50,634 nt of DNA from Fangia hongkongensis FSC776 = DSM 21703 (lineage in GTDB: Bacteria > Pseudomonadota > Gammaproteobacteria > Francisellales > Francisellaceae): NCBI RefSeq assembly GCF_000379445.1, contig NZ_KB902248.1:1-50634 (forward strand). Reading direction: 5' to 3'. The position numbers and the translations under genes were made by a program. The notes under the pieces were generated by a model. It did no database searches and was not told where the DNA came from. It saw only the letters and a program-made list of their open reading frames with translations. Positions within the stretch are counted from its first letter, which is position 1, and every line of letters begins with the position of its first letter. Shown one piece after another: positions 1-50,634 of the stretch.

Positions 1-260
1 GCCTTTACCTCACCAACTAGCTAATCTAACATAGGCTCATCTCATGGCGACACCCTAAGGCACCTTTCATCATTAGATAATATGCGGTATTAGCAGCCGT
101 TTCCAACTGTTGTCCCCCACCATAAGCCAGATTCCTATGCATTACTCACCCGTCCGCCACTAACCGTTAACCTGCAAGCAGGTTAACAAGTCCGTTCGAC
201 TTGCATGTGTTAAGCATACCACCAGCGTTCAATCTGAGCCAGGATCAAACTCTTCAGTTT
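1..260 (-). rRNA. 16S ribosomal RNA, 5' end (partial)
   Basis: Read on the minus strand, the sequence begins near 258-260 with the universal 16S start (AGAGTTTGATCCTGGCTCAG) followed by ATTGAACGCTGG and the CACATGCAAGTCGAACG segment. It runs off the left edge after about 258 nt, in the GGTGAGGTAAAGGC region. The variable V1 stem (ACTTGTTAACCTGC...) closes on itself. Only the first sixth of the gene is in the window. The 5' end is set by alignment to the E. coli 16S start and could be off by a few bases. A break inside an rRNA operon is typical of an assembly contig edge. Confidence 0.97.
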
Positions 261-367
261 ATATCCTTAAGATTATATCAGCATAAACTAACATAACCTC
301 GCAATTACTTAATCCTCAAAGTATTCAAGTATCTACAATTTCTATCTCTTTAAACATCTTAGATTCA

Positions 368-385
368 CGCTGACCACTCTCAGCG
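368..385 (-). other. Hairpin in rRNA leader
   Basis: CGCTGA and TCAGCG form a 6-bp stem with a 6-nt loop, just downstream of the rRNA promoter on the minus strand. Position fits a boxB-like antitermination hairpin in the transcribed leader. No convincing boxA was seen on the sense strand beside it, so the role is uncertain. Confidence 0.4.
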
Positions 386-396
386 GGTAATTAGCC

Positions 397-424
397 ATTA
401 TAGGGATTTTCATTTAGCTGTCAA
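397..424 (-). promoter_or_regulatory. rRNA operon promoter
   Basis: On the minus strand a perfect -35 (TTGACA, 419-424) and a perfect -10 (TATAAT, 397-402) are separated by 16 bp. A very A/T-rich tract upstream (about 428-460) looks like an UP element. Both consensus hexamers and the position about 137 bp before the 16S 5' end make this the likely P1-type promoter of the rRNA operon. Confidence 0.85.
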
Positions 425-482
425 ACGCTTTTTAGTAAAATTTTACTTTTTTATTTACAGCCATTTCCCCTACAATAAAACA

Positions 483-496
483 CACTATTAATAGTG
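483..496. promoter_or_regulatory. 14-bp perfect palindrome between rrn and kdsD
   Basis: CACTATTAATAGTG is a perfect palindrome lying 11 bp before the kdsD start and upstream of the divergent rRNA promoter. It could be an operator or a chance AT-rich palindrome. No regulator is identifiable from sequence alone. Confidence 0.25.
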
Positions 497-507
497 CATT
501 TTAAACT

Positions 508-1488
508 ATGACTCAAGTAGAAAATTATAGCTATATACCAAGCGCGCTAGATACAATTGATATTGAGATTGATACCCTTAGACATCTTAAAGATCAGATA
601 AATCAAAATTTTAACTTCGCCTGCGAATTATTAATGCAATGCAAAGGTCGAGTGGTTGTCATTGGAATGGGAAAATCTGGACATATTGCCTCTAAAATTG
701 CAGCAACCTTAGCAAGCACAGGAACTCCCTCTTTTTTTGTTCACCCCGCTGAGGCAGGTCATGGTGATTTTGGGATGATTACCAAAGAGGATACGGTTAT
801 TGCCATCTCAAACTCAGGCTCCACACCTGAGCTTACCTCTTTATTACCTATGCTTAACCAATTAGGTACACCTTTAATAGCAATTACCAGCAAAGCATTC
901 TCTCCCTTATCAAAAGCAGCAACTGTGACACTCAACTTAGATGTGCAAAAAGAAGCATGCCCTCATAATCTTGCACCAACCAGCAGCACAACAGCGACAC
1001 TTGTGCTAGGCGACGCTATCGCCATAAGCCTATTAAAAGCAAAAAACTTCACTAAAGAGGATTTCGCATTCTCTCACCCAAGTGGCGCACTTGGTAAACG
1101 CTTACTTCTTAAAGTTGAAAATTTAATGATCAAGGAAGATGCTTTACCAATAGTGCACCCTGATACACCGATAGAACAAGCAATTGTTGAAGTTAGCTCC
1201 AAGTCACTTGGAATGTGTATCATATCAGCAGACAAAAAAGAACTTCTAGGTATCTTCACAGATGGGGATCTCCGTAGAATGTTCTATGAAGATCGTTATA
1301 AAAAAGGAGAACTCATTAGCGCACTTATGAGCAAAAACCCTAAGACCATTCTTTATAACGCAATGGCTATTGATGCGCTCGAGTTAATGAATCAATATAA
1401 AATCACATCCCTTGTGGTAACAGATAAAAACAGCAACATCCAAGGCATTATCCATATGCATGATCTCATACGAGAAGGGATCGCCTAA
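508..1488 (+). CDS. kdsD: Arabinose-5-phosphate isomerase (KdsD/KpsF)
   Basis: Interconverts ribulose-5-phosphate and arabinose-5-phosphate, the first step of Kdo synthesis for the LPS inner core; cytoplasmic. The 326-residue protein has an N-terminal SIS sugar-isomerase domain (about 40-175). It contains GMGKSGHI at 53-60, the [12 protein letters not shown] stretch at 79-90 and the SNSGSTPE phosphosugar loop. Two CBS domains follow (about 205-265 and 272-326). Length matches E. coli KdsD (328). The ATG at 508 has no clear Shine-Dalgarno, but no better start exists. The gene is divergent from the rRNA operon, and its TAA overlaps the fabI stop on the opposite strand by four bases. It fits with lpxA/B/D/H and hldE elsewhere in the window. 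Confidence 0.95.
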
Positions 1489-2270
1489 AGCACACCTCCC
1501 ATGCTAACACAATGATATCCCGCATCAACATGAATAACTTCACCGGTAATACCACTTGATAGATCTGATGCCAAAAATGCTACAGTATTCCCAACCTCTA
1601 AAATATCGACATTCTTTTTAAGCGGTGAAACCTCAGCATTATAATCTAGCATCTTCCTAAAGCTCTTAATCCCAGATGCCGCCAAAGTACGAATTGGCCC
1701 TGCTGAGACGGCATTGACGCGGATTCCCTCTTGCCCCAATGACAAAGCACTATAGCGCACAGTTGCCTCTAGAGATGCTTTAGCTACGCCCATTGTATTA
1801 TAACTTGGCATCGCTTTTTCTGCGCCTAAATACGTTAAGGTAATTAATGAGCCATTTCTACCTTGCATCATTGGGCGCGCCTCTTTAGCTAATGCTGCAA
1901 AACTATAAGCACTAATATCATGCGCAACCTTAAAGCCTTCTCTATTCACAGCCGAAATAAAATCGCCTTCCAACTGATCCGCTGGCGCATAAGCAACTGA
2001 ATGAACAATACCATCCAACCCATCCCAAGTTTTCGCGAGCTCACTAAAGACATTTTTAATATCTTCATCTTTACTGACATCACACTCAACAATAGCACTT
2101 GGATTATACTTATCAGTTAGCTTAATAATCCGTTCTTTAAATCTTTCATTTTGATAAGTAAAAGCAAGCTCAGCACCTTCTCTATGCATTGCCTCAGCAA
2201 TGCCGTAGGCAATTGATTTGTTACTTAAAAGCCCGACAATTAAAATTTTCTTACCTTTAAGAAAACCCAT
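1485..2270 (-). CDS. fabI: Enoyl-[acyl-carrier-protein] reductase (FabI)
   Basis: Performs the last reduction of each fatty-acid elongation cycle (NADH-dependent) in the cytoplasm. The 261-residue protein is a short-chain dehydrogenase fold. It has the FabI-type nucleotide loop [13 protein letters not shown] (13-25), Tyr147, the catalytic Tyr157 and Lys164 in the YNTMGVAK motif (Y-x6-K). All are offset by one from E. coli Tyr146/Tyr156/Lys163. A strong AAGGAG lies 7 nt before the ATG. The gene is monocistronic. It converges on kdsD with overlapping stops and is divergent from the LOG-family gene across about 144 bp. Confidence 0.96.
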
Positions 2271-2414
2271 AATAAAACTCCTTTATTCCATTTACACCGG
2301 TAATTTAAACGCGCCTATTATGCAACATTTTCCTTCAAGACGCAGCAATCAACATAGCAGTGGGTAGATATTATGGTAATATGCTAGATCTTGGTATATA
2401 CAAAATAGGTTTTT

Positions 2415-3152
2415 ATGAATAAGACAAGAAAGTCAGTCCATCCTCGCGCTCACAGTGACGCAACCACCTATGGCAATGTCCATTTTGACCAATCTAGAGC
2501 AACTTGGAACATCATGAAAATCATGTCTGAGCTTGTGGAGAGTTATGAAAGGCTCGACCCAATCCAGCCTGCTATCAGCCTATTTGGCTCAGCAAGATTA
2601 TCTTCTAATTCAAAACATTTTAAAAACGCAGAAAAAATAGCCGAAAAACTATCCGAAGAAGGCTTTAGCATCATCACAGGCGGCGGCCACGGCATCATGG
2701 CAGCAGGGAATATAGGCGCATCGAAAGGAAAGGGCTTGAGTGTCGGCTTAAACATCAACCTACCATTTGAACAAACACCCAATCAACATCAGGACATCTC
2801 ACTCAATTATCGTTACTTTTTTACTCGAAAAGCAACTTTTGTTAAACACTCTTTAGCCTATGTTGTGATGCCTGGCGGTTTTGGCACACTTGATGAGCTT
2901 TTTGATATTGCGACACTTGTCCAGACCAAAAAGAAACCTCACATGCCCATTATTCTATTTGATAGCAGCTTCTGGCAAGGACTTGTTGAATGGATCAAAA
3001 CAAGACTTGTTGATGAAGGGGTTATTAGCCCAAATGACCCTGAGCTTCTTATTGTTACGGACTCTGTGGATGAGGTGGTTAGGATTATTAAAAAACGTCA
3101 TCAAGAAAATCTAGATCAAGACAAAGGCAAAAAAAGCGAGTTTGTATTTTAA
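2415..3152 (+). CDS. LOG family protein (TIGR00730-type nucleotide phosphoribohydrolase)
   Basis: Rossmann-like protein of the LOG/lysine-decarboxylase-like family. Characterised members cleave nucleoside 5'-monophosphates to base and ribose-5-phosphate (cytokinin activation in plants, PpnN-like activity in bacteria). Diagnostic motifs are GGGHGIMAAGN (89-99), an Arg-Lys pair in YFFTRKATF near 138-139, and PGGFGTLDE (153-161). The 245 residues include an N-terminal extension of about 45 residues and a Lys-rich tail. The exact substrate cannot be told from sequence; older databases mislabel this family as lysine decarboxylase. A small membrane-protein gene follows after 2 bp and is probably co-transcribed. 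Confidence 0.88.
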   Translation: MNKTRKSVHPRAHSDATTYGNVHFDQSRATWNIMKIMSELVESYERLDPIQPAISLFGSARLSSNSKHFKNAEKIAEKLSEEGFSIITGGGHGIMAAGNIGASKGKGLSVGLNINLPFEQTPNQHQDISLNYRYFFTRKATFVKHSLAYVVMPGGFGTLDELFDIATLVQTKKKPHMPIILFDSSFWQGLVEWIKTRLVDEGVISPNDPELLIVTDSVDEVVRIIKKRHQENLDQDKGKKSEFVF

Positions 3153-3154
3153 TT

Positions 3155-3406
3155 ATGGAATATATCAATAATAGCCTCAGTGGACTTTATACTAATATCA
3201 GCATTTTAATGTCGGTGCTTGTTGTGATTGTCCACCTACTTTGCGCAATGGCCGTCTCCAAAGACTTGAGTCACTTTGTAAAACGCAACATCACCCCACA
3301 ACTTATGCCAAGTTTCGCATGGATTATCGTCACACTTGTGAGCGGCATATGGGGACTACTTATTTACTGGCTGATGCACCATTCATCACTGGCTCGCGGG
3401 AAATAA
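3155..3406 (+). CDS. Small two-helix inner-membrane protein, unknown function
   Basis: The 83-residue product has two clear hydrophobic segments (about residues 15-36 and 53-75). A short basic, polar stretch (SKDLSHFVKRN) separates them, and the C-terminus is basic. I do not recognise a family. The ATG lies 2 bp after the LOG-family stop, so translational coupling is likely. It ends 27 bp before the convergent rlmB stop. The coding call rests on the membrane-protein pattern and the tight spacing. Confidence 0.7.
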   Translation: MEYINNSLSGLYTNISILMSVLVVIVHLLCAMAVSKDLSHFVKRNITPQLMPSFAWIIVTLVSGIWGLLIYWLMHHSSLARGK

Positions 3407-3433
3407 CTCAAAGCCCAATAGATTTCCACTTAA

Positions 3434-4201
3434 TCAGACGAAATCTCTCTGCCTGACAGCTTCATATAGCGCAGCACCAGTTGCTACAGAAACATTCAAA
3501 CTTGATACCCGACCATTCATTGGCAACTTTGCCAAATAATCACATACCTTTTTTGTCCCGTGACGAAGCCCTGTGCCTTCAGCGCCCATCACAATAGCAG
3601 TAGAGATATTTAGATCTAAATCATATAAATACTCTTTGGCCTCCCCAGCCATTCCAACAATCCACACACCTTCAGATTGAAGAAGCTTGAGTGCTCGTGA
3701 AATATTTGTAACCGCCACCAAAGTCACTGACTCAATGGCACCTGAAGCTACTTTCTGCACAGTCGCATTTACATTTGCACTTCTATCTTTAGGGAAAACA
3801 ACAAAGTCCACTCCCACAGCATCTGCGGTACGAATACATGCACCCAAATTATGAGGATCCTGAAGACCATCCAATACCAAAATCAAAGGCGTTTTTTGCC
3901 CTCTTTGCAACAGAGAAGACAAATCCGCCTCATCATGTATGCGAATATTAGAAACACACTTGGCAAAAACATCCTGATGCACCACTTGCTCAGATATTTC
4001 ATATTCCTGCATTAGCGATGCAAACTTCGTTTTACTGACAAATTCACAGGCAACTTTTTTCTGCTCTGCCAATTTAATCAACTCTTGCATTTTAGCTATT
4101 CGCTCTTTTGACTTTAGGCAATATAATACTTCAATGCTATCTGGATGAACCTTCAACTTGGATTTTACTGCATGCACGCCATAAACTAATTCAAATGACA
4201 T
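3434..4201 (-). CDS. rlmB: 23S rRNA (guanosine-2'-O)-methyltransferase RlmB
   Basis: SpoU (TrmH) class methyltransferase; in E. coli RlmB methylates G2251 of 23S rRNA. The 255-residue protein has an N-terminal substrate-binding domain (VYGVHAVKS at 6-14) and a knotted SPOUT domain. Motif 1 is DGLQDPHNLGACIRTADA (111-128), motif 2 is VMGAEGTGLR (204-213) and motif 3 is LPMNGRVSSLNVSVA (226-240). Its GTAGGA ribosome site overlaps the end of the upstream small gene, which ends 9 bp before. The two likely form one transcript. Confidence 0.95.
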   Translation of the reverse strand: MSFELVYGVHAVKSKLKVHPDSIEVLYCLKSKERIAKMQELIKLAEQKKVACEFVSKTKFASLMQEYEISEQVVHQDVFAKCVSNIRIHDEADLSSLLQRGQKTPLILVLDGLQDPHNLGACIRTADAVGVDFVVFPKDRSANVNATVQKVASGAIESVTLVAVTNISRALKLLQSEGVWIVGMAGEAKEYLYDLDLNISTAIVMGAEGTGLRHGTKKVCDYLAKLPMNGRVSSLNVSVATGAALYEAVRQRDFV

Positions 4202-4210
4202 CTAATTTTC

Positions 4211-4654
4211 CTACTTATTATTTTGATGTAGCTGCAATGCGCCTATTGGAATCCCTTTTTTACGCAAATTAAGGGCAATTTTATCAACAATCTGCTGGCA
4301 CATTTCAACACACTCAACACCTCGAATTCCTTTAGACATCAACCAATCAGCAATTTCATTTAAAAAGCTTTTGAGAGAAGATAATAATTTTCGATTACGC
4401 TCGTTTGGACTAAAACGGTAGCGATGCTGATCTAACGGCTGACTCCACTGTTCATAGCTGTGCGAAAGCTCTAAGACAACATCTGAAATCATTTGCTCAA
4501 CGGCAAGTTCCAGCTTTCCCTCTGGCATTACATGCATATGACGCATGGACTCCACTTGTTCACGGCGGACCTCTGCAACTGTTTTAACACTGTTTTCTTG
4601 TTGAAGCTCACTCAATCTTTTTCGATTGGATAAGGTTACTTTTTTCTTTGACAT
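4211..4654 (-). CDS. Hypothetical basic protein in operon with rlmB
   Basis: This 147-residue soluble protein has a Lys/Arg-rich N-terminus (MSKKKVTLSNRKR), a probable helical middle and a Gln/Asn tail. No domain, signal peptide or membrane segment was recognised. It ends 9 bp before the rlmB start and is read in the same direction, so co-expression is likely. The basic start and the rlmB partner would suit a nucleic-acid or ribosome-associated role, but that is a guess. Confidence 0.7.
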   Translation of the reverse strand: MSKKKVTLSNRKRLSELQQENSVKTVAEVRREQVESMRHMHVMPEGKLELAVEQMISDVVLELSHSYEQWSQPLDQHRYRFSPNERNRKLLSSLKSFLNEIADWLMSKGIRGVECVEMCQQIVDKIALNLRKKGIPIGALQLHQNNK

Positions 4655-4809
4655 TATATTTCAAAACTAAACTCCAAAAGCTTAGCTATAGTATATACCG
4701 CTGACAAACCATTTTACAGAGATTCTTGCTTTGTATTTTATTACAACTAAGATGCTCAAAAATAACGCCAACACCGCTTTAGTCAAATGAGCACAGCATC
4801 ACTTCAAGC

Positions 4810-5292
4810 CTAATTTGAATACTTGCTCTTTAGTGAATCAAGCACAACTTGAGGAACAAACTCACTCACACGAAGAGGGTCAATCCTTGCCACCTCTCGA
4901 ATCATTGTTGATGAAAGGCAAGTGTACTTCTCATCCGGAGTTAAAAATAGCGTTTCGAACTCGCCATTTAAACGATGATTAATACTTGCCATCTGAAACT
5001 CATATTCAAAATCAGAAACGGCTCTTAAGCCCCGAATAACTGCTTTTGCTCCGCATGACTCAATAAAATCTGCCAAAAGACCCTCAAATTTAACGACCGA
5101 GACAGTGTCATACATATCAAATACTTGTTTTGCCAAAACCAAACGCTCATCTTCACTAAATAGTGTTTTTTTATTACTTCCTGTGGAGATTGCAACAACT
5201 ACATGGTCAAACAAACGAAGCGCCCGCTTTACAAGATCAATATGCCCATAGGTAACCGGATCAAACGTTCCTGAATATACTACTTTTATCAT
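4810..5292 (-). CDS. coaD: Phosphopantetheine adenylyltransferase (CoaD)
   Basis: Transfers AMP from ATP to 4'-phosphopantetheine, the penultimate step of coenzyme A synthesis. The 160-residue protein begins with the nucleotidyltransferase signature GTFDPVTYGH (8-17, the T/HxGH motif). It carries RGLRAVSDFEYE and the C-terminal SSTMIREVA motif that closes the nucleotide site. Length and motifs match bacterial CoaD. It lies in the same direction as, and 15 bp downstream of, sufT. Confidence 0.96.
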   Translation of the reverse strand: MIKVVYSGTFDPVTYGHIDLVKRALRLFDHVVVAISTGSNKKTLFSEDERLVLAKQVFDMYDTVSVVKFEGLLADFIESCGAKAVIRGLRAVSDFEYEFQMASINHRLNGEFETLFLTPDEKYTCLSSTMIREVARIDPLRVSEFVPQVVLDSLKSKYSN

Positions 5293-5307
5293 CTTTCACC
5301 CTAGTGA

Positions 5308-5859
5308 TTAAAAAAGCCCAAGCTCAAGTTTTGCCTCTTCAGTCATCATCTCTGAATTCCAAGGCGGATCAAACACCAAAACCACATCCGCTTTTTCAAC
5401 ATTCGCAATCAGTTTTAGCTTATCCTCAACATCCTGAACCAACACAGGGCCCATTCCACAACCAGGCGCAGTTAACGTCATCTGAACGCCAACATGGTAA
5501 TTGCCTGAATCCAAACGTGTGTGCGAAATATCATAAATTAATCCCAAATCAACAATATTGACAGGGATTTCCGGATCATAAACTGAACGAAGCTGATTCC
5601 ACAATAGTGATTCATCTATATCATCGCCCGGTTTTATATCTGCAGCATCACTGGGTAAACTGATTGCTTCTTTGCCAATAGCATCAGCATCCTTACCATC
5701 TAAATAGACCAAATTTCCCATTACATTCAACGTAAAACTGCCACCCATAGCCTGTGTGACCAATACCTCTTGTCCGGGTAAAAGTGCCATTTTTTCACCA
5801 TAAGGCACGGTAATCACTTCAACTTCACGGCGTAAAATTGTTACATCTGACATATTCAT
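5308..5859 (-). CDS. sufT: Fe-S cluster assembly protein SufT (MIP18/DUF59 family)
   Basis: Auxiliary Fe-S maturation factor. The 183-residue protein has an N-terminal beta-rich region and a C-terminal MIP18 (DUF59) domain. That domain contains DPEIPVNIVDLGLIYDI (95-111) and TAPGCGMGP (130-138) with its conserved Cys134. This matches the long SufT form rather than the short PaaD-like form. It follows the A-type carrier gene after 2 bp. No sufBCDS genes are in the window, so this pair is separate from a main assembly operon. Start is ATG at 5859, with an alternative ATG two codons later. Confidence 0.85.
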   Translation of the reverse strand: MNMSDVTILRREVEVITVPYGEKMALLPGQEVLVTQAMGGSFTLNVMGNLVYLDGKDADAIGKEAISLPSDAADIKPGDDIDESLLWNQLRSVYDPEIPVNIVDLGLIYDISHTRLDSGNYHVGVQMTLTAPGCGMGPVLVQDVEDKLKLIANVEKADVVLVFDPPWNSEMMTEEAKLELGLF

Positions 5860-5861
5860 GC

Positions 5862-6230
5862 TTATTTTGCATCCTCATCGATTGTGAAGCTTTCACCGCA
5901 ACCACAACGAGCAGACTCATTTGGATTTTGATACACCAACTGTGAGATACCCAAAGGCTGTTTTACATAATCAATCTTAAGCCCTTGCAGGTATTTTACA
6001 GCACTATTATCCACATATAAATTCACTTTATCTTCCACAAATACACTATGATTATCCGGCACCTGATCAACAGCCTTGATATCATAGGCAAGCCCAGAGC
6101 AACCAGTAGTTGTAACACCAATTGCAATTCCCAAGGCATTTTTTTCTTTTATATATTTCTCAAAATGTTTAAGTGCTGCCTCAGACAGATGCACAATTCG
6201 CTCTAAAGAGGGGTCAAACTTTTCAATCAT
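5862..6230 (-). CDS. A-type iron-sulfur carrier (HesB/IscA/SufA family)
   Basis: Fe-S carrier that passes clusters to apo-proteins. The 122-residue protein has the three invariant cysteines Cys44 (TTGCSG), Cys109 and Cys111 (CGCGESF). It resembles IscA and SufA; ErpA is less likely. I do not assign a specific symbol. A GGTGAG ribosome site precedes the ATG at 6230. It is followed by sufT after 2 bp, and a TetR regulator gene ends 72 bp upstream in the same direction. The gap holds overlapping TACCA/TGGTA palindromes. Confidence 0.9.
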   Translation of the reverse strand: MIEKFDPSLERIVHLSEAALKHFEKYIKEKNALGIAIGVTTTGCSGLAYDIKAVDQVPDNHSVFVEDKVNLYVDNSAVKYLQGLKIDYVKQPLGISQLVYQNPNESARCGCGESFTIDEDAK

Positions 6231-6264
6231 AACTCACCAAATTCTTTTTATTCATATAAAATGC

Positions 6265-6281
6265 TACCAATATGGTACCAT
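6265..6281. promoter_or_regulatory. Candidate operator upstream of the A-type carrier gene
   Basis: Two overlapping palindromes, TACCAATATGGTA (6265-6277) and ATGGTACCAT (6272-6281), lie in the 72-bp gap before the carrier gene. A further TACCA half site is at 6296-6300. They could be an operator for the adjacent TetR-type regulator or for an Fe-S regulator. They do not match the E. coli IscR type 1 consensus. Confidence 0.35.
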
Positions 6282-6302
6282 TTAATCTCTCAAAGTACCA
6301 AC

Positions 6303-6935
6303 TCACCCTGCAATGCTATCAATAAAACCACTTAAAATACGTGCATGTTTTTCTAAGTGCACCTCATTAAAGCTCTGCACTGAAAGCTCATGGCGCAAAT
6401 TCCCCTTAAATGCCAAAAATAACATAGCCTCTGCAATCAATGATTGGGTTGTTAAGGCATAATATAATTCTGTTTCGTTAGGAACCAAAGCCTTAAGGCA
6501 CGCGCCAATTGTTGAAAAAACAACATGCGTCATATTCTCATAAATATACGGAAAAGCGTCACTTGGGTTGTTTTGCTCCCTCAATGTGATGCGTGCAAAC
6601 TGATTAAACTCACTATCCAGAGAGTTTTTTGTCATATTGGTCAAAAAATTCAACAAGATAGCTTTGATTTGCTTTTTATCCGCTTGTTTCAGCTCAGCCA
6701 AAACCTTCTCTCTAAGTGGCAGCAGAATATCTCTATATTTCCCAACCATCACTTTCACCAAATGCAGATAAAGTCCTTCTTTACCGCGAAAATAATAACT
6801 AATCGCAGCGATATTCACACCCGCCTCACTTGCTATCATCCTAGTTGTCGTTGCAGCATATCCATATTCTGAGAAAGTGACCAATGCCGCCTGAATTAAC
6901 TTATCTTCTACTTTATCTTTCATCTTCAGCTTCAT
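6303..6935 (-). CDS. TetR-family transcriptional regulator (CecR/YbiH-like)
   Basis: The 210-residue protein has an N-terminal TetR helix-turn-helix (about 8-60; AATTTRMIASEAGVNIAAIS followed by YYFRGKEGLYLH). Its all-helical ligand domain contains the REQNNPSDAF segment typical of CecR (YbiH)-type regulators. Ligand unknown. It lies directly upstream of, and co-oriented with, the Fe-S carrier and sufT, so it may control them or a distant efflux or envelope gene. Start is ATG at 6935; an in-frame ATG four codons later is possible. A promoter with 5/6 matches in both hexamers lies upstream. Confidence 0.85.
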   Translation of the reverse strand: MKLKMKDKVEDKLIQAALVTFSEYGYAATTTRMIASEAGVNIAAISYYFRGKEGLYLHLVKVMVGKYRDILLPLREKVLAELKQADKKQIKAILLNFLTNMTKNSLDSEFNQFARITLREQNNPSDAFPYIYENMTHVVFSTIGACLKALVPNETELYYALTTQSLIAEAMLFLAFKGNLRHELSVQSFNEVHLEKHARILSGFIDSIAG

Positions 6936-6970
6936 CTTTTGTGTTTTAAACAGAAATATTAAATGCCCAG

Positions 6971-6999
6971 ATCATAGCAATTTTTTTATATGCTGTCAT
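6971..6999 (-). promoter_or_regulatory. Probable promoter of the tetR gene
   Basis: On the minus strand ATGACA (6994-6999) and TATGAT (6971-6976) are separated by 17 bp, 36 bp before the tetR start. Each hexamer matches the sigma-70 consensus at five of six positions. Confidence 0.5.
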
Positions 7000-7123
7000 G
7001 AGAACATGCAATAAAAAGTCAATTAAAAATAATCGATTAAATCAATTAGTTTAAAATGCTTTTTTTCCAGCAAAAATCACGATATCATATCAGGCACATC
7101 AATACACATTACAGGCAATTTCA

Positions 7124-7154
7124 GTGCGCTTTATTCTCTTTATATAAAGAGCAC
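7124..7154. promoter_or_regulatory. Nested palindrome upstream of the barrel-protein gene
   Basis: CTCTTTATATAAAGAG (7136-7151) is a perfect 16-bp palindrome. It overlaps a larger inverted repeat (arms 7124-7134 and 7144-7154 with one mismatch). It lies about 75 bp before the start of the outer-membrane protein gene and about 190 bp before tetR. It is a candidate regulator site; no known operator is recognised. The rest of 6936-7228 is AT-rich with no coding signal. Confidence 0.35.
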
Positions 7155-7228
7155 CTATCGATAAATTTGATAAACCGTCATGTAAATAATTGATTGAAAT
7201 CAAACTGGAATAATGGAAAAGGAGTCTT

Positions 7229-9578
<2,350 letters not shown>

Positions 9579-9669
9579 AACTTATATCATAAGCAAGTAA
9601 AAGAATAATCATATGATAGCCTGAGCAATATCAAAACGCTAGTGCTCATGCTAAAAGATAATGCTTTAA

Positions 9670-10107
9670 CTAACGCAAGCGCTCGCGCTTTTCATCATCG
9701 CCATCATCTTTTTTCACATGCTCACTCTTTTCATGTTCATCATCTGCAACAATTTCTTGATCTTTGCTACGCGCCTTTGTAATCAGCTCATCCATTTTAT
9801 GCCCATAGTTCAGCGAGTCATCATGAATAAACCGAAGTACAGGCGTGATCCTTAAAGAAAGTGATTTGGCAAGCGCTGTTCTAAAAAAGCCTTTTGATGC
9901 ATCAAAAGCCTTGATGATTTCCTGAATCGTATTGGTTTGATTCATTGATGAGAAATACACCTTTGCAGCAGAAAGATCTCGTGATACTTCCACACTAGTA
10001 ACAGAGACCCATTTTAACCTTGGGTCTCTTATTTTCGTGTTCAGAAGTGACTGTATTACTTTTTGAATCTCATCAGAGACTCTCTGTACACGCGCGTTAT
10101 TCGCCAT
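9670..10107 (-). CDS. rbfA: Ribosome-binding factor A (RbfA)
   Basis: Assists maturation of the 30S subunit and 5' processing of 16S rRNA. The 145-residue protein is a KH-like fold with RVSDEIQKVIQSLL near the start, IRDPRLKWVSVTSVEVSRDL in the middle and the LRITPVLRFIHDDS motif. The last 30 residues are a charged Asp/Glu/Lys tail. It begins 2 bp after infB and is the last gene of the rimP-nusA-infB-rbfA operon. Confidence 0.95.
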   Translation of the reverse strand: MANNARVQRVSDEIQKVIQSLLNTKIRDPRLKWVSVTSVEVSRDLSAAKVYFSSMNQTNTIQEIIKAFDASKGFFRTALAKSLSLRITPVLRFIHDDSLNYGHKMDELITKARSKDQEIVADDEHEKSEHVKKDDGDDEKRERLR

Positions 10108-10109
10108 AA

Positions 10110-12884
10110 TTATATTTCTCTTTTCACTTCTATTGTCTCAAACACTTCGATTTGATCGCCAACTTTGACATCATTGTAGTTCTTCACACCAATACCACAT
10201 TCCATGCCTTTTTTGACCTCATTTGCATCTTCTTTGAAACGTTTTAATGATTCAAGCGCGCCCTCATAAATCACCACTTGATCACGAAGGACACGGATTG
10301 GGTTATTACGTTTGACAACACCATCAATCACCATACAACCTGCAATCGATCCAAACTTAGAAGATCTAAAGACATCACGCACCTCAGCAATACCAATAAT
10401 CTCTTCTCTTAACTCAGGAGAAAGCATCCCTGACATCGCTTTTTTCACATCATCAATCAGATCATAAATAATGCTATAGTAACGAAGTTCAATTTCATCT
10501 GCTTCAGCTTGCTTTTTCGCAGCGCCATCAGCACGAACATTAAACCCAAATAAAACAGCCTGTGAAGCAACTGCTAAAGAGACATCAGAAGAAGTAATCC
10601 CGCCAATTCCACTTGCAATAATATTCACTTTAATATCATCATTTGACAGTTTAACAAGTGATTCACGAATAGCCTCGACCGAACCTTGCACATCCGCTTT
10701 TAATATGATGTTCAACGTTTGCTGTTCATCATTTTCCTCACCCATTCTATCAAAAAGTGCTGAGAGTTTGCTTGCTTGCTGCTGTTTCAAACGCTCTTCT
10801 TTTTGTTTTTGAGAGCGAAGCTCAGCAACTTCTCTTGCAGTCTTATCATCTTTCACAGCAATCATTTCATCACCGGCATTTGGAACACCTGAGAGGCCTA
10901 ATATCTCAACAGGCGTAGATGGGCCTGCAGTTGTGATTTTTTGCCCTACATCATTACTCATCGCACGGATGCGGCCATACTCGGTACCACAAAGGACAGT
11001 ATCGCCCTGCTTAAGCTCACCACTTTGTACAAGAACCGTTGCCACTGCACCACGGCCTTTTTCAAGCTTAGACTCAACAACAATACCTTTGGCAAACCCT
11101 GTTTGTGGCGCAGTTAATTCTAATACTTCCGCCTGCAAAAGAATGCCTTCCAATAATGCATCAATACCCTCGCCTGACTTAGCAGAAACAGGTGCGAACA
11201 TAATATCCCCACCCCAGTCTTCAGGAATAACATCATGCTGAGAGAGTTCTGTTTTCACACGATCTGGATCTGCCTCTGGCTTATCTATTTTGTTAACAGC
11301 CACAACAATTGGCACACCAGCTGCTTTTGCATGCTGAATTGCTTCAATTGTTTGCGGCATGACACCATCATCCGCAGCAACAACCAAAATAACAATATCG
11401 GTACTACTTGCACCACGCGCACGCATTGCTGTAAACGCTTCATGCCCCGGGGTATCTAAAAAGGTAATTTGTCCACGCTCAGTTTCCACTGAATAAGCAC
11501 CAATATGCTGCGTAATTCCACCGGCTTCGCCCACGGCTACACGCGCTTTTCTGATATAATCCAATAGCGAGGTTTTACCATGGTCAACATGCCCCATAAT
11601 CGTTACAACAGGTGCTCTTGGCGCGCTATCTTGCTTAGATGAGTCAATCAGAACTGTATCTTCCAACACATCTTCTTTATGCATTGTATATTCATGCCCA
11701 AGCTCCTCAACAATCAAAATTGCCGTATCCATATCAATCGGCTGGTTAATCGTTGCCATCACACCCATCTTCATAAGTATTTTAATTAAGTCAGCAGCCT
11801 TAACCGCCATTTTTTGCGCAAGCTCATTAACGGTAATACCTTCAAAAAGAACAACTTGCTTCACCTCTTTTTCAACAGGTTTATTAAATTGCTGAGTCTT
11901 GACTTTATTTACTGCAATCTTTTTACCTGAAAGTCGTGATTTTTTCATTGAATTGCCATAACCATCATCGTCAAATTGATACAGCGACTTTGAGGATTGT
12001 TTTTTCTGGCCTTTTGGTTTTTTAATATTTTTACGAGTTTCTACTTCCTCAGTAGATTGTGTAGCCTTTTGCTTCAACCTTGCCGGTTTCTTAGGTGTGG
12101 AGTCAGCATTAACAGACTCTTTTTCTTTTTGTCTTCCAGAGGCATCATTTTCAACTGCCACAGTAGGTTTTGAAGTAATGCGAAAGCCATTTTCCTTTTG
12201 CTCTGCTTTAGCTTTTGGCTCTGGCTTAGCTTTTGGCTCTACAGTTTTTTTAATCTCCTGAGTAGCCTCAATCTGATCTGATTCTTTTTTAGGCATCTTC
12301 GGCTTTTGCAGTTTTGCTTTTTCAGGGACTTCAGTTTGCTCTGTTTTAGCTTCATCCTTAGAAGGTTCACTTACAACATTTTCTTCTACAGTCTCATTAT
12401 CCACAAGCTCAACTTCATTTTGCTCTAGAGGCGAGTCACTAGCTTTAGTAGCATCTGTCTTATTTTCCTCTGACAACCCTACTTCCACTGGTTTTTCCAC
12501 AGCAACACTCTCTGACACTGAACCTTCAGCCTCAACAGCTGAATGATCTTGCGTTTCCACTAATTCAGCTTCTTTATCTACAACTTCTTCCATATCCACA
12601 ACAGGCGGTGCAACAATGGTTCTTTTTTTTCTAACCTCTATATTAATCTTTCGATTGCCAGAGACTTTTAATTGTTTGGTTGTCTTACGCTGCAACGTAA
12701 CTGGCTTTTTTTTCGCTGTCGATGCGCTACTTTGAATAAACGCCAACAGTGTGCTTTTTTCACTATCACTTACTACATCAGTTACCGCACTTTTATGCAC
12801 CCCTGATTGCTCTAACTTTTGCAATAAAACTTGTTCATCAATTTTGATGAGTTTTGCCAATTGACTTACTGTAATCTCTGCCAT
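10110..12884 (-). CDS. infB: Translation initiation factor IF-2
   Basis: GTPase that delivers initiator tRNA to the 30S subunit. The 924-residue protein has an N-terminal IF2N helix domain (about 1-50). A long low-complexity Lys/Glu/Pro linker (50-310) and a second IF2N-like domain (about 340-400) follow. In the G domain, G1 is GHVDHGKT (431-438), G3 is DTPGH (477-481) and G4 is NKID (531-534). Domains II-IV follow, with the fMet-tRNA-binding C-domain ending near [18 protein letters not shown]. The linker contains KPEPKAKAE-like repeats. It sits between nusA and rbfA; this operon order is conserved in gammaproteobacteria. Confidence 0.97.
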
Positions 12885-12897
12885 GACATTCCCTCAA

Positions 12898-14376
12898 TTA
12901 TTTATTATCTTCATTAAACCACGGGGCGCGAGCCGTCATAATTAAATCGGCGGCCTCTTTTTCACTCATTGGGATAATATCTATTAAATCATCCGTTGCA
13001 AGCTCAGCTAAATCTTCCATCGTAATGATTTTATTTTCTGCAAGTATATTTGCCCATTTTTCTGTCATACCTTCCATATTAAGAAGATCGTCAGCTGGCT
13101 TTTCAGCGGCCAAAGCTTGAGAGAGTAGCGCTGTTTTTGCACGCTCTTGCAACTCTTCAGCAATTTCTTCGTCAAAGCCTTCAATCTCACTCATCTCTTG
13201 CGGATCAACATACGCCACTTCTTCTAGAGTACTAAAGCCTTCTTCAACCAACACTTCAGCGACATCTTCATCAATATCAAGCGCATCCACAAATATATTC
13301 ATTGTTTTATTTGCTTCTTCTTGCTGTTTTTCAGCTGCTGCTGACTCAGCCATGATATTAATATGCCAGCCCGTTAGTGCTGATGCCAAACGAACATTCT
13401 GACCATTTTTACCAATGGCTTGAGAAAGCTGTTCTTCTTTAACCGCCACTTCCATTGTTTGATTGTCTTCATCTTGTACAATCGAGATCACTTCAGCTGG
13501 CGCCACAGAGTTAATCACGCACTGAGCTGGGTTATCATCCCACAGAACAATATCCACACGCTCACCCTGTAGCTCATTAGTAATTGCTTGAATACGCGAA
13601 CCTCTCATACCAACACAAGCGCCAACTGGGTCAATACGCTTGTCATTTGACTTCACTGCAACCTTTGCTCTAGAGCCAGGGTCACGCGCAATACTCACAA
13701 TATCCATAAGCTCTTCAGAAACCTCAGGTACCTCAAGCGCCAAAAGTGCTTCAAGCATCTTTTTGTTCGAACGACTTAAAATAATCTGATAGCCCTTTGT
13801 CTCCTCATCAATTTTAAGCACACAGGCGCGAAGCTTGTCATTTAAGCGGTAGTTTTCTTTTGGTAAAAGCTCTGAGCGATATAACACCCCCTCAGCATCT
13901 TCACCTAAATCTAATACAAGAAAATCACGCGTTGCACGCTTTACCTCACCATAGACAATCTTACCGATTTTATCCTTAAAGCGAGAAACCATGAGTCTTC
14001 GTTCCTCATCGCGAACTTTTTGCATAATTACTTGCTTTGCAGTCATCGCAGCAATGCGTCCAAACTCAATGGACTCAAGCTCTTCTTCCAGCACATCACC
14101 AATTTCGACATCATGGCCTTTTTCTTTTGCGACATCGACATAAAGTTCAGCAGCGTAGTTTTCTATTTCATGATCTTCTGGAACAATGCTCCATAAACGA
14201 AAAGTATCATATTCGCCTGTTTTTCTATCAATGGTTACTTTAATATTTGCATCTTCAGAAAAACGTTTTGCCGTAGCAACTGCCAAAGCCTCTTCCATTG
14301 CCTCAAAAAGCATGTCTCTTGAGACTTCTTTTTCATTTGCAACTGTTTCAATAACAAGTAATAATTCTTTGCTCAT
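12898..14376 (-). CDS. nusA: Transcription termination/antitermination factor NusA
   Basis: Binds RNA polymerase and acts in pausing, termination and rRNA antitermination. The 492-residue protein has the RNAP-binding N-terminal domain, an S1 domain (about 135-200) and two KH domains ([18 protein letters not shown] and [14 protein letters not shown]). Two C-terminal acidic helix-hairpin-helix repeats follow ([18 protein letters not shown] and [17 protein letters not shown]). These match the AR1/AR2 of the E. coli form (495 residues). It lies 20 bp after rimP and 13 bp before infB. Confidence 0.97.
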
Positions 14377-14396
14377 TTCACTATCCTTTTAACACT

Positions 14397-14861
14397 CTAA
14401 AAGTTTGGCACAACACGCATTTTATCAACGCTACTAAAGTCAAACTTCACTTCACCCTCATCTGTACTAAGCGTAACAAAATCGCCCTCTACACCTTTAA
14501 TCGTTCCTTTGAACTTTTTACGGTTTAACTGATCAAGCAGATGTGTCAGCTCTACCTTTACAATAAACCCAACAAGACTTTTTGCCTGAATAGCACTAAA
14601 TACACGCCTATTAACGCCAGGAGAGGAAACCTCTAACGTATATGCGCCACTTATCGGATCCTCAACATCCAAAATAGCACTAACGGCATGACTCACTTCT
14701 TGACAATCGTCAACTGAAATCCCTTCTTCATAGTCAATAAAAATTCGAAGCGTCATACTGCCTGCATGCGTACTGGAGCCATCTACTTCAATACCCCAAA
14801 GAATAAAGCCAAGCGCTTCGACTTCTGGCTCAATCAATGCTTTTAGTTCCTCAATTAACAT
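14397..14861 (-). CDS. rimP: Ribosome maturation factor RimP
   Basis: Needed for 30S subunit assembly. The 154-residue protein has an N-terminal alpha/beta domain (LRIFIDYEEGISVDDCQEVS), the LEVSSPGVNRRVF signature at the domain junction and a C-terminal SH3-like barrel. A ribosome site AAGGAG lies before the ATG. It is the first protein gene after the initiator tRNA, separated from it by two terminator-like hairpins. Confidence 0.95.
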   Translation of the reverse strand: MLIEELKALIEPEVEALGFILWGIEVDGSSTHAGSMTLRIFIDYEEGISVDDCQEVSHAVSAILDVEDPISGAYTLEVSSPGVNRRVFSAIQAKSLVGFIVKVELTHLLDQLNRKKFKGTIKGVEGDFVTLSTDEGEVKFDFSSVDKMRVVPNF

Positions 14862-14884
14862 GTAGACATTTCTCCTTGAGATAC

Positions 14885-14911
14885 AAAAAAAGGACTCTGA
14901 AGGTCCTTTTT
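14885..14911. terminator. Second hairpin between tRNA-fMet and rimP (bidirectional)
   Basis: AGGAC (14891-14895) pairs with GTCCT (14903-14907) around a 7-nt loop. It is flanked by a run of A on the left (T7 on the minus strand) and a run of T on the right. On the minus strand it ends about 23 bp before rimP, so it could act as a leader attenuator or partial terminator for the nusA operon. Confidence 0.55.
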
Positions 14912-14921
14912 ATCAACAAAC

Positions 14922-14941
14922 AAAAAAGGCCCTAAAGGGCC
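14922..14941 (-). terminator. Intrinsic terminator after tRNA-fMet
   Basis: GGCCC and GGGCC (14928-14932 and 14937-14941) form a GC-only stem with a TAAA loop on the plus strand. On the minus strand it is followed by six T. It lies 22 bp past the tRNA 3' end and would end the tRNA transcript or attenuate read-through into rimP. Confidence 0.8.
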
Positions 14942-14963
14942 CGTCTTTACTTAATAAAATTTT

Positions 14964-15040
<77 letters not shown>

Positions 15041-15053
15041 TCAACAAGGACAT

Positions 15054-15081
15054 ATCCTATCACTTCTTTTTTCAATTGCAA
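15054..15081 (-). promoter_or_regulatory. Promoter of tRNA-fMet / nusA operon
   Basis: On the minus strand TTGCAA (15076-15081) and TAGGAT (15054-15059) are spaced by 16 bp, 13 bp before the tRNA 5' end. A/T-rich sequence lies upstream. It would drive the tRNA and, by read-through, rimP-nusA-infB-rbfA. Confidence 0.6.
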
Positions 15082-15243
15082 GGGTTTTGTTTAAAAAAGC
15101 CAATCAAATCACAAAAAAGTCACTTTATAGCTGAAACTCAAACTTTAAAGTCGATATTGACCAGCTACATTTTATTGCATCTATCAATAAATTTACTTAT
15201 GCTGGCTCTGCTATTAATTAATCACAACTGAAGCCAATAGTTA

Positions 15244-15681
15244 ATGATCGCATTGATTCAACGCACGACAAAAGCACACATCTTAGTAGATAAGGAAACC
15301 ATTGCTGAAATCTCGCAAGGGATTGTAGCACTTATCTGCATGGAAAATACTGATATAGAGACACATTTTGAAAAAATGCTGCATAAGCTCCTAAACTACC
15401 GAATTTTCGAAGACCAAGAGGGCAAAATGAATCTTTCGCTAAATAATATAAATGGCGGGTTATTATTAGTTCCTCAATTCACCTTAGCTGCAAACACATC
15501 CAAAGGGCTACGCCCAAGCTTTTCTAATGTATGTTCTCCTGATATTGCAAAAGAGAAGTTCTCAAAGTTTTGTGCGCTGGCTTTACAGAAATTTCCACAC
15601 ACACGCCATGGTCACTTTGGAGCAAACATGCAAGTAACGCTTACAAATGATGGCCCTGTTACATTTTGGCTTAAGGTATAA
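15244..15681 (+). CDS. dtd: D-aminoacyl-tRNA deacylase (Dtd)
   Basis: Removes D-amino acids (and glycine mischarged on tRNA-Ala) from tRNA. The 145-residue protein carries the DTD motifs PQFTLAANTSKGLRPSF (about 77-93, where most homologues have SQFTLxAD) and GPVTFWL near the C-terminus (Gly-Pro motif). HFGANMQVTLTNDGPV is also conserved. The ATG lacks a clear ribosome site. tyrA follows after 6 bp. Confidence 0.94.
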   Translation: MIALIQRTTKAHILVDKETIAEISQGIVALICMENTDIETHFEKMLHKLLNYRIFEDQEGKMNLSLNNINGGLLLVPQFTLAANTSKGLRPSFSNVCSPDIAKEKFSKFCALALQKFPHTRHGHFGANMQVTLTNDGPVTFWLKV

Positions 15682-15687
15682 TCGATC

Positions 15688-16545
15688 ATGCAACACACAC
15701 AGCATACTAACCCTCGCAACAAAAACATATGTATTATCGGCGGTTATGGCGCAATGGGAAAAATGCTAAAGCAGTTTCTTTCAACGCTGGAATATAACAT
15801 TACCCTATTTGGTGAGAATGACTGGGATAGTGAAGCGCAGAATAAGCTTAAAGATCAAGACCTTATCATTATCAGCGTCCCGATTTCTGTCACAAAAGAG
15901 ACGATTTCTCGCTGCTGTCAATATATTGATAAGAGAACCATTCTAGCCGACATTACCAGCATTAAAACCGATCCACTTAACTGGATGCTTGAGTTTCACA
16001 AGGGTCCAACCCTTGGATTACACCCCATTTTTGGCCCTACAATTCAAAACCCAAAGGACCAAGTGATCATTTATTGTAATGGTCGAGAGCCCGAAGCTTA
16101 TAACTGGTTTTTAAAAAGCCTCTCCTCCCTTCAATTTACACTTAAAGAAATGACAGCAAAATCACATGATGACGCGATGACCTTTATCCAAGGGATTGAG
16201 CATTTTATTACCTTTTGTATTGGTGGTTATCTAAAACAAGAAAATGCAGATATTGAGGCCTTACTTTCCATGGCTTCCCCTGTATACAAAATGGAGCTCA
16301 ACATCATTGGCCGACTTTTTAATCAAGACCCTGAACTATATGCGAATATCATTGCCTCTGATAATACAAGACTTGCCTCTATTAAACGTTTCTCAGAGCT
16401 AGTTCAAAAAGAAGCTGATAACTTACAAAGCCCACAAGCAAAACCACAGTTTATTGATACATTCAATACAATTAAACATTGGATGGGTGATTTCACTGAA
16501 AAGGCTTATCAAGAAAGTGATAAAGGTTTACGTATCAGCAAATAA
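15688..16545 (+). CDS. tyrA: Prephenate dehydrogenase, T-protein type without chorismate mutase domain
   Basis: NAD-dependent oxidative decarboxylation of prephenate to hydroxyphenylpyruvate in tyrosine synthesis. The 285-residue protein starts with a Rossmann GGYGAMG loop (18-24). It continues with VPISVT, LGLHPIFGP and the EPEAYNWFL segment, all closely matching the dehydrogenase half of E. coli T-protein. The N-terminal chorismate mutase domain of T-protein is absent; only 12 residues precede the Rossmann fold. It is coupled to dtd by a 6-bp gap. Confidence 0.9.
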   Translation: MQHTQHTNPRNKNICIIGGYGAMGKMLKQFLSTLEYNITLFGENDWDSEAQNKLKDQDLIIISVPISVTKETISRCCQYIDKRTILADITSIKTDPLNWMLEFHKGPTLGLHPIFGPTIQNPKDQVIIYCNGREPEAYNWFLKSLSSLQFTLKEMTAKSHDDAMTFIQGIEHFITFCIGGYLKQENADIEALLSMASPVYKMELNIIGRLFNQDPELYANIIASDNTRLASIKRFSELVQKEADNLQSPQAKPQFIDTFNTIKHWMGDFTEKAYQESDKGLRISK

Positions 16546-16583
16546 AGACTCTTCGAATTAAGCATTTGTTTCTGCTAAAAAGA

Positions 16584-17189
16584 TTAAACGCCACTATGAA
16601 AACGAAACTCATTGTCTTCAGATTCGATTAACTCTTGCTCCAATACTCTAAATCGTTCAATGTGAGGCATAATAGGCTCACTACTATACTCTGTAGCAAA
16701 TTGTAAATAAATGCTGAAATGCCGCCTCTCTGAAGCAAGAAGCCCCTGATAAAATTTCTGTAGCTCTTCATCCAAATGCGGCGCAATTACTGAAAACCTT
16801 TCGCATGATCTTGCTTCAATAAAGGCGCCGATAATAAGCGTATCAACGAGTCTGCCTTCTTCTGAAGTTCTCATAAGCGTTCTGAGTGTTCTGGCATAAC
16901 GAGATTCAGATAAAAGCCGATAGCGAATATTACGTTTTTTTAAAATCGCAAGCACCTGCTCAAAGTGCACGAGCTCCTCTCTGGCAATCTTTGACATTCT
17001 TAATAGAAGATCTGGGTATTCAGTTGACTTTCGATACATAAAGCTAATTGCCGCAGAGGCCGCTTTTTTCTCACAATGCGCATGGTCAATTAATAAAATC
17101 TCTTGATTCTGTAACGCCTTATCTACCCACGCCTTTGGTGTACTGCAAGGCAAAAAACTCTCAATGGTTGCATAATCATGATACTGCAT
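16584..17189 (-). CDS. miaE: tRNA-(ms2io6A37) hydroxylase MiaE
   Basis: Non-haem di-iron monooxygenase that hydroxylates the isopentenyl group of ms2i6A37 in tRNAs. The 201-residue ferritin-like protein has the iron ligand motifs DHAHCEKKAAS, EELVHFEQV, EARSCERF and SERRHF. Length matches the family. It follows purF after 8 bp. miaA, miaB and dioxygen must be available for it to work, which implies aerobic growth. Confidence 0.93.
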   Translation of the reverse strand: MQYHDYATIESFLPCSTPKAWVDKALQNQEILLIDHAHCEKKAASAAISFMYRKSTEYPDLLLRMSKIAREELVHFEQVLAILKKRNIRYRLLSESRYARTLRTLMRTSEEGRLVDTLIIGAFIEARSCERFSVIAPHLDEELQKFYQGLLASERRHFSIYLQFATEYSSEPIMPHIERFRVLEQELIESEDNEFRFHSGV

Positions 17190-17197
17190 TTTTTCTG

Positions 17198-18712
17198 CTA
17201 TTCCTGATTTTGCATATCAATAGAGCCACCCACTCCTTTGCTCTTAGTCTCTTTAGACTCCCTAGCAAGACTAAGCCCATCCAAATAGCGCTGATCAACA
17301 CCACCTGTTATATAGTTTCCATCAAAAACAGAAGTGTCAAAGTGACTAATTTTTGGATTTAGGCATTGAACCGATTTCACAAGGTCTTCATTTGTCTGAT
17401 AAAACAAGTGATCAACACCAATAAAATCGGCAATAGCTTTTATATCCTTTCCATAACCCACAAGTTCACTATGTGTCGGCATGTCAATACCATACACATT
17501 CGGATAGCGAATTACCGGCGCAGTTGATGCAATCGATACTTTCTTAGCGCCAGCCTCCCTTGCCATCTCAACAATAAGCTTTGAAGTATTACCACGAACA
17601 ATTGAGTCATCAACCAGAAGAACATGTTTCCCATCAAACTCATCTGCAATTGTATTTAGCTTCTTACGAATGGATTTTTGCCTTTTCTCCTGATCTGGCA
17701 TAATAAAGGTTCTGCCAACATAACGGTTTTTCACCAAGCCCTCACGATAGGGCACATCGAGCACACGAGAAATTGGCAGCGCAGCATGGCGACCTGAGTC
17801 AGGAACTGGAATAACAACATCAATATCATGATTTGGCATTGTTTGAAGAATACTTTTGGCAAGCCTTCGCCCCATTTCAAGACGAGCGCCATAAACAGAA
17901 ATACCATCAATCACTGAATCAGGTCGCGCTAAATAGACATATTCAAAAATACACGGCGATAAGCTTGCTTTATCTGAGCATACCTTCCTTGTCAGCTTGC
18001 CCTCTAAATCAACAAAAATAGCCTCTCCAGCTTGAATATCATCCACAAACTCATAACCATCACAATCAAGCGCAACTGTTTCTGAGGCCACTATATATTC
18101 AACACCGCCATCGGGAGAGGTTTTTTTCCCAAGCACTAAAGGTCTAATACCGTTTGGGTCACGAAAAGCAAAAAGTCCAGCCCCAGCAATCACGCCGACT
18201 ACGGCATAGCCACCAACACAGCGGTTATAAACCTTTTTCATTGCATCAAAGAAAATATCAATGGAAAAGTCTTTTAATGAGACCCTCGCCTTTGTTAACT
18301 CAGATGCCAATACATTTAATAACAGCTCTGAGTCCGAGCTTGTATTAACATGCCTGTAATCTTTTTCCAATAAATCTTTACGAATTTCTGCCGTGTTAAT
18401 TAAATTTCCATTATGCGCTAAGGCAATACCATAGGGCGAATTGACATAAAATGGCTGCGCCTCAAACTCACTATTAGAGCCTGCCGTTGGGTAGCGAACA
18501 TGCGCAATACCGAGATTCCCTTTAAGTCGCTCCATATGCCTTGCTCGGATGGCATCCACCACCAATCCTTTTGCCTTCCTTAAAGACATATGATAACCGT
18601 CACAAGTTAATATCCCTGCCGCATCCTGACCTCGATGCTGAAGCATTGTTAACGCATCAAAAAGCTTTTGATTTACTTGTGATTTCCCAATAATTCCAAC
18701 CACACCACACAT
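17198..18712 (-). CDS. purF: Amidophosphoribosyltransferase (PurF)
   Basis: First enzyme of de novo purine synthesis, making phosphoribosylamine from PRPP and glutamine. The 504-residue protein begins MCGVVGIIG, with Cys2 as the exposed N-terminal nucleophile of the class II glutaminase domain. The phosphoribosyltransferase domain carries the PRPP loop VLLVDDSIVRGNTSK. Length matches E. coli PurF (505). It is first in a purF-miaE transcript. No PurR-like operator was recognised upstream. Confidence 0.96.
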   Translation of the reverse strand: MCGVVGIIGKSQVNQKLFDALTMLQHRGQDAAGILTCDGYHMSLRKAKGLVVDAIRARHMERLKGNLGIAHVRYPTAGSNSEFEAQPFYVNSPYGIALAHNGNLINTAEIRKDLLEKDYRHVNTSSDSELLLNVLASELTKARVSLKDFSIDIFFDAMKKVYNRCVGGYAVVGVIAGAGLFAFRDPNGIRPLVLGKKTSPDGGVEYIVASETVALDCDGYEFVDDIQAGEAIFVDLEGKLTRKVCSDKASLSPCIFEYVYLARPDSVIDGISVYGARLEMGRRLAKSILQTMPNHDIDVVIPVPDSGRHAALPISRVLDVPYREGLVKNRYVGRTFIMPDQEKRQKSIRKKLNTIADEFDGKHVLLVDDSIVRGNTSKLIVEMAREAGAKKVSIASTAPVIRYPNVYGIDMPTHSELVGYGKDIKAIADFIGVDHLFYQTNEDLVKSVQCLNPKISHFDTSVFDGNYITGGVDQRYLDGLSLARESKETKSKGVGGSIDMQNQE

Positions 18713-18896
18713 AATGCACTTGCCATACTATTTATCTAGATTTCAGGTGTGCTAGTTTACCAAAAAAAACTGCATTGTTGAGGTTTTTTTGGTCATATGC
18801 TTCAAAGTTAAAATAGAAAATATAAAATACACACGTAAATATAATTATAAAATGTCAAATCAATGCGTAATTTCACTTTTAATTTCATTTATTACA

Positions 18897-18905
18897 TGCT
18901 ATAAC
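18897..18905 (+). promoter_or_regulatory. Extended -10 promoter of the protease leader
   Basis: TGCTATAAC is an extended -10 element (TGn plus a 5/6 match to TATAAT). The -35 is weak (TTTTAA at 18877-18882, 17 bp upstream). Transcription would start near 18912, exactly where the first stable hairpin begins. Confidence 0.5.
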
Positions 18906-18913
18906 AATTAATC

Positions 18914-18937
18914 CTAGCAGTCACGAATGACAGCTAG
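18914..18937 (+). other. Leader hairpin H1
   Basis: CTAGC (18914-18918) pairs with GCTAG (18933-18937). An A-A mismatch follows, then GTCA pairs with TGAC around a CGAA tetraloop. It sits at the predicted 5' end of the protease transcript and may protect the end or act in regulation. Confidence 0.6.
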
Positions 18938-18944
18938 TGAAGGA

Positions 18945-18994
18945 ATGTTGTGAAAGGTTACAGCACATCCTGTGATGTAACACAGACACAACAT
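18945..18994 (+). other. Leader hairpin H2 (three nested helices)
   Basis: ATGTTGTG (18945-18952) pairs perfectly with CACAACAT (18987-18994). Inside, GTTACA (18957-18962) pairs with TGTAAC (18976-18981). At the top CACA (18964-18967) pairs with TGTG (18971-18974) around a 3-nt loop. Eighteen Watson-Crick pairs in 50 nt are far beyond chance. It ends just before the purine-rich ribosome site of the 40-codon ORF. Confidence 0.65.
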
Positions 18995-19027
18995 AGAGAA
19001 AGGAAAAGGAAAGGAGAAGTACCCCCC

Positions 19028-19150
19028 ATGAAAAAAGTAATACTATCAACCATTGCAGCCTCACTTGCGTTAAACCAAAAAGCCTCGGCACAATTTTCAT
19101 TCGCCGAGAAGCAAAGGGAACAAAATACAAGCTCAAGTAGTTTTTGGTAG
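19028..19150 (+). CDS. 40-residue signal-peptide-like small protein (possible leader peptide)
   Basis: The ATG at 19028 follows a long purine tract with GGAG about 11 nt upstream. The product starts MKKVILSTIAASLALNQKAS and has the shape of a Sec signal peptide: two Lys, a hydrophobic core and an AxA-like site, ASA, at 19-21. A mature part of only 19 residues (QFSF...SSSSFW) ends in Phe-Trp. I recognise no family. It lies in the same leader as, and 260 nt before, the secreted M4 protease. It could be a secreted peptide, a secretion-monitoring leader peptide (SecM/VemP-like in concept only), or a truncated exported gene. An in-frame GTG at 18950 is unlikely because it lies in hairpin H2. Confidence 0.55.
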   Translation: MKKVILSTIAASLALNQKASAQFSFAEKQREQNTSSSSFW

Positions 19151-19152
19151 CC

Positions 19153-19192
19153 CTAGCTTAAACTTATCAAGCGTCATAAGGTTAGTTGCTAG
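19153..19192 (+). other. Leader hairpin H3
   Basis: CTAGC (19153-19157) pairs with GCTAG (19188-19192). TTAA (19158-19161) pairs with TTAG (19182-19185, one G-U), and CTTAT (19163-19167) pairs with ATAAG (19176-19180) around the loop CAAGCGTC. The bottom stem has the same sequence as that of H1, so strands of the two could exchange partners. It starts two bases after the stop of the small ORF. Confidence 0.6.
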
Positions 19193-19213
19193 AGTACATT
19201 TTGCACTCAAAGA

Positions 19214-19254
19214 CACTACCCTAAGGCCTAACTCAAAATCGAAGGAATATAGTG
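19214..19254 (+). other. Weak leader hairpin H4
   Basis: CACTA (19214-19218) can pair with TAGTG (19250-19254), enclosing CCT/AGG. This is the least certain of the leader helices. Confidence 0.3.
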
Positions 19255-19268
19255 AGTCATAACTTGCC

Positions 19269-19354
19269 TACCAAGAAGGACGGCTAAGGCCACGTATTTA
19301 ATAGACAGTATGACAAATCTATCATGCAGTCAGATACCCTACGTAATCTTGGTA
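19269..19354 (+). other. Leader multi-helix domain H5
   Basis: TACCAAGA (19269-19276) pairs perfectly with TCTTGGTA (19347-19354). It encloses a small GGC/GCC hairpin (19282-19291) and a helix ACGTA (19292-19296) with TACGT (19340-19344). Inside is a long hairpin GTATGA/TCATGC extended by GAC/GTC across an A-A mismatch (19304-19331, 8-nt loop). The closed branched fold ends 56 nt before the protease start. It resembles an aptamer or cis-regulatory RNA in layout, but no known riboswitch class was recognised. Confidence 0.55.
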
Positions 19355-19410
19355 AAACAGATTTATAGGTTATTGCATGACCAGATCACAACCAATAGGA
19401 AAGGAAAAAA

Positions 19411-21114
19411 ATGAAGTTGAAAAAGAGTATTATATTAAGTTTTAGTTTTAGCCTATTAACTGCTGGAGCCTATGCTACGGAAAAGGTTAATTTAACTAAT
19501 GCACCTATCGACGATTTGCAAGGTTTTCATCTACAAATGAATCAGGAAAATGGTGCAAATACCATGTTGATGACAACACCACAAACAAATACTTTAAATC
19601 AAATATCTCAATCCAATTTAGCAGGCATTAACTATGAGCGCTATCAGCAGTATTACAAAGGAATCAAAGTGATAGGCGCCCAAATTACGATTGCTAAAAG
19701 AGGCCAAAAGAGCCTTTTATTAACCACTAATGAGGATAAAGCTAACGGTGAAGTAATCAAAAATATTAGCCTTGACACTAGCCCAAGCATTTCAGCACAA
19801 TACGCAATCTCTCATTCTTTAACCGTTTACAATCAGAATGCTAAGGGTTATCAGGTTAATTACTTAAATGGTAATGCGCCCAGTGCCAAGTTGCAAATTA
19901 TTATGGATAATAAACAGCCAAAACTAATTTACCAAGTGCAATTCCTAGCACAAAAGGCAAACAATCAACCACAGGCTATGCGTTATTATGTTGATGCAAA
20001 GACTGGAGAAATTATAACAAGCTGGGACAATATTCAAAATTTTGAAGATACAGGACCAGGAGGCAATGAAAAAGTACATGAATATTGGTATGGTCAGCAA
20101 GGGATGCCTTCTTTAGATGTCACACAACAAGGCACAACCTGCACAATGGAAAACATACGCGTCCGAACCGTCGATTTACAGCAAACGCAGGACGACACGA
20201 CCACTCCTTATAGTTATACTTGCGGCATGAACACCGGACAAGATGAAATTAATGGCGCCTATTCTGCAATCAATGATGCACACTATTTTGGCGATATAAT
20301 TATCGATATGTATAAGGAATGGTATGGCATTGATGCACTAACTGCAAACAATGAAGCAATGCAATTAGTTATGCGTGTACATTATGGCAGTAATTATGAC
20401 AACGCTTTTTGGTATAATGGGAATATGACCTTTGGTGATGGCAATAGCCTCTACCCACTTGTGTCTTTAGACGTAGCCGGTCATGAAGTGAGTCATGGAT
20501 TTACTGAACAACATTCAGGCCTTGTTTATACCAACCAGTCAGGTTCTTTAAATGAAGCTTTTTCAGATATGGCAGGACAGGCCGTTAGAGCCTATTTGCT
20601 TAGTCAAGATGAAAGCAATTATGCAAAGTTTTATCCAGAAGACCCAGAAGGGCAAATTGGCTGGGGTATCGGTGAAACCATCATGAAAGGTGATGGAGCC
20701 CTACGCTATATGAACAACCCCTCGCAAGATGGTATTTCAGCAGATTGCTATGATCCTTCGCTTGACGGCGCACTCGCATGTGAAATTAGTTATCGAAAAA
20801 TGCTTATAAAATCACGTGGAGACCAATCATATATTGTTCATACAGGCAGCGGTGTATTTAATAAAGCATTTTATTTATTAGCAAGCACATGGGCTTCTAA
20901 CAATCAAACTCAGGGCTTATCGAATCAGTACGCCGAAGGCGTGAAAGAGGCTTTTCATATAATGGTATTAGCGAATGTGAAATATTGGACACCTTCAGTA
21001 AAGTTTTCGCAAGCAGCTTGTGGTGTAATCTATGCCGCTAAAGATCTTAACTATTCAACAGCTGATGTTGCACAAGCATTTACAAAAGTTGGCGTTAGCA
21101 CCTCTAACTGCTAA
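19411..21114 (+). CDS. Secreted M4-family (thermolysin-like) zinc metalloprotease precursor
   Basis: The 567-residue precursor has a Sec signal peptide (cleavage likely after AYA, residue 22), an FTP/PepSY-type propeptide to about residue 220 and a mature thermolysin-like domain. The zinc site is HEVSH (358-362) with the third ligand Glu382 in GSLNEAFSD. The second catalytic His477 is in HTGSGVFNKAF. Six cysteines lie in the mature part (244, 271, 446, 457, 537, 567). The first and last pairs are spaced like the two disulfides of pseudolysin/vibriolysin. It lacks a C-terminal PPC domain. Probably exported by type II secretion and autoprocessed, by family analogy. An AGGAAAGGA ribosome site precedes the ATG. 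Its leader is unusually structured. Confidence 0.95.
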   Translation: MKLKKSIILSFSFSLLTAGAYATEKVNLTNAPIDDLQGFHLQMNQENGANTMLMTTPQTNTLNQISQSNLAGINYERYQQYYKGIKVIGAQITIAKRGQKSLLLTTNEDKANGEVIKNISLDTSPSISAQYAISHSLTVYNQNAKGYQVNYLNGNAPSAKLQIIMDNKQPKLIYQVQFLAQKANNQPQAMRYYVDAKTGEIITSWDNIQNFEDTGPGGNEKVHEYWYGQQGMPSLDVTQQGTTCTMENIRVRTVDLQQTQDDTTTPYSYTCGMNTGQDEINGAYSAINDAHYFGDIIIDMYKEWYGIDALTANNEAMQLVMRVHYGSNYDNAFWYNGNMTFGDGNSLYPLVSLDVAGHEVSHGFTEQHSGLVYTNQSGSLNEAFSDMAGQAVRAYLLSQDESNYAKFYPEDPEGQIGWGIGETIMKGDGALRYMNNPSQDGISADCYDPSLDGALACEISYRKMLIKSRGDQSYIVHTGSGVFNKAFYLLASTWASNNQTQGLSNQYAEGVKEAFHIMVLANVKYWTPSVKFSQAACGVIYAAKDLNYSTADVAQAFTKVGVSTSNC

Positions 21115-21177
21115 ATACTGCTCTATAGCAAACTGAATACCTGTTCATATAAACAACACACCTATCTTATATTTTCA

Positions 21178-21197
21178 GCTCTGCTTTGATGCAGAGC
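21178..21197 (+). terminator. Possible terminator after the metalloprotease
   Basis: GCTCTGC and GCAGAGC form a perfect 7-bp stem with a 6-nt loop, 64 bp past the protease stop. The T-run is imperfect (GTCATATTTT), so efficiency is uncertain. Confidence 0.5.
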
Positions 21198-21266
21198 GTC
21201 ATATTTTCCGAAGCTAAATAGCGTTTATTCATTGTTCAATGAATCATCAAATCCTTTAAATACCTT

Positions 21267-21884
21267 TTAAAGCAGTTTATTTAGCTGGGCTTCAATCTCT
21301 AAAGATACCTTTTCTAAAGGCTGACCTGCATCGATCAATACAGCTTGCTGTGGATTTTCCCTTACAAGCGCTATGAAAATAGCGCGCGCACGCTCAAAAA
21401 AGCTTAATTTCTCTTGCTCAATTCGATCAAGCGCGCTTCGCCTCTTAGCACGTAACAGTCCTTTTTGAGGATCAATATCTAAATAAATGGTTAAATCCGG
21501 TTTAATATCAGATAGCAATAAATCATTTAAGGCGCTTACCTTCTGGTAGCCTATTTCTCTTCCGCCACCTTGATAGGCCAAAGATGACCAATTAAAGCGA
21601 TCACAAACAATCCATTTATTACTCCTTAGCGCAGGTTTAATCAATCTCTCAACATGCTGCATCCTAGAGGCATACATTAGAAGAAGCTCTGCTTCAGAAC
21701 AAAGCGCCTCCTCTTGATAAGGGGTAATAAGAAGCTCTCTTATTTTCTCAGCCAAAAAAGTTCCACCAGGTTCACGCGTATAACAGGCATTAATACCTCT
21801 TTGCTCTAAAAATGCTTTAACGACTGAAACAGCGGTACTTTTTCCTGCACCTTCCAAGCCTTCAATAACAATAAACTTACTCAT
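21267..21884 (-). CDS. tmk: Thymidylate kinase (Tmk)
   Basis: Phosphorylates dTMP to dTDP. I start it at the ATG at 21884 (205 residues), which begins MSKFIVIEGLEGAGKST in the family position. An open frame runs further upstream but would overlap deoC. Motifs are the P-loop GLEGAGKST, the DR motif in VCDRFNWSSLAYQG and the TREPGGT segment. The start lies 4 bp after the deoC stop. Co-transcription with deoB and deoC puts dTTP synthesis next to deoxynucleoside salvage. Confidence 0.94.
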   Translation of the reverse strand: MSKFIVIEGLEGAGKSTAVSVVKAFLEQRGINACYTREPGGTFLAEKIRELLITPYQEEALCSEAELLLMYASRMQHVERLIKPALRSNKWIVCDRFNWSSLAYQGGGREIGYQKVSALNDLLLSDIKPDLTIYLDIDPQKGLLRAKRRSALDRIEQEKLSFFERARAIFIALVRENPQQAVLIDAGQPLEKVSLEIEAQLNKLL

Positions 21885-21888
21885 CCAG

Positions 21889-22650
21889 TTAATATCCAGA
21901 AAGCGTTGATATTTTATCAACCAATAAATTATCCAATAACCCACTCACACCAAAGCGAAAGGTTGAGGGGGAAATAAACTCCCTGCCACAAATCTTCTCT
22001 GCCAAGTCCAAGTATTGACAGGCATCATTATAGGTTCGAATACCTCCTGAAGCCTTAAAGCCCACTACGCTTTGCGGATTATTTTGAGAGAAGGTCTTAA
22101 TTGTATTTAACATGACTTCAGCTGCTTTTAAAGTTGCTCCAACTGGTGTTTTTCCTGTTGAAGTTTTAATAAAATCTGCGCCGTTTTCAAGCGCGTCAAA
22201 ACTTGCCTTTTCAATAAGAGAAGCGTCTTTTAACTCACCTGACTCAATAATGACTTTTAACGTTTTATTCACACAAAGTGCTTTTAGTTCCCTAACAAGC
22301 ACACAAGCATGCTCCGAGGATCCTGTTTTCAGATAATCGCAATAGGGAATCACAACATCAATCTCATCAGCGCCCTCAGATAGGGCTTTTTCTGTCAGAT
22401 CAATACAATGCGCTAAATCTTTTTTTGCATCAGGGAAGTTAACAACTGTCGCAAGCCTAATATTATCACCTTTATTTTTTATCTTTGCTTTTGCATAGCT
22501 GACAAACTCAGGGTAAATACAAATTGCCGCAACCGCGCCAAGTGCATTGAGTGATTTACTTATCAATACATCAATTTCAGTACGAGTATCATCATTATTT
22601 AAAGAGGTTAAGTCAATTAAAGAGATAATTTCTTGTTTCAAGTATGACAC
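21889..22650 (-). CDS. deoC: Deoxyribose-phosphate aldolase (DeoC)
   Basis: Cleaves deoxyribose-5-phosphate to acetaldehyde and glyceraldehyde-3-phosphate. The 253-residue TIM barrel has the Schiff-base lysine in GADFIKTSTGK and the second active-site lysine in GFKASGGIRT. It starts with GTG inside the last codons of deoB (13-bp overlap), so it is translationally coupled. Length matches E. coli DeoC (259). Confidence 0.95.
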   Translation of the reverse strand: MSYLKQEIISLIDLTSLNNDDTRTEIDVLISKSLNALGAVAAICIYPEFVSYAKAKIKNKGDNIRLATVVNFPDAKKDLAHCIDLTEKALSEGADEIDVVIPYCDYLKTGSSEHACVLVRELKALCVNKTLKVIIESGELKDASLIEKASFDALENGADFIKTSTGKTPVGATLKAAEVMLNTIKTFSQNNPQSVVGFKASGGIRTYNDACQYLDLAEKICGREFISPSTFRFGVSGLLDNLLVDKISTLSGY

Positions 22651-23894
22651 GCTAGCGATTCCTTTTTAAACACAGAATCACCATATGCCAATGCTGTAAC
22701 ACCCATATAATCAGCAATACTCTGGCCGATATCAGCAAAACTTTGACGTGCTCCGATGTTCTCTGTTTTCACTCGATTCCCCCAAAGTAGAAATGGAATA
22801 TGCTCTCTTGTATGATCGCTTCCCTCTGCGGTGGGGTCACAACCATGATCTGCAGCAACAATGACAATCGTATCATCATCTAAAAGCGCATCCAACTCTG
22901 GCAATCTTGCATCAAAGAGCTCAAGCGCATTTGCATAGCCTTTAACATCTCTTCTATGACCAAAACTTGAATCAAAATCGACAAAATTAGTAAATATCAG
23001 CGTATTATTATTTGCTTCTTTGTATGCCTGGACAGTAGCATCAAAAAGCGCATCAATACCGGTAGCTTTCAGCTTTTTTGTAATCCCTTGATGGGCATAA
23101 ATATCCGCAATCTTACCAACAGAAACCACCTCAGCACCCGCTGATTTTAACACATCTAACAATGTCTTCTCTGGCGGCAGTATTGAATAATCCTTACGAT
23201 TTCCTGTTCTTTGATAATCAACAGCTGATTCACCGACAAAAGGTCTTGCAATAACACGCCCAACAACCAGTCCCATCTCATCAAAAAGCTTGCGCGCCAC
23301 TTCACATAACTCATACAAGCGCTCCAAACCAAAATACTCCTCATGCGCAGCAATCTGAAACACGCTATCCGCTGAGGTATAAATAATGGGCTTTTTAGTA
23401 ATGCAGTGCTCCACACCTAAAGATTTTAATACTTCAGTACCAGAACCATGACCGGCATCTAAAAACCCTTCTGTTAGATTTGTTCTCTTAACCCACTCAT
23501 CCAAAAAAGCTTGTGGAAATACAGAGCCTGTTTCTTTTCTTTCAAAATAATGCCAATCAAAAAGAACTGGCACGCCCGCAATTTCCCAATGCCCACTTGG
23601 CGTATCTTTGCCAAGACTTTGCTCAATACAATAGCCAAATTTACTATTTTGCACCTGAGTATTTTCTTCCTCACTAAGCGAAACAGATAAAGGGCGAGCC
23701 CGACTCATTTGAGCCGCCTCTTCTAAACCACGCTTTGCCAAATTTGGCAATCTTAAAGGGTTACAAGGCGCTCGGTAATCGACAATATGTCCAAGTGTAT
23801 CACCACCTTCATCACCAAAACGCACCGCATCTTTTGACTCACCAATACCAAAAGAATCCATCAAAAGGATAATAACTTTTTTATTCTTTAGCAT
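22638..23894 (-). CDS. deoB: Phosphopentomutase (DeoB)
   Basis: Interconverts (deoxy)ribose-1- and 5-phosphate, feeding DeoC. The 418-residue alkaline-phosphatase-fold enzyme starts with LLMDSFGIGESKDA and the GDEGGDTLGHI segment. It has the metal-binding ADHGCDPT and DHTREHIPFLLWG motifs. It heads a deoB-deoC-tmk transcript and follows zipA after 13 bp. No deoA or deoD is in the window. Confidence 0.95.
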   Translation of the reverse strand: MLKNKKVIILLMDSFGIGESKDAVRFGDEGGDTLGHIVDYRAPCNPLRLPNLAKRGLEEAAQMSRARPLSVSLSEEENTQVQNSKFGYCIEQSLGKDTPSGHWEIAGVPVLFDWHYFERKETGSVFPQAFLDEWVKRTNLTEGFLDAGHGSGTEVLKSLGVEHCITKKPIIYTSADSVFQIAAHEEYFGLERLYELCEVARKLFDEMGLVVGRVIARPFVGESAVDYQRTGNRKDYSILPPEKTLLDVLKSAGAEVVSVGKIADIYAHQGITKKLKATGIDALFDATVQAYKEANNNTLIFTNFVDFDSSFGHRRDVKGYANALELFDARLPELDALLDDDTIVIVAADHGCDPTAEGSDHTREHIPFLLWGNRVKTENIGARQSFADIGQSIADYMGVTALAYGDSVFKKESLACHT

Positions 23895-23907
23895 ATTCCT
23901 AAAACTC

Positions 23908-24648
23908 TTAATCCGTTACAACTTCAGGCTTCAAGCTATTCATCTTGCTGCGATAGGTGGCATCATCAGAGCTTGTAAAACGTCTTTTGTGCTCATTTAA
24001 CATCGTAGCACCTAAGCGTGTATTTAGCCCACTAACACTCGTAAAAAAATGCTCAAAACAAATTGCCGCATCATAAAACTTCGCGAGTTTTTTTGCATTT
24101 AGAATGCATACCAATAACGTGTATTCTGACTGAGAGAATGTATCCCCACTAAATAGCGGCTCTTTTTCATCAGCGACAATGCTATATAACACATCGCCAT
24201 CTTCTGTTATAAACTGAAAGCTATTTTCAGCCGCATTAAAATGAAGCCCCTCTTGAGAGAATAACTCTAAAATATCTTGCCCATTAAAGACATAGCCTCT
24301 TGGTGCACTTAAATAGATTACCGCATAACCTTCATCTAAAGCCGGGTAGCTTTTTTGCTCTTCGAAACTTGCAACACTCTGCGAGGAAGTTGGATCTACC
24401 TTGATATCTTCACCAAGCTCAATTTTATTCACCTCAACATCAAGCACTTTATCTTGTGTCTGAATTGCTTGATAGGCTTGCCCTTTTTTGTTCGCTTTAT
24501 CCGCCTTTTGTGTTTTCTCCAGCTCAGCCATATGTTTTTTATATTTTTTACGCTTGCTACGCCGAAACGCATCAACAAGAAGCAAAATCACAATAACGAT
24601 ACTCAAAAGAAGTATCAGTTGCACTTTATTCATAAGGGATAAACTCAT
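23908..24648 (-). CDS. zipA: Cell division protein ZipA
   Basis: Tethers FtsZ to the inner membrane at the division site. The 246-residue protein has one N-terminal membrane anchor (about 9-27), a basic stretch (RRSKRKKYKKH) and a charged linker. The C-terminal FtsZ-binding domain starts near 105; YLSAPRGYVFNGQDILELF aligns with the E. coli domain. The linker is shorter and lacks the Pro/Gln richness of E. coli ZipA (328 residues). An in-frame ATG five codons downstream is an alternative start. It precedes deoB; a link to ligA as in many relatives is not seen here. Confidence 0.85.
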   Translation of the reverse strand: MSLSLMNKVQLILLLSIVIVILLLVDAFRRSKRKKYKKHMAELEKTQKADKANKKGQAYQAIQTQDKVLDVEVNKIELGEDIKVDPTSSQSVASFEEQKSYPALDEGYAVIYLSAPRGYVFNGQDILELFSQEGLHFNAAENSFQFITEDGDVLYSIVADEKEPLFSGDTFSQSEYTLLVCILNAKKLAKFYDAAICFEHFFTSVSGLNTRLGATMLNEHKRRFTSSDDATYRSKMNSLKPEVVTD

Positions 24649-24705
24649 TTATCTAAATTAATGTCCTATTCTAATCAATGCTGAAATATTTAAAAAGAGA
24701 CTTTA

Positions 24706-25851
24706 CTACAAAAATCTCACTCGATGAGCAATTAATTTTCCAATCTCATCAACAACTTTTTGATCACTGTCTTGACTTAGCTCAGTATGAAACTGATTAA
24801 AACGCTCTACAACTTCATCAAATGCTGCCTCATTGCCTAGGTATTGCATCATTGCCTTTGCAATATTCTCCTTGGTAAAGTTATCTTGAATCAGCTCAGG
24901 AATAAGTGCTTCTTGCGCCAAAATATTGGGCAAAGAGGCATACTTTGTTTTAAGGAGCCTTTTAGCAACATATGCTGTTAATTTTGAAACCTCATAACCA
25001 ACCACCGTTGGTTTTTTATAAAGCATCGCCTCTAGCGTTGCAGTCCCAGAAGCAACTAGCGCTATATCAGAAGCTTGCAGCGCTAAATGTGCATTTTGTT
25101 CGACCAGATGGACGCTTAATTTCACATCCAAAAGCGCCTTTGATATCAGCGGCTTTAATGATGGCTTAGCAACCGGTATCACCAACTCAAATTGATACCC
25201 TTTATCTTTCAGCAATAAAAGCGCCTCTATAAACACTGGCAAAATTCGCTCAACTTCTTGCTTTCTACTACCGGGCAATACTGCGATTAAAGTCTTTTTT
25301 GATAGCGTTAATCCCAACTTATTTCGCGCATCAGAGCTTGAGGTTTTCATCTGAATTTTATTCGCAAGCGGATGACCTACAAACACGGCTTTATGGTTGT
25401 GTTTTTGATAGAAAGCCTCTTCAAAAGGCAAAATAGCAAACACCACATCCGTTGCCTTTTTTATCTTTTTCATTCGCCCTTCACGCCATGCCCATACAGA
25501 TGGGCTAACATAATGCGCAGTTTTCACACCCTGCTTTTTTAATTTCTTCTCAATTGGTAAATTGAAATCCGGCGCATCAATACCAATATAAACATCAGGA
25601 GGATTCTCTCTAAAATGCCTAAGAAGGCCATTTCGCACTTTTAAAATGGCTGGCAAGTGCTTTAGAACTTCAATAATCCCCATGACTGAGAGTGTTTCAA
25701 TGGGATACAGGCTTTTACATCCAGCGGCAATCATTTTTGGTCCTGCAATACCTTCAATAATTGCATGCGGATAACGTGCTTTTAACAGGCGCACCACACC
25801 CTCACCTAATTGATCACCCGATAGCTCCCCTGCAACAATTGCAATGCGCAC
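24706..25851 (-). CDS. lpxB: Lipid-A-disaccharide synthase (LpxB)
   Basis: Joins UDP-diacylglucosamine and lipid X to the lipid A disaccharide at the inner membrane (glycosyltransferase family 19). The 381-residue protein has GELSGDQLGEGVVRLL near the N-terminus, YVSPSVWAWREGR in the middle and the SGTATLEAML donor-site motif. The GTG start overlaps the lpxA stop (TAGTG), indicating coupling. It is the last gene of lpxD-fabZ-lpxA-lpxB. Confidence 0.96.
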   Translation of the reverse strand: MRIAIVAGELSGDQLGEGVVRLLKARYPHAIIEGIAGPKMIAAGCKSLYPIETLSVMGIIEVLKHLPAILKVRNGLLRHFRENPPDVYIGIDAPDFNLPIEKKLKKQGVKTAHYVSPSVWAWREGRMKKIKKATDVVFAILPFEEAFYQKHNHKAVFVGHPLANKIQMKTSSSDARNKLGLTLSKKTLIAVLPGSRKQEVERILPVFIEALLLLKDKGYQFELVIPVAKPSLKPLISKALLDVKLSVHLVEQNAHLALQASDIALVASGTATLEAMLYKKPTVVGYEVSKLTAYVAKRLLKTKYASLPNILAQEALIPELIQDNFTKENIAKAMMQYLGNEAAFDEVVERFNQFHTELSQDSDQKVVDEIGKLIAHRVRFL

Positions 25852-26624
25852 TAGCGAAGAATTCCTCTTTTTGATGATTCCAAAAGCTCGATGAATAAAT
25901 CAACCTCTGGAGTTTGCTTCTGCATGGTCTTTAATTTTTCAATAGCTTCAACCAAACGAAGACCTTGGCGATAAATCACCTTATAGGCATCTCGAAGCCC
26001 ACGGATTGTCTCTGTTGAAAAACCTGATCGCTTTAAACCTTCGACGTTAATCCCACATGGTGAAGTTGTTGGTGAGGATGCGACCATTAAATAAGGCGGG
26101 ACATCTTGGGTAATGAGCGCCATGTGTGAAATAAATGCATACGCCCCGACTCGACAAAACTGATGAACACCACAACTGACACCAATTGTTGCATAATCAT
26201 CAACATGCACATGACCTGCAAGCCCAGCACTATTGACCAAAGTCACATTATTCCCAATATGACAATCATGCCCAATATGAACATAGTTCATAATCAAATT
26301 ATTGCTGCCTACTCTCGTAATGCCATCTTCTTTCGCAGTTCCGCCATGAATGGTTGCACATTCACGTATGATATTATTATCACCTAAAATCAACTGGGAA
26401 AATTCATTATGAAAAGTGCGATCAATAGGCTCCTCTCCTACAGAAGCAAACTGAAAAATACGATTATTTTTACCTAAAATCGCATTTTTACCAATTACTG
26501 CATGTCCTGAAATATTACATCCTTCACCAATTTGAGCGTTTTCGCCAATAATAGCAAAAGGGCCAATAGTAACATTGTCAGCTATTTGCGCAGATTCATG
26601 TATGACAGCTCTTGAGTCGATCAC
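25851..26624 (-). CDS. lpxA: UDP-N-acetylglucosamine acyltransferase (LpxA)
   Basis: First lipid A step, O-acylating UDP-GlcNAc. The 257-residue left-handed beta-helix protein has hexapeptide repeats across the first two thirds and the catalytic His in MNYVHIGHDCHIGN. A helical C-terminal domain follows. It begins with GTG, 2 bp after the fabZ stop. Length matches E. coli LpxA (262). Confidence 0.96.
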   Translation of the reverse strand: MIDSRAVIHESAQIADNVTIGPFAIIGENAQIGEGCNISGHAVIGKNAILGKNNRIFQFASVGEEPIDRTFHNEFSQLILGDNNIIRECATIHGGTAKEDGITRVGSNNLIMNYVHIGHDCHIGNNVTLVNSAGLAGHVHVDDYATIGVSCGVHQFCRVGAYAFISHMALITQDVPPYLMVASSPTTSPCGINVEGLKRSGFSTETIRGLRDAYKVIYRQGLRLVEAIEKLKTMQKQTPEVDLFIELLESSKRGILR

Positions 26625-26626
26625 GT

Positions 26627-27079
26627 TTACATTTCCCTATAAGCTGCAAGAAATTCAGCAGAGGCAACCACTTCACCATCTACAAAAGTCTCAACGCTAC
26701 TTTTACACATTCCACGTTTAATTTTATTCATCTTTGCTTCAAAAATCAAAATATCACCAGGAACAACTGGCTTTTTAATCCGCACTTTATCAATTCCCGC
26801 CAAAACAAACAGCTTCTTCTCATCCAGCTGCTCATTCACCGAGTGCATCATTTTAACACCCAAAATGCCCGTCGCCTGCGCCATTGCCTCAACAATAAGC
26901 ACACCTGGCATAATTGGCTGTTTAGGAAAGTGACCATTAAAAAATTCCTCATTGGCTGTCACATTTTTCTGCGCAGTAATTCTGCCTTCATCACAGTCAA
27001 CCTCAAGAACTTTATCCACCAATAAAAATGGGTAACGATGCGGTAAAATTTCCTTAATTTGCTGAATATTTAATTGCAT
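26627..27079 (-). CDS. fabZ: 3-hydroxyacyl-ACP dehydratase (FabZ)
   Basis: Dehydrates 3-hydroxyacyl-ACP in fatty-acid elongation, competing with LpxA/LpxD for hydroxyacyl-ACP. The 150-residue hot-dog protein has LPHRYPFLLVDKV and the catalytic FNGHFPKQPIMPGVLIVEAM (His and Glu). A good AAGGCGAG site precedes the ATG, and lpxD ends 9 bp before it. Confidence 0.96.
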   Translation of the reverse strand: MQLNIQQIKEILPHRYPFLLVDKVLEVDCDEGRITAQKNVTANEEFFNGHFPKQPIMPGVLIVEAMAQATGILGVKMMHSVNEQLDEKKLFVLAGIDKVRIKKPVVPGDILIFEAKMNKIKRGMCKSSVETFVDGEVVASAEFLAAYREM

Positions 27080-27088
27080 TTTCTCGCC

Positions 27089-28120
27089 TTAATCTTCATT
27101 AACTCTCTCTTTCATATCTTGCTCTAAATGCTTGACTCGCTTTTCAAGCTTATCCAAGCGGAACAACCTTGCATGCACACGCTTCCATTCCATATGAGGC
27201 CGTGCATTAAATCCAGCTGTATAGAACCCTGGCACCTCAATGCTTTTACTGACATTAGAGGAGGCACCAAGCGCCACATTATCACAAATAGATAAATGTC
27301 CGCTAATCCCGACCTGCCCACCAATAAGGCAGTTTTTACCAATATCAACTGAGCCCGCAATCCCTGTTGAACCAGCAATTGCAGTATTCTCCCCGATAGT
27401 AACATTATGTGCAATTTGAATTTGATTATCAATCCTCACCCCATCGGCAATTACTGTATCATCAATCGCACCGCGATCAATCGTGGTACTTGCACCAATC
27501 TCAACGTTATCCCCGATCACAACACCACCTAATTGTGGAATTTTAATCCATTTACCATGCTCATCTTTTGCATTGCCAAAACCATCAGAGCCAATCACTG
27601 TGTTAGCATGTATAATGCAGTTTTTACCGACTTTAACATTATGATAAACACTGACATTTGATTTAATTTCGCTATTCTCGCCTATGACTGAATGGGCTTC
27701 AACAACACTATTGGCGCCGATCACAACATTATTCATAAGCTTTACATCTTTGCCAATCATTGCATTTGGACCGACAGAAACCCCCTCACCTATAAACGCA
27801 GTTGAATCAACAACAGCAGAAGGATGAATCGTTTTGGAGGGTTTAGGTGAAGTATCAAATAACTCTGCCACTTTTGCAAATGCTAGATACGGATTATCAA
27901 GCACAATAGCATCAACTGGACAATACTCTAGCGCCTCTTTGCTTAATAGCACAGCTGTGGCCTTGGTTGTTTTTAATTCTGATAGATATTTTGGGTTTGA
28001 TAAAAAGCTCAAATCACCGCTTGAAGCACGAGATAATGTCGCAAGCTTTTTAACCTTTAGTTCTTGGTCACCATGGGCAACGCCACCTAAAAGGCTAGCC
28101 AACTTTCCTAATGTATACAC
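27089..28120 (-). CDS. lpxD: UDP-3-O-acylglucosamine N-acyltransferase (LpxD)
   Basis: Third lipid A step, adding the N-linked hydroxyacyl chain. I use the GTG at 28120 (343 residues) because AAGGA lies 7-8 nt before it. The upstream in-frame TTG at 28126 would be too close to that site. The N-terminal uridine-binding domain is followed by hexapeptide repeats (about 100-300) with the catalytic His in [13 protein letters not shown]-terminal helix has many Lys/Arg/Glu. First gene of lpxD-fabZ-lpxA-lpxB. Confidence 0.95.
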
Positions 28121-28242
28121 TGCCAATTCCTTAGAGTCTCAAAAAATCTTTCGCTCATTTTAACGCACTCAGAACACAATGAACAATACAAACTTCCATA
28201 AAACCTTATATCAGGCATTATGACTAACATCAGATTGCAAAC

Positions 28243-28272
28243 AAAAAAAAACCCCTGCCTGAGCAGAGGTTT
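28243..28272 (-). terminator. Strong intrinsic terminator of rpsT
   Basis: On the minus strand a 9-bp GC-rich stem (AACCTCTGC with GCAGGGGTT, one G-U) and a 4-nt loop are followed by about eight T. It lies about 22 bp past the rpsT stop and before the lpxD operon. Confidence 0.9.
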
Positions 28273-28294
28273 CCAGTTAATTGCTTAACAATGC

Positions 28295-28573
28295 TTATGC
28301 ACTAGCAGCCGTTTCTAACGCTTTGATTTGTGCACTCAAGCGACTTTTATGACGCGCTGCCTTGTTTTTATGAATCAAACCTTTTGTCGCATAACGATCT
28401 AAAACAGGCTGAAGCTTTTGAAAAGATTCTTTCGCTACAACAACGTCTTTCTCTTCAATTGCTTTGACCGTTTTTTTCAAAAACGTTCTCATCATTGAGC
28501 GACGCGCAACGTTATGTTGACGTCTTTTTTCTGCTTGTTTTACACGCTTTTTAGCTTGTCTACTATTAGCCAA
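28295..28573 (-). CDS. rpsT: 30S ribosomal protein S20
   Basis: Primary 16S-binding protein of the 30S subunit. The 92-residue, Lys/Arg-rich helical protein starts [20 protein letters not shown] and contains [18 protein letters not shown]. The start codon is TTG with GGAG 7 nt upstream. E. coli rpsT also uses UUG, which there supports autoregulation. Monocistronic, with its own promoter and terminator. Confidence 0.96.
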
Positions 28574-28642
28574 TGTTATTCTCCGTTATCAATTATAAAT
28601 ATTTATAGTTAAAATTATTAACAATTTTCTAAAACGCAGCAC

Positions 28643-28671
28643 ATTTTGCCGTTATTTGTTCAACATGTCAA
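28643..28671 (-). promoter_or_regulatory. Promoter of rpsT
   Basis: On the minus strand a perfect TTGACA (28666-28671), a 17-bp spacer and CAAAAT (28643-28648) lie about 70 bp before the rpsT start. The leader is very AT-rich. Confidence 0.55.
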
Positions 28672-28706
28672 TATTTTTCCTATCCCAGCATTGAGATTTT
28701 ATTCTG

Positions 28707-28735
28707 TTCACTTTACTCAAAAACTTAGGCATAAT
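28707..28735 (+). promoter_or_regulatory. Possible promoter of lepA
   Basis: TTCACT (28707-28712) and CATAAT (28730-28735) are spaced by 17 bp, 43 bp before the lepA ATG. A TATAAT at 28742-28747 is an alternative -10 without a good -35. Confidence 0.4.
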
Positions 28736-28778
28736 GCACACTATAATAATATCCTTTAAAATATAGTATTAATTGCAT

Positions 28779-30569
28779 ATGCAGCACATTCGTAATTTTT
28801 CAATCATTGCTCATATCGATCATGGTAAATCAACACTATCTGATCGTTTTATTCAAGTATGCCAAGGCCTCTCTGACCGTGAAATGAAAGAGCAGGTTTT
28901 AGACTCCATGGATATTGAAAGAGAACGAGGCATCACCATTAAAGCACAAAGTGTAACGCTGAATTACACCGCTAAAGATGGAAAAACCTACCAGTTGAAT
29001 TTTATTGACACGCCAGGGCATGTTGATTTTTCTTATGAAGTTTCTCGCTCACTTGCAGCCTGTGAAGGCGCACTTTTGGTCGTTGATGCTGCTCAAGGTG
29101 TAGAAGCACAAACCGTTGCTAACTGCTACACAGCTATTGAGCAGAATCTAGAAGTCATTCCTATTTTAAATAAAATTGATTTGCCTTCTGCTGAACCTGA
29201 GCGCGTCTCTGAAGAAATTGAAGATATCATAGGCATTGAGGCAACCGATGCAACTACTTGTAGTGCAAAAACAGGCATTGGTGTTGTTGATGTTTTAGAG
29301 ACCATTATCAGCAAAGTCCCGGCACCCATTGGTGATATTGAAGCGCCATTACAAGCGCTTATTATTGACTCATGGTTTGACCCTTATCTAGGTGTTGTCT
29401 CGCTCGTTCGTATTCGAAATGGGGAGGTGAATGTGGGTGATAAAATTAAAATATTCTCCTCTGGTCAAACCCATCAAATTGATCAGCTAGGCGTATTCAC
29501 CCCTAAAATGAAAAAACTAACAACCCTCAAAGCAGGTGAAGTTGGCTTTATTGTTGCTGGCATTAAAGACATCCATGGCGCGCCAGTTGGCGACACAATC
29601 ACACTGGCTAAAAACCCAACAACCACAGCAATAGCAGGCTTTAAAAAGGTACAACCTCAAGTTTATGCTGGCATGTTCCCTATTAGCGCTGATGATTATG
29701 AATCATTCCGTGAGGCACTTGAGAAACTAAGCCTAAACGATGCATCACTATTTTTTGAACCTGAAGTATCACAGGCTTTAGGCTTTGGATTTCGCTGTGG
29801 CTTTTTGGGCATGCTTCATATGGAGATTATCCAAGAGCGTCTAGAGCGTGAGTACAACCTTGATTTAATTACCTCTGCACCGACGGTTATCTATAAGGTC
29901 ACCTTGAAAAGTGGCGAAGAAATGGATGTCGACAACCCCTCCAAACTGCCTGAGCAGAGTACTATTTTAGAGGTTCATGAACCCATTGTCCGTGCTAACA
30001 TTCTTGTCCCTCAGGAATATGTTGGCGCAATCATCACACTTTGTGTTGAAAAGCGCGGGGTTCAGGTTGATATGAATTATATGGGAAGACAAGTTTCTAT
30101 TGTTTATGATATCCCGATGATCGAAGTTGTCTCAGATTTCTTTGATCGCCTTAAATCAGTCAGTCGTGGCTATGCATCACTGGACTATGAGCTTCAACGC
30201 TATGAAGCAGCCCAAATGGTACTTCTTGATATTCTAATTAATGGTGAAAAAGTTGATGCGCTTGCTAGCATTGTTCATAAAGAGCAAGCCACCTATAAGG
30301 GGCGCGAGCTTGTAGAGCGCCTAAAAGAGCTCATCCCAAGGCAAATGTTTGAAGTTGCCATCCAAGCAGCCATTGGGGGAACTATTGTCGCAAGAAGCAC
30401 GGTTAAAGCCATGCGTAAAAATGTTCTTGCCAAATGTTATGGTGGGGATGTGTCGCGAAAAAGAAAACTTCTAGAGAAACAAAAAGCAGGGAAAAAACGT
30501 ATGAAGCAAGTAGGTAACGTCGAAGTTCCTCAGGAGGCATTTCTCTCTGTCTTAAGGAAAAAGGACTAA
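28779..30569 (+). CDS. lepA: Elongation factor 4 (LepA)
   Basis: Ribosomal GTPase related to EF-G, acting in translation initiation or back-translocation under stress. I start at the ATG at 28779 (596 residues), matching the E. coli start context ([19 protein letters not shown]). A TTG two codons earlier is also in frame. G1 is AHIDHGKST (11-19), G3 is DTPGH and G4 is NKID. The LepA-specific C-terminal domain ends in basic residues ([18 protein letters not shown]). In E. coli lepA precedes lepB; here no lepB follows. Confidence 0.97.
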
Positions 30570-30716
30570 AGCAATACGCCTCAACAGGCTTTCTACTTCA
30601 ATTGCAAAACAACTTTATATTTCTAATGTAAATATCTACATGCCTTATTATAAAAGGAAAATTCAAACAATTTTATAGCTTTATGTATACGCCATTTACA
30701 ATTTTATTCAAGCGCC

Positions 30717-30725
30717 TGCTATACT
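30717..30725 (+). promoter_or_regulatory. Extended -10 promoter of the sodium symporter gene
   Basis: TGCTATACT is an extended -10 element; TTTACA (30695-30700) is 19 bp upstream. Downstream, AACGC/GCGTT (30740-30755) can form a small hairpin in the leader before the GAGGAAAGGGG ribosome site. Confidence 0.5.
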
Positions 30726-30785
30726 GATTTCATATGATAAACGCTTACGGGCGTTACTTTGTATCAACGAGGAAAGGGGTAGAAT

Positions 30786-32258
30786 ATGTCAGAAAAGCGT
30801 AGCAACTTTGGTTCTGCATGGATTTTTATTTTAGCGGCAATTGGGTCAGCAGCAGGTCTTGGCAATCTGTGGCGTTTTCCTTATCTTGCTTATGAACATG
30901 GTGGAGCTGCCTTTTTTATTGCTTACATCATCTGTCTTTTATGTATTGGATTACCGCTTCTTATTGTTGAAGTCGGCCTTGGAAAACACACAAAAAAAGG
31001 CGCACCAGAGGCCATGGCAAGCGTCGGTAAACGCGGCTACTTTAAAGTTATCGGCTGGTTATCCGTGATGGTTGCTTTTTCTATTTTAACCTACTATATC
31101 GTTATCGCAGCATGGACAGTAAACTACGCCACAAATGCGTTTTCGCTGCCTTGGCAAGGTGGATCTGAAAGCTACTTTTTCAATCAGTTTCTTGCCATCA
31201 CCACCGATATTGGCAGCTTCTCAACACCACGACTCCCCATTATTGCTGGCGTAATTATCATCTTACTATTAACCTATATTTGCATATACAAAGGCACAAG
31301 TGGACTTGCTTTTGTTGCCAAATGGATCACCCCATTACCCTTTATTTTACTTATCATTCTTCTTATTAACTCCCTCTCTCTATCTGGTAGTGAAACAGGG
31401 CTTCATGCACTTTTTGTGCCTGTTTGGGCATCACTTTTAGACAATAAGCTTTGGTTTGATGCAGCAAGCCAAGTCATCTTTTCTATCTCATTGGCAACAG
31501 GGGTTATGTTTGCTTATGGCGCCCTTTTAGACAAGAAAGTTAACGTTGCTAAAACCTGTACTATTGTCGTTATTGGCGATACGATTGCTTCTGTTATTTG
31601 CGGGATGATTGTCTTTTCAGTCATTGGACATGTTGCGCTTATCGATGGCAAGAGTATTCATGATGTCATCTCCGGTGGCATTGGGCTTGCTTTTGTTGTA
31701 CTTCCACAAGCACTGGCTCTTTTGCCAACCGGACAAGGCATTTTCTCCTTTATCTTCTATCTATCTGTTTTCTTTTTGGCGTTTACTTCGATTATTTCCC
31801 TGATTGAATCTGTTTTAGCAGCCTTTATGGACAGCAAAGCAAAGCTAAAGCGCGCCTCACTTCTTCTGGTTATTTGCTTACTGCTTTTAATTTTCAATAT
31901 TATTTACACCATGGGCAATGGACTTTACCTACTAGATGTCGTTGATCATTACATCAACGGCTATTTTATGCTTTTTGTCATGATCTTGGAGGCGCTTCTT
32001 ATCGGCTGGGTTTATAATATTTTCCGCTTCAATCAAACTGTCTTTTTATCGAGTAATCATAAAGCACTGAAACTGCTTTTTGCACTTTTGGTATCTGTTG
32101 TGGTACCACTTATGTTAATCATCCTTTTTGTCAGACAAATCAGTAGCGACATCACAACAGCATATGGTGGCTACCCAAGCGCCTATCTTACCGGTATTGG
32201 AATTGGCATTTTTGCAGTTGTAATTCTTGCCAGCATCCTATTTACCAAGAAATATTAA
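30786..32258 (+). CDS. Sodium-dependent transporter, neurotransmitter:sodium symporter (SNF) family
   Basis: LeuT-fold inner-membrane symporter, probably for amino acids or related amines. The 490-residue protein has 11-12 hydrophobic segments. The family start AAIGSAAGLGNLWRFPYLAY (TM1, with the Na+/substrate-binding unwound region) is clear. ISLATGVMFAYGALLDKKVN is the TM6-TM7 region. Substrate cannot be told from sequence. A good ribosome site precedes the ATG. The stop overlaps the mpl stop by four bases. Confidence 0.93.
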   Translation: MSEKRSNFGSAWIFILAAIGSAAGLGNLWRFPYLAYEHGGAAFFIAYIICLLCIGLPLLIVEVGLGKHTKKGAPEAMASVGKRGYFKVIGWLSVMVAFSILTYYIVIAAWTVNYATNAFSLPWQGGSESYFFNQFLAITTDIGSFSTPRLPIIAGVIIILLLTYICIYKGTSGLAFVAKWITPLPFILLIILLINSLSLSGSETGLHALFVPVWASLLDNKLWFDAASQVIFSISLATGVMFAYGALLDKKVNVAKTCTIVVIGDTIASVICGMIVFSVIGHVALIDGKSIHDVISGGIGLAFVVLPQALALLPTGQGIFSFIFYLSVFFLAFTSIISLIESVLAAFMDSKAKLKRASLLLVICLLLLIFNIIYTMGNGLYLLDVVDHYINGYFMLFVMILEALLIGWVYNIFRFNQTVFLSSNHKALKLLFALLVSVVVPLMLIILFVRQISSDITTAYGGYPSAYLTGIGIGIFAVVILASILFTKKY

Positions 32259-33631
32259 ACTTTCTCACTCGCTCTATCACAGAGCTTTTGATGTAGCCCT
32301 TCAAACCCACCATTACTCATAATAACAAAATGTGTGTGGTTAGATTGTGCTTTTACCATTTCCTTTTCAAAGGCCTCTATAATATCGCAAACATGTTGAT
32401 ATATACCAATAGATTGACTGCTTTCATCAACCTTCCATAAAGCATTTTCATTCATATAAAGCCAAGCTTCATCTGCATACTGAAGCACATCAATAAGCTC
32501 TTTTTTGTGCACACCCATTTTCATCGTATTCGAACGTGGCTCTAAAATAGCAATCACTCTATCAGAGCTTTGTCCTTGACGCTGTGATTTGGCTCTCACC
32601 GCCAAAAGTGTTTCTTTTACTGCTGTTGGATGATGTGCAAAATCATCATAAATGCTAAGCGTTTTATTTTGGAAAATGCACTCCAATCGGCGCTTGACGC
32701 CTTTAAACTCAAAAAAGGATTGTTGTATACTGTCATCAGGTATTTCAAGAAGTTTTCCTATCATATAAGCATGAAGCGCATTTTGTGCATTATGCGCGCC
32801 AATTAATGGCCATTTTATAGAAAGCGCATCTGCCTTTCTCTCTATTGTAAATTCACTATAATCGCGCTTCTTGGCCTCTACATATACACCTTTTTCTTTC
32901 CCACTTGGTAACAGTTTCGACCATACACCCATCTCTAAGAGTCTTTTAATTGCACCAACTTCTTCAGGATAGATAATCGCTGTTTTTGCAGGAAGTGTGC
33001 GGATTAAATGGTGAAACTGTTTTAAAATCGCATCCATATTTTCAAAGATATCAGCGTGATCAAACTCCAGATTATTAATTAGCAATACATCTGGATGATA
33101 ATGCATGAACTTTGAACGCTTATCAAAAAAAGCCGTATCATATTCGTCAGCTTCTATCACAAAATACTTTGAGTCAGTTAAGCGTGAGGAGACGCCAAAA
33201 TCCTGCATGACTCCACCGATCAAAAAACTTGGGTTAAATCCAGCATCATCAAGCATTTTGCATACAAGAGAGGTTGTTGTTGTCTTACCATGTGTCCCTG
33301 CAATAGCAATCACAAACTTATCTTTCAAAATATGCTCATAAAGCCACTTTGGTCCTGAGCTATACGATAGATTATCATCCAGTATTTTTTCAATAATCGC
33401 CATGCCACGGCGCATGGTATTGCCGATAATAATATGATCTGGTTTGAGCTCTAGCACCTCTGGCTCATACCCCTGATATATCTTAATACCCTGCTTCTGA
33501 AGATAAGTACTCATAGGCGGATAAATCGCCGCATCAGAACCTGTTACTTTAAAGCCTTTTTCTCTGGCAAGGATTGCAAGAGAGCCCATAAACGTACCAC
33601 AAATTCCAAGAATATGAATATGCTTAGACAT
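32255..33631 (-). CDS. mpl: UDP-N-acetylmuramate:L-Ala-gamma-D-Glu-meso-DAP ligase (Mpl)
   Basis: Peptidoglycan recycling enzyme that joins recovered tripeptide to UDP-MurNAc. The 458-residue Mur-ligase-fold protein starts HILGICGTFMGSLAILAREK, the Mpl version of the MurC-like N-terminus. It has the ATP loop AGTHGKTTTT and DDFAHHPTA. It lies 6 bp after hldE, probably in one transcript. Confidence 0.95.
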   Translation of the reverse strand: MSKHIHILGICGTFMGSLAILAREKGFKVTGSDAAIYPPMSTYLQKQGIKIYQGYEPEVLELKPDHIIIGNTMRRGMAIIEKILDDNLSYSSGPKWLYEHILKDKFVIAIAGTHGKTTTTSLVCKMLDDAGFNPSFLIGGVMQDFGVSSRLTDSKYFVIEADEYDTAFFDKRSKFMHYHPDVLLINNLEFDHADIFENMDAILKQFHHLIRTLPAKTAIIYPEEVGAIKRLLEMGVWSKLLPSGKEKGVYVEAKKRDYSEFTIERKADALSIKWPLIGAHNAQNALHAYMIGKLLEIPDDSIQQSFFEFKGVKRRLECIFQNKTLSIYDDFAHHPTAVKETLLAVRAKSQRQGQSSDRVIAILEPRSNTMKMGVHKKELIDVLQYADEAWLYMNENALWKVDESSQSIGIYQHVCDIIEAFEKEMVKAQSNHTHFVIMSNGGFEGLHQKLCDRASEKV

Positions 33632-33637
33632 CTTAAA

Positions 33638-35050
33638 TTACGCTTCAGATTTAATTTTGTTAATAATATAACTCGTTGAATAATTCGGCTTTAAATCTAT
33701 TGTTTTGACTTCTCCGCCATTTTCGATCACCTCTTTTGCCCCCGCAATTTCATTCACTTCATAATCAGCCCCTTTCACCAGTATATCTGGCAAAACTTCT
33801 GAAATAAGCCTTTGCGGGGTATCTTCAGAAAAGGCAACAACCCAGTCAACACATTGAAGCGCACTTAAGACTTCCATCCTTGCCTCAAGTGGAACAACAG
33901 GTCTTGTACTTCCCTTAAGCCTTGTTACAGACTCATCTGTATTGACAGCGACAATGAGCCGATCTCCAAGAGATCTGGCTTTTTGTAAATACTCAACATG
34001 GCCAGCATGTAAAATATCAAAGCAACCATTTGTCATAACCACTTTTTCACCCTGAAGGTGAACTTCTTTCATCGCTGTTAATAACTCTTTTTGCGAGAGG
34101 ACGCCATGGGCAAAAGCACTTTGCTCATCAAGCGCATCATGAAGCTCATTTATATTGACTGTTGCCGTTCCTACTTTACCAACAACAACACTGGCCGCAG
34201 CATTAGCAAGACGCATAGCAGATAAATAATCATAACCGACTGAAATGGCCATAGCCATCACCGCAATAACAGTATCACCTGCACCGGTAACATCATAAAC
34301 TTCTTTGGCTATCGTTGGAATATGCTCATAAGTGCCATCATGGCGGATGAAACTCATCCCCTCAGCGCTTCTTGTTACCAAAATTCCATCAAGTTCAAGT
34401 GCCTTTGCCAATTCAGCTCCCTTGTCAATAATATCTTTTTCTGTATGACACTTACCAACAACAAGCTCAAACTCTTTTCGATTTGGCGTAATAACACTAG
34501 CACCTTTATAGCGCGAAAAATCATTGCCTTTTGGGTCAACAAATATTTTAATGTCTTTCTTTTTGGCAAGCTTAATAATACTTTGCGGGTCACTTAAAGT
34601 CCCCTTACCATAATCTGACAAAACCATCGTATTATAGCCGCTAGATGTATCAATAAAATCGAGTATCTTAGCTTTATCTTCACTTAAAAAATTCTCTTCA
34701 AAATCAACACGTATCAACTGCTGCTTTTGTGACAGTACGCGCACCTTGGTAATTGTTGGTTTATCTGTTTTGATAAAATGCTGATCTATATTCTCATCAG
34801 ATAGAATGCGTGCTAAATCATGTGCTTCTGCATCATCACCGACCATCGAGCAAATAGACGCCTTTGCACTCAAAGAGGCAACATTAAGCGCCACATTTCC
34901 TGCGCCTCCTGCTCGATTTTGAATGGATTTCACATGCACAACCGGCACTGGCGCTTCGGGGGAAATACGCTCAGTTGAGCCATTATAATAACGATCGAGC
35001 ATGATATCCCCGACAACCAACACTTTTGCATGTGATAGATTATGTTGCAT
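33638..35050 (-). CDS. hldE: Bifunctional heptose-7-phosphate kinase / heptose-1-phosphate adenylyltransferase (HldE)
   Basis: Makes ADP-D-beta-D-heptose for the LPS inner core. I place the start at the ATG at 35050 (470 residues); AAGGG lies about 8 nt upstream. An upstream in-frame ATG at 35092 adds 14 residues with no family match. The N-terminal ribokinase-type domain has GGAGNVALNVA and the GAGDTV anion hole. The C-terminal nucleotidyltransferase domain starts MTNGCFDILHAGHVEYLQKA with its HxGH motif. Both halves are present. Confidence 0.95.
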   Translation of the reverse strand: MQHNLSHAKVLVVGDIMLDRYYNGSTERISPEAPVPVVHVKSIQNRAGGAGNVALNVASLSAKASICSMVGDDAEAHDLARILSDENIDQHFIKTDKPTITKVRVLSQKQQLIRVDFEENFLSEDKAKILDFIDTSSGYNTMVLSDYGKGTLSDPQSIIKLAKKKDIKIFVDPKGNDFSRYKGASVITPNRKEFELVVGKCHTEKDIIDKGAELAKALELDGILVTRSAEGMSFIRHDGTYEHIPTIAKEVYDVTGAGDTVIAVMAMAISVGYDYLSAMRLANAAASVVVGKVGTATVNINELHDALDEQSAFAHGVLSQKELLTAMKEVHLQGEKVVMTNGCFDILHAGHVEYLQKARSLGDRLIVAVNTDESVTRLKGSTRPVVPLEARMEVLSALQCVDWVVAFSEDTPQRLISEVLPDILVKGADYEVNEIAGAKEVIENGGEVKTIDLKPNYSTSYIINKIKSEA

Positions 35051-35128
35051 GTAGAACCCTTGAATATATCCGCACTCATACCTTTGCATCAAAGCGCGTG
35101 ATTTTTAACTGATCTTATAAGTTAGTGA

Positions 35129-35137
35129 TGTTATACT
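35129..35137 (+). promoter_or_regulatory. Extended -10 promoter of lpxH
   Basis: TGTTATACT is an extended -10 (5/6 hexamer) with no good -35. Transcription would start near 35144. Confidence 0.45.
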
Positions 35138-35188
35138 AAATTCAGTTAAAGTAACACCCTAATGCAACGGGAGTTCTCAAAAAATCTA

Positions 35189-35893
35189 ATGAAAACAGTT
35201 TATATAATTTCAGATTTACACCTAAGTGCAAAACGCCAAAATATCGTACAAATATTCACACGCTTTATTGACACTATTGCTAATAAAGACAATGAGTTAT
35301 ATATCTTGGGAGATTTTTTTGATTATTGGGTGGGCGATGATGATTTATCAGATTTCCACCTTAATATTATCAATATCTTAAAAGCTGCAAGCACAAAAGG
35401 TCTTCTGATTTATCTAATGCATGGCAATCGTGATTTTTTACTTGGGAAAGAATTTGCTAAATTAAGCCAAGTGACACTTATTGATGATCCTTATGTACTA
35501 GTGAGGGATGAGAGGTCTTTTCTTCTAATGCATGGCGATTTACTCTGCACAGATGACAAGAGCTATCAATATTTTAGAAAGTTTGTTCGAAATAATCTGA
35601 TCCAAAGAGCTTATCTTATGCTTCCACTGTCTCTGAGGCGAAAGCTGGCAAACAAAATCCGTCATCAAAGCCAACAGAAAAATGCGCGCTACAAAATTAT
35701 TGATGTTACCGAAAAAGGCATTTCACAGTATATAAGTGACTATCCTATCCTCATCCACGGCCACACACATCAACAAGGCGTTCACCATAAGAGCACTTAT
35801 ACTCGCTATGTACTTGGTGATTGGTTTCACTCTGGAAATTATCTTAAAATCAATCCCGATAACTCAATCAGTGTTGTGGATAACATTATCTAA
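35189..35893 (+). CDS. lpxH: UDP-2,3-diacylglucosamine diphosphatase (LpxH)
   Basis: Cleaves UDP-diacylglucosamine to lipid X, the lipid A step between LpxD and LpxB; peripheral membrane enzyme. The calcineurin-like phosphoesterase motifs are SDLHLSA, GDFFDYWVGDD, HGNRDFLLG, MHGDLLCTDD and HGHTHQQG. I prefer the ATG at 35189 (234 residues), which aligns with the E. coli start. The ATG at 35162 adds nine residues and cannot be excluded. Its end overlaps the POT-transporter gene by eight bases. Confidence 0.93.
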   Translation: MKTVYIISDLHLSAKRQNIVQIFTRFIDTIANKDNELYILGDFFDYWVGDDDLSDFHLNIINILKAASTKGLLIYLMHGNRDFLLGKEFAKLSQVTLIDDPYVLVRDERSFLLMHGDLLCTDDKSYQYFRKFVRNNLIQRAYLMLPLSLRRKLANKIRHQSQQKNARYKIIDVTEKGISQYISDYPILIHGHTHQQGVHHKSTYTRYVLGDWFHSGNYLKINPDNSISVVDNII

Positions 35894-37205
35894 ATGCAAG
35901 GCGATTCCAAATATAAGTTCCAATAACAATAATGATCGCAACAACAACTGCAACCGTACTAATCATTGATGCAACGACCTGTGTGCTATAGTCAACTGTC
36001 ATCGAGGCGATATGACCACCTACAACATTCCAAACCGCCAGCATTAAAAAGAATATCCCTGTCCCAATGCCAACTTTAGATTTTGGCATATACCTTGCAA
36101 CAACGCCCAAGCCTACAGCACTGACAAGGAGCTCTCCAATTGCATTCACAATATACGTAAGCACCAGACCCGTGCCACCATTCCAGTTTGATATAATAGC
36201 GCAAGAGATGGCTATTAGCAGTGTACCCATTGCCATTTTATAAAAGTCATGTATCGCAAATCTTTTATAAATGCCTAAAAATATCGAGCCAACAATAATA
36301 ATTGTAAGCGGGTTAAGCACAAGCATAAGTTGCCCTAATATTTCACCAACATTTGCTTTTGCCTCACTTAAGAAACTAGTGTATAGCTGCACATAAACAA
36401 TATTAAACGGCGCCAAAATAAACATTAATGCCACTACAGCCCAAACACTAGGTGTTTTAATTGCTAAAATACAAAGATAGATAATCGCTAGACAACCGAT
36501 AGATAATGTAATGATCGTCAATAAGCTTTTAAATGATAAAATCATAAAAACAATAAAGCAAAGCACAGGAATAAGCACGAGGACTTTGATAAATTTAGAC
36601 TTGTCAAAACCCTTTGCCCCTCCAGCTGTTGATACATCTTTTAATGTGTGACGCATAAGATAGAAAGTCGCCAACACCAAAAAGCTAGAAGCTGTACTGA
36701 CCCAAAAAAGTGTCACATGACTTATCAGTGAAAATGCCACCAACATTAAAGTTAATTTAGCAATCAATGACCCTATGTTAATTGACATATAAAGTGCGGT
36801 AAAGTTTCTTGACTCATGACCAGGTTGTGTAATCTGAGCCAATAAAGCAGAAGGCGCCGCCTTAAAAAGCCCAATGCCGACAGCTATAATTGACAGCGCA
36901 GCAATTGCCATAGTTAGATCATGAGATAGAGCTAAAAGTAAAAAGCCAACCCCTTTTACAAAAAGCCCTATATATACCATGCGTTTAGCACCAAAGCTAT
37001 CAGCCAAATACCCCCCTAAAACCATAATAGCGTATGTCACACCACTTGTTCCTGCGTAAAGTAGGTAAGCGTATTTATTATCAACTTGAAAATACGCCAT
37101 CAAGTATGCGACCAATATTCCAGCCAAGGCTGACCAAGAAAATCGCTCAATGATCTCCACTTGATATAAATTCAAAAGTCCAAGACTCGACAATTTTTCA
37201 CTCAT
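35886..37205 (-). CDS. POT/PTR2-family proton-dependent peptide transporter
   Basis: MFS-fold inner-membrane symporter for di- and tripeptides. The 439-residue protein has about 12 hydrophobic segments. It has the POT motif EIIERFSWSALAGILVAYL (E-x-x-E-R-F) in TM1, GGYLADSFGAKR between TM2 and TM3 and the PTR2-type NFTALYMSINIGSL in TM5. It is somewhat shorter than typical POT proteins (about 480-500). It is monocistronic. Confidence 0.88.
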   Translation of the reverse strand: MSEKLSSLGLLNLYQVEIIERFSWSALAGILVAYLMAYFQVDNKYAYLLYAGTSGVTYAIMVLGGYLADSFGAKRMVYIGLFVKGVGFLLLALSHDLTMAIAALSIIAVGIGLFKAAPSALLAQITQPGHESRNFTALYMSINIGSLIAKLTLMLVAFSLISHVTLFWVSTASSFLVLATFYLMRHTLKDVSTAGGAKGFDKSKFIKVLVLIPVLCFIVFMILSFKSLLTIITLSIGCLAIIYLCILAIKTPSVWAVVALMFILAPFNIVYVQLYTSFLSEAKANVGEILGQLMLVLNPLTIIIVGSIFLGIYKRFAIHDFYKMAMGTLLIAISCAIISNWNGGTGLVLTYIVNAIGELLVSAVGLGVVARYMPKSKVGIGTGIFFLMLAVWNVVGGHIASMTVDYSTQVVASMISTVAVVVAIIIVIGTYIWNRLAFR

Positions 37206-37347
37206 TTATCATTCCATTCTCATGTTTTTATCATCAGCTACACAGTCTAATAGTAAAATCATCGATGATCACCTTTTTATAGTAATAAGCTTTTCCTCTC
37301 AGTTACTAAAAGCCACTCATTTTGTATTTCCAAACCACAAAAAGCTA

Positions 37348-37377
37348 TTCACTGATTAACTCAAAGCATGTTACACT
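37348..37377 (+). promoter_or_regulatory. Promoter of purH
   Basis: TTCACT (37348-37353), an 18-bp spacer and TACACT (37372-37377) preceded by TGT form an extended -10 promoter about 47 bp before the purH ATG. Confidence 0.45.
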
Positions 37378-37423
37378 ATGGCCGTTTTTAATACAGCCCA
37401 ATATCCACAGGAGCTTTAATACC

Positions 37424-39001
37424 ATGAAACCCATTAAGCGTGCCCTTTTAAGTGTCTCTGATAAAACAAATATTCTTGATATTGCCAAGACGCTGAATCA
37501 ATTGAATATTGAGATCCTTTCAACTGGCGGAACGGCAAAGTTACTTGAGCAAAACAACATTCCAGTAACAGAAGTTTCTGACTATACAAAATTTCCAGAG
37601 ATGATGGATGGCAGAGTAAAAACCCTTCACCCAAAAATTCACGGGGGGCTCTTGGCTCGCCGCGGTATTGATGATCAGGTGATGCTAGATCATAACATTC
37701 AGCCCATTGACATGGTTATTGTTAATCTCTATCCATTTAAAAAAACCATTGAAAAAAACAATGTCAGCTTCAGTGAAACGATTGAAAATATCGATATTGG
37801 CGGACCTACAATGTTACGTTCAGCAGCAAAAAATCATCAAGATGTTGCCGTTATATGTAACCCCCATCGCTATCAAGATATCATTCAAGAACTTGAGCAA
37901 ACAAAAGGCTCACTGTCCGATCAAACACGCTTTTCACTTGCTGTTGAAACCTTTGAGCATACTGCCGAGTATGATGGGATGATTGCAAATCACCTTGGCA
38001 AGCTCTCAAAAGAAACCAAGGAAATAGAAAGTGATTTCCCAAATACCATTAACTTTCAATTCACAAAAACACAGCAAATGCGCTATGGTGAAAATCCTCA
38101 TCAAGGGGCTGCACTTTATATCGAAAAAGATTTCACAGGACCCTCTGTTGCCAAGGCAACGCAGCTTCAAGGCAAAGCACTCTCTTATAATAATATTGCC
38201 GATACCGATGCTGCGCTTGAGTGCGTCCTTTCCTTCAACACCCCTGCGTGTGTTATTGTTAAACATGCAAACCCATGTGGCGTTGCCACATCAAGCACAC
38301 TTTTTGAAGCTTATAAAAATGCATTTAAGTGTGACCCTACCTCAGCATTTGGTGGCATCATTGCATTTAATCACCCTTTGGATGCAACAACTGCTGCTGA
38401 AGTGATTCACAATCAGTTTGTTGAAGTGATTATTGCTCCTGAGCTGTCAACCGAAGCCAAAGCAATCTTAAGCAAAAAAGTAAATGTCCGTGTGTTAACC
38501 TATAATGAAGGCAATGATCTAGCTGTACAAAGAAGTCCTCTTGAGCTGAAAAAGATTACAGGGGGTCTATTGGTACAAGATAAAGACATACAGCAAATAG
38601 ATGAAAGTGTGCTTAAAGTTGTCACGCAAAAAACACCAACAAGCGCACAGATGCAAGATCTCTTGTTTGCTTGGAAGGTGGTTAAATTTGTGAAGTCAAA
38701 TGCCATTGTTTATGCCAAAGATAATTATACGGTAGGTATTGGCGCCGGCCAAATGAGCCGTGTTTTCAGCTCTAAAATTGCACTTGAAAAAGCAGCTGAA
38801 GCGCAATTAGATATCACCGGATCAGCGATGGCCTCAGATGCCTTTTTCCCATTTCGAGATGGTATTGATGCCGCGGCAAAATCTGGGGTTAGCGCTATTA
38901 TTCAACCCGGGGGTTCTATGCGTGATCAGGAAGTGATTGATGCTGCTAATGAGCACGGAATTGCCATGGTGTTTACTGGCATCAGACATTTTAGACACTA
39001 A
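37424..39001 (+). CDS. purH: Bifunctional AICAR transformylase / IMP cyclohydrolase (PurH)
   Basis: Last two steps of IMP synthesis. I start at the ATG at 37424 (525 residues). CAGGAG lies about 10 nt upstream, and [15 protein letters not shown] is the family start. An open frame extends 34 codons upstream without a family match. The N-terminal MGS-like cyclohydrolase domain carries STGGTAKLL and [15 protein letters not shown]. The transformylase has KHANPCGVA and ends in FTGIRHFRH, as in E. coli. Confidence 0.96.
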
Positions 39002-39035
39002 ACATTTGACAAAATAATACACAAGCTAGCTTTAG

Positions 39036-39044
39036 TGTTATAAT
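39036..39044 (+). promoter_or_regulatory. Extended -10 promoter of pmbA
   Basis: TGTTATAAT combines a TGn with a perfect -10, 33 bp before the pmbA ATG. A TTGACA at 39006-39011 is 27 bp away, too far to act as its -35. Confidence 0.55.
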
Positions 39045-39077
39045 CTATGCCAAAAATAACAACATAATGAAAACAAG

Positions 39078-40415
39078 ATGGCTATTTTAACGCGCCAAAA
39101 TGAGCTTATTTCTATCTTACAAAAAGCATCTGAACTGGCCAAATCGGCAGAGGTAGATGCATTTGAAATTCATGCTTCAATTGATCAAGGACATGTTATT
39201 GGTGTTCGAAATTTAGTGCCTGAAACGCTTGAATTTAATATCACACAACACCTTTCAGTTCATGTGTATTATCAAGGGAAAACAGGCTATGCACAAACCT
39301 CTGATTTAAGCATCAATAGTATTAAAGCCATTATTCAAAGTGCAAAAACCATTGCGATGCATACCGAAAAAGACCCTTTCTCTGGTATTATTGATGCAAA
39401 GGAGCTTTGCACACCAAAAAGCTTAAGCTCACTGTATCAACCATGGGAAGATTTTACGATTGAGAAAGCCTTGGAATTGGCAAAAAACTGTGAATCTTAT
39501 GCCTTGGACAATCAAGATATCTCTCACTCTGATGGTGTTAGTATTAGTGGATTTGAAATCTTACATGGATTTGCAAACAGTCACGGCTTTTTAGATGTTT
39601 ACCCAGAGACAAGATATAGCATCAGCGCTGAGTTTATCGCCGATGACAAGCACGGCATGCAACGAGACGATGCTTATTATGCCAGTCGTAGTATTGAAGG
39701 GCTCCCTGATACTAAGCATATTGCCGAAGAAGCAATCAATCGAACATTGGCACGCAGAAACCCACAAAGCATCAAAACGCAAAACTTGCCCATTATTTTT
39801 TCACCACAAATTGCTAAATCATTTATCAGCAAGCTACTAACGGCACTTAAAGGCTCAAGGCAATATCATAAAAATACATTTTTATCTGATGTACTTGACC
39901 AGCGTGTGCTTCCTCATGGAATAAACATCACCGAGAACCCTTTAATTAAAGGCGCAATGGGTAGCCAACCTTATGATGATGAAGGGGTTAATAAAGGCCT
40001 AAACCCGATTATTACAGATGGTGTTGTGAATCGTTATATTCTTAATAGTTACTCAGCAAGACAACTTGGTATGCAAAGTACTGGCAATGCTGGCGGCTTA
40101 AGTAATGTTGAAATCGATGCTAAGCACGCTTGTAGCGAGCATGAACTGATTACCAAAATGGATCATGGTATTATTATTCATGAAACAATGGGGCAAGGCG
40201 CAAATCTAACAACAGGCGATTACTCTCAGGGCGCCATGGGGTTTTATGTTAAAAATGGTCAAATACAGTACCCTATTGATAACTTTAGCGTTGTCAGCGA
40301 CCTCAAAACAATGCTTGGCAACATTCAAGGCATCTCAATAGATAATGTTAGCAAAAACTCAGGGATTCAAGTTGGTTCAATACTTATTAATGAATGTCAT
40401 ATTTCCGGTCAATAG
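39078..40415 (+). CDS. pmbA: Metalloprotease PmbA (TldE)
   Basis: Partner of TldD in a heteromeric metalloprotease that trims unfolded or modified peptides (microcin maturation, CcdA turnover in E. coli). The 445-residue protein shows the PmbA/TldD fold: an N-terminal alpha/beta region, SDGVSISGFEILHGFANSHG in the middle and a C-terminal beta domain with MGQGANLTTGDYSQGAMGFY. TldD, which carries the metal site, is not in the window. Confidence 0.92.
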   Translation: MAILTRQNELISILQKASELAKSAEVDAFEIHASIDQGHVIGVRNLVPETLEFNITQHLSVHVYYQGKTGYAQTSDLSINSIKAIIQSAKTIAMHTEKDPFSGIIDAKELCTPKSLSSLYQPWEDFTIEKALELAKNCESYALDNQDISHSDGVSISGFEILHGFANSHGFLDVYPETRYSISAEFIADDKHGMQRDDAYYASRSIEGLPDTKHIAEEAINRTLARRNPQSIKTQNLPIIFSPQIAKSFISKLLTALKGSRQYHKNTFLSDVLDQRVLPHGINITENPLIKGAMGSQPYDDEGVNKGLNPIITDGVVNRYILNSYSARQLGMQSTGNAGGLSNVEIDAKHACSEHELITKMDHGIIIHETMGQGANLTTGDYSQGAMGFYVKNGQIQYPIDNFSVVSDLKTMLGNIQGISIDNVSKNSGIQVGSILINECHISGQ

Positions 40416-40460
40416 ATAATCACTCGATCTGCATTTTATATTTCAAAAAAAAATTATAAA

Positions 40461-40469
40461 TGCTATATT
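40461..40469 (+). promoter_or_regulatory. Possible extended -10 promoter of gltBD
   Basis: TGCTATATT fits the extended -10 pattern. It would give a leader of about 158 nt before gltB. Confidence 0.35.
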
Positions 40470-40504
40470 AAATTTTCCATACAAGTAGTTTACAGCTGGA
40501 ATGT

Positions 40505-40604
40505 AAGCTTTTAAAGGATCTTAAGAGCTTCACATACCCAAATATCAACAAGCGTTTTTGTTGCCCTCTTGCTTACCCATAGCATACAGATATGGGAAAT
40601 AAGC
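40505..40604 (+). promoter_or_regulatory. gltB leader with two hairpins
   Basis: AAGCTTTTAA (40505-40514) pairs with TTAAGAGCTT (40521-40530, one G-U) over a 6-nt loop. A second nested hairpin is CCCATA/TATGGG (40576-40581 with 40591-40596), extended by GCTT/AAGC (40571-40574 with 40601-40604). Neither is followed by a T-run. The first may instead be a DNA operator. Function unknown. Confidence 0.4.
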
Positions 40605-40634
40605 GGGATAAAGCAAAAAGCATTAAGGAGTAAT

Positions 40635-43600
40635 ATGGAGTCATCAATGCCACAACTAAACGAGCAATATGGGCTATACAAGCAAGAATTTGAAAAAGAT
40701 AATTGTGGTTTTGGACTCATTGTTAATAAATATGGACATAAAACACATCAACTCTTATCCACTGCTTTATCTGCACTTGGGAAGATGAAACACCGAGGTG
40801 CAGTGGCAGCTGATGGGGTATCTGGTGATGGATGTGGAATTTTATTTAAAATTGATCATGATTTCTATCGAGATAAAGCAAAGCATCAAGATATCATCTG
40901 TAATGAGCGCTTTGCAACAGGGCTACTCTTTTTAAATCCAGAATCCCAACATACAAGTACTCAAATAGATGAGATTTATCGCTTGGCTGAAAAATATTCA
41001 CTTGAAATTGCTGGAATACATAAAGTGCAAACTGATCAAAGCTATCTTGGTCAACAAGCACTTGAAATTTGCCCTGATATTCAGCAAATATACATTAACT
41101 GTCATAATGATATGTGCTCAAATGTCTTTGAAGAGCGATTGTATGTGTTAAGGCGCGCACTTGAAAGTATGTTTTCTGATGATGCTTATTTTTATATCCC
41201 AAGCCTATCTGCAAAAACCATCATCTACAAGGGACTTGTCACACCGGAAAACTTACCCTACTTTTATCCGGTTTTAAATAATAAAGATCTAAAAACAGAT
41301 TTATGTATTTTCCATCAACGTTTCTCAACAAACACATTACCTCAGTGGCAGCTTGCTCAACCTTTTCGCTATCTTGCACATAATGGTGAGATTAACACAA
41401 TTAAAGGGAATAGAAATTGGGTCAATGCCAATGGCAGCCGATTACTGAATAAGCTTAAATCTTATAAAGATATATTACTGCCAATTACAACCAATAAAGT
41501 ATCTGACTCAGCAAGTTTGGACAATGTTGCCGAGGCGCTTTATCTTAATGGCATGCCACTTATGCATACCTTGCGCATCATGGTTCCTCCAGCTTGGCAA
41601 AACCGTGATGATATGGACCCTGATTTACGTGCTTTTTATGAGTTTTATGGCATGCATATGGGCGCATGGGATGGTCCTGCTGGGATTGTAACGACCGATG
41701 GGCGATTTGCCGTTTGTGTTCTTGATAGAAATGGGCTTCGCCCTGCCAGATGGCATGAGAATATTCATGGTGATATTACCATTGCCTCAGAAGCTGGTGT
41801 CTATGATGAAAGTATTGAAGTGATCAAAAAAGGTCGTGTTGGGCCAGGGCAAATGATTGCCATTGACACTGAATCAGGTGCTTTTTTAAGCTCAGAAGAT
41901 ATTGAGAAAAACCTGAAAAATCAATTCCCTTATAAACAGTGGCTTAGTACTGGCGTTGTGCCACTTAATCGTCAAACAGACTATACAGCGTTCTCCTCTT
42001 ACACACCTGAGAAACTTAACACCTATACAAAGCTATTTGATCTCTATTATGAAGAAAAAGAAACCGTTATTCAGGCACTCGCTGAATCTGCAAATGAAGC
42101 AATTGGCTCAATGGGTGATGATGCCCCTATTGCAATATTAGGCAAGAAGAACCGGTCACTTTATGAGTTTTTTAGGCAGCAATTTGCTCAAGTCACAAAT
42201 CCGCCAATTGACTCATTAAGAGAGACAGTTGTAATGTCGCTTAAAACGTTTGTCGGGCGACTTGGGAATTTCACCAAGCCTACCTCAGAGCTTGCCAAGC
42301 GTATTGTTCTTGAAAGCCCTGTATTATCAAACTCTGCCTATTATCGTCTACTGCAACAACTTGAGCATGCAACTGAGATTATCTCACTGAACTATCCAAG
42401 TGAAACCAGCTTTGAGCAAGCGCTTGAAGATATAGGGCAAAAAGTCTTAAAAAGTATTGAGAGGCAAAAACATATTATTGTCTTAGATGATGAAAACATA
42501 CAGGAAAATCACTACCCCATCCATGCTCTTTTAGCCACAGGATATGTACATCATCTTTTAAATAGATTACAAATGCGCTGTGATGTGAACTTAATTATCA
42601 AAACAGCAACCACACGCGACCCACACCAATTTGCTTGCCTGTTAGCATATGGTGCAACCGCTATTTTACCCTATCTTTCTTATCAAGTGGTAAATACGCT
42701 TGTTGATAGCAATTCACTGACAACCAAAGATAAAACACTGGCCAGACGCAACTATCGCTATGGAATTAATAAAGGGCTCAAAAAAATCATGTCTAAAATG
42801 GGCATTTCAACCATGACAAGCTATAGAGGCGCGCAGTTGTTTGAAATTATTGGCCTTGATAATAATGTGGTCGATAAATGTTTTCATGGAACAGTCAGCC
42901 GCCTATCGGGACTTAGTTTTATAGAGCTTGCTCAGCAACAACGTACTTTGATGGAAGATGCCTTTAGTCGAGAAAATGAACTCAAACAAAAAGGAAGATA
43001 CCGCTTTAGCGCAAATGGTGAGTATCACGCCTATAATCCTGAGGTGACACTGAAGCTGCAAGCGGCAGCTTCAACAGGTGACTATGAGAAATATCTTGAA
43101 TATAAAAACGCGGTTGATCAAAGAGGCACACAAATGTTGCGTGATTTTTTCACATTCAAGCCCTCTCAAGCAATTGATATTAATGAAGTGATGCCACTTG
43201 AGGAAATATTCAAGCAATTTGATTCAGCAGGCATGTCACTTGGCGCAATCTCTCCTGAAGCGCATGAAGCAATGGCTGAGGCAATGAATAGCCTTGGTGG
43301 AAAGTCCAACTCAGGAGAAGGCGGTGAAGCAAAAGAGCGCCATGGCTCCATTAAGCGTTCAAAAATCAAACAAGTTGCCTCTGGAAGATTTGGGGTCACA
43401 CCTGAATATCTTGTCAATGCTGAGGTAATTCAAATTAAAATTGCACAAGGCGCAAAGCCTGGAGAAGGCGGACAATTACCGGGAGGGAAAGTTAATAACC
43501 TTATTGCCAAGCTTCGCTTTTCGGTTCCGGGAGTAACGCTCATTTCCCCACCACCGCATCATGATATCTACTCTATTGAAGATCTGGCTCAATTGATTTT

Positions 43601-45089
43601 TGATTTAAAGCAAATCAACCCTGATGCCTTTATCTCCGTTAAGCTGGTCTCTGAGGCAGGCGTGGGCACTATTGCTGCAGGGGTAGTCAAAGCCTATGCT
43701 GATATGATCACCATTTCAGGGCACGATGGTGGTACTGGCGCCTCTCCTCTAAGTTCAATTATTTATGCAGGAACGCCTTGGGAAATGGGGCTGACAGAGA
43801 CGCACCAGACACTTTTAAAAAATGACCTTAGAAATAAAATCACCTTACAGGTTGATGGCGGTCTTAAAACCGGGCTTGATATTATCAAAGGTGCTATCTT
43901 AGGCGCTGAAAGCTTTGCATTTGGGACAGCACCTATGATTGCACTTGGCTGTAAATATCTTCGCATATGTCATTTAAATAATTGCGCAACAGGTGTTGCT
44001 ACGCAAGATGATGTGCTGCGCGAGCGTTACTTTAAAGGCACTGTTGAAAAGCTTAAGAACTTTTTCACATTAGTTGCTATGGATGTCAGAGAGCATCTTG
44101 CTTTGCTTGGCGTTCGCCATTTAAAAGAGCTTGTTGGTCGAGTAGATTTACTTCAGGCATTGGACAAAGAAACACAACGCTATGGACTTGATTTATCCGC
44201 AATTTTAACACACACCCAAATGCCTAGCGAGAAGCATACTTTTCAAGGACAGAAAAACATGCCCTTTGATCAGGCCAAATTGGCACATACAATCTTAAAA
44301 GAGTGTCAAAATGCCATTGATCATGATAAAGCATTTACCCAAAGTTATAAGATTGAAAATACCGATCGCTCTATTGGGGCGATGCTCTCTGGTTATATTG
44401 CCAAAGCCTATGGTAATCAAGGACTGAAAAAGCCTATTTCGCTTAATTTCAATGGCACGGCAGGACAAAGCTTTGGCGCATTTAACGTAAAAGGACTCAC
44501 CTTGAATCTTACAGGTGAGTCAAATGATTATGTTGGCAAGTCAGCCTCTGGCGGCACTATTATTATCAAACCACCGAAAAATGCCCTTTTTGATCCGCAT
44601 ATGAGCCCCATTATTGGCAATACCTGTTTGTATGGTGCAACAGGGGGAAGACTTTTTGCCTACGGGCAAGCAGGTGAGCGATTTGCTGTTAGAAACTCAG
44701 GCGCTATTGCCATATCTGAAGGTGCTGGAGATCACTGCTGTGAATATATGACAGGTGGTATTGTGGTTATTCTTGGAGAAACTGGGATTAACTTTGGCGC
44801 TGGGATGACAGGTGGTATCGCCTTTGTACTTGATCAAGAACATCAGTTTGTTGATCGTTATAACAATGAGTTTATCAAGCTCTATCGCATTCAATCTGAA
44901 CGGATGCAGGATTATCAAGACATGTTGTATAAGCTCATGCAAAGCTACTTTGAGCACACTGAAAGTAAAACAGCAAAAAGCATTTTAGATAATTTCAATG
45001 ACTATTTACGACACTTTTGGCTCGTTTCAGCTGATACAATTGAAGTCAGTGATATTCTTGTTCGTCAAACTGAAAAAACTGTCAATTAA
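40635..45089 (+). CDS. gltB: Glutamate synthase (NADPH) large subunit
   Basis: Transfers the amide of glutamine to 2-oxoglutarate. I start at the ATG at 40635 (1484 residues), preceded by TAAGGAG; the frame is open further upstream but without family match. A 23-residue propeptide precedes the catalytic Cys24 (DNCGFG) of the class II glutaminase domain. The central and FMN-binding synthase domains follow, with GHDGGTGASPLSS and the 3Fe-4S cysteines in CKYLRICHLNNCATG. A C-terminal GXGXG beta-helix follows. Size matches E. coli GltB (1486). Confidence 0.96.
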   Translation: MESSMPQLNEQYGLYKQEFEKDNCGFGLIVNKYGHKTHQLLSTALSALGKMKHRGAVAADGVSGDGCGILFKIDHDFYRDKAKHQDIICNERFATGLLFLNPESQHTSTQIDEIYRLAEKYSLEIAGIHKVQTDQSYLGQQALEICPDIQQIYINCHNDMCSNVFEERLYVLRRALESMFSDDAYFYIPSLSAKTIIYKGLVTPENLPYFYPVLNNKDLKTDLCIFHQRFSTNTLPQWQLAQPFRYLAHNGEINTIKGNRNWVNANGSRLLNKLKSYKDILLPITTNKVSDSASLDNVAEALYLNGMPLMHTLRIMVPPAWQNRDDMDPDLRAFYEFYGMHMGAWDGPAGIVTTDGRFAVCVLDRNGLRPARWHENIHGDITIASEAGVYDESIEVIKKGRVGPGQMIAIDTESGAFLSSEDIEKNLKNQFPYKQWLSTGVVPLNRQTDYTAFSSYTPEKLNTYTKLFDLYYEEKETVIQALAESANEAIGSMGDDAPIAILGKKNRSLYEFFRQQFAQVTNPPIDSLRETVVMSLKTFVGRLGNFTKPTSELAKRIVLESPVLSNSAYYRLLQQLEHATEIISLNYPSETSFEQALEDIGQKVLKSIERQKHIIVLDDENIQENHYPIHALLATGYVHHLLNRLQMRCDVNLIIKTATTRDPHQFACLLAYGATAILPYLSYQVVNTLVDSNSLTTKDKTLARRNYRYGINKGLKKIMSKMGISTMTSYRGAQLFEIIGLDNNVVDKCFHGTVSRLSGLSFIELAQQQRTLMEDAFSRENELKQKGRYRFSANGEYHAYNPEVTLKLQAAASTGDYEKYLEYKNAVDQRGTQMLRDFFTFKPSQAIDINEVMPLEEIFKQFDSAGMSLGAISPEAHEAMAEAMNSLGGKSNSGEGGEAKERHGSIKRSKIKQVASGRFGVTPEYLVNAEVIQIKIAQGAKPGEGGQLPGGKVNNLIAKLRFSVPGVTLISPPPHHDIYSIEDLAQLIFDLKQINPDAFISVKLVSEAGVGTIAAGVVKAYADMITISGHDGGTGASPLSSIIYAGTPWEMGLTETHQTLLKNDLRNKITLQVDGGLKTGLDIIKGAILGAESFAFGTAPMIALGCKYLRICHLNNCATGVATQDDVLRERYFKGTVEKLKNFFTLVAMDVREHLALLGVRHLKELVGRVDLLQALDKETQRYGLDLSAILTHTQMPSEKHTFQGQKNMPFDQAKLAHTILKECQNAIDHDKAFTQSYKIENTDRSIGAMLSGYIAKAYGNQGLKKPISLNFNGTAGQSFGAFNVKGLTLNLTGESNDYVGKSASGGTIIIKPPKNALFDPHMSPIIGNTCLYGATGGRLFAYGQAGERFAVRNSGAIAISEGAGDHCCEYMTGGIVVILGETGINFGAGMTGGIAFVLDQEHQFVDRYNNEFIKLYRIQSERMQDYQDMLYKLMQSYFEHTESKTAKSILDNFNDYLRHFWLVSADTIEVSDILVRQTEKTVN

Positions 45090-45098
45090 GGAGCTGAC

Positions 45099-46505
45099 AT
45101 GACACGCAAAAATTTTGAGTTTTTAGAAGTTCGTCGTGAAGCACCAAAAGAACGCTGGGCGCCAGAGAGAATTGAAGACTTTAATGAAATACAAGGCAAT
45201 TACTCTGAAAATAAGGCTAAATTGCAGGCAAGTCGCTGTCTTGATTGTGGCAACCCCTACTGTCAGTTTCAATGCCCTGTGCAAAACTATATACCTCAAT
45301 GGCTCAAGCTCGTTCAACAAGGGCGTATCTTAGAGGCAGCAGAGCTTTCTCATCAAACCAACTCCCTGCCTGAAATCTGTGGTCGTGTTTGCCCACAAGA
45401 TCGCTTATGTGAGGGCAGTTGCACACTGGATGATGATTTTGGCGCAGTTAATATTGGCGCCATAGAAAAGTACATTACCGACACCGCCTTTGAAATGGGT
45501 TGGGAGCCACAAAAACCATCAATTAAACCGACAGGAAAAACTGTTGCTATTATTGGTGCAGGCCCCGCTGGTCTTGCATGTGCAGATATTCTGATCCAAA
45601 ATGGAATCACCCCTATTGTCTATGATCGCTATCCGCAAATTGGTGGGCTTTTAAGCTTTGGCATTCCTTCGTTTAAACTGGAAAAAGAAGTGGTTGAAAA
45701 ACGCCGGAAAATTCTAGAAGGTATGGGCGTTATTTTCAAACTGAATACCGATATCGGACGAGATATTGCCTTTGATGATTTATACCAAAATCATGATGCT
45801 GTGTTTATTGCAGTTGGCACCTATAACAAAGTCAAAGCAAGTATCCCCGGGGAAAACCTTGCAGGCGTCTATCAGGCACTCGATTATCTCACCAACAATA
45901 ACTACTACCAAATGGGTTTGGTTGATAAAAAAGCACATCACAATTTCTACTTTGAACGAGTGGTTATTCTAGGTGGTGGTGATACAGCTATGGACTGCTC
46001 TCGTACCGCAATACGCCAAGAAGCATCAAGTGTCTACTGTGCCTATAGGCGCCATGAAAAGGCGATGCCCGGCTCCTATAGAGAAGTGTACAAAGCAAAA
46101 GAAGAAGGCGTAAAATTCCTCTGGCATCATCAACCAATTGAAATTATCGGCAAAGATAAAGTTGAAGGGGTGAAATTTGCTAAAACCGAACTGGTTCAGC
46201 AAGAAAACACCGGCAAAATGGAGCTTAAAGTCATTGAAGACTCTGAAATCATTATTCCAGCAGAGCGTGTTGTCATTGCCTTTGGCTTTAAGCCTAATGC
46301 ACTTTCATGGCTTAATGATTATCAGGTAAAAACAGATCAAAGCGGGAGAATTATTGCTAAAGGCGCCAATAAACACCCCTTTCAAACAAGTGATGATAAG
46401 ATATTCGCAGGCGGTGATATCAGGCGCGGCGCTGATTTAGTCGTTACCGCAATCTTTGAAGGCAGGTCAGCGGCTAAAAGCATTCTTAACTATCTAAGCG
46501 CTTAG
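45099..46505 (+). CDS. gltD: Glutamate synthase (NADPH) small subunit
   Basis: Supplies electrons from NADPH to GltB through FAD and Fe-S clusters. The 468-residue protein has N-terminal cysteine clusters (CLDCGNPYCQFQCPV and CGRVCPQDRLCEGSC). The FAD fold is AIIGAGPAGLACADIL and the NADPH fold is VVILGGGDTAMDCSRTA. An AAGGAG site precedes the ATG, 9 bp after gltB. Its stop overlaps the ppc stop by four bases. Confidence 0.96.
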   Translation: MTRKNFEFLEVRREAPKERWAPERIEDFNEIQGNYSENKAKLQASRCLDCGNPYCQFQCPVQNYIPQWLKLVQQGRILEAAELSHQTNSLPEICGRVCPQDRLCEGSCTLDDDFGAVNIGAIEKYITDTAFEMGWEPQKPSIKPTGKTVAIIGAGPAGLACADILIQNGITPIVYDRYPQIGGLLSFGIPSFKLEKEVVEKRRKILEGMGVIFKLNTDIGRDIAFDDLYQNHDAVFIAVGTYNKVKASIPGENLAGVYQALDYLTNNNYYQMGLVDKKAHHNFYFERVVILGGGDTAMDCSRTAIRQEASSVYCAYRRHEKAMPGSYREVYKAKEEGVKFLWHHQPIEIIGKDKVEGVKFAKTELVQQENTGKMELKVIEDSEIIIPAERVVIAFGFKPNALSWLNDYQVKTDQSGRIIAKGANKHPFQTSDDKIFAGGDIRRGADLVVTAIFEGRSAAKSILNYLSA

Positions 46506-49186
46506 CCTGTATTTTTCATGCCTGCGGCAATGCCTGCAATGGTTAACATCAGCGCATCTTCATAGTTTTTATACTCTAAATCTTTCTCATTAAGTGCATG
46601 CATTTTTTGCATCACATGTGCTTGAATTAGATTTAATGGGTCAACATAAGGACTTCGATATTGAAGTGCTGATGCGCTTTCATCATTCTCGCCCTTTTCA
46701 ATAAACGACTGTAATACATCATTAACCGCCAACATGGATTGAAGCTTGTCCCTTAAAAAATTCCCATATTCACTCAATGACTTTGATAAATTCTCATCAT
46801 AGTAATGGGAAATATTGATATCTGATTTCAGTAGCGTCATATTCAATAAATCAATTAAATTATCAAAAAATGGCCACTGATCCACCATCTCTTTCAGTGT
46901 TTTTTTCTCTTTTTCCAACACACTTTCAAATGCACTTTCCATCCCAAGCCAGCTTGGTAACATAAGGCGTGTTTGCGTCCAAGCAAAAATCCATGGAATC
47001 GCACGAAGCGCGCTTAAAGAAACTTGTTTTTTGCGTTTTGCAGGTCTTGAGCCAATGCATAATCTACCAAGTTCATTTGATGGCGTTGCCGTTGCGAAAT
47101 ACTCCAAAAACACCTTATCATTTCTGACCACAGAGCGATAATCCTTTGTTGAGGCAACAGATAATGACTCCATCAATTTCACCCAGCTTTCTTTTGGCGT
47201 AACAGGTGGCGTTAAACTTGCGTGCAACACTGAGCTTGTATACAACATCAAGTTTTGCTGTGTTGTTTTCATAGAGCCAAATTTTTTATGAATAACCTCT
47301 CCTTGCTCAGTAATCTTAATCCGTCCATTGACTGTGTTAGGTGGTTGAGATAAAAGCGCCGATTGAATCGGTCCACCACCTCGCCCTACTGACCCACCTC
47401 GCCCATGGAAAAAGCAAAGTTTAATATCATAACGGTTGGCAATATCCGTAATCTCTTTTTGTGCTTGATACAACTGCCAACTGGCAGCAAGCTTCCCTGC
47501 ATCTTTCGCCGAATCAGAGTAGCCAATCATTACCTCTTGTTTGGCTTGGCAATGCGCTCGATACCAGTCAATCGCAAAGAGTCTATCCATCGTTTTCGCA
47601 CTGCCTTTAAGATCATCTAAGGTTTCAAATAAAGGCACAACAGGCAAAGGCTTTTTAATGCCTAATGTTTTTTGTAATAGCACAACTGATAGAATATCTG
47701 AAGGGTCTGACGCCATAGAAATGACATAACTGCCAAATTGATCCTCTGGTAACATGGCAATCGTTTTAAATGTATTAACAACCTCTTGTCCCATTTCATC
47801 AAATATGCAGTCATCTGCAAAAAGCGGGCGCTTACTTTGCAGCTCTTGTGTCAGCCAGTTTATTTTTTCATCTTCAGTTAATGCATGATAATCACCAAGG
47901 CCTAAGTGTGTATAAATTTGTGCCATGACATTAGTGTGCTCAGTGGACTCTTGCCTAATATCAAGTTTGACAAGATGAATCCCAAAGGTATGCACTTTAT
48001 GAATGATATCCTCAACACTATCACTGGCAATGGAGCTGGCATTATTTTGCTTTAAGCTATTGTATACAAGATATAAAGGATCCAAAATTTCATCTACTGC
48101 AAACACACAGGCACTATCGAGCCTGAAACGGCGCTTAATAATGCGTGATTTATACCAATTAACGGTAAATTCAAGTTTATCTCTAAGTTCCCTTAAAAGC
48201 ACGCGATAAGGCTCATGAGCGCCATTTGTTGCCTCTTTAATTTCATGGCTACACACATTGATGGATAGATCTTGAATCAAATCATTGATATCTGTCAATA
48301 TAAGTGCAAATGCTCGCCAGCGAAAAAGCATAACCACTTCTTCGGTTGTTTTTGCAGTAACAAAAGGGTTCCCATCTCTATCTCCACCCATCCAACTGCC
48401 AAGCTTTATCGGTGTTTTTTCAATGCCAAGCTCCGGCAAACCTGCACTTGATAGCGCATGATTAAAACGACGAAAATACAAAGGAACACTATGCCATAGA
48501 CTCTCTTCAATGACCGCACAGCCCCACTTGGCTTCTTCTATCGGGGTGGGTCTTTTACGACGAATCTCATCGGTCAGCCATAAATTAGTGATTACAGCAT
48601 GAAGCTTTCTATCAATATTAATTTTCTCATATTCACTATCAGTGCGCCCACGCCTTTTAATAAGAGAGGTGATTTGATTGTGCTTTCGAATAAGTGTTCT
48701 GCGCTTTACTTCTGTCGGGTGAGCCGTTAGCACAAGCTCAATTGAAAGCGCTTCGATCACTTTGTGTATTTTTGTTTTGTTCACCCCCGCTTTGAGCGCA
48801 TTTTCAATCACTGATAAAACACTTTCAGTCGGTGTTTCAATATCAATGCCATGAATACTCTCTGCAATATTCACCAGATTTAAAAAGTGCCCAAATGCCC
48901 TTGAAACTAATACACTATCTTGTGCATTTAAATGGCGAATAATTAAAAAAAGCTCATCGAGAAACTCTTTTGATCCTTGAATACGAGATTGAATCGAAAT
49001 GTGGCGAATTTTCTCAACAAGCTCAAAGCTCCTGACACCCTCTTGCTCTTTAATTACCTGACCTAGAATGTCTCCTAAAGTTTCGATATCTAACTTTACT
49101 TGCGTACTATAAAGGTGGTTTTTCTCTGATTTTCCCCTGCTAACTGCGTCAGCTAGTTCATTTACTTCATTGCAATTACTTGTCAT
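46502..49186 (-). CDS. ppc: Phosphoenolpyruvate carboxylase
   Basis: Anaplerotic carboxylation of PEP to oxaloacetate. The 894-residue protein has the catalytic His in LVLTAHPTEVKRRT, GYSDSAKDAGKLAASW and the loop FFHGRGGSVGRGGGP. The C-terminus ends ITIAGIAAGMKNTG, the family signature. Length is close to E. coli Ppc (883). Convergent with gltD. The product feeds the 2-oxoglutarate pool used by GltBD indirectly. Confidence 0.97.
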   Translation of the reverse strand: MTSNCNEVNELADAVSRGKSEKNHLYSTQVKLDIETLGDILGQVIKEQEGVRSFELVEKIRHISIQSRIQGSKEFLDELFLIIRHLNAQDSVLVSRAFGHFLNLVNIAESIHGIDIETPTESVLSVIENALKAGVNKTKIHKVIEALSIELVLTAHPTEVKRRTLIRKHNQITSLIKRRGRTDSEYEKINIDRKLHAVITNLWLTDEIRRKRPTPIEEAKWGCAVIEESLWHSVPLYFRRFNHALSSAGLPELGIEKTPIKLGSWMGGDRDGNPFVTAKTTEEVVMLFRWRAFALILTDINDLIQDLSINVCSHEIKEATNGAHEPYRVLLRELRDKLEFTVNWYKSRIIKRRFRLDSACVFAVDEILDPLYLVYNSLKQNNASSIASDSVEDIIHKVHTFGIHLVKLDIRQESTEHTNVMAQIYTHLGLGDYHALTEDEKINWLTQELQSKRPLFADDCIFDEMGQEVVNTFKTIAMLPEDQFGSYVISMASDPSDILSVVLLQKTLGIKKPLPVVPLFETLDDLKGSAKTMDRLFAIDWYRAHCQAKQEVMIGYSDSAKDAGKLAASWQLYQAQKEITDIANRYDIKLCFFHGRGGSVGRGGGPIQSALLSQPPNTVNGRIKITEQGEVIHKKFGSMKTTQQNLMLYTSSVLHASLTPPVTPKESWVKLMESLSVASTKDYRSVVRNDKVFLEYFATATPSNELGRLCIGSRPAKRKKQVSLSALRAIPWIFAWTQTRLMLPSWLGMESAFESVLEKEKKTLKEMVDQWPFFDNLIDLLNMTLLKSDINISHYYDENLSKSLSEYGNFLRDKLQSMLAVNDVLQSFIEKGENDESASALQYRSPYVDPLNLIQAHVMQKMHALNEKDLEYKNYEDALMLTIAGIAAGMKNTG

Positions 49187-49290
49187 TTCTTGCCATAAAT
49201 TCGATCATCCATGTTCTACAGTTATCAACCTTTTTTACAAAAAATGCAAGGGAAAATGTGGCTTTATAACCATCAAAGCTCCACTGACAA

Positions 49291-49863
49291 TCAGGACATC
49301 TTCCAAAACCCAGAAATACCAGAGATGCCTTTAGCCCCCATTTTTAGCGCTTTTGGAAGATCTTCTTTTTTCATTCCACCTAATAAATAAACTGCTAAGG
49401 AGGTTTGGGCTAATAGCTTTTCTGTCTTGTCCCAACCCAACTCTTTCGCCTCAGGGTGAGATGGAGTCGGTAAAATGGGGCTTAAAGTAACAAAATCCAT
49501 TTTCTTTTTCTCAGCCAATAAAAGCTCATTGATACCATGACAAGAGGCCGCCTTTAACCTACCGTTCCCCTGCCATTTATCTGCTTTTTTAAGTCCCTCA
49601 CTACTAAAGTGAATGCCATCTGCGCCATATAAGCTATTTGTAATCATATCTGAATTTACAAGCACTTGAGTGTGATATAAAGGCGCAAATGCCATGATAG
49701 ATTGCACAATATAAGCATACTCTTTATGACTAAAATGCTTTGAGCGAATTTGTATAAGTCTGCACAGTGGATCTGTTTTGATTAAGCAATGACAATGCTC
49801 AATAAAATGCTGCTTATCCAAAATATCATTGCCTGTGATGTAATAATAGGAGCCTAATAGCAA
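49291..49863 (-). CDS. ThiE/TenI-like TIM-barrel protein, stand-alone
   Basis: The 190-residue protein has the thiamine-phosphate-synthase-like pattern IQIRSKHFS, VNSDMITNSLYGADGIHF, AASCHG, DFVTLSPILPTPSHP and VYLLGGMKKEDL, ending GAKGISGISGFW. This fits the C-terminal ThiE-like domain of Nudix (MutT)-ThiE fusions better than true ThiE. No Nudix domain is attached, and an in-frame stop lies a few codons upstream. The start is a TTG at 49863 with no good ribosome site, so the N-terminus is uncertain. Thiamine or 8-oxo-nucleotide roles are both guesses. Confidence 0.7.
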   Translation of the reverse strand: MLLGSYYYITGNDILDKQHFIEHCHCLIKTDPLCRLIQIRSKHFSHKEYAYIVQSIMAFAPLYHTQVLVNSDMITNSLYGADGIHFSSEGLKKADKWQGNGRLKAASCHGINELLLAEKKKMDFVTLSPILPTPSHPEAKELGWDKTEKLLAQTSLAVYLLGGMKKEDLPKALKMGAKGISGISGFWKMS

Positions 49864-49934
49864 GAGACTTACCAGAGAAATATCTTTTTATGTTAATCTA
49901 AGATAACACTATTTCTTAACTTAAGACACCGACT

Positions 49935-50057
49935 GTGACCTCTCTTTTTACTAAAATCGATCATATTGCAATTAACACATTAAATATAGAGCGTTCAATG
50001 ATATTTTATCAACAAACCTTTGGGTTTAAACACTATTTTGAAACAACTAGGACTTAG
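49935..50057 (+). pseudogene. Truncated VOC (glyoxalase/bleomycin-resistance) domain gene
   Basis: From a GTG at 49935 the frame encodes 40 residues with the VOC N-terminal pattern (KIDHIAINTLNIERSMIFYQ, then QTFGFKHYFETT) and stops at TAG 50055. Full VOC proteins are about 120-130 residues. The next frames downstream do not clearly restore the missing metal-binding half. It looks like a decayed gene; a frameshift is possible because a neighbouring frame after the stop stays open for about 30 codons. Confidence 0.55.
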
Positions 50058-50142
50058 TAAGCATTAAGTATGAATATAAAGCACGGAATGAGAAATACAA
50101 TATACATAATTTACCTTATATTGGTAATACGCATGCTGTTAT

Positions 50143-50412
50143 TCACTTTCTATTCCTTAGTGCGCTTTTTTTAAGACCTAATACCGTTGCTAGAAACCAC
50201 AGACAAACAATGGTAGTTCCAAGTTGAACAAGGTTAAGGTTAACATGCCCAGCATCATTAAAGGCAATCAAGACATAAAGTAGCGAAATCACAAAAGTAA
50301 TAATGTATCCTATCAAAAACAATATTCTATTCTTTATTCTCAATCCAAAGAGTGCTAATGCTGGAGAGGCAATAGAGAATAAGTAGTCGCCCCTGAAAAA
50401 GTAGCTTTTCAC
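50143..50412 (-). CDS. Small membrane protein, unknown function
   Basis: The 89-residue product begins with GTG and has two strong hydrophobic segments (about 30-49 and 61-80) with a weaker one near 12-24. The C-terminus is basic (KKSALRNRK). No family recognised and no ribosome site seen. It may be a real small protein or part of a decayed region. Confidence 0.45.
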   Translation of the reverse strand: MKSYFFRGDYLFSIASPALALFGLRIKNRILFLIGYIITFVISLLYVLIAFNDAGHVNLNLVQLGTTIVCLWFLATVLGLKKSALRNRK

Positions 50413-50449
50413 ATTGTTTTTGTGTGTTTATTGTTCACTGAACTTTATT

Positions 50450-50563
50450 TCAAAACTCAAAGATATGCCCTAATTGAGTTGAGCCAGCTTCTTCTGGATA
50501 AAAATAAATCAAACAGTGACATGCAGGACACAAATACCCAACCCATCTACCAGAGTGACTCAT
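50450..50563 (-). CDS. 37-codon ORF with a CxxCxC motif (doubtful)
   Basis: From an ATG at 50563 the minus strand encodes a short product containing WVGYLCPACHC and ending GHIFEF. The two cysteines two apart suggest a zinc-ribbon or rubredoxin-like knuckle. An in-frame stop lies directly before the ATG, and there is no ribosome site. It could be a fragment of a larger gene or a mobile element. Confidence 0.25.
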   Translation of the reverse strand: MSHSGRWVGYLCPACHCLIYFYPEEAGSTQLGHIFEF

Positions 50564-50570
50564 TTAATCT

Positions 50571-50597
50571 GTGTCAGGTATGTCTAAACAGGTGTCA
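50571..50597. repeat. Imperfect repeat resembling a mobile-element end
   Basis: The elements TGTCAGGT and AGGTGTCA lie close together around TATGTCTAAAC, 40-60 bp from the right edge. The TGTC...GACA pattern is like that of some insertion-sequence termini, but no transposase is in the window. Confidence 0.25.
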
Positions 50598-50634
50598 ATA
50601 ACCTCATCACATGCTTAAGATTCATTCCCATTCC

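Follow-up and report, generated by a model that had tools for sequence, protein, structure and literature searches.

In the leader of Escherichia coli ompA, a gene for an exported product, stable hairpins at the 5' end are followed by a purine-rich ribosome-site stretch. Stem-loops of this 5'-terminal type reportedly stabilize mRNA in E. coli (PMC2777011). A second kind of arrangement is found in the secretion monitors SecM, MifM, VemP, ApcA, ApdA and ApdP, which are small open reading frames (ORFs) with an export signal that precede a co-oriented gene. The criteria of one search for such monitors are a length of 80-200 residues, more than 40 residues beyond the signal up to the last residue of the arrest sequence, and a C-terminal sequence that is conserved among homologues (PMC7897499). 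The CutF leader (cutFOG) of Rhodobacter capsulatus combines a small exported ORF with RNA structure before an exported enzyme, and a leader of this kind is expected to have a stem-loop that shields the ribosome site downstream. In the published filter for CutF-like proteins, a PP motif is expected in the last 15 residues and most gaps are < 100 nt (PMC9973294).

Here we analyze the DNA upstream of a secreted M4 metalloprotease gene of Fangia hongkongensis (source genome, 2.95 Mb) within a stretch of 50,634 nucleotides, referred to as the window, whose numbering is used throughout. The DNA from the promoter candidate to the protease start is called the leader. In the accessible text of the literature found on thermolysin-like proteases, the Cysteiniphilum metalloprotease and Fangia, such a leader is named nowhere. 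The leader is real as a structure and, within the scope of our searches, an orphan in distribution; the function that we propose for it is putative. It is better read as an upstream region particular to this lineage than as a new class of sensor. If it controlled the protease, it would provide compact, lineage-specific timing of protease secretion in a family close to Francisella that has been little studied. For now its main worth is as a caution, in that a pair of good hairpins plus a signal-peptide ORF does not suffice to infer a sensor when the closest protease-bearing relatives are without the leader. The features of the locus are as follows.

17198-18712, divergent from the protease: gene that we take to be purF, with Pfam glutamine amidotransferase and phosphoribosyltransferase domains (the name is ours; Pfam shows the domains only)
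18897-18905, + strand: extended -10-like site TGCTATAAC, read directly from the DNA; transcription would start at about 18911
18912-18940, + strand: hairpin H1, also a DNA dyad at 18914-18937
18945-18994, + strand: hairpin H2, with an 8-bp outer stem and an inner stem that contains GTTACA/TGTAAC
19028-19150, + strand: 40-codon ORF, a predicted signal peptide plus 19 residues
19266-19356, + strand: H5 region, with the 8-bp outer helix TACCAAGA/TCTTGGTA and an inner hairpin at 19304-19331
19411-21114, + strand: secreted M4 metalloprotease gene (Pfam FTP, PepSY, M4 and M4_C)
21178-21197, + strand: intrinsic-terminator-like hairpin 3' of the protease gene, from a terminator scan of 18700-21400

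The locus resembles ompA in having stable hairpins where the 5' end is presumed to lie, a purine-rich ribosome-site stretch and an exported product downstream, a likeness of layout only for which no sequence relation is claimed. Like the secretion monitors, it has a small export-signal ORF that precedes a co-oriented gene. It differs from them in that the ORF has 40 residues as opposed to 80-200, of which 19 follow the predicted signal as opposed to more than 40 (PMC7897499), the downstream gene is not sec or yidC, and the genomes searched yielded no homologue of the ORF that would show a conserved C-terminus. As in the CutF leader, a small exported ORF and RNA structure precede an exported enzyme. 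However, the 40-residue product contains no proline and hence no PP motif, the protease ribosome site is not clearly shielded, and the gap spans 260 nt where most are < 100 nt (PMC9973294).

Folding and the putative 5' end of the transcript

Hairpin stability was expressed as z-scores against dinucleotide-preserving shuffles, and hairpin limits were fitted after an unconstrained fold; the first-pass annotation of this DNA, which had listed four strong hairpins, gave no coordinates for them. With fitted limits, H1 (18912-18944) has a z-score of -3.4, with 7 of 1000 shuffles as stable and a mean pair probability of 0.90. H2 (18943-18995) has a z-score of -3.9 (3/1000 shuffles) and mean pair probabilities of 0.98 and 0.95 in its stems, although trimming it to 18945-18992 leaves only z -2.3 (28/1000). 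Folded together (18910-19000), H1 and H2 reach z -5.0, which none of 1000 shuffles matched. The 91-nt H5 region (19266-19356) also exceeded all 1000 of its shuffles (z -3.5), while its inner hairpin alone (19305-19332) gave z -1.95 and 42/1000. H3 is no better than chance, whether it is bounded at 19181-19236 (z +0.47; 642/1000 shuffles as stable), at 19176-19240 (z -0.24; 371/1000) or as in another version (z +0.46). Folding is likewise unexceptional in the ORF stretch 19000-19150 (z +0.7; 224 of 300 shuffles) and in the spacer 19151-19405 (z -1.3; 36 of 300), and the entire stretch 18910-19410 has z -2.2, with one shuffle in 100 as stable. Of the four strong hairpins, H1 and H2 therefore stand as strong, H5 is moderate (z -3.5) and H3 is unsupported (z +0.5).

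A fairer yardstick is an unfitted scan of 1117 + strand tiles of 90 nt. The H1/H2 tile (18895-18984; z -3.3) comes sixth of the 1117, and the H5 tile (19255-19344; z -1.7) comes 113th. Folding of H1/H2 quality is rare in the window, but not unique.

The five + strand tiles that fold better than the H1/H2 tile lie at 1075-1164, 5935-6024, 9985-10074, 33925-34014 and 40540-40629; their z-scores range from -3.5 to -4.6, four of them being below -4.2. The leader also contains a 15-nt direct repeat (87% identical) at 18939 and 19241 together with four weak inverted repeats, none of which shows a sign of a mobile element. We considered H5 as a transcription attenuator and rejected it, there being no + strand terminator-like site at that position.

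The extended -10-like site at 18897-18905 is plausible as a promoter. Sites of its type, TGnTATAA[TC], occur eight times in the window, counting both strands. The site TGCTATAAC is absent from the promoter-scan list, the scan being one that requires a -35 hexamer.

Our best explanation, put forward tentatively and with a little less than even confidence, is that the leader is the upstream part, particular to this lineage, of a single transcription unit, with probably protective 5' hairpins and a tiny ORF that is dispensable or a relic. A promoter near 18900 would start transcription, which would place H1 and H2 at the 5' end of the transcript, ahead of the small exported-type ORF. By analogy with the ompA leader, H1 and H2 probably shield the mRNA 5' end, and they would do so as a generic element against 5'-end-dependent mRNA decay. 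The ORF would give rise to a tiny exported peptide of little importance, or would be the start of a lost gene. After it would come the 260-nt spacer, with some further structure, and then the M4 protease, presumably co-transcribed with the leader and translated independently from its own ribosome site and start. What computation shows in this explanation is that the hairpins are non-random, that the ORF starts like a signal peptide, that homologues are lacking within the search scope and that no terminator-like site separates the ORF from the protease. In its favor, H1 and H2 (z -5.0) begin close to the transcription start that the -10-like site would set. It loses from the proposed 5' end depending on a type of site with eight occurrences in the window, from H1 and H2 being equally good as DNA dyads, and from H5 having no role in it.

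The 40-codon ORF and the possible decay of an exported gene

The ORF at 19028-19150 encodes MKKVILSTIAASLALNQKASA up to the cleavage site that we predict and QFSFAEKQREQNTSSSSFW beyond it. Its ribosome site, AAGGAG at 19011-19016, is separated from the ATG by 11 nt, which is rather long. The signal peptide was judged by a rule of our own, namely two positive residues, a 10-residue uncharged hydrophobic stretch and a small-x-small cleavage motif, and by this rule the ORF looks like a true signal-peptide start. It is the sole such ORF of 25-80 codons on either strand of the window. Among 3000 shuffled leaders, one contained a signal-peptide-like ORF with a ribosome site, and 16 did when the ribosome site was not demanded. 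These counts support the signal-peptide character of the ORF, which the first-pass annotation had described together with its ribosome site.

Codon usage of the ORF is ambiguous, since 1.5% of real coding chunks score this low and 14% of wrong-frame chunks score this high. A tblastn search of 30 family genomes for homologues returned the ORF itself and one match with an E-value of 0.27 inside a 570-codon frame; in 369 genomes of the class, the ORF itself was accompanied by one match with an E-value of 0.033 and an internal stop. Neither the ORF nor the overlapping frame at 19077-19262 matched a Pfam family. The single NCBIfam match of the ORF, to the beginning of a bacteriocin-like model, has an E-value of 0.1 and 12.9 bits against a cut-off of 40, and we take it as a resemblance between signal peptides.

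A possible though unlikely alternative is that the promoter, the hairpins and the signal-peptide start are the head of an exported gene, since lost, that formerly preceded the protease, with an eroded spacer and no regulatory role. A signal-peptide-like start is rarely given by chance, yet only 19 residues follow it here, and its poor codon use and the want of a family above cut-off or a convincing homologue in the searches above would suit a relic. The spacer has a coding-like G+C content of 38.5%. Against this alternative, Pfam and NCBIfam searches recognized no protein remnant in the overlapping open frame at 19077-19262, whose length of 62 codons is unexceptional (202 of 1000 shuffles reach 61) and whose codon score resembles those of wrong frames. 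The folding of H1/H2 and H5 also exceeds what a decaying gene would need. Base composition in general is of little help. By limits that we set ourselves, the leader parts have 38.5-42.0% G+C, the adjoining 18713-18896 has 25.5% and the Cysteiniphilum leaders have 30%; other stretches outside genes range from 27.6 to 42%, so the leader is not distinctive, and its G+C content weakly suggests transcribed or once-coding DNA.

The position of the protease gene is in keeping with a decayed gene. Among 12 purF loci compared, with flanks of up to 1.5 kb of which some end at contig ends, the protease adjoins purF in the source genome only, and the neighborhood has therefore been rearranged. A gene corresponding to 16584-17189 lies near purF in 10 of the 12 loci.

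Relatives of the protease and of its leader

The Pfam domains FTP, PepSY, M4 and M4_C confirm the first-pass assignment of the downstream gene as an M4 protease. The product resembles Legionella ProA, matching the NCBIfam model NF045902 over most of its length; it scores 353 bits against a curated cut-off of 900, and is thus related to ProA but not the same named protein. Matches to the protease with an E-value of 0.001 or better were found in 8 of the 51 genomes searched, and three of the six Cysteiniphilum genomes (g4) contain a protease that is 80-81% identical. A second M4 protease in the source genome (L015, G000:C13:239712-241475) is a paralogue with 52% identity.

The first-pass annotation had recognized no known riboswitch or leader family here, and Rfam 15 assigned none to the leader: at gathering thresholds, it returned only a 16S rRNA (1-260) and a tRNA (14967-15040) from the whole window. 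With permissive E-values, 18715-19430 yielded two eukaryotic snoRNA/scaRNA matches, both on the - strand and far under threshold. A DNA search of the source genome with the leader gave no second match. Nine of 30 family genomes matched the leader DNA at an E-value of 0.1 or better, one being the source itself and the remaining eight matching over only 23-25 nt. Searches with 18720-19410 of plasmid and phage records, and with the exact 30-nt H2 pattern of viral contigs, gave no result. Covariance models of H1+H2 and of H5, which are weak in that each was built from one sequence entered twice, were run against the 30 family genomes; the former found itself and four matches with E-values of 4.2-5.6, and the latter found only itself. 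As far as these searches extend, the leader looks like a lineage-specific orphan, with no homologue found in which compensatory changes might be seen.

The leader was compared with seven regions upstream of related proteases, belonging to three Cysteiniphilum orthologues, three other family proteases and the paralogue. The set leaves out the region upstream of the match in genome G001 (L018; 37-38% identity in two pieces) and a Pseudoalteromonas locus (L047; 41%). The best local scores were those of the Cysteiniphilum regions, which are still within chance, since 12, 17 and 23 of 200 shuffles did as well; with the other four regions, the count was 40-199 of 200. In the final 235 nt upstream of the protease start, none of the seven regions is significantly structured (z -1.2 to +0.4). 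As far as was searched, the protease elsewhere manages without such a leader, the three Cysteiniphilum orthologues being an example.

The Cysteiniphilum orthologues have a common 300-nt upstream region of their own (L044:2700-3000, L045:685-985 and L046:2700-3000), which is 91-95% identical and so exceeds the identity at four-fold sites (84-89%). Alignment columns 57-123 are invariant in all three sequences. This region is possibly a control region in its own right, judging from its sequence conservation. Its RNA folds no better than chance, and in these Cysteiniphilum leaders, which are not homologous to the leader described here, none of 87 predicted pairs has both sides changed.

Upstream sequences also bear on the reading of H1 and H2 as DNA operators, that is, as dyads at and just after the transcription start that would bind a repressor and would not act as RNA. 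We consider this quite unlikely. H1 and H2 are near-perfect DNA palindromes, but the source genome holds no second copy of the H1 dyad or of the H2 inner dyad at up to three mismatches. Half sites of the form TGTAAC/GTTACA or TGTWACA do occur upstream of the protease in six of the eight genes compared. The motif TGTWACA was spotted by eye and tested afterwards; it exceeds shuffles most clearly in Cyst_G008 (1/500), Cyst_G003 (4/500) and g3_G010 (4/500). It is weak in g3_G007 (30/500), Cyst_G011 (43/500) and the window (57/500) and absent from g3_G002 and the paralogue, and the Cysteiniphilum regions, being nearly identical, are not independent.

The half sites themselves are located at 18957-18981 in the window and in the upstream regions L011-L014 and L016, and form a candidate shared operator.

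Transcription and translation of the protease

No + strand terminator-like site lies between the 40-codon ORF and the protease in the scan of 18700-21400, the first being the one at 21178-21197, and this is compatible with a common transcript of leader and protease. The spacer contains a promoter-like site (19298-19325) with 9 of 12 matches, and the protease may have its own promoter there; the site is of chance quality, the scan having found eight promoter-like sites where 8.7 were expected.

The first-pass annotation suggested a cis-acting leader RNA, possibly one in which translating or secreting the small peptide would govern the protease by way of RNA structure. We regard this peptide-dependent form of regulation as very unlikely. 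The layout is suggestive, and a partition function for 18910-19510 predicts that 19037-19054 in the ORF pairs in a long-range helix with 19410-19433 at the protease start, with a probability of about 0.9. The start codon is paired at 0.61-0.92 in seven of eight transcript lengths, and a ribosome modelled on the first ORF codons reduces this to 0.57-0.64 from 0.90. However, pairing of the start codon falls to 0.38 when the transcript extends to the gene end, and binding of the leader to the start region is at the level of shuffles: equal or stronger binding was seen for 405 of 1000 shuffles of the leader, 550 of 1000 shuffles of the start region and 79 of 1000 shuffles confined to 19000-19150. 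Across the ribosome-site stretch 19397-19404, mean pairing is 0.36-0.56 over the eight transcript lengths, with a partner that is not above shuffles. The protease start has the weakest pairing of 27 rows (26 gene starts of the window, one listed twice), a rough comparison in that the other starts have coding sequence upstream. Sensing of the secretion of the peptide in particular is not supported, given the 19 residues after the predicted signal peptide where more than 40 are expected, the 260-nt gap and the pairing at chance level, and conservation of the arrangement was not found in the searched genomes.

We rejected a translation switch based on the long-range pairing of ORF and protease start, which does not exceed that of shuffles. 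In a narrower, model-based form, initiation at the 40-codon ORF would open the helix over the protease start, as a micro-leader of this lineage alone. This is extremely improbable; if true, it would couple protease synthesis to the cell's use of the signal-peptide ORF.

An independent small RNA, or a short mRNA encoding the exported peptide, that ends before the protease would have its own promoter-like site and 5' hairpins, but it is highly improbable given that no + strand terminator-like site precedes the protease and that neither an Rfam family nor a copy elsewhere in the searched genomes was found. The explanation that we prefer, a lineage-specific upstream region transcribed together with the protease, would leave the protease to be translated from its own start.

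On the opposite strand, the terminator scan gave several hits in the same DNA. Six of its 10 terminator-like hits are on the - strand within the leader (19008-19027 and 19280-19293), and five of these six overlap as versions of a single site at the C run that precedes the ORF.
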